Source: Chthoniobacterales bacterium (lineage in GTDB: Bacteria > Verrucomicrobiota > Verrucomicrobiia > Chthoniobacterales > UBA6821). Taken from it: DNA of 45,409 nucleotides. This document shows positions 1 through 45,409 of this stretch, piece by piece. The notes below the pieces were generated by a model. The model made no database searches. It had not been told where the DNA came from and worked only from the letters and a program-made list of their open reading frames with translations. Position 1 is the first letter of the stretch. Each line of letters begins with the position of its first letter. Made by a program: the position numbers and the translations under genes. The DNA is taken from NCBI GenBank assembly GCA_019747895.1, contig JAIEQF010000028.1, positions 1-45,409 of the forward strand, written 5' to 3'.

Positions 1-161
1 CGTTGCTTATGCCCATCTTTTTTCAACCCTCAAACCCTCTTAAAATCTAGCTCCAAACTCGCTTGGACAGAGTCTAAGTATTAAAGACAAGTATCCTCTC
101 TTTAAGTTGTCCGCGATTACAATTGTCCAACCATAAAATTTTTTAAAAAACTTTATTTTGT

Positions 162-243
162 GTTGCAACTCGCTCGCTCCCGCGAGGCTCGCCCTTACGG
201 GCTGCCTTCGGCAGTCGATCAGGCGGCTGCCACGCCGCACGTA
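162..243 (-). repeat. Dispersed ~83-bp repeat, family 2, copy 1
   Basis: This segment, read on the minus strand, matches a stretch inside dnaX (15964-16046) over about 82 bases with few gaps. The shared blocks include TGCCGAAGGCAG and GCGAGTTGCAA, and they come in the same order with the same spacing. It contains the perfect mini-hairpin CTGCC-TTC-GGCAG (202-214). The rest of 1-301 shows no convincing gene; a small inverted repeat AGCCGCTTTAGCGGCT sits at 251-266. Confidence 0.7.
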
Positions 244-301
244 TGTTTGCTAGCCGCTTTAGCGGCTTTGTGATCTTTGTGGTGAATTTCTTCTCTTCTT
301 T

Positions 302-973
302 TTATCCCGCATCGGGAGGAGCCAAATTCATCAAGACCGTTGTGAGATAAACCGGCTCTGGATGAACCTTCCGGTATTTTGTAATCTCACGCCGTTCGAG
401 CACTTGGAATCCATAGCGTTCAAAAACACGTGCTCCACGCCGTGTCTCAAACGTCACCACCTGGCCATAGACCGACTCAACCCCTTTACTCCTGAGATAA
501 TCAAGATAAGCGTTCATCAGCGCTGTTGAATGAGCGAGGCCCTGCGCTTCAGGTAGAATATTAAAATGAAAATGGGCGCTTTTTCTTGGCGCTGCAGGAA
601 CCTCTCGCCAAGAGTTTCTCAAAATCCACCCGATAAAATCGCGCGTAGCTCGATTGTAAGTTGGGTAGTGAATCATCCCACGACAGAAAAGTTTGATGTT
701 GTTTGCAAAATTAAACCATTGCTGCCGAAAAGGAAGACGCGATCCGAGAAGGTATCCTTTGATGATTCCTTCGTGCTCCAAAACAAAAGAAGATTCAGGC
801 TCGATATCTGTGTAATAACGCGTTAAGTAATCTGCAAAAAGTTCGCGATCTTCAAAAACAGGAGCAATATCTTGTCCCAAAAAACCAGTCTGACAACACA
901 ACTCGCGCACACGAGCGCGATCCGAGATCTGATAGGGCCGGATAAGGACGCTTGTGTTGGCAGAGTGTGTCAT
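302..973 (-). CDS. GNAT-family N-acetyltransferase
   Basis: The protein has 223 aa. It starts with the usual GNAT entry strand (VLIRPYQISDRARVREL) and has the acetyl-CoA-binding half near its C-terminus, where QGLAHSTALMNAYLDYL and ARVFERYGFQVLER correspond to motif A and the closing strand/helix. It would transfer an acyl group from acyl-CoA to an unknown amine or small-molecule substrate in the cytoplasm. No signal peptide is seen. The next gene upstream on the same strand is a GT4 glycosyltransferase 182 bp away, separated by a palindromic repeat, so co-transcription is not certain. The family is clear but the substrate cannot be read from sequence. Confidence 0.8.
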   Translation of the reverse strand: MTHSANTSVLIRPYQISDRARVRELCCQTGFLGQDIAPVFEDRELFADYLTRYYTDIEPESSFVLEHEGIIKGYLLGSRLPFRQQWFNFANNIKLFCRGMIHYPTYNRATRDFIGWILRNSWREVPAAPRKSAHFHFNILPEAQGLAHSTALMNAYLDYLRSKGVESVYGQVVTFETRRGARVFERYGFQVLERREITKYRKVHPEPVYLTTVLMNLAPPDAG

Positions 974-992
974 TGCATTAATACTAGTTCAC

Positions 993-1112
993 AAGAAGTT
1001 TGAGTATTTGTAGTTTGAGTTTGAGTTATCAAGGCCTTCGGCAAAAATAAAAATTCCTTCGCGCGAAGCCTATTGAACTCAAACTCAAACTAGAAGCACT
1101 CAAACTTTCATC
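993..1112. repeat. Palindromic GTTTGAG element, copy 1
   Basis: The left arm has iterated GTTTGAG-like units (993-1030) and the right arm is its reverse complement (about 1072-1106, ACTCAAACTCAAACT). The loop holds an inner GGCCTTCGG/CGCGAAGCC pairing. The element at 20034-20141 is a second copy, since the inner loop matches as well as the arms. It lies between two minus-strand genes. Confidence 0.8.
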
Positions 1113-1155
1113 GAACAATAATTTGAGGTTTATGTTAAGGACTGAAAAACTGACG

Positions 1156-2322
1156 TCAAGGATCGTACTCCCTAATAACATTTTCATAAACCTTAAAAAG
1201 TTTTTCAAAAACTTTCTTCCAACAATAGCGTTCCCTCACGATGCCAGCAGCTTTGATTCCCAACTCAACCAAATCGGCTCGCGAGCCTTGTTCAATGGCT
1301 TCGGCAAGTACTAGTGGATTATTTTTACGAGCTCCTAATTCACTTCCTACCACTACGAGTCGTTCCGTTGAAGTTCCTTGAATCCCAATCACAGGCGTTC
1401 CAGATGCTTGCGTCTCGAGCGTCACCAATCCAAAGGTCTCTTGTGTCCCAGGATGAATGAAGAGATCAGCCGCCCGATAAATATCAGCGAGCTCCTTGGC
1501 ATCTTGGCAATAAGAGCGCCAGGTGACTTCTCCTGTTTTCTCAGCGAGGCGTTGCAAGGAGCCTCGCAGCGGACCATCTCCAATCACGATCAAATGATAG
1601 CGATGCGACTGCTGTTGATGCAGATGAGAAAAAGCGCCGAGCAATGTTCTCACATTTTTTTCAGGTGCTAATCGTCCCACATAAAGCAGAAGACAGCGAT
1701 CGTGAGGCAAAGACAACTCTTCGCGAACAGCTTTCCCACGTTCTCGATCAGGATAAAAAATAGAGGTATCGACACCAAGCTCGAGCGTGACGGCATTTTC
1801 GACACCCCACGTTTTGAGCAAATCCGTGTAGAGCGCACTCGGAACCAGCGTTCGTTGAAAGCGATTGTAGAGCGCCACCACATAGCGTTTTGAAATTTCC
1901 TCCGCTATGAGGACAGAGATCCCACCAAAATATTTTGCGACAGAACGAACCGTCGCTTCTGGAAAATGAGAATGATAAAATCCAACGGTCGGAATACCAA
2001 GACCATGCCCAGATGCAATCGCCTTCCAAGCGACTTGATATGGGTCTCCCGACTCGATGATATCAGGTCTCTCGCGTTCTAGCACCTCTTCGATCAAGGC
2101 TAAATTGAGCAAAACACGATAGCGCGCTGTGCGAGAAATGAGAGGCGAAGCAATCGTATAAACAATATTCCCATTCTCTTCGCAACGTTCTGTTTTTTCA
2201 CCAGGAACAATCAACAAATGCCGATGTCCTGCTGCTCGCAGGTGCTTTGCTTTTTCGCTGATATAACGACGCACTCCTCCACCAACAGGGGAATAAAATT
2301 GAGTGAGATCGCAAACGAGCAT
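1156..2322 (-). CDS. GT4-family glycosyltransferase
   Basis: This 388-aa GT-B fold enzyme resembles family GT4. The N-terminal acceptor domain begins with DLTQFYSPVGGGVRRYI, which carries the Gly-rich loop. The C-terminal donor domain has GRLAPEKNV and then ETFGLVTLE, the conserved E-x7-E pair that contacts the nucleotide-sugar. Such enzymes act on the cytoplasmic face of the membrane and add a sugar from a nucleotide donor to a lipid or growing glycan. The donor cannot be deduced. With rmlBD, gmd and fcl in the same window, a role in surface glycan or glycolipid synthesis is reasonable, but glycogen- or trehalose-type roles are not excluded. The start ATG at 2322 immediately precedes a heptad-repeat arm. 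Confidence 0.85.
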   Translation of the reverse strand: MLVCDLTQFYSPVGGGVRRYISEKAKHLRAAGHRHLLIVPGEKTERCEENGNIVYTIASPLISRTARYRVLLNLALIEEVLERERPDIIESGDPYQVAWKAIASGHGLGIPTVGFYHSHFPEATVRSVAKYFGGISVLIAEEISKRYVVALYNRFQRTLVPSALYTDLLKTWGVENAVTLELGVDTSIFYPDRERGKAVREELSLPHDRCLLLYVGRLAPEKNVRTLLGAFSHLHQQQSHRYHLIVIGDGPLRGSLQRLAEKTGEVTWRSYCQDAKELADIYRAADLFIHPGTQETFGLVTLETQASGTPVIGIQGTSTERLVVVGSELGARKNNPLVLAEAIEQGSRADLVELGIKAAGIVRERYCWKKVFEKLFKVYENVIREYDP

Positions 2323-2324
2323 GG

Positions 2325-2507
2325 GAACAGGTTACAGGGGACAGCTTTTCAGCGTTTCAGGTTAAGCTTCTTGCCTTCGGCAATCATGAAAAAGCAGATC
2401 ATGATAACACGTCAATTTTTGAGGAAGTTTTATTTTTTAGTATTTTTATTTTTGGCGAAGCCCTAATTTTTAGCTGTAACCTGAAATGCTGCTACCTGCT
2501 CCCCTGC
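2325..2507. repeat. Inverted heptad-repeat pair (GGTTACAG type)
   Basis: The left arm (2325-2367) reads as iterations of CAGGTTA/CAGGGGA and ends in CAGCGTTTCAGGTTAAGCT. The right arm (2472-2507) is its approximate reverse complement. The AT-rich loop contains the perfect mini-hairpin TTGCC-TTC-GGCAA (2371-2383). The right arm overlaps the last codons of trxB. Confidence 0.75.
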
Positions 2508-3418
2508 TCAGCTAGCCAGCGTTCCGCGGTGATCGCTGCTGCGCATCCTTGGCCAGCAGCCGTTACGGCCTGACGATAGATTTGGTCGGCAACATCACCT
2601 GCGGCAAAGACGCCAGGAAGGTTCATTTCCGTTCCATGTTTTGGAACAAGATATCCTTTTTTATCAATGTCTAACTTTCCTGCAAAAGGACCCGTGTTGG
2701 CATTGTGTCCAATCGCAACAAAGACACACTTCACTTCTAACTCTCGCTCTTCACCCGTTACGAGATCCTTAAGTTGAACGGCGCGCATTTTTTTTTCTTC
2801 ATCGGTCACATAACGTTCGATGGCTGCATTCCAGATCGGCTTGATCTTAGGATGCGCGAGAGCTCGATCTGCCATGATCTTGGAAGCTCGAAGTGTATCG
2901 CGACGATGAATCAAATAAACTTCAGATGCAAAACGCGTGAGGAACAAAGCCTCTTCACAGGCCGAATCACCACCACCGACAACACAAACGGGAACATTGC
3001 GATAAAAAGCTCCATCGCACGTTGCACACGATGTCAAACCATGACCAACGAGTTCTTTTTCTCCCTCAAGGCCAAGCCAACGCGCAGAGGCACCGCTGGC
3101 GATGATGAGCGCTTTCGTCTCTATCCAATTGCCATCGACCTTCACACGGTTGATCCCATCGCGTTGCTCAAACTCTTCGACACTGCCATACAGAAAGCGT
3201 GCACCGAATCGCTCTGCCTGTTTGTGCATCTTCATAATGAGTTCTGGCCCGTCGATCCCTTCAGGAAATCCTGGAAAATTTTCCACCTCCGTTGTCGTGG
3301 TCAATTGACCACCAGGCTGACCTCCTTCGAGAACGAGCGGGGAAAGATTCGCACGTGCTGTGTAGATGGCTGCTGTTAATCCGGCGCAGCCGGTACCGAC
3401 GATAATGACTTGTTCCAT
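2492..3418 (-). CDS. trxB: Thioredoxin reductase
   Basis: This FAD-dependent, NADPH-using flavoenzyme keeps thioredoxin reduced in the cytoplasm. From the ATG at 3418 it has 308 aa, close to the family norm of about 310-320. The FAD-binding loop is GTGCAG (8-13), the redox-active disulfide is C131-A-T-C134, the NADPH loop is GGGDSA (148-153), and the second FAD motif GVFAAGDV lies near the C-terminus. An in-frame TTG 15 bp further upstream would only add MYYYF and is unlikely, because [10 protein letters not shown] is the normal family start. The last residues (EQGSR) are encoded by a heptad-repeat arm, an odd but harmless C-terminal tail. Confidence 0.95.
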
Positions 3419-3458
3419 GAAATAATAATACAATCGTAAAGTCCCCTTTAGGGCGACT

Positions 3459-4658
3459 CTATTCTCTTAAAAATTTTCCTCCCAATAATAAAAAAAACAG
3501 TGCCAAAAAAGAAGCAATCAGAATAACTAGTGGCATCGCCATTAAATTTCTCCCTCCTAAAATACCAACACTCATTGATGAGATAGCGCCAAGAAACATT
3601 TGAGAAAAACCAATCAATGCGGAAGCCCGGCCAGTATTATTTCCAAAAGGAGCGATCGCCAGTACGTTGGAATTAGAAAAAGTGATGTTGACAGAAGCCA
3701 TCAAAAAAAAGAGGAGACTCGATGCCACTATCAATGAGGGGTGATTGGCGAGAAACATCATTAAAAACAACAAAGCCATTCCTCCTTGAAAAAACAAGGC
3801 GCCTCGCAAAATAGAGATACTACTGAAACTCCGCAGCAACCAAATATTCAGTTGGCTGGCTGAAATAAAACCCGCTGCAATCAATGTAAAAATCCAACTG
3901 AACGTTGTTGTACTCACATGAAAAAAATTTAAAAAGAGTTGCGGCGATCCCGAAACGTAAGCAAAAAGGGCAGCAAAAGAGCAAGCCCCGCAAAGACCAT
4001 AAATATAGAAACAGGGAGTAGCAGCGATTTGTTGGTAATCTTTTAAAATACCCCATGGACTTAAACGCACGTCTTGATCAGGCAGAACCTTTGATGGCAA
4101 GAGGAAGCGAGCTCCAAGAATAAGAAAAAAAGAGATTATAGCTAACATCAAGAAAATCGCCTGCCATCCGAAAACAAGCGTGAGGACATTTCCTAAGCTC
4201 GGAGCAAAAAGAGGGGACACTCCCATGACAAGGATCATGATAGAAAAAATTTTGGCCCGCTCCTCAGGCTCGAAGAAATCTCGCACTGAAGCAAAAGAAA
4301 CAATTCCTGCAACGCATCCTCCTGCGCCAACAACAAAGCGCCAAAAGATCATTTGCTCAAGATGGCGGCTCGTCATGCAGGAGAGTGAAGCAATCAGGTA
4401 AATGAATAGCCCAACATAAAGTGGCTTCTTACGTCCGAAGCGATCGAGGAGCGGCCCATAGCAAAGTTGACCCAAAGCAATTCCAATAAAATCACTAGAA
4501 AGAGTCAGTGCCAACAATGCAGCCGTGGTATGCAAATCAAGAGCAATCGCGGGAAATGCGGGAAGGTACATATCGAGCGTCAATGGACCTAACGCTATCA
4601 AAAATCCTAAAAGACCAATGATACCTCTTCTCTTTGATGAAGAGAGCACGTTACTCAT
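3459..4658 (-). CDS. MFS multidrug efflux transporter, Bcr/CflA type
   Basis: This 399-aa inner-membrane protein has about 12 hydrophobic segments. The start of TM1 carries [15 protein letters not shown], the hallmark of the Bcr/CflA (DHA1) drug-resistance subfamily. The loop 2-3 motif [12 protein letters not shown] is the MFS signature G-x-x-x-D-R-x-G-R-K/R. Members export bicyclomycin, sulfonamides, chloramphenicol or small peptides in exchange for protons; the substrate here is unknown. The start codon overlaps the end of the DUF971 gene by 8 bp, so the two are probably translated from one mRNA. The short space to trxB on the 5' strand side holds a small imperfect hairpin (3437-3456) without a clear U-run. 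Confidence 0.9.
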
Positions 4659-4962
4659 TGGAGAACCCTCTCAAATAACGGTAGGAATAAATCCCGCTGC
4701 TATGCCCATCTCCCCAAAAAAATTGAATCCCGTAACCACCGACAAATTCATATTTTTTTAAAAGAAAACTTTCATCTGTGAGTTGTTTTTTCAAGATAAC
4801 TTTATTCCCCATCACATCAGGCTCTCCCTCACAGACAGCACAAGGACACGCTTCGCGCAGCGCACGTAGAGAAATAAATTGTTCCGTTCCATCACTCCAA
4901 GCCAATGCCAGCTCATTTCCCATAACGGCGAGAGCCGTTGGCAGGGTAGAGGCTGGAGGCAT
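4651..4962 (-). CDS. DUF971 (GBBH-like N-terminal domain) protein
   Basis: This 103-aa single-domain protein has the DUF971 (PF06155) hallmarks: LALAWSDG, then LRALREACPCAVCEGE with the Cys pair, then GYGIQFFWGDGHSSGIYSYRYLR. Stand-alone forms occur next to Fe-S cluster and ATPase genes in many bacteria, and the domain is the N-terminal part of gamma-butyrobetaine hydroxylase. A molecular function is not established. The first ATG (4962) is used here, but the ATG at 4923 (MGNELALAWSDG) would also give a complete domain, and the extra N-terminal codons include a GGCTGGAGGC repeat-like stretch. It overlaps the following transporter gene by 8 bp. Confidence 0.8.
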   Translation of the reverse strand: MPPASTLPTALAVMGNELALAWSDGTEQFISLRALREACPCAVCEGEPDVMGNKVILKKQLTDESFLLKKYEFVGGYGIQFFWGDGHSSGIYSYRYLRGFSNE

Positions 4963-4964
4963 AA

Positions 4965-4991
4965 GAAAGTTTGAGTGTTAGAAGTTTGAGC
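4965..4991. repeat. Partial GTTTGAG repeat arm
   Basis: Two AAGTTTGAG units 13-15 nt apart match the left arm of the elements at 993 and 20034, but no opposite arm follows. It abuts the long-hairpin element at 5001. Confidence 0.5.
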
Positions 4992-5000
4992 TAAGTCAAG

Positions 5001-5147
5001 AAAAACTGCCTCAACAATTCGCTGAAGCGGATGAAATACAAGGAACCTCGGAGCACAGACGCTGAGCGTATATTAATACGTGAAGCGGTGAGCACCGGAG
5101 TGACGCTGTAGTTCGCCGCCTCAGTAGAATTGATGAGGTAGTTTTTT
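5001..5147. repeat. Long-hairpin element, family 1, copy A
   Basis: This long imperfect palindrome has outer arms of about 28 bp: AAAAACTGCCTCAACAATTC at 5001 pairs with 5120-5147. The core contains GACGCTGAGCGTAT, an A/T tip (TATTAATAC) and GAGCACCGGAGTGACGC, which are shared with the four other copies. Its right edge reaches into the hppA stop codon (5146-5148), so on the hppA mRNA it would form the 3' hairpin. Confidence 0.85.
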
Positions 5148-7212
5148 ACTTGAACAAGAGAGGGACGACTAAGATCGCAACAATGTTCACAACCTTGATC
5201 ATGGGATTGATTGCAGGTCCTGCGGTATCTTTGTAAGGATCGCCGACAGTGTCACCTGTAACCGCTGCTGAGTGAGCAGAGGAACCTTTGCCACCATGAT
5301 TTCCTTCTTCAATATATTTTTTTGCATTATCCCAAGCCCCACCACTCGATGTCATCGAGATAGCAAGGAAGAGACCAGTGACAATCGTTCCGACAAGCAC
5401 ACCACCAAGAGCTACAGCTCCAAGCCAAGGAATAAATCCAACAGCAAGAACCGTTGCAATAGGAAGAAGCGCGGGAATAATCATTTCACGAAGAGCTGCC
5501 TTCGTTACGATATCAACACACGTGCCATACTCCGGCGTATCTTGTCCGGTGAGAATGCCAGGATGAAGCTTGAGTTGACGACGTACTTCGATGACGACAG
5601 CGCCAGCAGCTTTACCGACCGCATCAATACTGAAAGCGGAGAAAACAAAAGGAAGTAGTCCTCCAATTAGCAATCCTGCAATCACACGAGGATCGGAGAG
5701 AGAAAAGTTCAAGGCTGTGCTTCCATTCATATGGTTTTTGAGCTCTTCAACATAAGAACCAAAAAGAACTAATGCTGCAAGACCAGCTGAAGCGATCGCG
5801 TAGCCTTTCGTAACAGCCTTCATCGTGTTGCCCACAGCATCAAGCTCATCGGTTATAGCACGAGCGGATGCAGGCGATTCACTCATCACAGCAATACCAC
5901 CAGCATTGTCGGTGATAGGACCGAAAGCATCGAGCGAGATGATGATTCCAGAAAGCGAGAGCATGCTCATGACTGCAACTGCTACACCATAGAGCCCTGC
6001 AAAATGGAAGCTTCCTAAGATCGCAGCAATAATGAACACCGCAGGCAAGACTGTTGCATGATTTCCCACAGCGATACCAGCAATGATGTTCGTACCATGA
6101 CCAGTCTCCGAAGCGCGTGCAATCCGGCGGACAGGTTCATATTCGGTAGAAGTAAAATAGTTGGTGATGAGCACAATGATTGCTGTCATTAAAAGACCAA
6201 TCAACGCAGCGATGTAAAGCCCTTGTGATGTGATCGTCATTGTTTCTGTTACAATATCATTAGGAAAAAGCATTTTGGTCGCAGGATAAAATAATACTGC
6301 TGAGAAGAGCGCATTCAAGACGACTGCCGTGATCAAGGTCGCGCCTGGCTTTTTGTTAGAAGCATTGACATAAAAAATACCAATGATCGATCCAATCACC
6401 GAAATGCCACCAAGAACAAAAGGATAGAGGATGGCAGCAGGAGTTGATTTGAGAGTCAAGTAGCCGACAAAGATAGCGCCAATAAGACTGACGGCATAAG
6501 TTTCAAAAACGTCAGCTGCCATTCCAGCACAGTCTCCAACGTTGTCTCCAACGTTATCCGCAATGGTTGCTGGATTGCGTGGATCATCTTCGTCGAGATT
6601 TTGTTCAATCTTTCCAACAAGGTCCGCGCCAACGTCAGCAGCTTTGGTGTAGATTCCACCGCCAAGACGAGCAAAGACACTAATCAAACTGGCTCCAAGA
6701 GCTAATCCGATCAGACTGTTGATCGCTTCTGCCTCTCCGAGCAAGGGACGAGCCAATGCGTAAAATCCGCCAACGGAAATAAGAGCCAACCCAACAACGA
6801 GCAGTCCAGTAACAGCACCACCACTAAAAGCCATCCGCATGGCAGCATGACGCGAGAGCAAGGCTCCAGCAGCTGTGCGCACGTTAGCAATGACAGCAAC
6901 TCGCATTCCGACATAACCGGCAGCCAAGGAGCAGAGAGCCCCAATGACAAAACCACCGGAAGCAGCTTGTCCTTTGAAATAGTAAAGCAGGGCAAAAATA
7001 ACCACAGCGATGAGAGAAATGGCCGTGATTTGCCGATTAAGATAAGCTTTAGCTCCCTCTTGGATCGCGCTGGCAATCACTCCCATCTTTGGAGTTCCTG
7101 CAGAGGAGGTAATAACAGATCGGATTAATGCTAGGGCAACAAGGAGGCCAAGCGTTCCACAGATCATGGCGAAGTTAATGCCATTTTGAATTTGCATGAG
7201 GTTCGTAAACAT
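5146..7212 (-). CDS. hppA: Membrane-bound proton-pumping pyrophosphatase, K+-independent type
   Basis: HppA couples hydrolysis of pyrophosphate to ion pumping across the cytoplasmic membrane. The 688 aa contain about 16 hydrophobic segments. The PPi/Mg site has [18 protein letters not shown] (183-201), [21 protein letters not shown] (about 208-228) and a late copy [24 protein letters not shown]. At the position that separates K+-dependent (Ala and Gly/Ala) from K+-independent enzymes (Lys and Thr), it reads [10 protein letters not shown] (461-470) with K465 and T468, which predicts a K+-independent H+ pump. lnt lies 117 bp upstream on the same strand. A family-1 long-hairpin element starts at its stop codon. 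Confidence 0.96.
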
Positions 7213-7329
7213 AAAGCGATAGTTGAATCTTTTTGAGGATTTTTAGGGTGCTCTGAAATATACGTTAAACCAAAAATAAGCAACTCTTTTTAGTCACTAT
7301 TAATAGGACTGCCTGTAAAAAAAGAAGCA

Positions 7330-8961
7330 TTAATCTGATTTCCTCAAACGTATTGCAAGCACCATTCCCACCATCATGACCCCCAAACAGAGGTAAGAAA
7401 ACCAATCCCCATGCTTCGTATAAAATGTTGTCACCGGGTCACGTGGCACGGAGAGCTGACTAAAGAGTACGCCTTCTAGAAACGTGCTCCCATCAGCATC
7501 GCGCAACACTTGCGTCATTCGGCCATAGCGATCGATCACGCAGGTCACCCCTGTATTCGCAACACGCAGAAGGGGCAGCTTTGTCTCGGCAGCACGAAAG
7601 AGCGCATTGATCGCATGCTGTTCCGAGGCTATCGTATGACCGAACCATCCATCATTGGTCAGCGTAATTAGGAGCTGGGCTCGGCGCAGCGCAAAGCGCC
7701 GAACCAAATCGCCAAGCGTATCTTCAAAACAGATCAAGGGAGCGATGCCAATCGGCTTGGTTGATAATTGTAAAACCTTTGGTCCTGGCCCTGTGTTAAA
7801 ATCTCCAAGAACACGATCTCCAATAATCCACTCAAAAAGAGGAAATGTTTTTCGACAGGGAATATATTCCCCAAACGGAACTAAATGGATCTTGGCATAA
7901 ACCTGCGGCACTTTTCCAGAAGGGCCCAATAAAATAGCAGCATTATAATCGCGAGAAGGATTTTCTTCGTAATAAAGCGACCCTGCCAACAAGTCTGCAT
8001 GGCCACCTTGGAGAAGTTGGTTTACTTGGGAAAAAATCTTTTCATCATTCAACAGCGGCCGTGGCGTTGCCGCCTCGGGCCAGACCACCAAATCGGGATG
8101 CGCTTGTAATGCCAACCGCGTCTCTTTCTTATAAACCTTCATGATCTCTTCTTCAAAAGCACGATCCCATTTATGATTTTGCGGAATATTTCCCTGCACG
8201 GCTGCCACTGAAAGCCACTCTTGAAGGGGAAGAGGAGCCGCCAACTCGGACGCTCCGTAGACTAACGCGGCTATCACTAACCCAAGAATCAAGCTGACAT
8301 CTCCATGAAAATGCCACGGACTTTTTAAGAGTGGTTCTATTTTTTTCCTTCGACAATGTCTCTCAATGGCAATCGCCGTCATGCATCCCGTCATGATTCC
8401 AAGAAACGAGAGACCAGCGACTCCAGTGATATCAACAAACTGAAGCAGAGAAATATTTTGATAAAAAGAAACTCCAAAAGAATTCCAACCAAAACCAGTA
8501 AACAAAGTTCCTCTCAGCCACTCAATCCCAACCCACGCTGCAGCGCTCAGCAAGACGGCCCCAAGAGAACACCATGAACTCATCTCTCTATTAAAACCTG
8601 TTTTTAAAAAAAGTGGTCTGACCACCATCGCGACGAACAAAGCCCAGAGGCCGAAGTAAAGAGCCAAGAAAGGAGGCAAAAACACAACTCCTTCCCAAGC
8701 AACTGAAGAAACCCAAGAGAGTGTTGTTCCAAAAAAAACAACACCTGTGATCCATCCTAGAAAAAATGACGCGCGTGCACGGGCTAAGTGCGAAGAAGGG
8801 AGCGGCGCATAAAAAAGCACCCACGCAAGCGGAGTCATTGCAAAAAAAGGAATCCATCCTAGATGACCTGCCCATGCGGAATCGAAGTTTAAGAAAGGGA
8901 GAGCTATCGCCAATCCGGTGAGGAGAGCGAGGAAAATTTTATAACTACTCAGCTGCTTCAT
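7330..8961 (-). CDS. lnt: Apolipoprotein N-acyltransferase
   Basis: Lnt adds the third acyl chain to the N-terminal Cys of lipoproteins in the inner membrane. From the ATG at 8961 (MKQLSSYK) it has 543 aa: an N-terminal bundle of about seven membrane segments (to about residue 225), a periplasmic nitrilase-like domain, and a final membrane helix. The catalytic triad motifs are visible: Glu in VVWPEAATP, Lys in AKIHLVPFGEYIP and Cys in PLICFEDTL. The open frame runs 55 codons further upstream to 9126, but that part is translated repeat sequence and is not family-like. The window encodes at least one lipoprotein (31625) that could be a substrate. Confidence 0.93.
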   Translation of the reverse strand: MKQLSSYKIFLALLTGLAIALPFLNFDSAWAGHLGWIPFFAMTPLAWVLFYAPLPSSHLARARASFFLGWITGVVFFGTTLSWVSSVAWEGVVFLPPFLALYFGLWALFVAMVVRPLFLKTGFNREMSSWCSLGAVLLSAAAWVGIEWLRGTLFTGFGWNSFGVSFYQNISLLQFVDITGVAGLSFLGIMTGCMTAIAIERHCRRKKIEPLLKSPWHFHGDVSLILGLVIAALVYGASELAAPLPLQEWLSVAAVQGNIPQNHKWDRAFEEEIMKVYKKETRLALQAHPDLVVWPEAATPRPLLNDEKIFSQVNQLLQGGHADLLAGSLYYEENPSRDYNAAILLGPSGKVPQVYAKIHLVPFGEYIPCRKTFPLFEWIIGDRVLGDFNTGPGPKVLQLSTKPIGIAPLICFEDTLGDLVRRFALRRAQLLITLTNDGWFGHTIASEQHAINALFRAAETKLPLLRVANTGVTCVIDRYGRMTQVLRDADGSTFLEGVLFSQLSVPRDPVTTFYTKHGDWFSYLCLGVMMVGMVLAIRLRKSD

Positions 8962-8993
8962 AGGAATTAGTTTTGCAAGTAACGAGGAGAAAA

Positions 8994-9151
8994 AAGTTGA
9001 GTCGCTGCTTCGCAGCTGTTGAGGAGTTGAGGGGAAAATTCTTGAAAATAATACTACAATACGCAAAGAGACCTCAGAAGTCTTTATTGAAATAAGCTGC
9101 AAAGCAGCTTCTCTATATCCTCTCAACCCCTCAACATTTCAACCACTCAAC
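8994..9151. repeat. Inverted CTCAAC/GTTGAG repeat pair with mini-hairpins
   Basis: The left arm (8994-9034) has GTTGAGTCG...GTTGAGGAGTTGAGGGG. The right arm (9118-9151) has CCTCTCAACCCCTCAAC...CAACCACTCAACC. Two perfect 3-nt-loop hairpins lie between them, GCTGC-TTC-GCAGC (9004-9016) and AAGCTGC-AAA-GCAGCTT (9094-9110). It fills the gap upstream of lnt. Confidence 0.7.
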
Positions 9152-9211
9152 CTTCCTCCACTTGCAATTTCAATTCCCTTTCTAAGAAATTTTTTCTGTG
9201 CAACAACAACC

Positions 9212-9595
9212 TCACAAATCAGCAGAAGCAGGTACCGTCGTATCAATCGTCACCTCACAAGCTTCTCCTGGAAAAAATGAGGTTGGTTTTTCTAGCAACT
9301 GCAAAAGGACAGATCCTTTCACAACGGTCACGATCTCAGCTTGCAGCGGGGTTCCTGGAGCACTTGCCAATGTTACTTTGGCATGTTGGCGCGGATGCAA
9401 TTGTGCCGTTATCGATGACGAAAAGGAAGCGTTCACACGTCCGTTAGATTCCATGACCATGGCGTGACTCGTAGAAAAAACATGTCGCGAGTAGTTCCAA
9501 AAAGTTCCGACTGCTGCTAAAAGTGAAAATCCAACGATAAAAAGAACAAGACGCGTACCATTAGAATTAGAAAAAGGAGAACCAGGCGATTTCAT
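9212..9595 (-). CDS. Hypothetical membrane-anchored protein
   Basis: I do not recognise a named family. The 127 aa have a polar N-terminus, one membrane segment (about 16-34, LVLFIVGFSLLAAVGTF) and a soluble C-terminal part rich in beta-strand. The run HPRQHAKVTLASAPGTPLQAEIVTVV resembles the beta-barrel part of HlyD-type membrane-fusion proteins, where a Gly/Pro-rich strand follows a stress on vectorial transport, but the usual lipoyl/hairpin domain is absent. The topology suggests a cytoplasmic N-terminus and a periplasmic domain. It starts 48 bp from the divergent gene at 9644, so the two may share a control region. The antisense frame is also open for 89 codons but has no such coherent organisation. 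Confidence 0.6.
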   Translation of the reverse strand: MKSPGSPFSNSNGTRLVLFIVGFSLLAAVGTFWNYSRHVFSTSHAMVMESNGRVNASFSSSITAQLHPRQHAKVTLASAPGTPLQAEIVTVVKGSVLLQLLEKPTSFFPGEACEVTIDTTVPASADL

Positions 9596-9643
9596 TTGGA
9601 AAATGAATGATAAAGAAGAATAATCCTGAGGACAACTATCATC

Positions 9644-10369
9644 ATGAGAAAAATTTTTCTTTTCCTTTTTTTAATTCCACTTTTTTCAGCGGCAGCTATC
9701 CCCGAGTCTTCTGATGTGATTTCGGAACATGCCATCGAACAAGCAACGTCTCAAGAGAGCAACGAAGAAAGCCCCTTCCTCATTGAACGAGAAGATGCCA
9801 AGCAAGCGGCTGCAACTGCTGCTGCCACGATTACCAGCGTAAACAAGCTCTATCCTCCACGGCACTCCATCTCCAAACAAATTGCTAACTTTTGCAAACA
9901 TTTGGCAGGAGTCATGGAATCTTCATTATCCAAAATTCCCGTGCTCCGCGTAACAGTAGAACCTGCTCTTTTTTCAGCAGCAGAAAATTCTGAACTGAGC
10001 GTCACCCTAAAAATCACTAACGACAAAAAAGATTTGATTATGTTTCACTTCCCAACCAATCAGCGTTTGGAAATCGTCGTAACGGATGATCAGAAAAAAA
10101 TTCTGAGTCGCTGGTCTCAAGATCGATCTTTTGACCCAGCAGATGATACGGTTGTCATTAACCCTAAAGAGTCTATTTTTTATACAGAAAAAATTTCTAC
10201 CATAGGCATGCAAGATGGAAAAACTTACACCATCGAAGTTTCTTTAGTAAATCAACCTGAATATACCATTTCCACAACAGTCACTCCTCAAGCAGAAGGC
10301 GTCAATCGCTCTTTTCTAAAAGCCACCGAAGACCCGAGCACCAAAGACAAAGGGTTGTTGCCTTTTTGA
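9644..10369 (+). CDS. Secreted protein with BsuPI-like domain
   Basis: The 241 aa start with a typical signal peptide (MRKIFLFLFLIPLFSAAA) and a low-complexity Glu/Ala linker. From about residue 105 they continue with a beta-sandwich resembling the BsuPI family (PF12690, intracellular proteinase inhibitor). The matching signature is LIMFHFPTNQRLEIVVTDDQ followed by RWSQDRSF, with the conserved Trp and Phe, and it closes with ESIFYTEKI...TYTIEVSL. Members of this family in Bacillus inhibit the major intracellular protease. In a Sec-exported context the role is unknown and may be an extracytoplasmic inhibitor or a structural Ig-like domain. A likely ribosome-binding site, TGAGGAC, lies about 10 nt before the ATG. 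Confidence 0.7.
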   Translation: MRKIFLFLFLIPLFSAAAIPESSDVISEHAIEQATSQESNEESPFLIEREDAKQAAATAAATITSVNKLYPPRHSISKQIANFCKHLAGVMESSLSKIPVLRVTVEPALFSAAENSELSVTLKITNDKKDLIMFHFPTNQRLEIVVTDDQKKILSRWSQDRSFDPADDTVVINPKESIFYTEKISTIGMQDGKTYTIEVSLVNQPEYTISTTVTPQAEGVNRSFLKATEDPSTKDKGLLPF

Positions 10370-10443
10370 AATAAAAAATAATAGTTGCAAAGTTGTCGTT
10401 ATCTAACTATTTTTTCGGCCAGTTCATTTTATATTAAATCACC

Positions 10444-10689
10444 ATGTCTGATAAATCCATTGAAGAAAAAGTACGCGGAATCATTGTCGAGCAACTCGGC
10501 GTAACCGCAGAGCAAGCTACTCTTGAGGCCTCCTTTATTGAAGATCTTGGCGCTGACTCCCTCGATACTGTCGAGCTCGTCATGGCCTTCGAAGAAGAGT
10601 TTGGCGTTGAAGTTCCCGACGAAGATGCTGAAAAGCTTCTTAAAGTTGGCGATGTTGTTAAATACATCGAAGAACATAGCAAAGCTTAA
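10444..10689 (+). CDS. acpP: Acyl carrier protein
   Basis: This 81-aa acidic four-helix protein carries the growing acyl chain in fatty-acid synthesis. The phosphopantetheine attachment site is S39 in [11 protein letters not shown]. Helix III/IV follow as [17 protein letters not shown] and VVKYIEEH. The length and start ([14 protein letters not shown]) are typical. Unlike in many genomes it is not beside fabG/fabF here, and it appears as a single gene with its own strong terminator directly downstream. Confidence 0.97.
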
Positions 10690-10704
10690 TTTTAGTCTCT
10701 TTTC

Positions 10705-10740
10705 AAAAAGCCGCTCACTCCCGCAGTGAGCGGCTTTTTT
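10705..10740 (+). terminator. Rho-independent terminator of acpP
   Basis: A perfect stem AAAGCCGCTCACT / AGTGAGCGGCTTT with a four-base loop is followed by a T-run, 15 nt after the acpP stop codon. Confidence 0.92.
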
Positions 10741-10776
10741 GCGTCCACCCGCAACTATAGGCTATAGTCTATTTTT

Positions 10777-10811
10777 TCCTGTAACCTGCAACCTGCAACC
10801 TGTAACCTGTT
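10777..10811 (+). repeat. Single heptad-repeat arm (CCTGTAA/CCTGCAA)
   Basis: Four imperfect 7-nt units, CCTGTAA, CCTGCAA, CCTGCAA and CCTGTAA, end 3 nt before the rmlB start codon. There is no matching inverse arm nearby. A GCTATAGTCTA-type unit of another heptad family precedes it (10757-10772). Confidence 0.75.
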
Positions 10812-10814
10812 TTC

Positions 10815-11807
10815 ATGCGTCTTATTGTCACCGGTGGTTGTGGTTTTATTGGAAGTGAATTCGTTAGGCAGGCTCTAGCTCGCCCTGAAGTCACCTCGCT
10901 CGTCAACATTGATCTCCTCACCTATGCAGGAAATGCGGAAAACTTAATCTCCGTTGCTAGCGATCCACGTTATCGTTTTGTGCAGGCTGATATTGCTGAT
11001 GAAACAGCCATGCAGGCTATTTTTTTAGAAGAGAGTCAAAAAACCGAACAACCGTTAGATGCCGTCGTCAACTTCGCAGCTGAGTCCCACGTCGATCGAA
11101 GCATCCTGTCCCCCCAAGATTTTATTCGCACCAACATCAATGGAACGAGCATCCTTTTAGAAAAAGCACGAGCACACGCCGTGAAGCGCTTTCTTCAGGT
11201 CTCGACGGATGAAGTCTACGGCTCACTCGGACCAGAGGGATATTTTACGGAGGAAACACCGCTCCACCCTAACTCTCCTTATTCTGCGAGCAAAGCCAGC
11301 GCCGATCTTTTAGTGGGAGCCTCTCATCATACTTACGGACAAGAAGTGCTCATCACGCGTTGTTCCAATAACTACGGGCCTTATCAGTTTCCTGAAAAAT
11401 TAATCCCACTCATGATTCTCTCAGCTATGCAGGATAAGCCACTTCCTGTCTATGGCGATGGACTCAACGTGCGCGATTGGATTCATGTTGCAGATCATTG
11501 CGAAGCACTCTGGCAAGCCCTCCTCCATGGACGCGCTGGTGAAATTTATAATATTGGTGCCGATGCCACCAAAAAGAACATCGACATCGTGCGCTCCATC
11601 TTGCAACAACTTGGAAAGCCAGAATCACTCATCACCTATGTCACCGATCGACTGGGCCATGACCGCCGCTACGCGATTGATTCTTCCAAAATCCATCGTG
11701 AACTCGGCTGGAAACCACGCTGGCAGCAGGAAGAAGGATTGGTAGCAACGGTAGAGTGGTATTTGAAAAACAGCTCATGGTGGGAAAAGTTGCTAACTAA
11801 GAATTAG
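10815..11807 (+). CDS. rmlB: dTDP-glucose 4,6-dehydratase
   Basis: This extended short-chain dehydrogenase converts dTDP-glucose to dTDP-4-keto-6-deoxyglucose, the second step of dTDP-L-rhamnose synthesis. Its 330 aa match the family. The NAD loop is GGCGFIGSEF near residue 7, the substrate strand is NFAAESHVDRSI, the catalytic S/TDE segment is STDEVYG and the YxxxK pair is Y156/K160 (YSASKASAD). NYGPYQFPEKLIPL and the DWIHVADH region are also typical. It is followed after 2 bp by rmlD, so the pair is one operon. rmlA and rmlC are not in the window. A heptad-repeat arm occupies its leader. Confidence 0.95.
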   Translation: MRLIVTGGCGFIGSEFVRQALARPEVTSLVNIDLLTYAGNAENLISVASDPRYRFVQADIADETAMQAIFLEESQKTEQPLDAVVNFAAESHVDRSILSPQDFIRTNINGTSILLEKARAHAVKRFLQVSTDEVYGSLGPEGYFTEETPLHPNSPYSASKASADLLVGASHHTYGQEVLITRCSNNYGPYQFPEKLIPLMILSAMQDKPLPVYGDGLNVRDWIHVADHCEALWQALLHGRAGEIYNIGADATKKNIDIVRSILQQLGKPESLITYVTDRLGHDRRYAIDSSKIHRELGWKPRWQQEEGLVATVEWYLKNSSWWEKLLTKN

Positions 11808-11809
11808 GA

Positions 11810-12727
11810 ATGGAAGAGAGGGCCATACAGAGAATTTTTATCTTGGGTTCTGGCGGCAGGCTCGGAGCGGCTTTGATGAAGGAGTGGCAAAAACTCGATT
11901 GCCTCAAACTCGTTAGTCTTTCACGATCTGAACTCGATTTCTCTCAGCCAGAAGCGGCAGTAAACGTATTAAAAAATTATAAACTTACTGAAAAAGATTT
12001 TATCATCAATTGCGCTGCGATGACGAACGTCGACCAGTGCGAAGAAGATTCTGGCTTGGCTATGAACGTCAATGCGACTACACCAGGCTTACTCGCTCAA
12101 CTCGCAGCTGATGCAGGCGCTAGGTTTCTTCACGTAAGCACTGATTATGTTTTTGATGGAAAATTGGAACGCGCTTATCGCGAAACTGATCAACCTCATC
12201 CTATCAGCCACTACGGAGCCAGCAAATTAGCGGGAGAAGAGGCGGTCATGGCCACCTCACCTCATCACTATGTTGCCCGCGTCTCTTGGGTCTTTGGTCC
12301 AGAACGACCCAGCTTTGTGGATCAAATCATCGAGCGCGCTTTCACCAGCGATCAATCTGCTGCCATCGATGACAAAACTTCCTCTCCTGCCTACACCAAG
12401 GATCTAGCTGAGTGGTTTCAAATCTTTCTCCAACCAGAAATCGATGGTGGCATTTATCATCTTTGCAACTCAGGCCTCTGCTCTTGGCGCGAGTATGGGG
12501 AATACGCTTTGCAAGTTGCTGCGCGCTACGGCATGCCGCTGCGCACGACTTCGGTCGCGCCTTTGAAATTATCCGAGATGAAAAATTTCATAGCACAACG
12601 CCCTCAACATTCTGCATTAGATACCACTAAATTTTCCACACTGCTCGGAAAACCTCTTAGATCCTGGCAGGAAGCGGTGGAGGAGTATATCAGGTTGCAG
12701 GTTACAGGGAACAGGCTACAGGATTAA
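11810..12727 (+). CDS. rmlD: dTDP-4-dehydrorhamnose reductase
   Basis: RmlD is the last enzyme of dTDP-L-rhamnose synthesis and reduces the 4-keto group with NAD(P)H. The 305 aa have the cofactor loop GSGGRLGAAL, NCAAMTNVDQCE, STDYVFDG and the YxxxK pair Y135/K139 (HYGASK), then RVSWVFG. The start lies 2 bp after the rmlB stop, with AGGA nearby as a ribosome-binding site. The final residues (LQVTGNRLQD) are encoded by a GGTTACAG heptad-repeat arm, so the natural C-terminus was probably a few residues shorter before the repeat was acquired. Confidence 0.94.
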   Translation: MEERAIQRIFILGSGGRLGAALMKEWQKLDCLKLVSLSRSELDFSQPEAAVNVLKNYKLTEKDFIINCAAMTNVDQCEEDSGLAMNVNATTPGLLAQLAADAGARFLHVSTDYVFDGKLERAYRETDQPHPISHYGASKLAGEEAVMATSPHHYVARVSWVFGPERPSFVDQIIERAFTSDQSAAIDDKTSSPAYTKDLAEWFQIFLQPEIDGGIYHLCNSGLCSWREYGEYALQVAARYGMPLRTTSVAPLKLSEMKNFIAQRPQHSALDTTKFSTLLGKPLRSWQEAVEEYIRLQVTGNRLQD

Positions 12728-12838
12728 AGCAACCTGAAAAAAACGCACTCAGTCCAATTGATATTTTATGCTGATCTTTATTTTCTTTGATTTTTGCCAC
12801 AAGTCTTATTTTCCTGCAACCTGTCACCTGTAACCTGA
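12691..12838. repeat. Inverted heptad-repeat pair (CAGGTTA type) between rmlD and rsmE
   Basis: The left arm (12691-12722) is CAGGTTG-CAGGTTA-CAGGGAA-CAGGCTA-CAGG and the right arm (12812-12838) is CCTGCAACCTGTCACCTG followed by TAACCTG, its reverse complement. The ~90-nt loop is AT-rich. The left arm codes for the RmlD C-terminus and the right arm ends just before the rsmE start. Confidence 0.85.
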
Positions 12839-12841
12839 TCC

Positions 12842-13720
12842 ATGCGCTTCTATCTTCCACCTCATGCTTGGAACGAGCCTCAACTCGATAAAGCCGAGGC
12901 GCATCATGCCCAGCGCGTGTTGCGCTTACAACCAGGAGCAGCGATCACGGTTTTTGATGGAGAAGGTCGTGTCGCTTCAGCCGTCATTGAAACCTTTCAT
13001 AAAAAAAGTGCTCTTCTTCGTCTGGGAGCCTCACAATTAACACCACGTCCCACTGTTGAAATCACTGTCGCGCAGGCCATCCCCAAAGGACGGAATATGG
13101 ATCTCATTATTCAAAAAGCTGTTGAGCTTGGCGCCGCACGCATCATCCCTCTCGTGACGGATAGAACCATCGTCCGGTGCCAGAGCGATGACGCAAAACA
13201 AGAACGGTGGCAGGGTATCGCTCTAGAGGCCTGCAAACAGTGCGGTCAAAATTGGATGCCCCTCGTAGAAGCGCCTTGCTCTCTTCAAGAATCTTTAGAC
13301 TTCTTTCAAAACTCTACTTCTGACGCGAATTGCGACGTCGCTCCGGTGCTCGCGTCATCGAGTATTAACTATACACTCAGCCGCTGTGCGCCGGAGCCTC
13401 CTGGCACTTCATCGCCAGAAGCGAGTTTTGAAAGAAGTCTTTTTAAAAAAATTAACTCCAACGATCTCCTCCTCATTGCCTCGTTAGAAAAAGAAGCCGC
13501 GCCGATGAAAAATATTTTTTCCTCGTTGAAAAAAAATAGCTCATCTTCCATTTCTTCTGCTACTATTTTTATCGGCCCTGAAGGCGATTTTACCCATGAG
13601 GAATATCTCCTCGCTAGAGCCGCAGGCTGTCAGCCTATCTCACTTGGCCCTATCGTTCTTCGAACAGAAACAGCAGCTCTTTATTGCTTGAGTGTGCTAG
13701 CTTATGAATTGTTACGTTAA
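12842..13720 (+). CDS. rsmE: 16S rRNA (uracil-1498-N3)-methyltransferase with in-frame repeat insertion
   Basis: RsmE is a SPOUT-fold methyltransferase that modifies U1498 of 16S rRNA. The N-terminal PUA-like part (MRFYLPPHAW...HHAQRVLRLQPGAAITVFDGEG) is followed by AIPKGRNMDLIIQKAVELGA and the SAM-binding knot GPEGDFTHEEY...PISLGPIVLRTETAA. The protein has 292 aa, about 48 more than usual. The excess is exactly accounted for by a 144-bp long-hairpin element at 13297-13440, about residues 152-200, which keeps the frame and contributes a Ser/Pro/Cys-rich surface loop. The knot residues are intact, so the enzyme is probably functional. It overlaps folE2 by 1 nt (TAATG). Confidence 0.93.
   Translation: MRFYLPPHAWNEPQLDKAEAHHAQRVLRLQPGAAITVFDGEGRVASAVIETFHKKSALLRLGASQLTPRPTVEITVAQAIPKGRNMDLIIQKAVELGAARIIPLVTDRTIVRCQSDDAKQERWQGIALEACKQCGQNWMPLVEAPCSLQESLDFFQNSTSDANCDVAPVLASSSINYTLSRCAPEPPGTSSPEASFERSLFKKINSNDLLLIASLEKEAAPMKNIFSSLKKNSSSSISSATIFIGPEGDFTHEEYLLARAAGCQPISLGPIVLRTETAALYCLSVLAYELLR
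13297..13440 (-). repeat. Long-hairpin element, family 1, copy E, inside rsmE
   Basis: The 144 bp begin AGACTTCTTTCAAAACTC and end with the inverse GAGTTTTGAAAGAAGTCT. Read on the minus strand, it aligns from end to end with copy D (34875-35018), arms included, with only scattered differences. The core GAGCACCGGAGCGACG is present. The length is divisible by three and no stop codon occurs in the rsmE frame. Confidence 0.92.
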
Positions 13721-14610
13721 TGAAATCTTCCGCAAAAAAAATTGACTCGCCCACATTGCATGACATGCAAAATGAAGCTGATGACCGCCAACTAGCAATC
13801 GATCGCGTTGGTGTCAAAAATTTATGTTACCCGATCCAAATTCGCGATCGGCATGAAGAGGGACAACCAGAGCACCTCCAGAGCACCATCGCCACGATCC
13901 AACTGACTGTGGATCTGCCTCATCATTTTAAAGGCACCCACATGAGTCGCTTTGTCGAAGTACTCAATTCTCATGGGCCCGTGCTTCATGTTTTTAACAT
14001 TCGTTCTATTCTTGAACAGCTCGTTGATAAACTTGAAGCGGAACAAGCTCATGTTGATTTTGAATTTCCTTTCTTTCTTGAAAAAGAAGCCCCTGTGAGC
14101 AGGGCAAAGTCGCTCATGAATTATAGAGTCCGTTTCAGCGCAACCCTTTCGAAGAATGAAAAGATAAAACAGAATCCTTCTGACTTTGTTGCAACAGTCA
14201 TCGTTCCAGTCACCACCCTCTGTCCTTGCTCCAAAGCCATCAGCGAGTCAGGAGCACACAATCAACGTGGCGAAGTTACTTTTTCTGTGCGGTGCAAAAA
14301 AGCACTCTGGATTGAAGAGATGATTCGCCGTGTCGAAGATGCCGCTAGCTGCGAACTCTACACGCTCTTAAAACGTCCCGATGAAAAATTTGTTACCGAA
14401 CGTGCCTACGCCAATCCTGTTTTTGTCGAAGACCTCGTCCGTAACGTTGCCATGCGCGCAGAACAAGATCCGAACATTCTTTGGTATCGCGTCGAAGCAG
14501 AAAACTTTGAATCGATCCATAATCACAATGCGTATGCGCTTATTGAGAAGCCTGCTGCAAAGCAGCAAGCTTCTCAAGGTTACAGGGCACAGGTTACAGG
14601 TTGCAGGTAA
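13720..14610 (+). CDS. folE2: GTP cyclohydrolase I, FolE2 type
   Basis: FolE2 (type IB, COG1469) converts GTP to dihydroneopterin triphosphate for folate and queuosine-type pathways, and it can use Mn instead of Zn. The 296 aa carry the family signature around residues 166-186: TLCPCSKAISESGAHNQRG, with the metal-ligand Cys and the GAHNQR segment. HMSRFVEVLN lies near residue 75 and SIHNHNAYA near the end. The start codon overlaps the rsmE stop (TAATG), so translation is probably coupled. The last residues, from about YRAQVTGCR, are encoded by a heptad-repeat arm. Confidence 0.94.
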   Translation: MKSSAKKIDSPTLHDMQNEADDRQLAIDRVGVKNLCYPIQIRDRHEEGQPEHLQSTIATIQLTVDLPHHFKGTHMSRFVEVLNSHGPVLHVFNIRSILEQLVDKLEAEQAHVDFEFPFFLEKEAPVSRAKSLMNYRVRFSATLSKNEKIKQNPSDFVATVIVPVTTLCPCSKAISESGAHNQRGEVTFSVRCKKALWIEEMIRRVEDAASCELYTLLKRPDEKFVTERAYANPVFVEDLVRNVAMRAEQDPNILWYRVEAENFESIHNHNAYALIEKPAAKQQASQGYRAQVTGCR

Positions 14611-14708
14611 AATCAGGTTTTTGACAAAAATGATATATTCAAAAAAACTTCATTTTGCCGCAGGCAAACAAACTTTTCCTGTGACCTGCAACCTGTAACC
14701 TGTAACCT
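14553..14708. repeat. Inverted heptad-repeat pair with mini-hairpins between folE2 and dnaX
   Basis: The left arm (14578-14608) is GGTTACAGGGCACAGGTTAC and further units, and the right arm (14677-14708) is CCTGTGACCTGCAACCTGTA and further units. The left arm is preceded by the perfect hairpin TGCTGC-AAA-GCAGCA (14553-14567). The loop contains TTTGCC-GCA-GGCAAA (14654-14668). Confidence 0.85.
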
Positions 14709-14788
14709 TTTCTCTTAGTAATCTTAGTAATCAAACAAAAATTTAAAAATATTTCTAAAAACTGTGTCCGTGCAGACACTCCCTATTT

Positions 14789-16726
14789 ATGAGCTACCGC
14801 GTCTTTGCTAGAAAATATCGTCCTCAACGGTTTTCCGAATTGGTTGGACAAGCTCCGATTATTCAGACGTTACAAAATGCCATTACGACCAATCGTTTGG
14901 CTCAAGCTTATCTTTTTGTGGGGCCGCGTGGTGTTGGCAAAACATCGACCGCGCGTATTTTTGCTAAGGCACTCAATTGCATCAATGGCCCAACGATTGA
15001 TCCTTGTGGTACGTGCGATGCCTGTATCGAAATTACCGAAGGTCGCAATCTTGATGTGTTAGAAATTGACGGCGCGAGTAACAACAGCGTTGAAAGCATT
15101 CGAACACTGCGTGAAAATGCCGCCTTTGCGCCAACGCGAGGTCTTTACAAAATTTATCTCATCGATGAAGTGCACATGCTCACCACAGCGGCTTTCAATG
15201 CACTTCTCAAGACACTGGAAGAACCACCTCCTCATGTAAAATTTCTTTTTGCAACGACAGAAGCCCAAAAACTTCCTGCCACCATCATCAGCCGCTGCCA
15301 ACGTTTTGATCTCCATCGCCTCTCCGAAGAGCTGATGGCAAAACATCTGCTAGAAATTGCCGCCAAAGAAAAAATCACACTCGCTCTCGATGCTGCTCAG
15401 GCCCTGGCTCATGGGGCCGATGGCGCGCTGCGCGATGCCGAGTCAATGTTCGATCAAGTCGTCTCATTTTGCGGAAACAAGATTGAAGCCAAGGATGTTC
15501 AGGACGTCTTTGGCTTCACGCCGCGCGAGACGGTTCGTCAATTAGCTGCGGTCGTCTTTCAACACGATACTCCTGCTGCACTCGCGCTCCTCCTCGAACA
15601 GAACAACGCTGGCAAAGATCTCGCTCGTTTGTTAACAGATTTTATTGGTTTTGTGCGTGACCTCTTAGTTGAAAAAGTTTCTCCAACTTCGGACGATTCT
15701 TTTTTTGGCGAATTGGGAGCCATGGTCTCTACAGAAAAATTGCTCACTCTTTTAGAAGAGCTAGGAAATGCAGAGGGGCGACTTCGTTGGGCCACTAATA
15801 AAAAATTACAACTCGATGTCGTCATCATCAAAGTGATTCACTTACTTCAAGAAGTCAGCCTCGATGACGTTCTCGCTGCATTGACAGACTTGCAAGAAGG
15901 AACTTCGGCCACTTTACCAACTACAAAGCCACTTATTCCTCAGAAACTAAAGCCACCAGTTAGTACGTACCGCATGACAGCCACTGGATCAAATGCCGAA
16001 GGCAGCGCCGACAGGATGAGCCCCGTGGGCGCGAGTGAATTGCAAGTTGAAGCAAAAAAAACACCAATCACTCCAGCGATAGAAAAAATTGCTGATGCTC
16101 CAGCACCCGAGCGCCGTTTAACCGCCACGATTTCAACACCACCCGCACCTCCTCTTCCCGCTGTTGAAAAAAACACGATCATAGCAGAGACTCCGATCCC
16201 TCCAGCCTCCAGCCTTACTTCCACTGCGACCATCCCTCAGCCTTCAGCCCTCAGCCCTCAGCCTTCAGTTAACCCTTGGACTCCTGTTGCTGAGCAGTTG
16301 GCTAGCGAATCGCGATTAAAATTTGGTTGGCTAGCCTCAGGAAAATTTTTGGAACAACGTGGCAACAAAATTGTCGTTGAATTCCCTACCTCATGCGAAG
16401 CACAAACAGAAACTCTTTTCTGGCCTCAAGCTCGTAAAAAAATCCAAGAATGCCTTTCCAAAAATGAGGGCTCTCTACTAGAACTCGTTGCTCAATTTAC
16501 AGGAGAAGAGTTAGCTGAGGAATTGCACGAAGAAACCTTAGAAGAAGAAATCCCATTGCCACCTGCTCCGCAAGCCTCAGGCAAAACGACAACTGCTAAG
16601 ACAACTCTTCCTCCAGCAGCTCCAGTTGGAACTCCGCTCACTCCGGAAGCGTTAGCCAACTTCAAAAATGATCCTCTCATTCAAGAAGCTCTTGAAATTT
16701 TTAAAGCAGAAATTATAGGGACCTAA
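14789..16726 (+). CDS. dnaX: DNA polymerase III subunit tau/gamma
   Basis: DnaX is the ATPase of the clamp loader and ties the replisome together. The 645 aa have the AAA+ Walker A GPRGVGKT (45-52), a zinc site C64/C73/C76/C79, Walker B DEVHM (126-130) and the sensor SRC (168-170). Domain III is followed from about residue 370 by a Pro/Thr/Ala-rich linker and a conserved C-terminal patch (PWTPVAEQLASESRLKFGWL...). Two repeat families have inserted into the linker in frame: family 2 at 15964-16046 and CAGCCTC heptads at 16199-16269. A small hairpin (GTGTC/GACAC, 14764-14779) precedes the start. No frameshift signal for a gamma form could be judged. Confidence 0.95.
   Translation: MSYRVFARKYRPQRFSELVGQAPIIQTLQNAITTNRLAQAYLFVGPRGVGKTSTARIFAKALNCINGPTIDPCGTCDACIEITEGRNLDVLEIDGASNNSVESIRTLRENAAFAPTRGLYKIYLIDEVHMLTTAAFNALLKTLEEPPPHVKFLFATTEAQKLPATIISRCQRFDLHRLSEELMAKHLLEIAAKEKITLALDAAQALAHGADGALRDAESMFDQVVSFCGNKIEAKDVQDVFGFTPRETVRQLAAVVFQHDTPAALALLLEQNNAGKDLARLLTDFIGFVRDLLVEKVSPTSDDSFFGELGAMVSTEKLLTLLEELGNAEGRLRWATNKKLQLDVVIIKVIHLLQEVSLDDVLAALTDLQEGTSATLPTTKPLIPQKLKPPVSTYRMTATGSNAEGSADRMSPVGASELQVEAKKTPITPAIEKIADAPAPERRLTATISTPPAPPLPAVEKNTIIAETPIPPASSLTSTATIPQPSALSPQPSVNPWTPVAEQLASESRLKFGWLASGKFLEQRGNKIVVEFPTSCEAQTETLFWPQARKKIQECLSKNEGSLLELVAQFTGEELAEELHEETLEEEIPLPPAPQASGKTTTAKTTLPPAAPVGTPLTPEALANFKNDPLIQEALEIFKAEIIGT
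15964..16046 (+). repeat. Dispersed ~83-bp repeat, family 2, copy 2, inside dnaX
   Basis: It aligns with the reverse complement of 162-243 across its whole length. Long shared blocks are TGCCGAAGGCAGC and GCGAGTGAATTGCAA (GCGAGCGAGTTGCAA in copy 1). In dnaX it codes for roughly residues 393-419 of the flexible linker. Confidence 0.75.
16199..16269 (+). repeat. CAGCCTC-type heptads inside dnaX
   Basis: Two short blocks, CTCCAGCCTCCAGCC (from 16199) and CAGCCTTCAGCCCTCAGCCC plus further units (16238-16269), have a 7-nt period and code for PASSL and QPSALSPQPS in the tau linker. The same heptamer on the opposite strand is seen inside ispG. Confidence 0.75.
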
Positions 16727-16730
16727 CTTA

Positions 16731-16759
16731 TTGTCGATCACTTAATTCTATGCTATACT
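16731..16759 (+). promoter_or_regulatory. Sigma-70-like promoter, possibly leaderless transcript
   Basis: A TTGTCG hexamer (16731-16736) and TATACT (16754-16759) are 17 bp apart. A start site 6-7 nt downstream would fall at about 16766, only 1-2 nt before the ATG at 16768. No Shine-Dalgarno sequence lies in front of that ATG. Confidence 0.5.
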
Positions 16760-16767
16760 TCAGCCCT

Positions 16768-17247
16768 ATGAAAACCCTACTAACCCTAGTTCTATCCACC
16801 CTCCTCTTAACCTCAACCGGGCTTGTTGCACAGACACAATCTTCATCTAGCCCTGGTTACAACTTCTGGTCAAATAATAGCTTTAATTTTTATGGTGAAG
16901 CTAATTTCCCTGCGCAGGTTGAACATACCTTTCATCAAGATCAATCTTTTGATATCTCTTTTCAGTTAAATAGCAATGAATCTGTTGAGCTCAACGAAAC
17001 AGCTTTTGCTGCTCAGAGCGCTTTGGACCTCAGTTCAGCAACAAAAATGAATTACCTCACGACTAATTTAGATGCTGATCTTATTAAGAACCCATCCACA
17101 AGTGATAATTTTGATATGGGGAGTTATTCCTACTACTCGTATCACTTCACTCCAGCAGCCGTAGGAAAAAGTGATATTGTTTTCACTGCTACTGACAAGA
17201 ATGGTGTTGCTAAAACAGTCACTGTCAGCATTACAATCGTTCCTTAA
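16768..17247 (+). CDS. Small secreted beta-rich protein
   Basis: I do not recognise a named family. From the ATG at 16768 the 159 aa have a Sec signal peptide (MKTLLTLVLSTLLLTSTGLVAQ) and a mature domain of about 135 aa rich in Ser, Asn, Thr and aromatic residues. It ends in a strand pattern (YHFTPAAVGKSDIVFTATDK...VTVSITIV) typical of Ig-like or chagasin-like beta-sandwiches. An ATG 18 bp upstream is rejected because it lies upstream of the -10 hexamer. The ending resembles those of the secreted proteins at 32219 and 35017, so the three may be distant paralogues. It stands alone between its own promoter and a terminator. Confidence 0.65.
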   Translation: MKTLLTLVLSTLLLTSTGLVAQTQSSSSPGYNFWSNNSFNFYGEANFPAQVEHTFHQDQSFDISFQLNSNESVELNETAFAAQSALDLSSATKMNYLTTNLDADLIKNPSTSDNFDMGSYSYYSYHFTPAAVGKSDIVFTATDKNGVAKTVTVSITIVP

Positions 17248-17267
17248 TTTTCACAAAAACTTTTAAT

Positions 17268-17308
17268 CAAAAAGCTCGTCTGGATGAAAATCTAGGCGAG
17301 CTTTTTTA
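17268..17308 (+). terminator. Rho-independent terminator
   Basis: The stem AAAAGCTCG(T)C pairs with G(G)CGAGCTTTT, has a loop of about 14 nt and is followed by a T-run, 20 nt after the stop of the small secreted protein gene. Confidence 0.85.
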
Positions 17309-17364
17309 TACCCCTTCAGGAGACTGGTTCTAAAAAAGAAAACCCATTTGTTAACGAGATTTTT

Positions 17365-17466
17365 GTTGAGAGGGCGAGGGACTGAGGAATTGAGAGGATG
17401 GTTTCTTCTCAACAGCCGCGCTAGCGGCGCTCAACAGCTGCTTAGCAGCGGCTCAACGTTTCAACA
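17365..17466. repeat. CTCAAC/GTTGAG repeats with mini-hairpins
   Basis: The left side has GTTGAGAGGGCGAGGGACTG and TTGAGAGG. The right side has three CTCAACAG/CTCAACG units separated by hairpins GCCGC-GCTA-GCGGC (17415-17428) and GCTGC-TTA-GCAGC (17437-17449). It resembles the unit at 8994-9151 and lies just beyond the stop of the minus-strand gene that follows. Confidence 0.6.
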
Positions 17467-17480
17467 CTACCAATGTTATT

Positions 17481-19454
17481 TTATTTCGAAGAAATGAAAT
17501 GACGTTGGCAGCTCCACTTCCTGCAATATTCTTCGAGCTGCTCTTCAAAAAGAGGAAGAGGGTTCCATTGCAACCATCCCGGCATGGGCGGATATTCAAA
17601 AGGACAGTAAACAGCCGTTCCAGTTTGATTGAACAGAGCCCCCAAGTAACTAAACGCAGAGCGGCTCATAACAAGGACATCCGCAGTCGCTAGTTTTTCT
17701 AACGTTTCAATCGGATCGCCATTAATAAATTTTTTTAAATGAGGCAGCTCCTCAAAGTCTGCCAGATGATAGCTCTCTGGATCTAGCACCATCGGGGCTT
17801 CAAGACGACCTTCTATTCCATAATGATCGGGAGTCACTGTAAATGGCTGCGGCGACAACTCTGTATAAAGCTCGCAAACATAGGGAATATTAAATCGCTC
17901 AAGCATCGCGATTACTTTAGTTGCAACATCAATATAATATTGATTCGGAAGCAAGCGCTTCGAATAACCAATCGGTAAATCACCCCATCTCACATGAATG
18001 GCAATTCTAAAAAGAGAAGAGTTTTGTTTTTTAGAACCTTTCTTAAATGGAGAAAGAGCGCGAGCAGACTCCCAAGCCAACGGAGTGTTGCCGACCATGG
18101 CGCTGGCGGAAGAGAGCTTTACTAAGAAAAATTTGTGAGGCTGTTGTCTAGCCTCTTCCATGAGGTAAGAGAGAATTCTTTTGTGTGCGAAAACAAACTT
18201 CGTCACGTTGGCATCAGGAGGAACTTCAACATCGGAAGGAATGTGAAATTTTTCGTTATATCGTTTTGGCAATTCGCAATCCTCTTCATTTTTTTCTAAG
18301 GAAATGACGCCTTGATATCCGATTCGCTTCAACGGTGAATGGTAATAGGAAACATTCAACTGGCGAGCAAGGGCATAGATCCCGTAGATACGACAAAGCT
18401 GTGAACCTGCTCCATCCATGAGAGAATCATTGTCATAGGTAAGCGCTAAATTTTTTAGCCGCGAAGTTGTGTTGACGGATGTAGAAGAAAAAAATCTAGA
18501 AGGGATAAACTCTCGTGCTCTTTTCCATGTTTGACAGCAATCCTCTATTTTTGCTTCGAGGTCTTCATCGCAGTTCATCCAACGAGACAATTTGGAAGGA
18601 ATCGAAGGTGGAGCAATAACAACTCCTGTTTGATTGAGCAATCCTCCGACATAACTTAACGATGAAGGATTCATGATGAGAATATCAGCCGATGCCAATG
18701 ATTTCAAAACTGCCATCGGATTGCTGTTGATCACTTTTTTTAAACATGGAACCTGCTCGAAATCATGAAGCGAAAATATTTCCGGCCTCATCTTCAGGAA
18801 GCGAGGATCATCTAGAGATGCCCTTCTCATCGACTCAGAAGAGATGTCACTAAAAAGTTCACAAATAAAAGGAAGTTGGTGTTTTTTTAAAACCCTCGTC
18901 ACCCTCATCGCAACTTGAACAAAATAGCCATTGGACAACACCTGCTCTGGTTTTGCTGCAAAAAAATCGGCGCCATTAACGCGAATGCCTATTTTCACAA
19001 ACGCATTGTTACGAACTTTGTTAAAAGGAAATACTTCTTCAACAAAATTCCATAGTTCAGGTTTATGATTAATAATAGAAAGAGGGTTTCCTAACCTGAT
19101 GAGATGGAAGTGTTCGTCATAAGCCGCTTGAGACCTGACTGCAGATAAAAAATCGATCGTGGTCTCCATTGTTGTGTGAACCCTTCCACCGCTTGGAAGA
19201 ACAATATCTGAAGGAATCTGAAAAATTTTATTCGCTAACTCGACAAAATCAAAATCGCTTTGGATGCCTTCCAGAGAACCCAGCCCCTGATCATTTACTT
19301 TTCGTAGCGGCGAATGGATGTAGGCGATTTTTAAATGTCGAGCAAGCGCGTAAATTCCATAAAGGCGATGGAGCTGAGAACCAATATCATCGCAAAAAAG
19401 TTCACTGGCATAGGTGAGCCCCACCTTATCAAGTCGTGATATTGTTTGCTCCAT
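17481..19454 (-). CDS. Double-domain fucosyltransferase-like protein with degenerate N-terminal half
   Basis: The 657 aa consist of two homologous halves (1-325 and 332-657), each like the single-domain proteins at 20188, 21165 and 22143. Shared landmarks are SQLHRLYGIYALARHL near the start of each half (GT11-like GGLGNQ position), HSPL, and the ADILIMNPSSLSYVGGLLNQ / ADVLVMSRSAFSYLGALFNQ acceptor-side motif. The C-terminal half has the fucosyltransferase motif IHVRWGD (486-492), which binds the GDP-sugar phosphate. In the N-terminal half it is GIRVNGAD (156-163), which lacks the His and the Gly-Asp spacing, so only the C-terminal half looks catalytic. gmd and fcl in this window would supply GDP-fucose. 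The substrate is not known. Confidence 0.7.
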   Translation of the reverse strand: MEQTISRLDKVGLTYASELFCDDIGSQLHRLYGIYALARHLKIAYIHSPLRKVNDQGLGSLEGIQSDFDFVELANKIFQIPSDIVLPSGGRVHTTMETTIDFLSAVRSQAAYDEHFHLIRLGNPLSIINHKPELWNFVEEVFPFNKVRNNAFVKIGIRVNGADFFAAKPEQVLSNGYFVQVAMRVTRVLKKHQLPFICELFSDISSESMRRASLDDPRFLKMRPEIFSLHDFEQVPCLKKVINSNPMAVLKSLASADILIMNPSSLSYVGGLLNQTGVVIAPPSIPSKLSRWMNCDEDLEAKIEDCCQTWKRAREFIPSRFFSSTSVNTTSRLKNLALTYDNDSLMDGAGSQLCRIYGIYALARQLNVSYYHSPLKRIGYQGVISLEKNEEDCELPKRYNEKFHIPSDVEVPPDANVTKFVFAHKRILSYLMEEARQQPHKFFLVKLSSASAMVGNTPLAWESARALSPFKKGSKKQNSSLFRIAIHVRWGDLPIGYSKRLLPNQYYIDVATKVIAMLERFNIPYVCELYTELSPQPFTVTPDHYGIEGRLEAPMVLDPESYHLADFEELPHLKKFINGDPIETLEKLATADVLVMSRSAFSYLGALFNQTGTAVYCPFEYPPMPGWLQWNPLPLFEEQLEEYCRKWSCQRHFISSK

Positions 19455-19523
19455 TAATCCATCATCTTCAAAAATGTTCCCCTAATGCAACAATCACTTA
19501 AATTTTTAAGTTACCTCCAACTC

Positions 19524-19667
19524 GAAATTTCTTTTTAAAGTGACCTAATGCTGATGAAATACAAGACGTCGAGGAGTACAGACGCTGAGCGTATTTGTAT
19601 ACGTGAAGCGACGAGCACCACAGCAATGCAGTAGTTCGCAGCAGAAGGTTACTTAAAAAAGAAATTT
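19524..19667. repeat. Long-hairpin element, family 1, copy B
   Basis: Outer arms AAATTTCTTTTTAAAGTGAC (19525) and GTTACTTAAAAAAGAAATTT pair over about 30 bp. The core holds GATGAAATACAAG, CAGACGCTGAGCGTAT and GAGCACCACAGCAATG. The right edge lies 1 nt before the ybaB start codon, so the ybaB leader would be a long hairpin. Confidence 0.87.
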
Positions 19668-19668
19668 T

Positions 19669-19980
19669 ATGAATATAGCTAAAATGATGCAAGCCGCAGC
19701 CACGGCTCAAAAGAAAATGGCGAAGATCCAAGAAGAGCTCGCTCAACGCACAGTAGAAGCAACCTCGGGCGGCGGTCGTGTGACCGTCACAGCAAGTGGC
19801 ACTGGTGAAATTTTATCTCTCAAAATTGCTCCCGAAGTCGTTTCTGCTGACGATGTGGAAATATTAGAAGATTTAATTTTAAGCGCCGTCCGTCAAGCAA
19901 TGGCTGATGCAAAAAAAATGAGTGAAGCAGAAATGGGCAAGCTAACGGCTGGTCTAGGCATGTCGGGACTTCCTTTTTAG
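19669..19980 (+). CDS. ybaB: YbaB/EbfC-family nucleoid-associated protein
   Basis: The 103 aa form a small dimeric DNA-binding protein. In many bacteria it is encoded next to dnaX and recR; here dnaX lies about 3 kb away. Landmarks are the N-terminal helix with MMQAAATAQKKMAKIQEELAQ, the central strands GGGRVTVTASGTGEILSLKIAPEVV, then EILEDLILSAVRQAMADAKK and the C-terminal GLGMSGLPF. It probably binds DNA non-specifically and shapes the nucleoid. The ATG comes 1 nt after a long-hairpin element whose right arm (AAAAAAGAAATTTT) occupies the place of the ribosome-binding site, and no good Shine-Dalgarno sequence is seen. Confidence 0.9.
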   Translation: MNIAKMMQAAATAQKKMAKIQEELAQRTVEATSGGGRVTVTASGTGEILSLKIAPEVVSADDVEILEDLILSAVRQAMADAKKMSEAEMGKLTAGLGMSGLPF

Positions 19981-20033
19981 ACACTATTTTTGACTGAAAA
20001 CTGAAAGCTATCATTCTGCTCTAATGACGCTTC

Positions 20034-20141
20034 GAAGAAGTTTGAGTATTTGTAGTTTGAGTTTGAGTTATCTAGGCTTCGCTTTATGCCGCAATGCGCG
20101 AAGCGCCTATTGAACTCAAACTCAAACTACAAATACTCAAA
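20034..20141. repeat. Palindromic GTTTGAG element, copy 2
   Basis: The left arm (20037-20070) has AAGTTTGAGTATTTGTAG and GTTTGAGTTTGAGTT. The right arm (20111-20141) is its near-perfect reverse complement. An inner stem AGGCTTCGC / GCGAAGCGCCT forms the tip. It lies between the convergent ybaB and fucosyltransferase-like genes, where it could act as a two-way terminator. Confidence 0.85.
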
Positions 20142-20187
20142 CATTATCACATGTAACTTAATTTTTTTTAAGTGAATATAAATCTAA

Positions 20188-21168
20188 TCACGTGATGACA
20201 TGCCCTAACCATTGTTCGCAGTACTCTTCGAGTTGTTCTTCAAAAAACACACGCGGAAAAGGCCGCAGCCAATCTGACATCGGAGGATGCCAGAAGGGAG
20301 CATAGAGTGACTTCCCATCTTGATTGAAAAGAGCCGCCAAGTAACTAAAAGAAGACTTACTCATGATGAGAAAATCGGCTGTTGCCAATGCTTCTAATGT
20401 TTCGATCGGATCTTCATTGATTCTTTTGTGCAAGTTAGGAATCACCTCAAAGTCCGAAACTCGATATTGCTCTGGCGTGAGCATGACGGATTCTTTCAAG
20501 CGATATTCTTCAATCCTATTTTTCACACCATGATGTTGAGGGGTCACCATAAATGATGCTGAGGGCATCTCTGTGTGCAATTCACAAACAAAAGGAATCT
20601 CCCATTTTTCCAACATCTGAATGACTTTGGTTGCAGTTGCAATGTAGTAGTCATTAGGCAGGAGGCGTTCCTGATGATCAATCAACAAATCTCCCCATCG
20701 CACATGAATGGCAACGCGAAAAGCCGAAGAAATTTTTTTTGGAAAAGGAGAAAGAGTTCGAGCATGTTCAAAAACAACAGGTTTCGCATCCGTGATAGTC
20801 ATTGGAAAGCCTATCCTCACTAAAAAAAAGTCAGAAGGATTTTGTTCTGCTTTTTTGATCTGCTCTAACAAAAGCTTTTCTTCGGCATAAAACTGAGTCG
20901 TGATGATGGCATCTGATGGAACATCGACATCGGAATTGATGTGAAATACTTTGTTGTATCGCGCAACCAATTCTAAATTATTTTCGTTTTCCTCTAATGC
21001 TCTCACTCCTTGATATCCGATTTCTTCGAGTGGTGAATGAACATAAGGAATATTGTAGGCTCTCGATAGCGCATAGACTCCATAGATGCGATGGAGCTGC
21101 GATCCGGAGCCATCCATGAGGAGCTCAGGAGCATAGGTGAGAGCTATATTTTTAAGTCGAGGATTCAT
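20188..21168 (-). CDS. Fucosyltransferase-like glycosyltransferase
   Basis: This is a single-domain member (326 aa from the ATG at 21168) of the local family. Landmarks are DGSGSQLHRIYGVYALSR (20-36), HSPL, the GDP-sugar-binding IHVRWGD (154-160) and ADFLIMSKSSFSYLAALFNQ near the C-terminus. The HxRxGD motif and the closing S-S-F-S pattern are those of the GT11/GT23 fucosyltransferase superfamily; the acceptor is unknown. The start at 21168 is chosen because its ATG overlaps the TGA of the preceding gene (ATGA), which implies translational coupling. The more upstream ATG (21189) would add MEGASRD without homology to its relatives. It is the last gene of the Feo-fucosyltransferase run. Confidence 0.72.
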   Translation of the reverse strand: MNPRLKNIALTYAPELLMDGSGSQLHRIYGVYALSRAYNIPYVHSPLEEIGYQGVRALEENENNLELVARYNKVFHINSDVDVPSDAIITTQFYAEEKLLLEQIKKAEQNPSDFFLVRIGFPMTITDAKPVVFEHARTLSPFPKKISSAFRVAIHVRWGDLLIDHQERLLPNDYYIATATKVIQMLEKWEIPFVCELHTEMPSASFMVTPQHHGVKNRIEEYRLKESVMLTPEQYRVSDFEVIPNLHKRINEDPIETLEALATADFLIMSKSSFSYLAALFNQDGKSLYAPFWHPPMSDWLRPFPRVFFEEQLEEYCEQWLGHVIT

Positions 21169-22133
21169 ATCTCGCGATGCTCCTTCCATTTTTTACAAAA
21201 TTCCTGCAGCTGTTCTTTAAAAAGAATGCGAGGAGTCCATTCGAGCCACCCTGGCAGCGGCGGATGCCAAAATGGAAAATAGACCATAGCCCCTGTTTGA
21301 TTCAGGATTGCCGAAAGATAACTAAATGAAGAGCGACTCATGATGAGGAGATCAGCTGTAGCTAATGCTTCCAGTGTTTCAATAGGATCTTCGTTGAAAT
21401 GTTTTTCCAAATGAGGCAATTCATTAAACTCTCTGAGATCATATTGCTCAGGTCTGAGTATGACAGGCTCATTAATACGACCGACCATGCCATGATGTTG
21501 AGGAGTTACCAGAAGAGGTTTTGTCGGAAACTCTGTATGCAATTCACAAACAAAAGAAATCTGAAATTTTTTTAAAATTTCTATCACCTCCTGTGCAACC
21601 TCAACATAGTGAAAATTGGGAACAATCCGATCCCTATGTGCAATAGGAAGATCTCCCAGCCTGACATGAATGGCGATGCGAAAAGTTAAAGAGTCCTTTT
21701 TTTTAAAAGGAGAAATTTCTTTTGCATAACGAAACACCTCTGGATACCTGTCTGTAAAAGGAGTGGTAAAAGCCAGCTTGATTAAGAAAAACTGATTTTT
21801 TTTCTCCTTAGCTTCGCACGCAATATCGGTTAAGAATTTTCCATCACCAATCATACAGCTTACACAGGCATATGTGTTAGGGAGTTCAATATCGGAGGGA
21901 ATATGAAAAAGTTGATTGTAGCGGTCTAACAACTCCAAGCTGTTTTCATTTTTTTCTAAGGCAACCATCCCCTGATAACCAATCTCCTTTAGCGGCGAAT
22001 GCCAGTAGGAGACGTTAAAGATTCTTGAGAGAGCATAGACTCCATAGATACGTTGAAGCTGCGATCCTGCCCCATCGCAGAGGAAATCATTAGCGTAAGT
22101 AAACGCTATATTAGTAAGTCTCTCTTCTTGCAT
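21165..22133 (-). CDS. Fucosyltransferase-like glycosyltransferase
   Basis: The 322 aa are collinear with the neighbours on both sides: DGAGSQLQRIYGVYALSR (20-37), HSPLKEIGYQG, the donor motif IHVRLGD (155-161) and ADLLIMSRSSFSYLSAILNQ. It is probably a cytoplasmic, membrane-associated transferase that uses a GDP-6-deoxyhexose. It starts 9 bp after the stop of the gene at 22143 and its TGA overlaps the next start, so the three form a tight operon. Sequence similarity among the copies indicates local tandem duplication followed by divergence, which suggests different acceptors rather than simple dosage. Confidence 0.72.
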   Translation of the reverse strand: MQEERLTNIAFTYANDFLCDGAGSQLQRIYGVYALSRIFNVSYWHSPLKEIGYQGMVALEKNENSLELLDRYNQLFHIPSDIELPNTYACVSCMIGDGKFLTDIACEAKEKKNQFFLIKLAFTTPFTDRYPEVFRYAKEISPFKKKDSLTFRIAIHVRLGDLPIAHRDRIVPNFHYVEVAQEVIEILKKFQISFVCELHTEFPTKPLLVTPQHHGMVGRINEPVILRPEQYDLREFNELPHLEKHFNEDPIETLEALATADLLIMSRSSFSYLSAILNQTGAMVYFPFWHPPLPGWLEWTPRILFKEQLQEFCKKWKEHREI

Positions 22134-22142
22134 AAGAAATCC

Positions 22143-23111
22143 TCACCATTGTTGAGCCCAGCGTTCACAGCACTCATTAATTTCCTCCTCAAAAAACTCT
22201 CCTTGGTCATTCGTAATCCAATGAGGAAGTGCTGTGTGCCAAAGTGGATGACTCACAATAATCCCTTTGTGATTTAATACTCCAGCAACATAGCTAAAAG
22301 AAGAACGGCTCATAATCAGGAGATCTGCTGTTGCTAATGATTGCAATGCTTCAATAGGATCGCCATTAATAAATTTCTGCAGCTTTGGTAACACTTCAAA
22401 ATCTTCCAGTTGGCACATCTCGGAAGTGATCGTCCTTGTTCCTATGATCTTTTCATGATCAATGCCACAGTGTTCTTCTGTGATTGTAAAAGTCTTTGAA
22501 GGAAGTTCGGTATAAAGCTCACACAAAAAAGGAATTTTGTGCTTCTTTAAGATTCTTATGATATTTAGTGCCGTATCAATGTAATAAGCATTGGGCGATA
22601 TGCGCTCTGGATCGACAACAAAAAAATCTCCTCTTCTCACATGAAGAGCCATTCTAAAAACTCGACTCTGACTCGCTTGAAAAGGGGCTACCTTTTCAAC
22701 ATAGCGCATCATTTGAGGATTTTTATCCGTCATGGGATAAGGATGCCCCAATCTCACTAAATGAAATTCATCACTTTTTTTTGCCTTGTCTCGAGCGGCA
22801 CATAAGAAATCTAAATCTGTAGACATGGCAGTACAGACCACTCCTGTTTTAGGAAATTCTACATCAGATGCTATGTGAAAGACCTCGTTACAACGAGAAA
22901 CAAACGCTGGATCGAGCTCATTTTTTTCCAACGCTGCAAGCCCTTGATAATTTATTTTTCCAATGGGTGAATGGATATAAGCAACATCTAAAAATCGCGA
23001 AAGAGCATAGATACCATAAATGCACTGCAACTGAGATCCTAGGCCGTCACTAAAAAATTCACTGGCATAAGTCAGAGCCAAGTTATTCACCCTTGAAAAC
23101 TCTCCTCCCAT
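22143..23111 (-). CDS. Fucosyltransferase-like glycosyltransferase
   Basis: From the ATG at 23111 (MGGEFSRVNNLALTYASEFF) it has 322 aa with DGLGSQLQCIYGIYALSR, HSPI, the donor motif LHVRRGD (156-162, closest of the set to the classical HIRRGD) and ADLLIMSRSSFSYVAGVLNH. The frame is open for 30 more codons upstream, but that part overlaps the small Cys-rich Feo gene in another frame and has no counterpart in the relatives. The gene begins 4 bp after the Cys-rich gene ends, so it appears to be transcribed with the iron-transport genes. Confidence 0.72.
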   Translation of the reverse strand: MGGEFSRVNNLALTYASEFFSDGLGSQLQCIYGIYALSRFLDVAYIHSPIGKINYQGLAALEKNELDPAFVSRCNEVFHIASDVEFPKTGVVCTAMSTDLDFLCAARDKAKKSDEFHLVRLGHPYPMTDKNPQMMRYVEKVAPFQASQSRVFRMALHVRRGDFFVVDPERISPNAYYIDTALNIIRILKKHKIPFLCELYTELPSKTFTITEEHCGIDHEKIIGTRTITSEMCQLEDFEVLPKLQKFINGDPIEALQSLATADLLIMSRSSFSYVAGVLNHKGIIVSHPLWHTALPHWITNDQGEFFEEEINECCERWAQQW

Positions 23112-23115
23112 AAAA

Positions 23116-23256
23116 TTAAAATTTTTTCTTGGAAGAGCAACCACACCCTCCCCCGCAGCCAGGTTTTTTGTGGCCTTTCCACCAGCGATAAATAAAACCA
23201 ATAGCTGTCAGCACAACGAGCGTGAGCGCAATGGCTGTTTGAAGTGAGGCGTTCAT
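23116..23256 (-). CDS. FeoB-associated Cys-rich membrane protein
   Basis: This 46-aa gene was found by translating the gap. It has one N-terminal membrane helix (AIALTLVVLTAIGFIYRWW) followed by a basic, Cys-rich tail KKPGCGGGCGCSSKKKF. This matches the FeoB-associated Cys-rich membrane protein family (PF12669), sometimes called FeoC-like or FeoX, whose members lie beside feoB and probably help Fe(II) transport or bind a metal. The usual partner feoB lies on the same strand, with a NUDIX gene in between (8 bp away). The ATG at 23256 gives the typical length. Its four Cys residues are clustered and could bind iron or another metal. Confidence 0.85.
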   Translation of the reverse strand: MNASLQTAIALTLVVLTAIGFIYRWWKGHKKPGCGGGCGCSSKKKF

Positions 23257-23263
23257 AAAAATC

Positions 23264-23869
23264 TTAATTAAAATAGGTCGGCAGTTGCGGATTTAAAAAA
23301 TGCTCATAGGCCCGCAGAATGTCTTCTTTGCTGGCTCGGTTGGGGTCGAGCTCTGGCAGATCATGAATCGAATGAAATGCAATTTCACTCACCTCGATGT
23401 TTACTTTCGGTTTTCCCCCGATGAGATCACAGAGGAGAAAAATTTTATAGATGGAGTGAAGCTGCTGTGGGTAACCGGATCGCTCCATATCAACAACAGA
23501 AACAATCGAGCGAGCTTGAACATGATATCCTGTTTCCTCCAGACATTCCTTTTCACTATTTTCACGAAGCGTCTTATTCACATCAGCCCATCCGCCAGGC
23601 AAGGTCCACTTTTGAGAAGATCGTTCTTTAACGAGCAACACTTCCTCGTCACGAAAAATAACTCCTCTCACATCAACTTTGGGAGTGAAATACCCTACCT
23701 CTTGCGGCCATTCAAAATCAGAAAATTTTCCATTCGAGAGCTGCAACAGTTCACTCGCCATCGCCCGCAACCGCGTGAAGCGCTCTTTGTCAAACGGGTC
23801 TTTCGTATATGTCAGACCAGCCTGAGCCATCGCTGCAAGCTCCCGTGAGAATTTGAGAAGAGTTGGCAT
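23264..23869 (-). CDS. NUDIX hydrolase
   Basis: The 201 aa have an N-terminal helical domain (about 1-65, LLKFSRELAAMAQAGLTYTKDPFDKERF) like the NUDIX_N_2 domain of ADP-ribose-type pyrophosphatases, then the NUDIX fold. The box reads GGWADVNKTLRENSEKECLE followed by ETGY: the metal-binding E-x-x-E-E core is intact, but the first Glu is Lys and the Arg of the RE pair is Lys, as in some members of this subgroup. It would hydrolyse a nucleoside diphosphate linked to another group, such as ADP-ribose or CDP-choline. It sits between feoB (17 bp) and the Cys-rich Feo gene (8 bp), an unusual position. Confidence 0.85.
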   Translation of the reverse strand: MPTLLKFSRELAAMAQAGLTYTKDPFDKERFTRLRAMASELLQLSNGKFSDFEWPQEVGYFTPKVDVRGVIFRDEEVLLVKERSSQKWTLPGGWADVNKTLRENSEKECLEETGYHVQARSIVSVVDMERSGYPQQLHSIYKIFLLCDLIGGKPKVNIEVSEIAFHSIHDLPELDPNRASKEDILRAYEHFLNPQLPTYFN

Positions 23870-23886
23870 TTTTTAATTTTTTTTCT

Positions 23887-26052
23887 CTAATGAAACCCCA
23901 ACAGCATCCCTCCCTGATAAACGAGCAGCGAGGCTAAATAAGCCGCCCCAGTCATGTAGCAGAATTGGAAAATGGGCCAGCGCAGGCTATTCGTTTCGCG
24001 GCGCACAACAGCAAGCGTGCTGATGCATTGCATGGAGAGCACAAAGAAAACCAAGAGCGAAAGACAGGTCAACGGCGTGTAGACAGGCAGACCATTGGAT
24101 CGCTTTTCCTTCAATAATGTTAAGCGAAGAAAAGAACTGTTTTCTTTAACTTCTTTTTCATCTCCCTCCACATGATAAATAATTGCCAAGGTACTGATAA
24201 AAACTTCGCGCGCTGCCTGTGCTGCCACAAGTCCGATTCCCATCTTCCAATCGAAGCCGAGCGGCGCAATCACTGGCTCTAAAAAATGACCTAAGTGCCC
24301 AGCGTAGCTCTGATCAAGTTGTTCAGCCTTATCAGGCTCGCCAGAAAATGACTCTGTTTTTACTTTTGGGAAACTTGCCAAGAACCAAAGCAAAATAGAA
24401 ATTCCTAAAATCACCGTGCCAGCACGTTTCAAAAACATGCTCGCCCGCTGAAACATTTGAAGAAAAATATGTTTGATAGCGGGACAACGATAAGGCGGCA
24501 ATTCCATCAGAAAAATAGGTGTCTCACCGCGCAAAATTGTTTTTTTAAACAACCAAGCAAAAGCCAAAGCGGCGACTGTTCCAAAAAGATAGAGCCCCAT
24601 CATGATAGCACCTTTGGTCCAGACCGAGACCGCACCTGCAGGAAAAAGCGCAGCAATCATCAACGCATAGACCGGCAAGCGCGCAGAGCAACTCATCAAC
24701 GGAGCTACTAAAATAGTCACCAGTCGATCTTTTGCATTTTCAATGGTTCGTGTTGCCATGATGCCTGGAATAGCACAGGCATAGGAACTCAAGAGAGGAA
24801 TGAACGATTTTCCATGCAACCCCACTTTACTCATCACACGATCCATTAAAAAGGCTGCGCGGGCCATGTAGCCAGTGTCTTCGAGCAATCCAATAAAAAA
24901 GAAGAGCACCAAAATCTGTGGCAAAAATGTTATGACTCCGCCGATGCCAGCCACGACGCCATCGGAGAGAAGATCCCTCAAATCTCCTGCGGGTAGAATT
25001 CCTTTAATCCCATCTCCTAAAAGATCAAATCCTTTTTCAATCCATTCCATCGGATAAGCAGCTACAACAAAAATCGAAACAAACATGAGGCTCATAATGC
25101 CTAAAAACCCAACCCATCCCCAAAACGGATGCGTTAAAATTTCATCAAGACGATGCGTTGTTTCATCATTGGTAATAGTGCTACGACCTTGTGATGTTTG
25201 GCAGGTTTTATTGATCTGCTCATAGCGCACTCCAATTAATTCCTCTCGCCACGTTGGCAGTTCTCGATCAAGCATCACGCGCTGCGCCACGGCTACTCCT
25301 AATGCCGAACTCATGTGAAGCTCTGCCGCTAGCAATTCGATTTCAACATCAGGAGCTGTTAAAAGAAGCATTGATTTAACACGAATCAGAGGATCACGTT
25401 GTTTGCTATTCTCATCTGATTGTATCGCTAGCGACAGCAATTCATTTTTAGCAGAAAGCGCAGCTAGCGTATCCACGGCACGCATTAACGCTGAAGGAAA
25501 AGCAAGCGCCCAATTGCTTCGTTCCATCTCAGCACGACTGAGCGCCAATTTCAAAGGCAGGAGAGTCTCTCGGTGTTGCGCCTGACAAGGGATAACAGGA
25601 ACTCCTAATTTTTCAGAAAGTTTTTTTGCATCAATAAAAACCCCTCCCGCTTCTGCAAGATCCACCATGTTGAGTGCGATAATGCTTGGCAATCCCAGCT
25701 CTAACACTTGTGTAATGAAATAAAGATTACGCTCCAGATGAGAGGCATCAACCACACAAAGCACACGATCGGGACGTGCCGTATCAGAGCGCAACCCCAA
25801 TAGCACATTGCGTGTCACTCGTTCATCAGGAGCATGCGCGCTGAGACTATAACTTCCTGGAAGATCGAGGAGCTCGATTTTTTCACCATGTTGTCCAATA
25901 AAATAACCTGATTTTTTTTCTACTGTCACCCCTGGATAGTTGCCAACTTTTTGTCGCAAGCCAGTCAGCGCATTGAAAAGTGTTGTTTTACCGCAATTCG
26001 GATTGCCAACAACAGCATAACGTCTGGGCTGGACTGAGGATTCTTCGCTCAT
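23887..26052 (-). CDS. feoB: Ferrous iron transport protein B
   Basis: FeoB is the main Fe(II) uptake permease of the inner membrane. The 721 aa have an N-terminal G domain with G1 GNPNCGKT (16-23), G3 DLPG (63-66) and G4 NMVD (128-131), a helical spacer, and a C-terminal permease of about eight membrane segments. The permease contains the Gate-type segment FIPLLSSYACAIPGIMATRTI with a conserved Cys and a second repeat PLMSCSARLPVYALM. Two feoA genes lie upstream and a Cys-rich Feo protein lies downstream, so this is a complete Feo system. A single heptad-repeat arm starts 3 bp before its ATG. Confidence 0.96.
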   Translation of the reverse strand: MSEESSVQPRRYAVVGNPNCGKTTLFNALTGLRQKVGNYPGVTVEKKSGYFIGQHGEKIELLDLPGSYSLSAHAPDERVTRNVLLGLRSDTARPDRVLCVVDASHLERNLYFITQVLELGLPSIIALNMVDLAEAGGVFIDAKKLSEKLGVPVIPCQAQHRETLLPLKLALSRAEMERSNWALAFPSALMRAVDTLAALSAKNELLSLAIQSDENSKQRDPLIRVKSMLLLTAPDVEIELLAAELHMSSALGVAVAQRVMLDRELPTWREELIGVRYEQINKTCQTSQGRSTITNDETTHRLDEILTHPFWGWVGFLGIMSLMFVSIFVVAAYPMEWIEKGFDLLGDGIKGILPAGDLRDLLSDGVVAGIGGVITFLPQILVLFFFIGLLEDTGYMARAAFLMDRVMSKVGLHGKSFIPLLSSYACAIPGIMATRTIENAKDRLVTILVAPLMSCSARLPVYALMIAALFPAGAVSVWTKGAIMMGLYLFGTVAALAFAWLFKKTILRGETPIFLMELPPYRCPAIKHIFLQMFQRASMFLKRAGTVILGISILLWFLASFPKVKTESFSGEPDKAEQLDQSYAGHLGHFLEPVIAPLGFDWKMGIGLVAAQAAREVFISTLAIIYHVEGDEKEVKENSSFLRLTLLKEKRSNGLPVYTPLTCLSLLVFFVLSMQCISTLAVVRRETNSLRWPIFQFCYMTGAAYLASLLVYQGGMLLGFH

Positions 26053-26054
26053 GA

Positions 26055-26090
26055 TGGAGCAGGTTACAGGGTGCAGGTTACAGGTTACAG
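26055..26090 (-). repeat. Single heptad-repeat arm (CAGGTTA type) between feoA and feoB
   Basis: Five units, GAGCAGG-TTACAGG-GTGCAGG-TTACAGG-TTACAG, have a 7-nt period. There is no inverse arm in the 20-bp gap to feoA. It belongs to the same heptamer family as the arms at 2325, 10777, 12691 and 14578. Confidence 0.75.
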
Positions 26091-26109
26091 AAAAAAACCA
26101 TTTGTTTTC

Positions 26110-26343
26110 TTATGAAATTTTTTCTACCTGGATAGCCGCAGCATCTTTTAAGCGCAAACTGAGACTATAGCCGCGAACCTTGATTTCGAGCGGATCTCCA
26201 AGGGGAGCCTTCCGAACATAACTTACCTCAGTACCAGATAAGAGCCCCATTTCTCGCAAACGTGTGGCAAGAAGTTGATCTTGCGGCAACGCTCGAACAA
26301 TCGCTCTATCGCCTGGTTTTAAATCAGAGAGGGAATAAAACAT
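26110..26343 (-). CDS. feoA: FeoA-domain protein
   Basis: This 77-aa SH3-like protein works with FeoB. It shows the FeoA pattern LKPGDRAIVRAL..., RLREMGLLSGTEVSYVRKAPLGDPLEIKVRGYSLSLRLKDA. The RLREMGL and GDP-x-E-x-x-x-x-G-x-x-L-x-L segments are the classic motif. FeoA is thought to bind the FeoB G domain or membrane part and to adjust its activity. It lies 57 bp before feoB and 66 bp after a second feoA-like gene on the same strand. Confidence 0.92.
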   Translation of the reverse strand: MFYSLSDLKPGDRAIVRALPQDQLLATRLREMGLLSGTEVSYVRKAPLGDPLEIKVRGYSLSLRLKDAAAIQVEKIS

Positions 26344-26409
26344 AATAAAGTATAAAAATAATCGTGAAAATTGATGTTCGCAAGAGAGGAACCGTTTTTC
26401 ACTGAGAAA

Positions 26410-26652
26410 CTATTTTTTTGAATTTGGCTTCACCCAAATTTTTTTTGCCAAGTCATGACTTAGCGCTAATCGTGTCCCACAAACATTACAAATGATTTGC
26501 CCTCCTCTGCTTAACAACTGAATTTCTGCTTTCTCACACAAGCCGACTTCGCGCAAGCGACGACAAAGCTTTTCGTTACCTTCTAGACGGTCGACCAATA
26601 AAACGGGCCCAGGTTCTGCTTCAGAAAGGGGTTTCGGCAATGACAAACTCAT
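26410..26652 (-). CDS. feoA: Second FeoA-domain protein
   Basis: The 80 aa have the FeoA fold pattern VLLVDRLEGNEKLCRRLREVGLCEKAEIQLLSRGGQIICNVCGTRLALSHDLAKKIWV. Unlike its neighbour, it has a Cys pair CNVC in the last strands and Cys residues at LCR and LCE, so it may bind a metal. Many bacteria carry two FeoA proteins in one operon. It is the first gene of the Feo-NUDIX-fucosyltransferase run. An inverted ACTCGTT-type heptad pair separates it from the divergent methyltransferase gene, so the promoter of the operon must lie in or near that hairpin. Confidence 0.85.
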   Translation of the reverse strand: MSLSLPKPLSEAEPGPVLLVDRLEGNEKLCRRLREVGLCEKAEIQLLSRGGQIICNVCGTRLALSHDLAKKIWVKPNSKK

Positions 26653-26660
26653 AAATGCAA

Positions 26661-26803
26661 GTAAAGAGTAACGGGTAACGAGTAACGAGTATATTTTTAT
26701 TCGGCAAATTCAAATTAAAGATTGTATCATTATATATCAGATTTATCAAAATACGTTCTTTGCTTCACCATGACCCGTTACTCGTTACCCGTTACTCGTT
26801 ACT
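26661..26803. repeat. Inverted heptad-repeat pair (ACTCGTT type) between feoA and a methyltransferase gene
   Basis: The left arm (26661-26691) is GTAAAGA-GTAACGG-GTAACGA-GTAACGA. The right arm (26771-26803) is TGACCCGTTACTCGTTACCC and further units, its reverse complement. The loop of about 80 nt is AT-rich. It shares TTCGGCAAATTCAAATTAAA-like loop sequence with the pair at 27818. The right arm ends 2 nt before the methyltransferase ATG. Confidence 0.88.
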
Positions 26804-26805
26804 AA

Positions 26806-27771
26806 ATGCATCCTCATTTTGCGAGATTTCAAAAATTGGCAGAACTTGTCGATGGAGCCAATACTGTCAATCAAGCGCTTATCGACTTTCATCAAAATAA
26901 AACCTCGTCAGTCATCAAAGGAAGGAATGTTATTGCTGGCTATGTCCGTGGCTGGGGGCTCCAGTTTAATATTATTCGTTCTTTTATTCAGCAAGATCCT
27001 ATTTATCGCGAAAGCTTGAAACTGGTTGAAGGAATTCACCTCACTCATGAAGTATCCTTAATGAATATTTTTCTGATCATGAAGTATGGATTAAAAAATC
27101 TAGAGCGTTTTAAATATTGTTGTAGTCGATGCAGTGCCAGGAACGAGGCGCACAGTACCGCAGTGTATTCTGATACTCGAGGACACGAGCACCGGAGTGA
27201 CACCACAATGCGCGACTCCAGCAATATTAAAAATGCTCTAGAAGGCGACATTATTGAATTTGGTTCCTACCACGGAGGATCTGCTATTTTCATGGCCAAC
27301 GTAGCAAAGAGACTTGGGATGACAGGCACTGTTTATGCATTGGATACTTTTACAGGCCTTCCTGCAGCTGATCCCGTTCTTGATTTTCTCGTGACAAATG
27401 ATTTTAAAAATACTTCTTTTGAATCTTTGTCTGAGCGCATCAGTAAACTTGATTTACCCAATCTCGTTCCTATTAAAGGCCCTTTTCAAAAAACGGCACC
27501 TGCCTTGTTGCGTCGTTCTCAAAAAATTTTATTAGCTTATCTTGATTGTAAAACTTACGAGTCGACACATTACGCTCTTTCTTCGGTCCTTCCTCACATG
27601 CACCCTGCAGGTGGATATATCTTGTTGCACGATCCGATTCATAGCAATGGCCTAGGACCTCTTCAAGCCATGGAAGAGATGATTGAGACTCATCAACTCT
27701 ACGCGGAGCAGGCCTATCCGCATATGGTCTATCGTTATCCGAAACTCTGTTCACAAGCGAATCAGTTTTGA
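26806..27771 (+). CDS. TylF-like methyltransferase with in-frame repeat insertion, probably degenerate
   Basis: The 321 aa are related to the 257-aa gene product at 27978 and to the TylF/MycF macrocin O-methyltransferases. The SAM-binding part is GDIIEFGSYHGGSAIFMANVA, then GTVYALDTFTGLPAADP. Between KYGLKNLE and LEGDIIEFG the sibling has no extra residues, whereas this protein has 46 extra, encoded by a 142-bp long-hairpin element. The metal-site Asp motif DCDLYE of the sibling is DCKTYE here, and its FDD is LHD, so this copy may have lost catalysis. The frame is fully open, so I do not call it a pseudogene. A heptad-repeat arm precedes the ATG by 2 nt. Confidence 0.75.
   Translation: MHPHFARFQKLAELVDGANTVNQALIDFHQNKTSSVIKGRNVIAGYVRGWGLQFNIIRSFIQQDPIYRESLKLVEGIHLTHEVSLMNIFLIMKYGLKNLERFKYCCSRCSARNEAHSTAVYSDTRGHEHRSDTTMRDSSNIKNALEGDIIEFGSYHGGSAIFMANVAKRLGMTGTVYALDTFTGLPAADPVLDFLVTNDFKNTSFESLSERISKLDLPNLVPIKGPFQKTAPALLRRSQKILLAYLDCKTYESTHYALSSVLPHMHPAGGYILLHDPIHSNGLGPLQAMEEMIETHQLYAEQAYPHMVYRYPKLCSQANQF
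27100..27241. repeat. Long-hairpin element, family 1, copy C, inside a methyltransferase gene
   Basis: The arms CTAGAGCGTTTTAAATATTG and CAATATTAAAAATGCTCTAG are inverse, with TCTAGA at both ends. The core has GAGCACCGGAGTGACA and a TGATACTCG tip that match the other copies. Compared with the sibling gene at 27978, this segment is a pure insertion (46 codons) between two adjacent residues. It has no stop codon in the methyltransferase frame. Confidence 0.9.
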
Positions 27772-27817
27772 AAATGAACATTTATTTTTGTCTGATACTC
27801 GATTCAACTACAGACAA

Positions 27818-27970
27818 AGTAATGAGTAATGAATAACGGGTAACGAGTGCAATAGTTGTCTTCGTCAAATTCTAAATAAAAGAACCAATCATCACGGATT
27901 AATTTTCCCAAACTTATTATTTTTGTCTGTTCATATTCACTCGTTACTCGTTACCCGCTACTCGTTACTT
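27818..27970. repeat. Inverted heptad-repeat pair (ACTCGTT type) between the two methyltransferase genes
   Basis: The left arm (27818-27850) is GTAATGA-GTAATGA-ATAACGG-GTAACGA-GTG. The right arm (27936-27970) is CACTCGTTACTCGTTACCCG and further units. Arms and loop resemble the pair at 26661, so this may be a co-duplicate of the methyltransferase genes. Confidence 0.88.
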
Positions 27971-27977
27971 TTCTATT

Positions 27978-28751
27978 ATGCCTCATTCATATCAAGAGTT
28001 AGTAATATCTTTTCTTGAGAATGCCAATCACCCTAAACGCAACGGCATTCTTCAAGGGCGAAACGTGATGGCAGGCTACGCTCGTGCCTCTGCTCTTCAA
28101 TGCAACGCGATTCATCCCTTTATCGCCAACGATCCGCTTTATATTGAAAGCAGAGCGTTGATACAGCATCGTCCACTGCTGACCGAATCTCGTTTGATCA
28201 ATCTTTTTCTCATTCTCAAATATGGTTTAAAAGGACTTGAGGGAGATATCATCGAGTTTGGAGCCTATCGTGGAGGATCTGCTATTTTCTTAGCCAATGT
28301 CGCTCGCGGACTTGGTCTTTCAACGACTGTTTATGCGCTCGATACATTTGAAGGAATGCCCACCTCAGACCCTACTCTCAATTTTCATCATGCAACCGAT
28401 TTTGCGAATGTTTCTTTTCAAGAACTCTTGGAGTACAAAGAAAAATGCGGACTTACTAATTTAGTTTTGATCAAAGGCCGCTTTGAAGAGACGGCGCGCC
28501 CGCTTTTAGAAAAAAGTCAAAATATTGTTTTAGCTCATATCGATTGCGATCTTTATGAAGGAACGCGTTATGCCATCAAGACAACCCTTCCTCACTTTCA
28601 TCCTGGAGGAGGATATCTTGTCTTTGATGATGCCCTACAAAGCACTTGTCTTGGGGCTTTGCAGGCTGTTGAAGAGATGATTCAACAACATCACCTCCGC
28701 GCAGAACAATCGTTCCCGCATTTAGTTTATCGGTATCCAAAAGTATGCTGA
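27978..28751 (+). CDS. TylF-like SAM-dependent methyltransferase
   Basis: This 257-aa class I methyltransferase resembles the macrocin O-methyltransferase (TylF, PF05711) family. Members methylate hydroxyl groups of sugars on macrolides or cell-surface glycans and use a Mg ion. Motif I reads EGDIIEFGAYRGGSAIFLANVA (about 93-114), followed by TTVYALDTFEGMP, and the candidate metal site is IDCDLYEGT with FDDALQ downstream. It is the intact sibling of the gene at 26806, and the two may be duplicates with the same N-terminal ILQGRNVMAGYARA segment. Context with rhamnose/fucose genes suggests sugar methylation, but the substrate cannot be determined. Confidence 0.82.
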   Translation: MPHSYQELVISFLENANHPKRNGILQGRNVMAGYARASALQCNAIHPFIANDPLYIESRALIQHRPLLTESRLINLFLILKYGLKGLEGDIIEFGAYRGGSAIFLANVARGLGLSTTVYALDTFEGMPTSDPTLNFHHATDFANVSFQELLEYKEKCGLTNLVLIKGRFEETARPLLEKSQNIVLAHIDCDLYEGTRYAIKTTLPHFHPGGGYLVFDDALQSTCLGALQAVEEMIQQHHLRAEQSFPHLVYRYPKVC

Positions 28752-28757
28752 GAAAAG

Positions 28758-28916
28758 AATTCACAGGGATGGAAGCGATGGAAGGGATATTTTAAATAAT
28801 CTTTTAAAGTTTTATTTTTTAAATTTCCTCTCAAAAATTTTTGACTGCATTCCTAAAAAAGCAATTTCAGACTTATTAAAATTCTTTCATCGCTTCCATA
28901 CCTGTGAATCCCTTCA
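28758..28916. repeat. Inverted GATGGAAG-type repeat pair between a methyltransferase gene and clpB
   Basis: The left arm (28758-28789) has AATTCACAGGGATGGAAGCG and ATGGAAGGGAT. The right arm (28887-28916) has ATCGCTTCCATACCTGTGAA and TCCCTTCA, its inverse. The loop of about 95 nt is A/T-only in long stretches. The right arm reaches the clpB stop codon. It lies between convergent genes. Confidence 0.8.
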
Positions 28917-31487
28917 CTTTTTCTTTGTAAACGTCAATTTGTCCTTCTCAACATTGACGACAACTGTATCCCCTTCGCCCAAGGTTCCATCAAGAATTTC
29001 CATACTCAATGGATCTAAAATCTTTTGTTGAATGACTCGCCTGAGTGGGCGGGCGCCATAAGCAGGATCGTATCCTTCTTTAGCCAAATAGAGTTTTGCT
29101 TTTTCAGAAAGTTCCAACTGAATTTTTTGTTTTTCAAGGCGATACAGGAGACGTCTCAGCTGGATCGTGACGATCTCTCCGATTTCTTTGTCAGTGAGAC
29201 GATCAAAAATCACAATCTCATCAATGCGGTTGAGGAATTCCGGCCGAAAGTGTCCTCTCAGCGCTTCCATCACACGGCGATTCCGTTCTTCCACTTCCAA
29301 ATCTTCCATGATCGCGATGCTGCCAATGTTACTCGTCATGATGATAACGGTATTTTTGAAATCAACGGTACGGCCTTGTCCATCGGTGATGCGCCCATCA
29401 TCGAGCACTTGTAAGAGCACATTGAAAACATCACTGTGGGCTTTTTCAACTTCATCAAAAAGAATGACGCTGTAGGGCTTTCGGCGCACAGCCTCGCTCA
29501 ACTGCCCCCCCTCATCATATCCAACATATCCAGGAGGAGCTCCAATCAAGCGCGCCACGGTGTGCTTTTCCATGTACTCACTCATGTCGAGACGCACGAT
29601 CGCATTCTCATCATCAAAAAGAAATTCAGCGAGCGCTTTAGAAAGTTCCGTTTTTCCAACTCCTGTTGGCCCTAAGAACATGAACGAACCGATCGGTCGA
29701 TTTTCTTCCTGCAGGCCTGCACAAGCGCGGCGAACGGCATTGGAAACAGCTTTGATCGCCTGCTGTTGCCCGACAACGCGCTCGATGAGACGCTCTTCCA
29801 TCTTGATGAGTTTTTGCCGCTCTCCTTCCTGTAAGTTCGAAACAGGGATGCCGGTCCAGACAGCAACAACTTTAGCGATATCCTCCTCGGTCACTTCTTC
29901 CTTGAGCAAGGCTTGCTGCCCTCCTTTGGCCATCTTGGCATTGTGATCCTCTAACTGCTTCGTCAATTCAGGAATACGACCATACTGAATCTCACTCGCT
30001 TTCCCAAAATCACCTTGCCTCTGCACGGTAGCCAATTCATTTTTGAGTCGCTCAATCTCCTCATTCAATTTTTGAGATTTTCCAATCTCTTCCTTTTCCT
30101 TTTGCCACCTAGCTTTGAGCGTGGATGCCGTTTCTTTAATAGCTGATAACTCTTTTTCTAATTTTTCAAGACGCTCTTTGCTCGCAGCATCTTTTTCTTT
30201 GCGCAAAGCCTGACGCTCCATTTCCAACATCATGATCGATCGCTCTTGTTGATCAATCTCCGTGGGCATCGAATCCAATTCAATCTTCAATCGCGAAGCC
30301 GCTTCATCAATGAGATCAACGGCTTTGTCAGGCAAAAAGCGATCTGAAATGTAACGATGTGAAAGCACAGCCGCTGCAACCAGCGCTGCATCTTGAATAC
30401 GGACGCCATGATGAATTTCATAGCGTTCCTTGAGGCCACGCAAAATCGCAATCGTATCTTCCACGCTCGGTTCATTGACCACAACAGGCTGAAAGCGCCG
30501 CTCGAGAGCGGCATCTTTTTCAATGTACTTGCGATACTCATCCAACGTTGTAGCACCGATGGTGCGCAACTCACCACGCGCCAACTGAGGTTTGAGAAGA
30601 TTGGAGGCGTCGACCGCTCCTTCGGCAGCGCCTGCGCCAACGATGGTATGCAGCTCATCGATGAAGAGAATAATTTTTCCTTCAGAATCGGTAACCTCTT
30701 TTAAAAAAGCTTTGAGTCGATCTTCAAACTCTCCACGAAATTTTGCTCCAGCAATCATCGATCCGAGATCCATCGCGATGACTTTTTTATTTTTGAGCGA
30801 CTCAGGCACATCACCACTCACAATGCGGCGCGCGAGCCCTTCCACAATCGCGGTCTTACCAACACCTGGTTCACCGATGAGGACAGGATTATTTTTAGTC
30901 CGTCGCGAAAGCACCTGCATTGTCCGGCGAATCTCTTCATCACGACCAATGACGGGATCGATTTTGCCTTGACGTGCTAGCTCCGTCAAATCGCGTCCAT
31001 ATTTTTCAAGCGACTGATATTTTCCCTCTGGATTTTGATCCGTCACACGTTGACTTCCGCGCACCTCCACCAGCGCTTTCATTAGCTTGTCACGCAAAAC
31101 CCCTTGTTCTTTGAGAAGCGAGGCAGCTTTATTTTTCTCATCGCTCAATGCCAATAAATAATGTTCGGCGCTGAGGTATTCATCTTTTAATTTTTCTTGT
31201 TCTTTTTCTGCCTGATCAATCGTCTTGCGGAGATCATTGCCCACAAAAGGTTGGGCTCCTCCCTGCACTCGAGAACGAGTAGCAATCTGAGATTCCAATT
31301 GAGTCATCACGGAGGAAGTTGCCACGCCCATTTTTTCTAGCAACGGTCGCGCCAATCCTTCACTTTGTTCGAGGAGCGCTAACAAGAAATGCTCGTTATC
31401 GATCTCTTGCTGGCCATGTTTTGAAGTCAGATCAAGGGCTCCTTGAAGAGCCTCTTGCATTTTTGTGGTGAATTTATCGGGGCGCAT
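28914..31487 (-). CDS. clpB: ATP-dependent disaggregase ClpB
   Basis: ClpB is a ring-shaped AAA+ chaperone that works with DnaK to pull proteins out of aggregates. The 857 aa match the family: an N-terminal Clp_N domain (about 1-145), NBD1 with Walker A GEPGVGKT near 205 and Walker B LFIDELHT, the coiled-coil M domain (about 400-520, rich in Lys/Glu) that marks ClpB rather than ClpA/C, and NBD2 with GPTGVGKT near 605 and LFDEVEKAH. The C-terminal part ends with [14 protein letters not shown]. The start [14 protein letters not shown] is typical. No CIRCE element or other heat-shock operator was recognised in its leader, which instead contains a CTATAGG repeat arm. Confidence 0.97.
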
Positions 31488-31492
31488 AAAAT

Positions 31493-31666
31493 AAGCTGTA
31501 GGTTATAGGCTATAGGCTATAGGTAAAAATAATTGAAACCCAATCTTAATTTTAATGTCCATTTTATTCTCTTGCTTTAATGCATAAAAACAATGCTACA
31601 ACGTTCAGAGCACCTTTTAATTACATGAAGAAATTCCTACAGCCTACAGCCTATAGTCTACAGTCT
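31493..31666. repeat. Inverted heptad-repeat pair (CTATAGG / CAGCCTA type) between clpB and a lipoprotein gene
   Basis: The left arm (31493-31524) is GCTGTAGGTTATAGGCTATA and further units with a 7-nt period. The right arm (31638-31666) is CTACAGCCTACAGCCTATAG and further units, its inverse. The right arm codes for LQPTAYSLQS in the signal peptide of the lipoprotein gene. Confidence 0.85.
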
Positions 31667-32173
31667 TTTCTCCTCTGCCTTTTTTTCTCCAGCTGCGCTC
31701 ATCACGAACTTCCAACTTATGAAAAGCCACTGCCACGGATGGCTGTTGAAAAAATCCGTACAACAGCATACACACACACGGAGAAGGATCATTGCCGCTA
31801 TGGCTATTGTTCGGCGTTAGGCACACCATTAAAAAATGGAAAAATTAATAGCGCTGCCGCTGACTGGTCACGCTGGCCAGCGGGAACCAAGTTTCGGATC
31901 AAAGCAACCAACGAAATTTTTATTGTCGATGATTATGGCTTTGCACTTGCTGGAACAAATACCATCGACCTCTACAAGCCAACACGAGCTAAAATGCACG
32001 AATGGGGGGTCCGCCGCGTGACGATTGAAATTTTAGAATGGGGCGATCCTTGGAAAAGTTACATCTACATGGCACGCGTCAAAGGCTACCGCCACATCAA
32101 ACGGATGATGCAAGAGATGGAACATTTCTATCCCGACCACCGAGCAAAAATATGCCCCGTGGTGAGATGTTAG
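31625..32173 (+). CDS. Lipoprotein with 3D (double-psi barrel) domain
   Basis: From the ATG at 31625 it has 182 aa. It starts with a lipoprotein signal peptide MKKFLQPTAYSLQSFLLCLF and the lipobox FSSC, with the lipidated Cys at 24. The mature part is a 3D domain (PF06725), found in lytic transglycosylases of the MltA/Rpf type: IRTTAYTH, GTKFRI, VDDYGFALAGTNTIDLY, with the conserved Asp residues of the barrel. It may cleave or bind peptidoglycan at the outer membrane. The first ten-odd residues of the signal peptide are encoded by a heptad-repeat arm. An upstream ATG (31580) would prepend 15 residues without a signal-like character and is rejected. Confidence 0.8.
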   Translation: MKKFLQPTAYSLQSFLLCLFFSSCAHHELPTYEKPLPRMAVEKIRTTAYTHTEKDHCRYGYCSALGTPLKNGKINSAAADWSRWPAGTKFRIKATNEIFIVDDYGFALAGTNTIDLYKPTRAKMHEWGVRRVTIEILEWGDPWKSYIYMARVKGYRHIKRMMQEMEHFYPDHRAKICPVVRC

Positions 32174-32218
32174 GCTGTAGGCCACTTCGCAGCAGGCTGC
32201 AGGAAAATTTGAGGGGAT

Positions 32219-32923
32219 TCATTTTCCATTACTACCGTCTTCATTGCCACTTGAAGCGGGAGCAGCAGGTGCCTCAACAATATTGAATCGGAAGGTTAGG
32301 ACCTTTGGTGCTGTGGAAAACTGACCATGATATGTAAAGGTCAAGGTTACCTCTCCTACAGCAGCGGCGTACAAGCAATAATACACTCCATACTTTTCAG
32401 TCATTCTCGACCACTGTTTTTTTGGCGGAAACACCGGCCGCGCTCCTTCATCTTCCCACCCTCCCACAAGGGGGTTGAGATTTTTATTGTCTTGTTGAAG
32501 TGACCATGGGTTTTTAAATAGATAATCTGAATTTTGATGATCATAGGTTCCCTCAATCAAACTTTTCCCTAAATCAATTTTAATCCACTGACCTTGAGAC
32601 ATTGTAATAATATTTTCTGCAGTGGTGTTTTCTAAAGCATCTCTCTTTGTGAACACAATTGGATTCACGCAAGGAGGCTCATCATCTGCCTCTACGTCTT
32701 CCAAAGTCTCAGTTAAAGGAACAAAAGTATCTGCCACTTGAGGAAACATGGCAGCCCCAACAAAATTAAGATTCATTTCAGTAGGATTAGGAAAATCTCC
32801 TGAATCTACAGCTGGAGGTTGAGGCTGCGTTGGAAAAGGGTCTTCTTGCGCCAACGTTTTTCCAGCAAGAAAAGTGAGACTCAGAAGCAAGGCGACAAAA
32901 AGAACGAGTGGGTTTGGTTTCAT
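32219..32923 (-). CDS. Secreted hypothetical protein with beta-sandwich C-terminus
   Basis: I do not recognise a named family. The 234 aa have a Sec signal peptide (NPLVLFVALLLSLTFLAGKTLAQ), a Pro-rich start of the mature part (DPFPTQPQPPAVDSGDFPNP), then about 190 aa ending in YYCLYAAAVGEVTLTFTYHG and VLTFRFNIVE. The repeated aromatic strand and the G-x-V/I-T-L-T-F strand resemble the last strands of chagasin-like (I42) or Ig-like domains and of the proteins at 16768 and 35017. It is convergent with the 3D lipoprotein gene (45 bp) and followed upstream by ispG on the same strand. The function is unknown. Confidence 0.65.
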   Translation of the reverse strand: MKPNPLVLFVALLLSLTFLAGKTLAQEDPFPTQPQPPAVDSGDFPNPTEMNLNFVGAAMFPQVADTFVPLTETLEDVEADDEPPCVNPIVFTKRDALENTTAENIITMSQGQWIKIDLGKSLIEGTYDHQNSDYLFKNPWSLQQDNKNLNPLVGGWEDEGARPVFPPKKQWSRMTEKYGVYYCLYAAAVGEVTLTFTYHGQFSTAPKVLTFRFNIVEAPAAPASSGNEDGSNGK

Positions 32924-33010
32924 AGGTCTCGCTTTTCTAGCGCTCGCATGCAGCCATGTAAAATAACTTTTACTTCAACTGCTTGATCATCCAGTCTCTA
33001 ACTTCTAGGC

Positions 33011-34771
33011 TCATTTAGGATCTACCCAGCGATCATGTTCGCGGATCAGCTCCACAAGACGTTCCACAGCCTCTGCCTGAGGAATATTAAATTTGACCGC
33101 TTTCTTGCCGACGTAGAGATTAATTTTTCCTGGAGCGCCGCCGACATAACCAAAGTCAGCATCGGCCATTTCGCCAGGTCCATTGACAATGCACCCCATG
33201 ATGGCGATGCGAACACCCTTGAGATGATTGGTGGCAGCCCTGATGTGAGCCGTTGTCTCTTGCAAATTAAAAAGTGTCCGACCGCACGAAGGACAAGCCA
33301 CGTAATCTGTTTTAAAAATCCGCACCCCTGCTGCCTGCAAAATATTGTAAGCCAAGCGGAGCGAGGCTCCAGGAGCCGCTTCCCGCCTGATGAGAATGGC
33401 ATCGCCAATTCCATCGCAGAGCAACGATCCGATAATTGTGGAAGCAGCGAGTAAATTTTTTGCAAAATCATCTGTTTCTTTTGAGGAGAGATCTAACGTA
33501 TCTTTAAGCAAAATCGGATGCCTTGCAGGAATTCGTGCCACTAACAATCGAAAAGCTGCAATCGGTCCTAGCTCGATGCCATCACGCACGGTGACAAGCT
33601 GAGGCATTTTTTCTTTTTCTAAAATGACAACCTCTTCATCAGAACGTGGGTCAATTTCTCGTAGTGGCAAATCTTCAAGAATGAGTTCTGGTTGATACTC
33701 TCCCATCTGTTCTAATTTGTGGGCCACCGCTTCATGAGTAGCACGCGGCACCACCACGCGCACCAAAGAATCACCACCAACCTCCAAGCCTTTTACCATA
33801 AGCCTTTCTGAGGCGCGTCGCTGATAGTCAAACAAAGGCCAAGTCGGAGCTTGATCTTCATATCCTTCAGCCTCCAGCCTCCAGCCTCCAGCCTGGGCAT
33901 TGCGAAGCAATGCCCTTGCTACCGGAATTTCATATTTACTATCTTCCGTCAGCGAAACACGAATCGTGTCCCCAATTCCATCAGCCAGCAACGAGCCAAC
34001 TCCTATCGCACTTTTAATACGCCCATCTTCGCCATCGCCGGCCTCAGTTACGCCTAAATGAATCGGATAATTCCAATCATCTCCTTCTTCATTTAATCGA
34101 GTTACCAACAATCGATAAGCTGCAATCATGACTTTGGGATTGGAGGCCTTCATCGAAAAAACAAAGTTGTGATAATCAAGGTCACGCGCAATCCGTGCAA
34201 ATTCCAAGGCGCTCTCCACCATGCCACGAGGTGAATCACCAAAACGATTCATAATCCGATCGCTCAACGAGCCATGATTCGTTCCGATGCGCATCGCAAC
34301 ACCACGTTCCTTGCAACGCTCAACCAGGGGCGTAAAGCGCTGTCGAATCCTTTCTAACTCTGCTTCGTACTCCAGATCGCTATATTCGCGAACATTAAAT
34401 TTTTTAGAGTCTGCAAAATTTCCAGGATTGATCCGAATCTTCTCTACCCAGAGAGCCGCTTCCATCGCGGCTTCTGGCTTAAAATGAATATCAGCCACCA
34501 GCGGCACGTCGCATCCAGCAGCAATCAATGCCGCTTTGATATTTTTTAAATTCGCAGCATCTTTGACGGTCGGTGCTGTAACGCGAACAATTTCACATCC
34601 TGCTTCCACCAGCTCCAAAGTCTCACGCACACAGTTTTCTGTGTTCATCGTGTCAGAGGTCAACATCGACTGCACGCGAATGGGATGAGTACCTCCCATC
34701 GCAAGTGAACCAATCGTTACGACACGAGAAGAACGACGTTGATAATGGTAGAGGCTGTTGCAATAAAGCAT
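33011..34771 (-). CDS. ispG: 4-hydroxy-3-methylbut-2-enyl diphosphate synthase, long form
   Basis: IspG (GcpE) carries out the penultimate step of the MEP isoprenoid pathway, reductive ring opening of MEcPP, with a 4Fe-4S cluster. The 586 aa are of the long, three-domain type (TIM barrel, inserted middle domain, Fe-S domain) seen in plants, Chlamydiae and Bacteroidetes. E. coli-type enzymes have about 370. Cluster Cys motifs are ACPSCGR (C493, C496) and MGCIVNGPGE (C527), and the barrel starts with GGTHPIRVQSMLTSDT. At about residues 291-302 (AQAGGWRLEAEG), at the barrel/insert junction, four CAGCCTC heptads and a hairpin lie in the gene. Confidence 0.95.
   Translation of the reverse strand: MLYCNSLYHYQRRSSRVVTIGSLAMGGTHPIRVQSMLTSDTMNTENCVRETLELVEAGCEIVRVTAPTVKDAANLKNIKAALIAAGCDVPLVADIHFKPEAAMEAALWVEKIRINPGNFADSKKFNVREYSDLEYEAELERIRQRFTPLVERCKERGVAMRIGTNHGSLSDRIMNRFGDSPRGMVESALEFARIARDLDYHNFVFSMKASNPKVMIAAYRLLVTRLNEEGDDWNYPIHLGVTEAGDGEDGRIKSAIGVGSLLADGIGDTIRVSLTEDSKYEIPVARALLRNAQAGGWRLEAEGYEDQAPTWPLFDYQRRASERLMVKGLEVGGDSLVRVVVPRATHEAVAHKLEQMGEYQPELILEDLPLREIDPRSDEEVVILEKEKMPQLVTVRDGIELGPIAAFRLLVARIPARHPILLKDTLDLSSKETDDFAKNLLAASTIIGSLLCDGIGDAILIRREAAPGASLRLAYNILQAAGVRIFKTDYVACPSCGRTLFNLQETTAHIRAATNHLKGVRIAIMGCIVNGPGEMADADFGYVGGAPGKINLYVGKKAVKFNIPQAEAVERLVELIREHDRWVDPK
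33865..33922 (-). repeat. CAGCCTC heptads and mini-hairpin inside ispG
   Basis: Four near-perfect 7-nt units (CAGCCTC x3, then CAGCCTG, from 33868) are directly followed by the perfect hairpin GGGCATTGC-GAA-GCAATGCCC (33895-33915). They code for a non-conserved joint of IspG. Confidence 0.85.
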
Positions 34772-34807
34772 GAAAAGAAATTAATCATAAAGAACGCAAA
34801 GCAAAAC

Positions 34808-34846
34808 CAAAAAAGAAAAAACGAGAGAAGCAATGCTCCTCTCGTT
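34808..34846 (-). terminator. Rho-independent terminator
   Basis: Read on the minus strand, the stem AACGAGAGGAGC pairs with GCTTCTCTCGTT (one mismatch, 3-nt loop) and is followed by TTTTTCTTTTTT. It lies downstream of the secreted-protein gene at 35017, beyond the long-hairpin element, and upstream of ispG. Confidence 0.85.
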
Positions 34847-34874
34847 TCCTCATTAAAATTTGATTTCTTTTATT

Positions 34875-35018
34875 AGACTTCTTTCCAAATTCGCTTCTGG
34901 TGATGAAGTGCCAGGAGCCTTCGGCGCGCAGCCGCTGAGTGTATATCTAATACTCGATGACGTGAGCACCGAAGCGACGCCGCAATTCGCGTCAGAAGTA
35001 GAGTTTCGAAAGAAGTCT
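34875..35018 (+). repeat. Long-hairpin element, family 1, copy D
   Basis: The 144 bp start AGACTTCTTTCC and end GAAAGAAGTCT. Arms and core match copy E in rsmE along the full length in the opposite orientation. The core has GAGCACCGAAGCGACG. The right edge enters the stop codon (35017-35019) of the adjacent minus-strand gene. Confidence 0.9.
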
Positions 35019-35730
35019 ATTGATTCACTGTAGCACCACCTTGCCAGGGGATAATCTTACCATCATCAGGAATCGCACTATAATCAGTAACATTAATCGT
35101 AAACTGGATCGTCTCTACCGGATCTTTCCAAGGCAAGGATCCATCTGTATTTCGAACCATCGCATTGGAATAATAATATTTTTTGAAGGTTAAGGTTATA
35201 GTTCCAGTTTCTTTTGGCAAAAACTCCCATGGGTATGAAGTTTCGTGCGTTTGCCATTTTGTACTCCAACCTACTGGAGAATGCAAAGTATCATGAACTA
35301 ATCCTGGTGGGCATGCTTCCATCTCAAGAACATCATTGTCAACGCCATCATTGTCATACTCCCAACGGAAACCATGTTGAGAACCTCCACCGCTACAATA
35401 AACAGACGAGTTACTCTCATTTCCTTGAAGAGAAATTCTAACAATCGGATTGGAGCTTAGAGATATCTCGATTGGATTGTCTGCGGTGTTCGCTTGATCT
35501 TCGGTGAGAGTGCTTACTGGAGGGCAAAAGACAATTTTACTTTGGCTAAACTTTTTAATCCATTCAGGATGCTCGCGAGCTATCTTGAAATAAGGATCCT
35601 CTGCCTTTTTTATTGTAAGCCCTCCAGTAGGAGGCCCCATCGGAGGCAGATTCTGTATATCATCAGCTCGAAGAGCCTGGTTGCTAAAAAGAAAGCCTAT
35701 TAATAAAAGGGAGGAAAATATTTTTTTCAT
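35017..35730 (-). CDS. Secreted hypothetical protein with chagasin-like strand pattern
   Basis: I do not recognise a named family with certainty. The 237 aa start with a Sec signal peptide (MKKIFSSLLLIGFLFSNQALRA). The mature part ends in the pattern YPWEFLPKETGTITLTFKKY...VETIQFTINVTDYS, which recalls chagasin-type cysteine-protease inhibitors (I42: W-x-F-x-P-x-x-x-G-x-x-x-L-x-F ... F-x-I-x-V) and the proteins at 16768 and 32219. Three Cys residues lie in the mature part (one in FCPP, one in VYCSGGG, one in ACPPG). Its stop codon is overlapped by a long-hairpin element, and a terminator follows. Confidence 0.65.
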   Translation of the reverse strand: MKKIFSSLLLIGFLFSNQALRADDIQNLPPMGPPTGGLTIKKAEDPYFKIAREHPEWIKKFSQSKIVFCPPVSTLTEDQANTADNPIEISLSSNPIVRISLQGNESNSSVYCSGGGSQHGFRWEYDNDGVDNDVLEMEACPPGLVHDTLHSPVGWSTKWQTHETSYPWEFLPKETGTITLTFKKYYYSNAMVRNTDGSLPWKDPVETIQFTINVTDYSAIPDDGKIIPWQGGATVNQ

Positions 35731-35773
35731 CTTGATAACCTACGCAGCAAACACTGCTTGTCAAAAAAAGATT

Positions 35774-37240
35774 TCACTTCTTCTCGGACTGAGAAGCAGG
35801 AGCTGCACAGCTTGGAGCAAACTTCATTGTGACTGCAGCTTCACTATTTTTTTCTCGATGGCTCCAGGGCAGATCGAGCACATCAAAGAAGCTGACATAA
35901 ATCATAAATCCGATAAGGAGAGCCGCGAAGCCGCTTTGAATCCATTCCAGCACGCGATGCTGCAGCGGCTTGCGGATGATACTCTCGATGATGGCTAACA
36001 AAATGTGCCCACCATCCAGCACCGGCAGTGGAAGCAAATTGAGCAACGCCAAATTCACATTGAGCACAACGCTGAACCAAAGTGCCAAACGCCATCCCAT
36101 TGGGCTTTGAAAAAGCATGTAATAAATACGCATGATCCCGACAGGCCCACTGAGATGCTGCAGCGTAATTTCCGAATGAGGTGTCACAACAGCAGAGATG
36201 GTCTCCCACATCGTGCTGATGCTCGCCATAATCTGGTCTCCAGGAGAGGGGCGCGTTAGCGTCATCACTCCACGCTGATCCCAATAAATGCCAAGCCGCG
36301 CCTCTTTTTCTCCAACAGGAATCTGTGGCGTGAGGGTCACATTAAATAATTTAGAAGTGTCTTGATTGATTTCACGATGCACTGTCAGCGTGACTGGCTT
36401 TCCAGGCGTTGCTTTTAAAACTTCAGCCAACGCGGGAAGGCTTAATAATTTTGTGTTGTTAGCAGCAATGATGAGATCATGCGACTGCAAGCCAGCCTCT
36501 GCAGCAGGACTTCCTTTAACAACTTGAGCGATCATTGGAGTCTGTGCCGGCAAGAGTTGAATCTGCCGCAGATTTTTTCTTCCCCAACCAGTACGCGGTT
36601 GAACCACTGGCTCAACTTCCACGATTTTTTCCACACCAGCACGTTCAAATCGAATGGGAATCAGCGGCGCCTGACTGGTAGCCACATTCCAAGCGACGCT
36701 ATCACTCATGCGTCCCATGCCGTTGATGCGAGTCACAGGATGTCCATTCACCGATAAAATTTTATCGCCAGGTTGCAATCCCGCTTTGGCAGCTGGTCCA
36801 TCAGGCAACACATAACCAATCACAGAAGTCCTTTCTGCCTCGCTCACAGGGCGACCGACTTTCCAAACAATACACGCAAACAGAAACGCCAGTAAGAGAC
36901 TAAAGGCGGGGCCTGCTGCAGCGACAATGATTTTATGAAGAGGAGAAGCTAGAGGCAGATCTTTATAATCGTTCTCGGTCTTTCCTTCCAAGGCCTCCAT
37001 CGGCGCGAGCTGTGGAATGGCGACAAATCCACCTGCGGGAATGCATCCCAAACGATATTCCACGCCATCAATTTTTTTGGACCAAAGTGGCTTACCAAAC
37101 CAAATGGCAAATTTTTCTACAACGAGACCACAAGCACGAGCGGCAAGAAAATGTCCCAACTCATGCACCACAATCATGAGATTGAAGAGCAAAATAACTT
37201 CAAGTGAAATGCCGATGATGGAAAAGAGATGAGTTAACAT
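35774..37240 (-). CDS. rseP: RIP metalloprotease RseP
   Basis: RseP is a site-2 intramembrane zinc protease that cleaves membrane-anchored anti-sigma factors or remnant signal peptides. The 488 aa have the active site HELGH (26-30) in the first membrane helix, two PDZ domains (around 140-230 and 235-310, VKGSPAAEAGLQSHDLIIAANN), and the LLNLLPLPVLDGGH motif with the third Zn ligand in a late helix. The final stretch (NSEAAVTMKFAPSCAAPAS) is variable. In many bacteria it lies by dxr and uppS; here a ParDE-like toxin-antitoxin pair lies upstream. Confidence 0.94.
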   Translation of the reverse strand: MLTHLFSIIGISLEVILLFNLMIVVHELGHFLAARACGLVVEKFAIWFGKPLWSKKIDGVEYRLGCIPAGGFVAIPQLAPMEALEGKTENDYKDLPLASPLHKIIVAAAGPAFSLLLAFLFACIVWKVGRPVSEAERTSVIGYVLPDGPAAKAGLQPGDKILSVNGHPVTRINGMGRMSDSVAWNVATSQAPLIPIRFERAGVEKIVEVEPVVQPRTGWGRKNLRQIQLLPAQTPMIAQVVKGSPAAEAGLQSHDLIIAANNTKLLSLPALAEVLKATPGKPVTLTVHREINQDTSKLFNVTLTPQIPVGEKEARLGIYWDQRGVMTLTRPSPGDQIMASISTMWETISAVVTPHSEITLQHLSGPVGIMRIYYMLFQSPMGWRLALWFSVVLNVNLALLNLLPLPVLDGGHILLAIIESIIRKPLQHRVLEWIQSGFAALLIGFMIYVSFFDVLDLPWSHREKNSEAAVTMKFAPSCAAPASQSEKK

Positions 37241-37253
37241 AAAAGAAAGAAAA

Positions 37254-37284
37254 ATGTAATGGTTAATGAGTAATGGGTAAAGCG
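37254..37284. repeat. Single heptad-repeat arm (GTAATGG type)
   Basis: The units GTAATGG-TTAATGA-GTAATGG-GTAAAG have a 7-nt period, like the left arm at 27818. No inverse arm is present. It lies between the toxin gene stop and the rseP start. Confidence 0.55.
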
Positions 37285-37287
37285 TGT

Positions 37288-37590
37288 TTACTCGGAGAGG
37301 TCTGGAATTCCTCGAGCGCCATGCCAGTAGCGAATAATTTCAATTTTTTTATTCAAAAAATCGATTCGATAAATAACTCGATAACTTTTTACAATAATTT
37401 CCCGTATGACACGATCGCCTATCTCTGGAAAGATACGACCTATCTCAGGATGAGTTCGAAGTATATTTGTCTTTGAATGAAGAAATGCTGCAAAACGCTC
37501 AGCAGCCAAAGGAGAATCGAGAGAAATATAGCCGATGATCCCCTTAAGATCGCGCCGCGCCAGGGGAGACAAAGTTATCTGATAATCCAT
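37288..37590 (-). CDS. RelE/ParE-family toxin
   Basis: The 100 aa have the ParE fold: LSPLARRDLKGIIGYISLDSPLAAERFAAFL, HPEIGRIFPEIGDRVIREIIVKSYRVIYRID, KKIEIIRYWHGAR. Toxins of this group either poison gyrase (ParE) or cut ribosomal mRNA (RelE); the Y-I-S-x-D-S-P-x-A-A-E-R pattern is more like ParE. It follows a 58-aa antitoxin gene with a 16-nt overlap. It is about half identical by eye to the toxin at 39214, so the two pairs are paralogous. It lies between a host-attachment-family gene and rseP. Confidence 0.87.
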   Translation of the reverse strand: MDYQITLSPLARRDLKGIIGYISLDSPLAAERFAAFLHSKTNILRTHPEIGRIFPEIGDRVIREIIVKSYRVIYRIDFLNKKIEIIRYWHGARGIPDLSE

Positions 37591-37751
37591 GAAGGAATTT
37601 CTTTTTCCACTTCTTCAAGAGTAAAAAATTCTCCTCGATCGAGCTCAGCTAATCCCGCTTTGACCGCTGTTATCAATTCTATGCTATAGGCTTCATCGCC
37701 TATTTTTATAGGGTCTTCTACTAATGTTGGAATGGAATGGTCCATAATCAT
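37575..37751 (-). CDS. Small antitoxin of the ParD type (partner of the toxin at 37288)
   Basis: This 58-aa gene was found by translating the gap. The protein starts MIMDHSIPTLVEDP and has IELITAVKAGLAELDRGEFF followed by TLEEVEKEI. The DRGEF-x-T/S-LEE pattern is typical of the C-terminal toxin-wrapping part of ParD/RHH antitoxins, and it ends before the toxin frame with a 16-nt overlap. The N-terminal DNA-binding ribbon-helix-helix part is not obvious at this length. A second, very similar gene precedes the toxin at 39214 with the same 16-nt overlap. A start at the inner ATG (37745) is possible. Confidence 0.75.
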   Translation of the reverse strand: MIMDHSIPTLVEDPIKIGDEAYSIELITAVKAGLAELDRGEFFTLEEVEKEIPSWIIR

Positions 37752-37800
37752 GGAAAGAGGACTAGCAACAAAAAGTTCTCAGGTCAAACTAAAACCTGTT

Positions 37801-38238
37801 CTACGCATGCTCAAAATGACTGACAAGTTCGCTCTGATGAGTCTTCATCAAATCTTTTTTAAGATTATGCCTCAAGTGCCCTTTGAAAGAAGCTTCCAGA
37901 TGATCCAGGATGGCGCCATTGATATCAGAAGAAGCCGCGAAATCCCATACAGTGGGCTGATGTTTTTTCAGAACCGCTCCGATATCTTTGATCAATGCTT
38001 TCACCGCTCTTTTTTCATGTTCCATCTTGATGGTCATTTTTTCTGAGGCAGCATGCTCTTTGCCTGCGGTTCCATCGATGGGAAAGTTGCCTGCCACATC
38101 TGACATTTTATCGCTAAAATCTCCGAGCATCTCTTCGATAACAAACTGCTCCAATAACTCAATCGATTTTTCATCCCGCTCTTTGGAAGTTTTGAAGGCT
38201 TTGAGCCCACCCCGATCAGCGACGATGATAAGATTCAT
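37801..38238 (-). CDS. Host-attachment protein family (PF10116) member
   Basis: The 145 aa match the 'protein required for attachment to host cells' family (Pfam Host_attach). Landmarks are the N-terminal strand LIIVADRGGLKAFKT, DGTAGKEHAASEKM in the middle (DxxGR-like position), and the closing HLRHNLKKDLMKTHQSELVSHF with the family's conserved D-L-x-K pattern. The family name comes from plant-pathogen work and a biochemical function is not established; most members occur in free-living bacteria. No signal peptide is seen. It lies 20 bp after fcl on the same strand, so it is probably co-transcribed. Confidence 0.8.
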   Translation of the reverse strand: MNLIIVADRGGLKAFKTSKERDEKSIELLEQFVIEEMLGDFSDKMSDVAGNFPIDGTAGKEHAASEKMTIKMEHEKRAVKALIKDIGAVLKKHQPTVWDFAASSDINGAILDHLEASFKGHLRHNLKKDLMKTHQSELVSHFEHA

Positions 38239-38258
38239 AAAAGTTTTTTGTTGATTGC

Positions 38259-39227
38259 TCAGATTTCTCTCAAACTTTCTTTTTGAAGAGAATTTAAAAA
38301 GTCAGCATAGGCATGCCGGATGCCTGATTCCAAGCTAAACTTGGGCCGCCAGCCTGTTGCGAGCAGCTTACCACTATCCATCAGCTTTCGCGGTGTGCCA
38401 TCGGGGCGCGTTGTGTCCCATTCCAACTTGCCTTCGAAACCAGTGATGCGAGCGATGAGTTCTGCAAGTTCGCGAATGGTCACATCCGTTCCGCTCCCTG
38501 CGTTGATCCAGTCAGGAGGAGTTTCCATAGCGAGCACAGCCAAGAGCGCGGAAGCAAGATCGTCAACGTGAAGAAATTCACGGAGACTTTTTCCTGTGCC
38601 CCAAAGCGTCACGGAGGGAGCTTTTATTTGCACCGCCTCATGAAAGCGCCGAAGCAAGGCCGGGAGGACATGGGAATTTTCTGAATGATAGTTGTCGCCA
38701 GGCCCGTAGAGATTCGTCGGCATCGCAGAATGAAAAAGAACCCCATACTGCTGACGATAAAATTGACAAAGTTTTAGCCCTGCAATTTTTGCAATGGCAT
38801 AGGCTTCATTTGTTGACTCCAAGGGCCCAGAGAGGAGGTACTCTTCCTTCATTGGCTGTGGCGCTTCACGTGGATAGATGCAGGAGCTTCCTAAAAAAAG
38901 GAGTTGCTTCACGCCATGCCGATACGCTTCATGAATAATGTTATGAGCACTGGCAAGATTCTCATGAATGAATTCTGCGGGATAAGTTGAGTTAGCATGA
39001 ATACCACCAACGCGCGCTGCGGCAACGATGACAACGCTTGGTTTTTCTTGTTCAAAAAACGATCGTACGGCAACAGCATCGCAAAGATCGAGCTCTTGAC
39101 GTGTGCGCAAAACCAGATTTTCACAACCTTGAGCCTGGAAAGCACGGACCAGCGCAGAGCCGACCATCCCACGATGGCCAGCGATGTAGATTTTTTGAGA
39201 AGAAGGAAGTTTTTTAAAAGTGGACAT
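38259..39227 (-). CDS. fcl: GDP-L-fucose synthase
   Basis: Fcl (WcaG) epimerises and reduces GDP-4-keto-6-deoxymannose to GDP-L-fucose with NADPH. The 322 aa have the cofactor loop [11 protein letters not shown] (16-26), the active-site GSSCIYP (113-119) and the YxxxK pair Y143/K147 (EAYAIAK), all typical. It works after Gmd, encoded 500 bp upstream. The gap between the two contains a toxin-antitoxin pair whose toxin stop overlaps the fcl start by 14 nt. With the four fucosyltransferase-like genes at 17.5-23.1 kb, this gives a complete route from GDP-mannose to fucosylated glycan. Confidence 0.95.
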
Positions 39228-39516
39228 TGGGTGTTCCTCGGGCGGCGTGCCAGTAGCGCAGAATACGAATCTGCTTTTTTGAAATATTCACTCTGTACAT
39301 GATTCTATAATTTCCAACAATGATTTCTCGAACTCCCGTGTTACTAGCTTCAGGAACGACTCGTCCTATTTCTGGATGGCTTTTTATTATTTTGTGCTTT
39401 GAAAAGAGTTTTTGACCAAATCGTTCGGCTGCCAGAGCGGAGTCACGTGAAATATAACGTTTAATGTCTCGAAGATCAGACCAAGCCTCAGGGGAAACAA
39501 TTACTCGAAAGTCCAT
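39214..39516 (-). CDS. RelE/ParE-family toxin, second copy
   Basis: The 100 aa have the ParE pattern [70 protein letters not shown] and [13 protein letters not shown]. It is a paralogue of the toxin at 37288. It follows a 57-aa antitoxin gene with a 16-nt overlap, and its own stop overlaps the fcl start by 14 nt. Thus it lies translationally inside the gmd-fcl GDP-fucose locus, an unusual place for a toxin gene. ParE-type toxins target gyrase; the target here is an inference. Confidence 0.87.
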
Positions 39517-39674
39517 GAGTAATACGCTTTTTCTAATTCTTCGAGAGTTACAAATTCTCCTCGATCTATAGACGCGTCAGCTTCTTTAAGAGCTGCTATT
39601 AATGAAGCTGTATAGACGGTATCGTCGCTTTTAGGATCTTCTAATAACATTGGATTAGGATAGTCTGCAATCAT
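39501..39674 (-). CDS. Small antitoxin of the ParD type (partner of the toxin at 39214)
   Basis: This 57-aa gene was found by translating the gap. It starts MIADYPNPMLLEDP and has VYTASLIAALKEADASIDRG followed by EFVTLEELEKA. It is clearly related to the antitoxin at 37575 (shared LxEDP start, DRGEF-x-TLEE). Its gene ends 16 nt inside the toxin gene, the same layout as the other pair. Gene coupling of this kind sets the antitoxin/toxin ratio. Confidence 0.75.
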   Translation of the reverse strand: MIADYPNPMLLEDPKSDDTVYTASLIAALKEADASIDRGEFVTLEELEKAYYSWTFE

Positions 39675-39726
39675 GAGAAAAGCACTAGCTGATTAAGAGA
39701 GCAGGAGCAAGAACCGTTTTCTTTTT

Positions 39727-40761
39727 TTACTGCTGCTGTATCTTAATTTTTTCCACAATCTCCCGATGGGCTAACTCTTGCTGCGCCAAGATCAAATCAG
39801 CTTCGGTCATAATTTTCACTAGCTCTTTGAATTTCACTTTCGGTTCCCAACCAATCTGTTTCTTGAGTTTAGCAGGATCGCCAATGAGCAACTCTACTTC
39901 ACTAGGACGCTCGTAGCGGACATCGTGAGAAACATATTTTTCCCAATCAAGATCGAGCAATCCAAAACACTCTTCACAAAACTCACGGATCGTGTGGGTC
40001 TCCCCCGTCGCGCAGACATAATCATCTGGCTTATCTTGCTGCAACATCAGCCACATCACTTCCACGTATTCTTTGGCATAGCCCCAATCTCGCTTGGCAT
40101 CAAGGTTTCCGAGGAAGAGCTTATCTTGAAGGCCCATCTTGATCCGCGTTGCTGCACGTGTGATTTTGCGCGTGACAAAAGTTTCACCGCGACGCGGGCT
40201 TTCGTGATTGAACAAAATGCCGTTGGAAGCATGCAGATTGTAGGCTTCACGATAATTAACGGTCAGCCAGTAAGCAAAAACCTTAGCGCATCCATACGGC
40301 GAACGCGGATGAAACGGCGTTGTCTCGCGCTGTGGAACTTCTTGCACCAACCCAAACATTTCCGACGAAGAAGCCTGATAAAAGCGGACATCTTGTGTAA
40401 GCCCCGCCTCCCGAATGGCTTCTAACAAGCGAACCGTACTGAGTCCTGTCACATCGCCAGTATACTCAGGAATATCAAAGGAAACACGAACATGGCTCTG
40501 CGCTCCCAGATTGTAGATTTCATCAGGCTTCAATTCATAAAGCAACTTCACCATCTGCACCGAATCAGCAAGATCTCCATAGTGCAAAAAGAGTTTTGTC
40601 CCATTGATGTGGGGATCGTGATAAAGATGTTCAATGCGGCTTGTATTGAAAGTTGAAGAACGTCGAATCACGCCGTGAACCTCATATCCTTTCTGCAAGA
40701 GGAATTCCGCAAGATAAGAACCATCTTGTCCTGTGATACCAGTAATGAGTGCTTTTTTCAT
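39727..40761 (-). CDS. gmd: GDP-mannose 4,6-dehydratase
   Basis: Gmd makes GDP-4-keto-6-deoxymannose, the branch-point intermediate for GDP-fucose, GDP-rhamnose and GDP-perosamine. The 344 aa carry [16 protein letters not shown] (7-22), [15 protein letters not shown] (33-47), [10 protein letters not shown] (128-137) and the Y156/K160 pair of SPYGCAK, followed by NYREAYN and [19 protein letters not shown]. It is on the same strand as fcl with a toxin-antitoxin pair between. The leader holds CGCAAAGAA repeats and a tRNA gene on the same strand. Confidence 0.96.
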
Positions 40762-40785
40762 AAAAAAATAAACTGAAGAATTAAT

Positions 40786-40838
40786 CGCAAAGAATTAAAA
40801 AATTATTTAACCGCAAAGAACGCAGAAAACGCAAAGAA
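40786..40838. repeat. CGCAAAGAA nonamer repeats
   Basis: CGCAAAGAA occurs at 40786, 40812 and 40830, with the variant CGCAGAAAA at 40821, so 40812-40838 has an exact 9-nt period. A related AACGCAAAG lies upstream of ispG (34795). It fills the gap between gmd and the tRNA gene. Confidence 0.65.
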
Positions 40839-40855
40839 TTTAATTTCTTTTTCTG

Positions 40856-40927
40856 AGCCGACGAGGGGATTCGAACCCCTGACCTGCTGATTACGAATCA
40901 GCTGCACTACCACTGTGCTACGTCGGC
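40856..40927 (-). tRNA. tRNA-Thr (CGT anticodon)
   Basis: The cloverleaf is complete on the minus strand: acceptor GCCGACG/CGTCGGC, D arm GCAC...GTGC, anticodon stem GCTGA/TCAGC with loop TTCGTAA (anticodon CGT, reads ACG), and T arm AGGGG-TTCGAAT-CCCCT. The CCA end is not encoded. Confidence 0.95.
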
Positions 40928-41044
40928 AATATTTGAATAACAAACTTCTTACTCTCCACCCTAAATGGTGATAATGTCAAGAAAGGTTACTATTTTGAGT
41001 TTATACTTTATTAAAACCCCTCATGCAAAAAAAATTTATTTCAG

Positions 41045-43099
41045 ATGTCTTCAATAAAAAATCGAATTGCATCACTTCTGATATTAATTTTTCCATGGCT
41101 CTGCTTTTCAGGTTTTTTAGAATTTTGGTTTTGGCATCAGACCCACTTGCTTTCTTTTTCTTCCTTGGTCATATCATTGACATTAAGCGGATCGTGCTTG
41201 ATTTATGGAAATTTTTTTACTCGAAAAACTCAGTTGCCTTCTACTCTACAAGATCAAAAACCATTTCAATTAGTTTTAGGTTTTTTTGTTTTTAATACGC
41301 TTCTCTTTTTAATAACGATTCTAGGATCACTGAAAGTGGTCACAAGCTTTTGGCTCTTGGTTACCGGAGGTCTTGTGATCATGAGCAAAACCTTGCTGAA
41401 AAGTGAGAAGGCCTATTCTTTTTCACCATTAAAAAAAGATCTACCCGGGCTGCTCTGCTTGATTTTAAGCGGGCTAGGAGCAACGTTATGGTGTCATGAT
41501 GCCTTGAGTCTTCCTATTAATGATGGTCGCACGTTTTTTTTCCCGATCTGGCAAGACAGTTTTTTGCATGCTCGTCTCATCAGTATTTTTGCTCAGGCAG
41601 ATGGCATTCATGCTCTTTCAAACCTGTGTATGAAGGATTTTCCTATGGGGCTGTATCATTACGGCAGCTATCTTATACCAGCAGTCACAATTTCAGTGAC
41701 ACATGCCACAGCCTATGAAATTTTTTGCTGTTTCCTAGTCCCTATTGGAATTTTTCTTTCGGGATTAGCAGCCTTTTCTCTAGCAACAAGCCTATGGGGA
41801 GCATGGCCTGGACTTGCCGCAATTCTTGCAGTTGTTTTTTTGCCAGATGCCTATCAACAGGGGTTTCAAAATAAGTTTCTCAGTTATCATTTTTTGCAAC
41901 AGGTAGGGCCAGCCGGTTTGTATGGGACTGCTTGCGTAGCTGTTTCTTGGATTTTTATCTTAGAAGGATGCCGAGAAAAAAAACTTCCCCTCCTTGTTTT
42001 GGGATATGTTTTTCTTGCTATAACGGTGATTTATAAAGCGCAGCTTTTTGTGGCGAATGCCTTTTTAATCCTAATCTATCCTTGTTTTTTCTTTCTCCAA
42101 TGTCGTACGCGGTGGCGTCTATTGGTGGCATTGTTACTGACACTGCTTTTTTGCAGCGTGATTGCTATTTCACAACATTCCTCTTCCATCCCCATCATCC
42201 GGCTTGATGGAAGTTCCTTACATCGTTATGCAACCATGCTCAGTAATTGTATAACCCCAGGAAGACTACATGATTTTTTATTAGAAAAATTCGCAACTTA
42301 CCCATTTCGTACCCCATGGTATCAGATAGGAGCAGCCATGATGATCTTCTTTTGTACGCTGGGAATCTGGCCCCCCCTTTGGATCATCACAACTTTTTCT
42401 CTACGACGAAGAGCAGTATTACTAACACTGCTATTTCCCTTAGTTATTATTATCAATTACCTCATCATGTCTCTCGGTCTTGCCTTTGACACCAAACATA
42501 TCGGCATGCCTGAAGAGTTGGTTCATCGTCCTTTTGTCTGGGCCTATTTTGCAGTAACTGCCTGGACAGCTGGAGGGCTCTATTTTGTATTTTTTGAAAA
42601 TCGCTTTCCAAAGAGTCTACTTAGTCGAATGATTTGCTTGTTAATTTTATTGGTGAGTTTTACCACTCCACTCTTTTTTGCACATGGCCTTCAGACGATG
42701 CCTGCTTGGGGAAAAACACTCACATCAAATGCTGTGCCAGTAGATATGATGAAAGCCATCAATTTTATCCGAAATCACAGCTCTAATTTTGAAACACTCC
42801 AAGATTCAGAAGGAGATCCTTATTTCATAGTGACAGGATTAACCGAACGACAAGCCTATGCTATAACAAACTCTGAGTTGAATATTTCTGCATCTCCTGT
42901 TCTTACAACAAGGCTACAAAAACTGGAAGTTTTTAAAAAAATACAATCAGAGAAAGATCTTTTGTCATTCCTCCAAACGCACTCCATGGATTGGTACCTT
43001 TTACATCCTGACACTATTGTTGCTTGGCCAGATTCTTTTAAAAATAAAGTGGCTTTTGTAAGTGGTGGGTACCGTGTCTACCACTGGCCTCATCATTAA
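41045..43099 (+). CDS. Polytopic membrane protein, possibly GT-C glycosyltransferase or polymerase
   Basis: I do not recognise a named family. The 684 aa have about 12-13 hydrophobic segments spread over residues 10-550 and a soluble C-terminal part of about 130 aa (from roughly 555) that ends in DSFKNKVAFVSGGYRVYHWP. The first loop after about TM4 contains HDALSLPINDGRTFFFPIWQDSFLHARLI, a place where GT-C enzymes have an acidic catalytic motif. The combination of many helices with an extracytoplasmic C-terminal domain is that of GT-C sugar transferases that use polyprenyl-phosphate sugars, or of O-antigen polymerases. It is divergent from the tRNA-gmd side, and a separate reading frame at its start is only a shadow. 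Confidence 0.6.
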   Translation: MSSIKNRIASLLILIFPWLCFSGFLEFWFWHQTHLLSFSSLVISLTLSGSCLIYGNFFTRKTQLPSTLQDQKPFQLVLGFFVFNTLLFLITILGSLKVVTSFWLLVTGGLVIMSKTLLKSEKAYSFSPLKKDLPGLLCLILSGLGATLWCHDALSLPINDGRTFFFPIWQDSFLHARLISIFAQADGIHALSNLCMKDFPMGLYHYGSYLIPAVTISVTHATAYEIFCCFLVPIGIFLSGLAAFSLATSLWGAWPGLAAILAVVFLPDAYQQGFQNKFLSYHFLQQVGPAGLYGTACVAVSWIFILEGCREKKLPLLVLGYVFLAITVIYKAQLFVANAFLILIYPCFFFLQCRTRWRLLVALLLTLLFCSVIAISQHSSSIPIIRLDGSSLHRYATMLSNCITPGRLHDFLLEKFATYPFRTPWYQIGAAMMIFFCTLGIWPPLWIITTFSLRRRAVLLTLLFPLVIIINYLIMSLGLAFDTKHIGMPEELVHRPFVWAYFAVTAWTAGGLYFVFFENRFPKSLLSRMICLLILLVSFTTPLFFAHGLQTMPAWGKTLTSNAVPVDMMKAINFIRNHSSNFETLQDSEGDPYFIVTGLTERQAYAITNSELNISASPVLTTRLQKLEVFKKIQSEKDLLSFLQTHSMDWYLLHPDTIVAWPDSFKNKVAFVSGGYRVYHWPHH

Positions 43100-43191
43100 A
43101 AAATTTTTATGAGTCAGCCCCCAAATTCAAGAATCGCTATCACAAGATTGCTTTTTCATGACAGCTCGCTATCATTTTAGGCCGCTTGTTC

Positions 43192-45096
43192 ATGAAATCC
43201 CCCTGCCCCATCCAAGATCATCTGCATAAAATTTTATCCTCTCTTTTCTGCGCAGTGCTGGGAGTCTTCCTGCTTTTTCAAAGCGCATCCCTATTTGCAA
43301 CTCCTGCAGAGATGAATGCCATCAATCCTGTTCAAGTCGCAGATGCTGGCAACCAGGGCGATCCAATCGCTTACGGATGGGGCTCGGTTTCGTATGAATT
43401 TTGGATCGGAAAAAATGATGTTACCGTGGGAGAGTATGCCATTTTTCTTAATGCCGTGGCTCAAAAAGATCCGCTCCATCTTTACGACGCAAGAATGTGG
43501 AGCGATCGCTGGCAATTGATTCAACGCCTCGGACCTGACGATCAGGGGAATTTTCATTATCAGGCAAGAGCGGCCGCAAGCCGTTACCCCATTATTTTTA
43601 TCAGCTATAAAAATGCTCAACGTTATTGCAACTGGCTCGAAAATGGAAAACCAAGTGGCACTGAAATTGCTGGCATCACAGAAACAGGAACGTATGACCT
43701 CACCTCATCGACAGCTACCATTGCTGTTGCAGAAAAAACAGCGACATTCCGATTGCCGACGAATAATGAATATCACAAAGTGACCTACTACAAAGGAGGC
43801 AGCCTCAACGCTGGTTTTTACAAATATCCAACGCAAACAGACACGCTGCCTACAAGTCACTCGATGGATCTCAACGGAACTCACAATGTCAATGTTGGCT
43901 TGCGCTCGCAAGGAACGAACGGTCTCAATTTTTTACAAAACGTCGGCAACACCATCCACCTCGCCTCTTTTCCTAATACGACTTACGACGGTTGCAATCC
44001 TCATTCTGCGGGCTTCTACGGAACACATGATAATGGAAGCAATGTTGCTCAATGGACCAGTACCACCGACGGCTCTGGATCATTTCTCTTGGTGCGAGGC
44101 GCCGACTGGGATTATTGGGACCACAACACCAACATCTGGGATCCATTTTATTATACAGCATCAACTTCTTTACGCGTCCAAACTCCAGATCAGGCTGATG
44201 AGCATGTGGGATTTAGGGTGGTGGCTATTACACAAGAAAAAGCAAACTCAATTCCAACCGGACCAACAGCCCCTATTGTTGACCCAACTCCTGAACCGAC
44301 GCCAGAGCCAACGCCGACTCCAGAACCTTCACCAACTCCAGCGCCAAAACCAACGCCTAGTCTCATAGCCTTACCATCTCCTAACATTGTTGATTCAATT
44401 GCACCTTCTGATCTTCAACCAAACACCAAAGAATTTTTTGCAGCACGCGCAGCTTACGTAGAAGCAAATAATAAATATCATGAAGCTAATGATGCTTACG
44501 TTGCGGCTGATGTTCCCTACAAAGAAATCCAGGATAAATTTGTCGAGCTTTATGTTAAGGAACTATTTTCTCTCAGCGACCAATATCTCTCAGCGTATCA
44601 ACAATGGGGAGCGGAGAATTCTAATTTTATCGAAGTGAAAGAAAAATTTGATCTCTACTGGAATCAAGCAGGAGGATTATGGCTTCCTCATCTTGATGCT
44701 ATCGACAAACGGCTTCATCATGATAGAGATCTAAGGGATCAAGCTGAGCAAGAATATCAACTAGCTCAATCCGACTATAAGAACATTTGCACCAAGCTTG
44801 GTCATATTAACGATTCGTATGACAATCAAATCGTCCAATATAATCAGGCTATTCAAAATTATATTCCCGTTGCATATGCCTTTTTTGAAGCAGAGTCTGA
44901 TTGGGATCAGGCTATCGCTTTATATATCTACTGGCGACGACAGTATGTAACCAACTATGAAGAAGTTCCTGCAAATACTAAACAACGAGCTTCTGCTGAT
45001 TTTTGTATAAAATTTACAACTGATGACTATCAGAATAAAAATGTTGTCTATCAAGGAAAGTTAAAGGAGTTTAAAAAGGTATACTATCCTGAGTGA
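43192..45096 (+). CDS. Secreted SUMF1-fold (FGE-like) protein with Pro-rich linker and helical tail
   Basis: From the ATG at 43192 it has 634 aa: a signal peptide (to about residue 40, ...LFQSASLFA), then an FGE-sulfatase/SUMF1 domain (about 45-345) with VSYEFWIGKNDVTVGEYAIFLNAV, PIIFISYKNAQRYCNWLENGK, FRLPTNNEYHKVTYYKGG, NVAQWTSTTDG, FLLVRGADWDYW and HVGFRVV. The linker PTPEPTPEPTPTPEPSPTPA then leads to a long helical, Ala/Tyr/Glu-rich C-terminal part. The two catalytic Cys of formylglycine-generating enzyme near the RGADW end are not seen, so a binding or structural role is more likely than sulfatase activation. A TTG 6 bp upstream could also start it. Confidence 0.8.
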   Translation: MKSPCPIQDHLHKILSSLFCAVLGVFLLFQSASLFATPAEMNAINPVQVADAGNQGDPIAYGWGSVSYEFWIGKNDVTVGEYAIFLNAVAQKDPLHLYDARMWSDRWQLIQRLGPDDQGNFHYQARAAASRYPIIFISYKNAQRYCNWLENGKPSGTEIAGITETGTYDLTSSTATIAVAEKTATFRLPTNNEYHKVTYYKGGSLNAGFYKYPTQTDTLPTSHSMDLNGTHNVNVGLRSQGTNGLNFLQNVGNTIHLASFPNTTYDGCNPHSAGFYGTHDNGSNVAQWTSTTDGSGSFLLVRGADWDYWDHNTNIWDPFYYTASTSLRVQTPDQADEHVGFRVVAITQEKANSIPTGPTAPIVDPTPEPTPEPTPTPEPSPTPAPKPTPSLIALPSPNIVDSIAPSDLQPNTKEFFAARAAYVEANNKYHEANDAYVAADVPYKEIQDKFVELYVKELFSLSDQYLSAYQQWGAENSNFIEVKEKFDLYWNQAGGLWLPHLDAIDKRLHHDRDLRDQAEQEYQLAQSDYKNICTKLGHINDSYDNQIVQYNQAIQNYIPVAYAFFEAESDWDQAIALYIYWRRQYVTNYEEVPANTKQRASADFCIKFTTDDYQNKNVVYQGKLKEFKKVYYPE

Positions 45097-45409
45097 AAAT
45101 TACTGTAACGTCGTCACTAGAGGGCGTCTTGAAATTCAAGGATGAGACTTTTTAAGTTGTTTGAGCATTGTTCTTGTCATTGCTGAAGCTGGGAACATAA
45201 TTTGCTCACAATAAACAAATTGTATATTTTTACTAACAGGGTCTCTATCAGACCATTGCACCCTCTTCGTAAAAACGCTACAATGCCCTTAGCAGCTCGT
45301 CTGTTGGATGGAGTGCAGTACGTTACCACCTGAAATAAGGTCAGGTGTCCGGTTAGCGACAGGTGTCCGGTTAAGGGATGGGATTAATTAAAGTTTAGAG
45401 TTTTTTTCG
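45097..45409. other. Gene-free tail with tandem CAGGTGTCCGGTTA repeat
   Basis: No open frame longer than about 60 codons is present on either strand. At 45342-45355 and 45360-45373 the 14-mer CAGGTGTCCGGTTA occurs twice with an 18-nt period. A CTTGAAATTCAAG palindrome with a nearby GACTTTTT (45129-45155) may act as terminator of the preceding gene. The window stops before any adjoining element can be seen. Confidence 0.5.

Follow-up and report, generated by a model that had tools for sequence, protein, structure and literature searches.

Selfish palindromes that keep the reading frame of protein genes have been described chiefly in Rickettsia and Wolbachia and, to our knowledge, how these coding palindromes move is unsettled. 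Rickettsia palindromic elements (RPEs; Ogata et al. 2000, 2002, as cited in PMC10969869 and PMC3767692) are palindromic repeats inserted in frame in genes. Bacterial MITEs (PMC10969869), such as QMITE1 and QMITE2 of Coxiella (PMC5896051), are short and dispersed, have terminal inverted repeats and short target duplications and carry no transposase gene; they are mostly intergenic (PMC5896051). Coding palindromes are also present in the mitochondria of Nematomorpha, where the inverted-repeat arms encode the host protein itself (PMC6649704). Long inverted repeats within protein genes and arms that stay complementary are common to that case and to the one described here, in which a mobile element adds a peptide. 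Among the papers searched, there were some on RPEs and MITEs and none for the phylum of the bacterium studied here.

The DNA analyzed (hereafter the window) is a stretch of 45,409 bp from a lake bacterium of the Chthoniobacterales (Verrucomicrobiota). One of its methyltransferase genes contains a segment that very probably belongs to a family of non-autonomous, MITE-like palindromic insertion elements specific to the genus.

Results

The window carries two sibling methyltransferase genes, gene 1 and gene 2 (Table 1). The protein of gene 1 reads MKYGLKNLE, followed by 46 extra residues and by LEGDIIEFGSYHG, and that of gene 2 reads LKYGLKGLEGDIIEFGAYRG; both strings had been quoted in a preliminary description of the locus and were verified in the sequence. 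The net gain in gene 1 is 138 bp, or 46 codons, in frame and with no stop. Inverted arms of 30 nt (27099-27128 and 27213-27242), 87% complementary, make the segment an imperfect hairpin, and its RNA has a predicted fold of -61.1 kcal/mol compared to -35.7 +/- 3.6 for shuffled sequences (z -7.0). The limits of the element, set by comparison with other copies of the same subgroup (subgroup A), leave one copy of TA on either side. The TCTAGA present at both edges had been proposed as a duplicated target or as the palindrome's own end. Only TA is duplicated: from the outside inward, each TCTAGA has two target bases (TC or GA), a copy of TA and two bases of the element (GA or TC). TCTAGA is therefore not itself the duplicated target, being half target and half element.

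Table 1. Positions of the methyltransferase genes and of the element copies in the window
Feature	Position	Strand	Basis	Site in sister species
TylF-like class I methyltransferase gene with insertion (gene 1)	26806..27771	+	ORF; Pfam PF05711, PF13578	
Sibling methyltransferase gene, no insertion (gene 2)	27978..28751	+	ORF	
Duplicated target TA, left copy	27101..27102	+		
136-bp hairpin element, subgroup A (GAGC...GCTC), in frame	27103..27238	+	Arms, fold, genome copies	
Left terminal inverted repeat of gene-1 element	27103..27128	+	Inverted-arm search	
Core of gene-1 element, common to other subgroups	27129..27212	+	Comparison of copies	
Right terminal inverted repeat of gene-1 element	27213..27238	+	Inverted-arm search	
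Duplicated target TA, right copy	27239..27240	+		
Second copy, ends AGAC, duplicated TTT, within rsmE (12842-13720) in frame	13297..13440	+		Empty in G005, G002
Third copy, ends AGAC, duplicated ATT, at gene 35017-35730 (3' end)	34875..35018	-		Empty in G005
Fourth copy, 3' end (stop codon) of gene 5146-7212	5001..5146	-		Filled in G005 too

Repeats of the AGTAACGGGTAACGAGTA type, both inverted and direct, flank the two methyltransferase genes (26660-26690, 26764-26803, 27816-27849 and 27938-27971); they constitute a separate repeat family, partly common to the corresponding locus of a sister species (L031, genome G005). Elsewhere in the window, positions 17481-23201 hold a tandem array of paralogues from one family, in which LALTYA...DGAGSQL-like motifs are repeated. 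An Rfam search of the window gave tRNA as the sole match.

The segment recurs throughout the genome. A first DNA search returned 45 matching stretches (E <= 10), which rules out chance, and three DNA searches, once merged, identified at least 80 distinct places in the 2.06-Mb genome of the window (G000); this number is a lower bound, as no more than 40 candidates were scored per search. The six genomes of the genus all contained the element; a search of 52 other genomes of the same family and order gave none. The named relatives are Verrucomicrobiota assemblies from lake metagenomes.

The core common to the copies is ~86 bp long and the ends differ. Terminal inverted repeats were seen in copies, and their arms are self-complementary: in 37 copies with readable anchors, the outer arms match at 14.0 positions out of 16 inside one copy and at 8.0 when different copies are compared, a comparison in which the copy limits were set by arm complementarity and which is biased toward higher within-copy agreement. 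At the threshold used, 17 arm families were distinguished. Target duplications vary with the subgroup, being TA for GAGC ends, TNA for GAACC ends and other 3-bp sequences for AGAC ends; their boundaries were chosen by symmetry, with an empty site as a control in six cases, and an exact duplication is absent in about half of the copies. The element measures ~136-146 bp, or ~138-149 bp together with the duplication, and a Pfam search of the element peptides gave no match.

Two ideas concerning the ends were considered. Firstly, ends copied from the target were sought by comparing empty sites; AGGCCT in purD was the sole fit, and the idea was rejected. Secondly, in-place correction of the arms would fit the copy at 5001-5146, whose two arms differ by paired changes from those of its G005 counterpart (L240), but the arms changed in an unpaired manner between G000 and G005 in the deiminase gene and not at all in miaB, holA and sua5. 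In some copies (L117, L118, L126, L127, L128, L273) a further GC-rich palindrome (GGATGGACTGCTGTTAAGCAGCC...) is nested in the core, and the sua5 element of G005 has a palindrome related to this nested type. Half copies on contigs C53 and C33 were tried as transposase carriers; they contain a further nested palindrome instead.

With respect to genes, 34 of the at least 80 copies lie within long ORFs that continue in frame through the element. Pfam families were matched in 26 of the 30 read-through proteins searched, and the hosts include dxs, priA, purD, ribD, hom, miaB, sua5 and rsmE as well as genes for PEP carboxylase and a penicillin-binding transpeptidase. Pfam domains flank the insert on both sides in many of these proteins, and in some hosts (nadA, deiminase) the insert lies near one protein end. 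Twenty-seven of the at least 80 copies are found within 15 bp of a gene 3' end, compared to 2.6% of placements chosen at random within the retrieved regions only. Judged by open reading frames alone, no copy was found to interrupt a gene. That the remaining copies are in frame, at 3' ends or between genes points to filtering by selection.

Gene-1 orthologues without the segment were found in two congeneric species, G005 (L031) and G002 (L032), where the site reads MKYGL-PASC-GDII and MKYGL-PSTC-GDII, respectively. As they are of equal length at the site, the earlier statement that nothing is missing beside the segment is correct for length; it does not extend to the residues, four of which differ (KNLE in the window). 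Comparison with sisters had also been advised, with the reservation that loss of TCTAGA along with the segment would refute an insertion. Both are absent from gene 1 of the sisters. We do not accept the absence of TCTAGA as a refutation because the sisters differ at four whole codons and because AAAAATCTAGAAGGC, the sequence that results from joining the flanks of the window insertion, occurs once in the second gene of G002. The predicted empty site is AATCTAGAAGGC, and the gene-1 site looks as if local conversion had given it a sequence of the sibling type, prior to the insertion or together with it.

The element might instead have inserted in a TCTAGA-bearing paralogue, from which gene conversion would have brought it into gene 1. 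Such a route would account for KNLE and AAAAATCTAGAAGGC, which are of the sibling type found in the second gene of G002, where gene-1 orthologues have PASC or PSTC. No paralogue with the element was found in G000, however, and conversion of an empty site followed by insertion fits the data equally well; we consider a passage through a paralogue rather unlikely.

As the orthologous gene-1 site has other codons in the sisters and gives no exact before/after pair, dxs is the cleaner pair for subgroup A, with GAACTCC-TA-element-TA-GCTCAACAA in G000 and GAAATTC-TA-GCTCAACAA in G005. In other subgroups, a duplication and an empty site were both found for the copy at 34875 (ATT), the penicillin-binding protein (PBP) gene and the HAD gene (TAA), rsmE (TTT) and hom (GTT). 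Altogether, about a dozen host genes have an empty site in G005 or G002. The orthologous sites of four in-frame host genes are filled in G005, and their presence in this independent assembly argues against an assembly artefact. The empty orthologous sites, the dozens of dispersed copies and the target duplications support the earlier view of the extra segment as an inserted mobile hairpin.

Gene 1 might also be a decaying pseudogene that is open by accident. In all three species it has indeed lost acidic residues from the motif usual in TylF, but without the insert dN/dS is 0.19 between G000 and G005, the frame is intact on either side, and many housekeeping genes contain the same element, so that decay appears quite improbable. 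The ratio, which covers the whole divergence and is not dated to the insertion, indicates that gene 1 is under purifying selection overall. At the positions of IDCDLYE and FDD in gene 2, gene 1 reads LDCKTYES and LLHDP in the three species; as the motif is changed in all three, the change in the metal-binding acids may predate the insertion. In the one AlphaFold model obtained for the gene-1 product, the insert is a low-confidence segment (blocks with mean pLDDT 43-54) between helix 82-99 and strand 148-152, and the adjoining domain is mostly at 80-96. The methyltransferase fold is retained in this model, and the host gene seems to tolerate the added peptide.

The strong hairpin formed by the segment would also suit its removal or skipping at the level of RNA, ribosome or protein (intron-like, bypass or intein-like). 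Such processing would not require particular lengths, but clear net insertions in genes are of 138, 144 or 147 bp, with mixed lengths outside genes, and in-gene copies keep an open frame through the element; we regard it as highly improbable. As for an ancestral segment lost from the sibling gene and the sister orthologues, the gene pair is present in only three species and the direction of change therefore rests on few sequences, but the same DNA at no fewer than 80 unrelated places, its absence from both orthologues and all paralogues, and the agreement of the TA duplication with dxs, where G005 has a single TA, make the likelihood of such a loss negligible.

Discussion

In the insertion that we propose, the gene-1 element would have been mobilized in trans, probably by an IS5-family transposase, and would have entered at the TA of a sibling-type sequence acquired by gene 1. 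The insertion would have survived because element and target duplication together preserve the frame and because the extra peptide would be tolerated where it lies, in a loop that joins the last N-terminal helix to the first strand of the methyltransferase domain.

The IS5 family is suggested by subgroup B, whose 15-bp terminus GAGGGTGTCTTGAAA is also found at transposase genes of the IS5 family in this genus. In G002, one such gene (NF033580, 1.1e-45) lies between GAGGGTGTCTTGAAA and a subgroup-B copy, and G000 has an IS5 remnant terminating in GAGGGTGTCTTGAAA. These findings support mobilization of subgroup B in trans by IS5-family enzymes, although the elements themselves are without transposase; for subgroup A, the same may be proposed by analogy only. 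Short TA or TNA target duplications fit the IS5 family. Insertion sequences with subgroup-A ends were searched for in the genomes of the genus and none was found. IS630 is also found at TA in the genome, but has other ends and was rejected as the partner of subgroup A; so was an insertion sequence of G003 (L099), whose subgroup-A-like end on one side only was taken as chance. The ends of the IS630-type genes L108, L110 and L111 are TATAGTCAAATTACTTAG or TATAGTCAATTAAATT, and L108 and L111 adjoin element copies.

Compared to known systems, the element works, to judge from its sequence, like a MITE: it is short, with terminal inverted repeats and target duplications and, in subgroup B, an end shared with an insertion sequence. 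It differs from MITEs in the fraction of copies read through in genes and in combining one core with many ends. With RPEs it shares dispersed palindromes of ~100-150 bp in a small genome, several families, and insertion in frame in unrelated genes with addition of a peptide. It differs from them in its phylum, its 2- or 3-bp target duplications, its orthologous empty sites and its terminal-repeat match to the IS5 family. The element behaves like an RPE in its in-frame habit; this is a likeness by description, and we do not class it as an RPE. REP palindromes are of 20-40 bp and tied to a Y1 transposase (RAYT). A REP or REPIN system with RAYT was rejected on account of the length of the elements and their target duplications, and no link was observed between the elements and the Y1 genes that the genome has.

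One core, many self-complementary ends and subgroup-specific target duplications raise the possibility, which we put forward tentatively, that the core spreads by exchanging ends via several related transposases while being translatable in its host genes, in which case protein-coding mobile palindromes would have arisen independently outside Rickettsiales.

The insertion in gene 1 is, by itself, a correct but modest point, and the interest lies in the genome-wide pattern. A second, unrelated lineage has dozens of read-through copies in housekeeping genes, and the target duplications, the empty sites of sister species and the transposase lead make insertion rules and protein tolerance directly testable. 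In annotation, mobile DNA of this kind can be taken for ordinary protein sequence.
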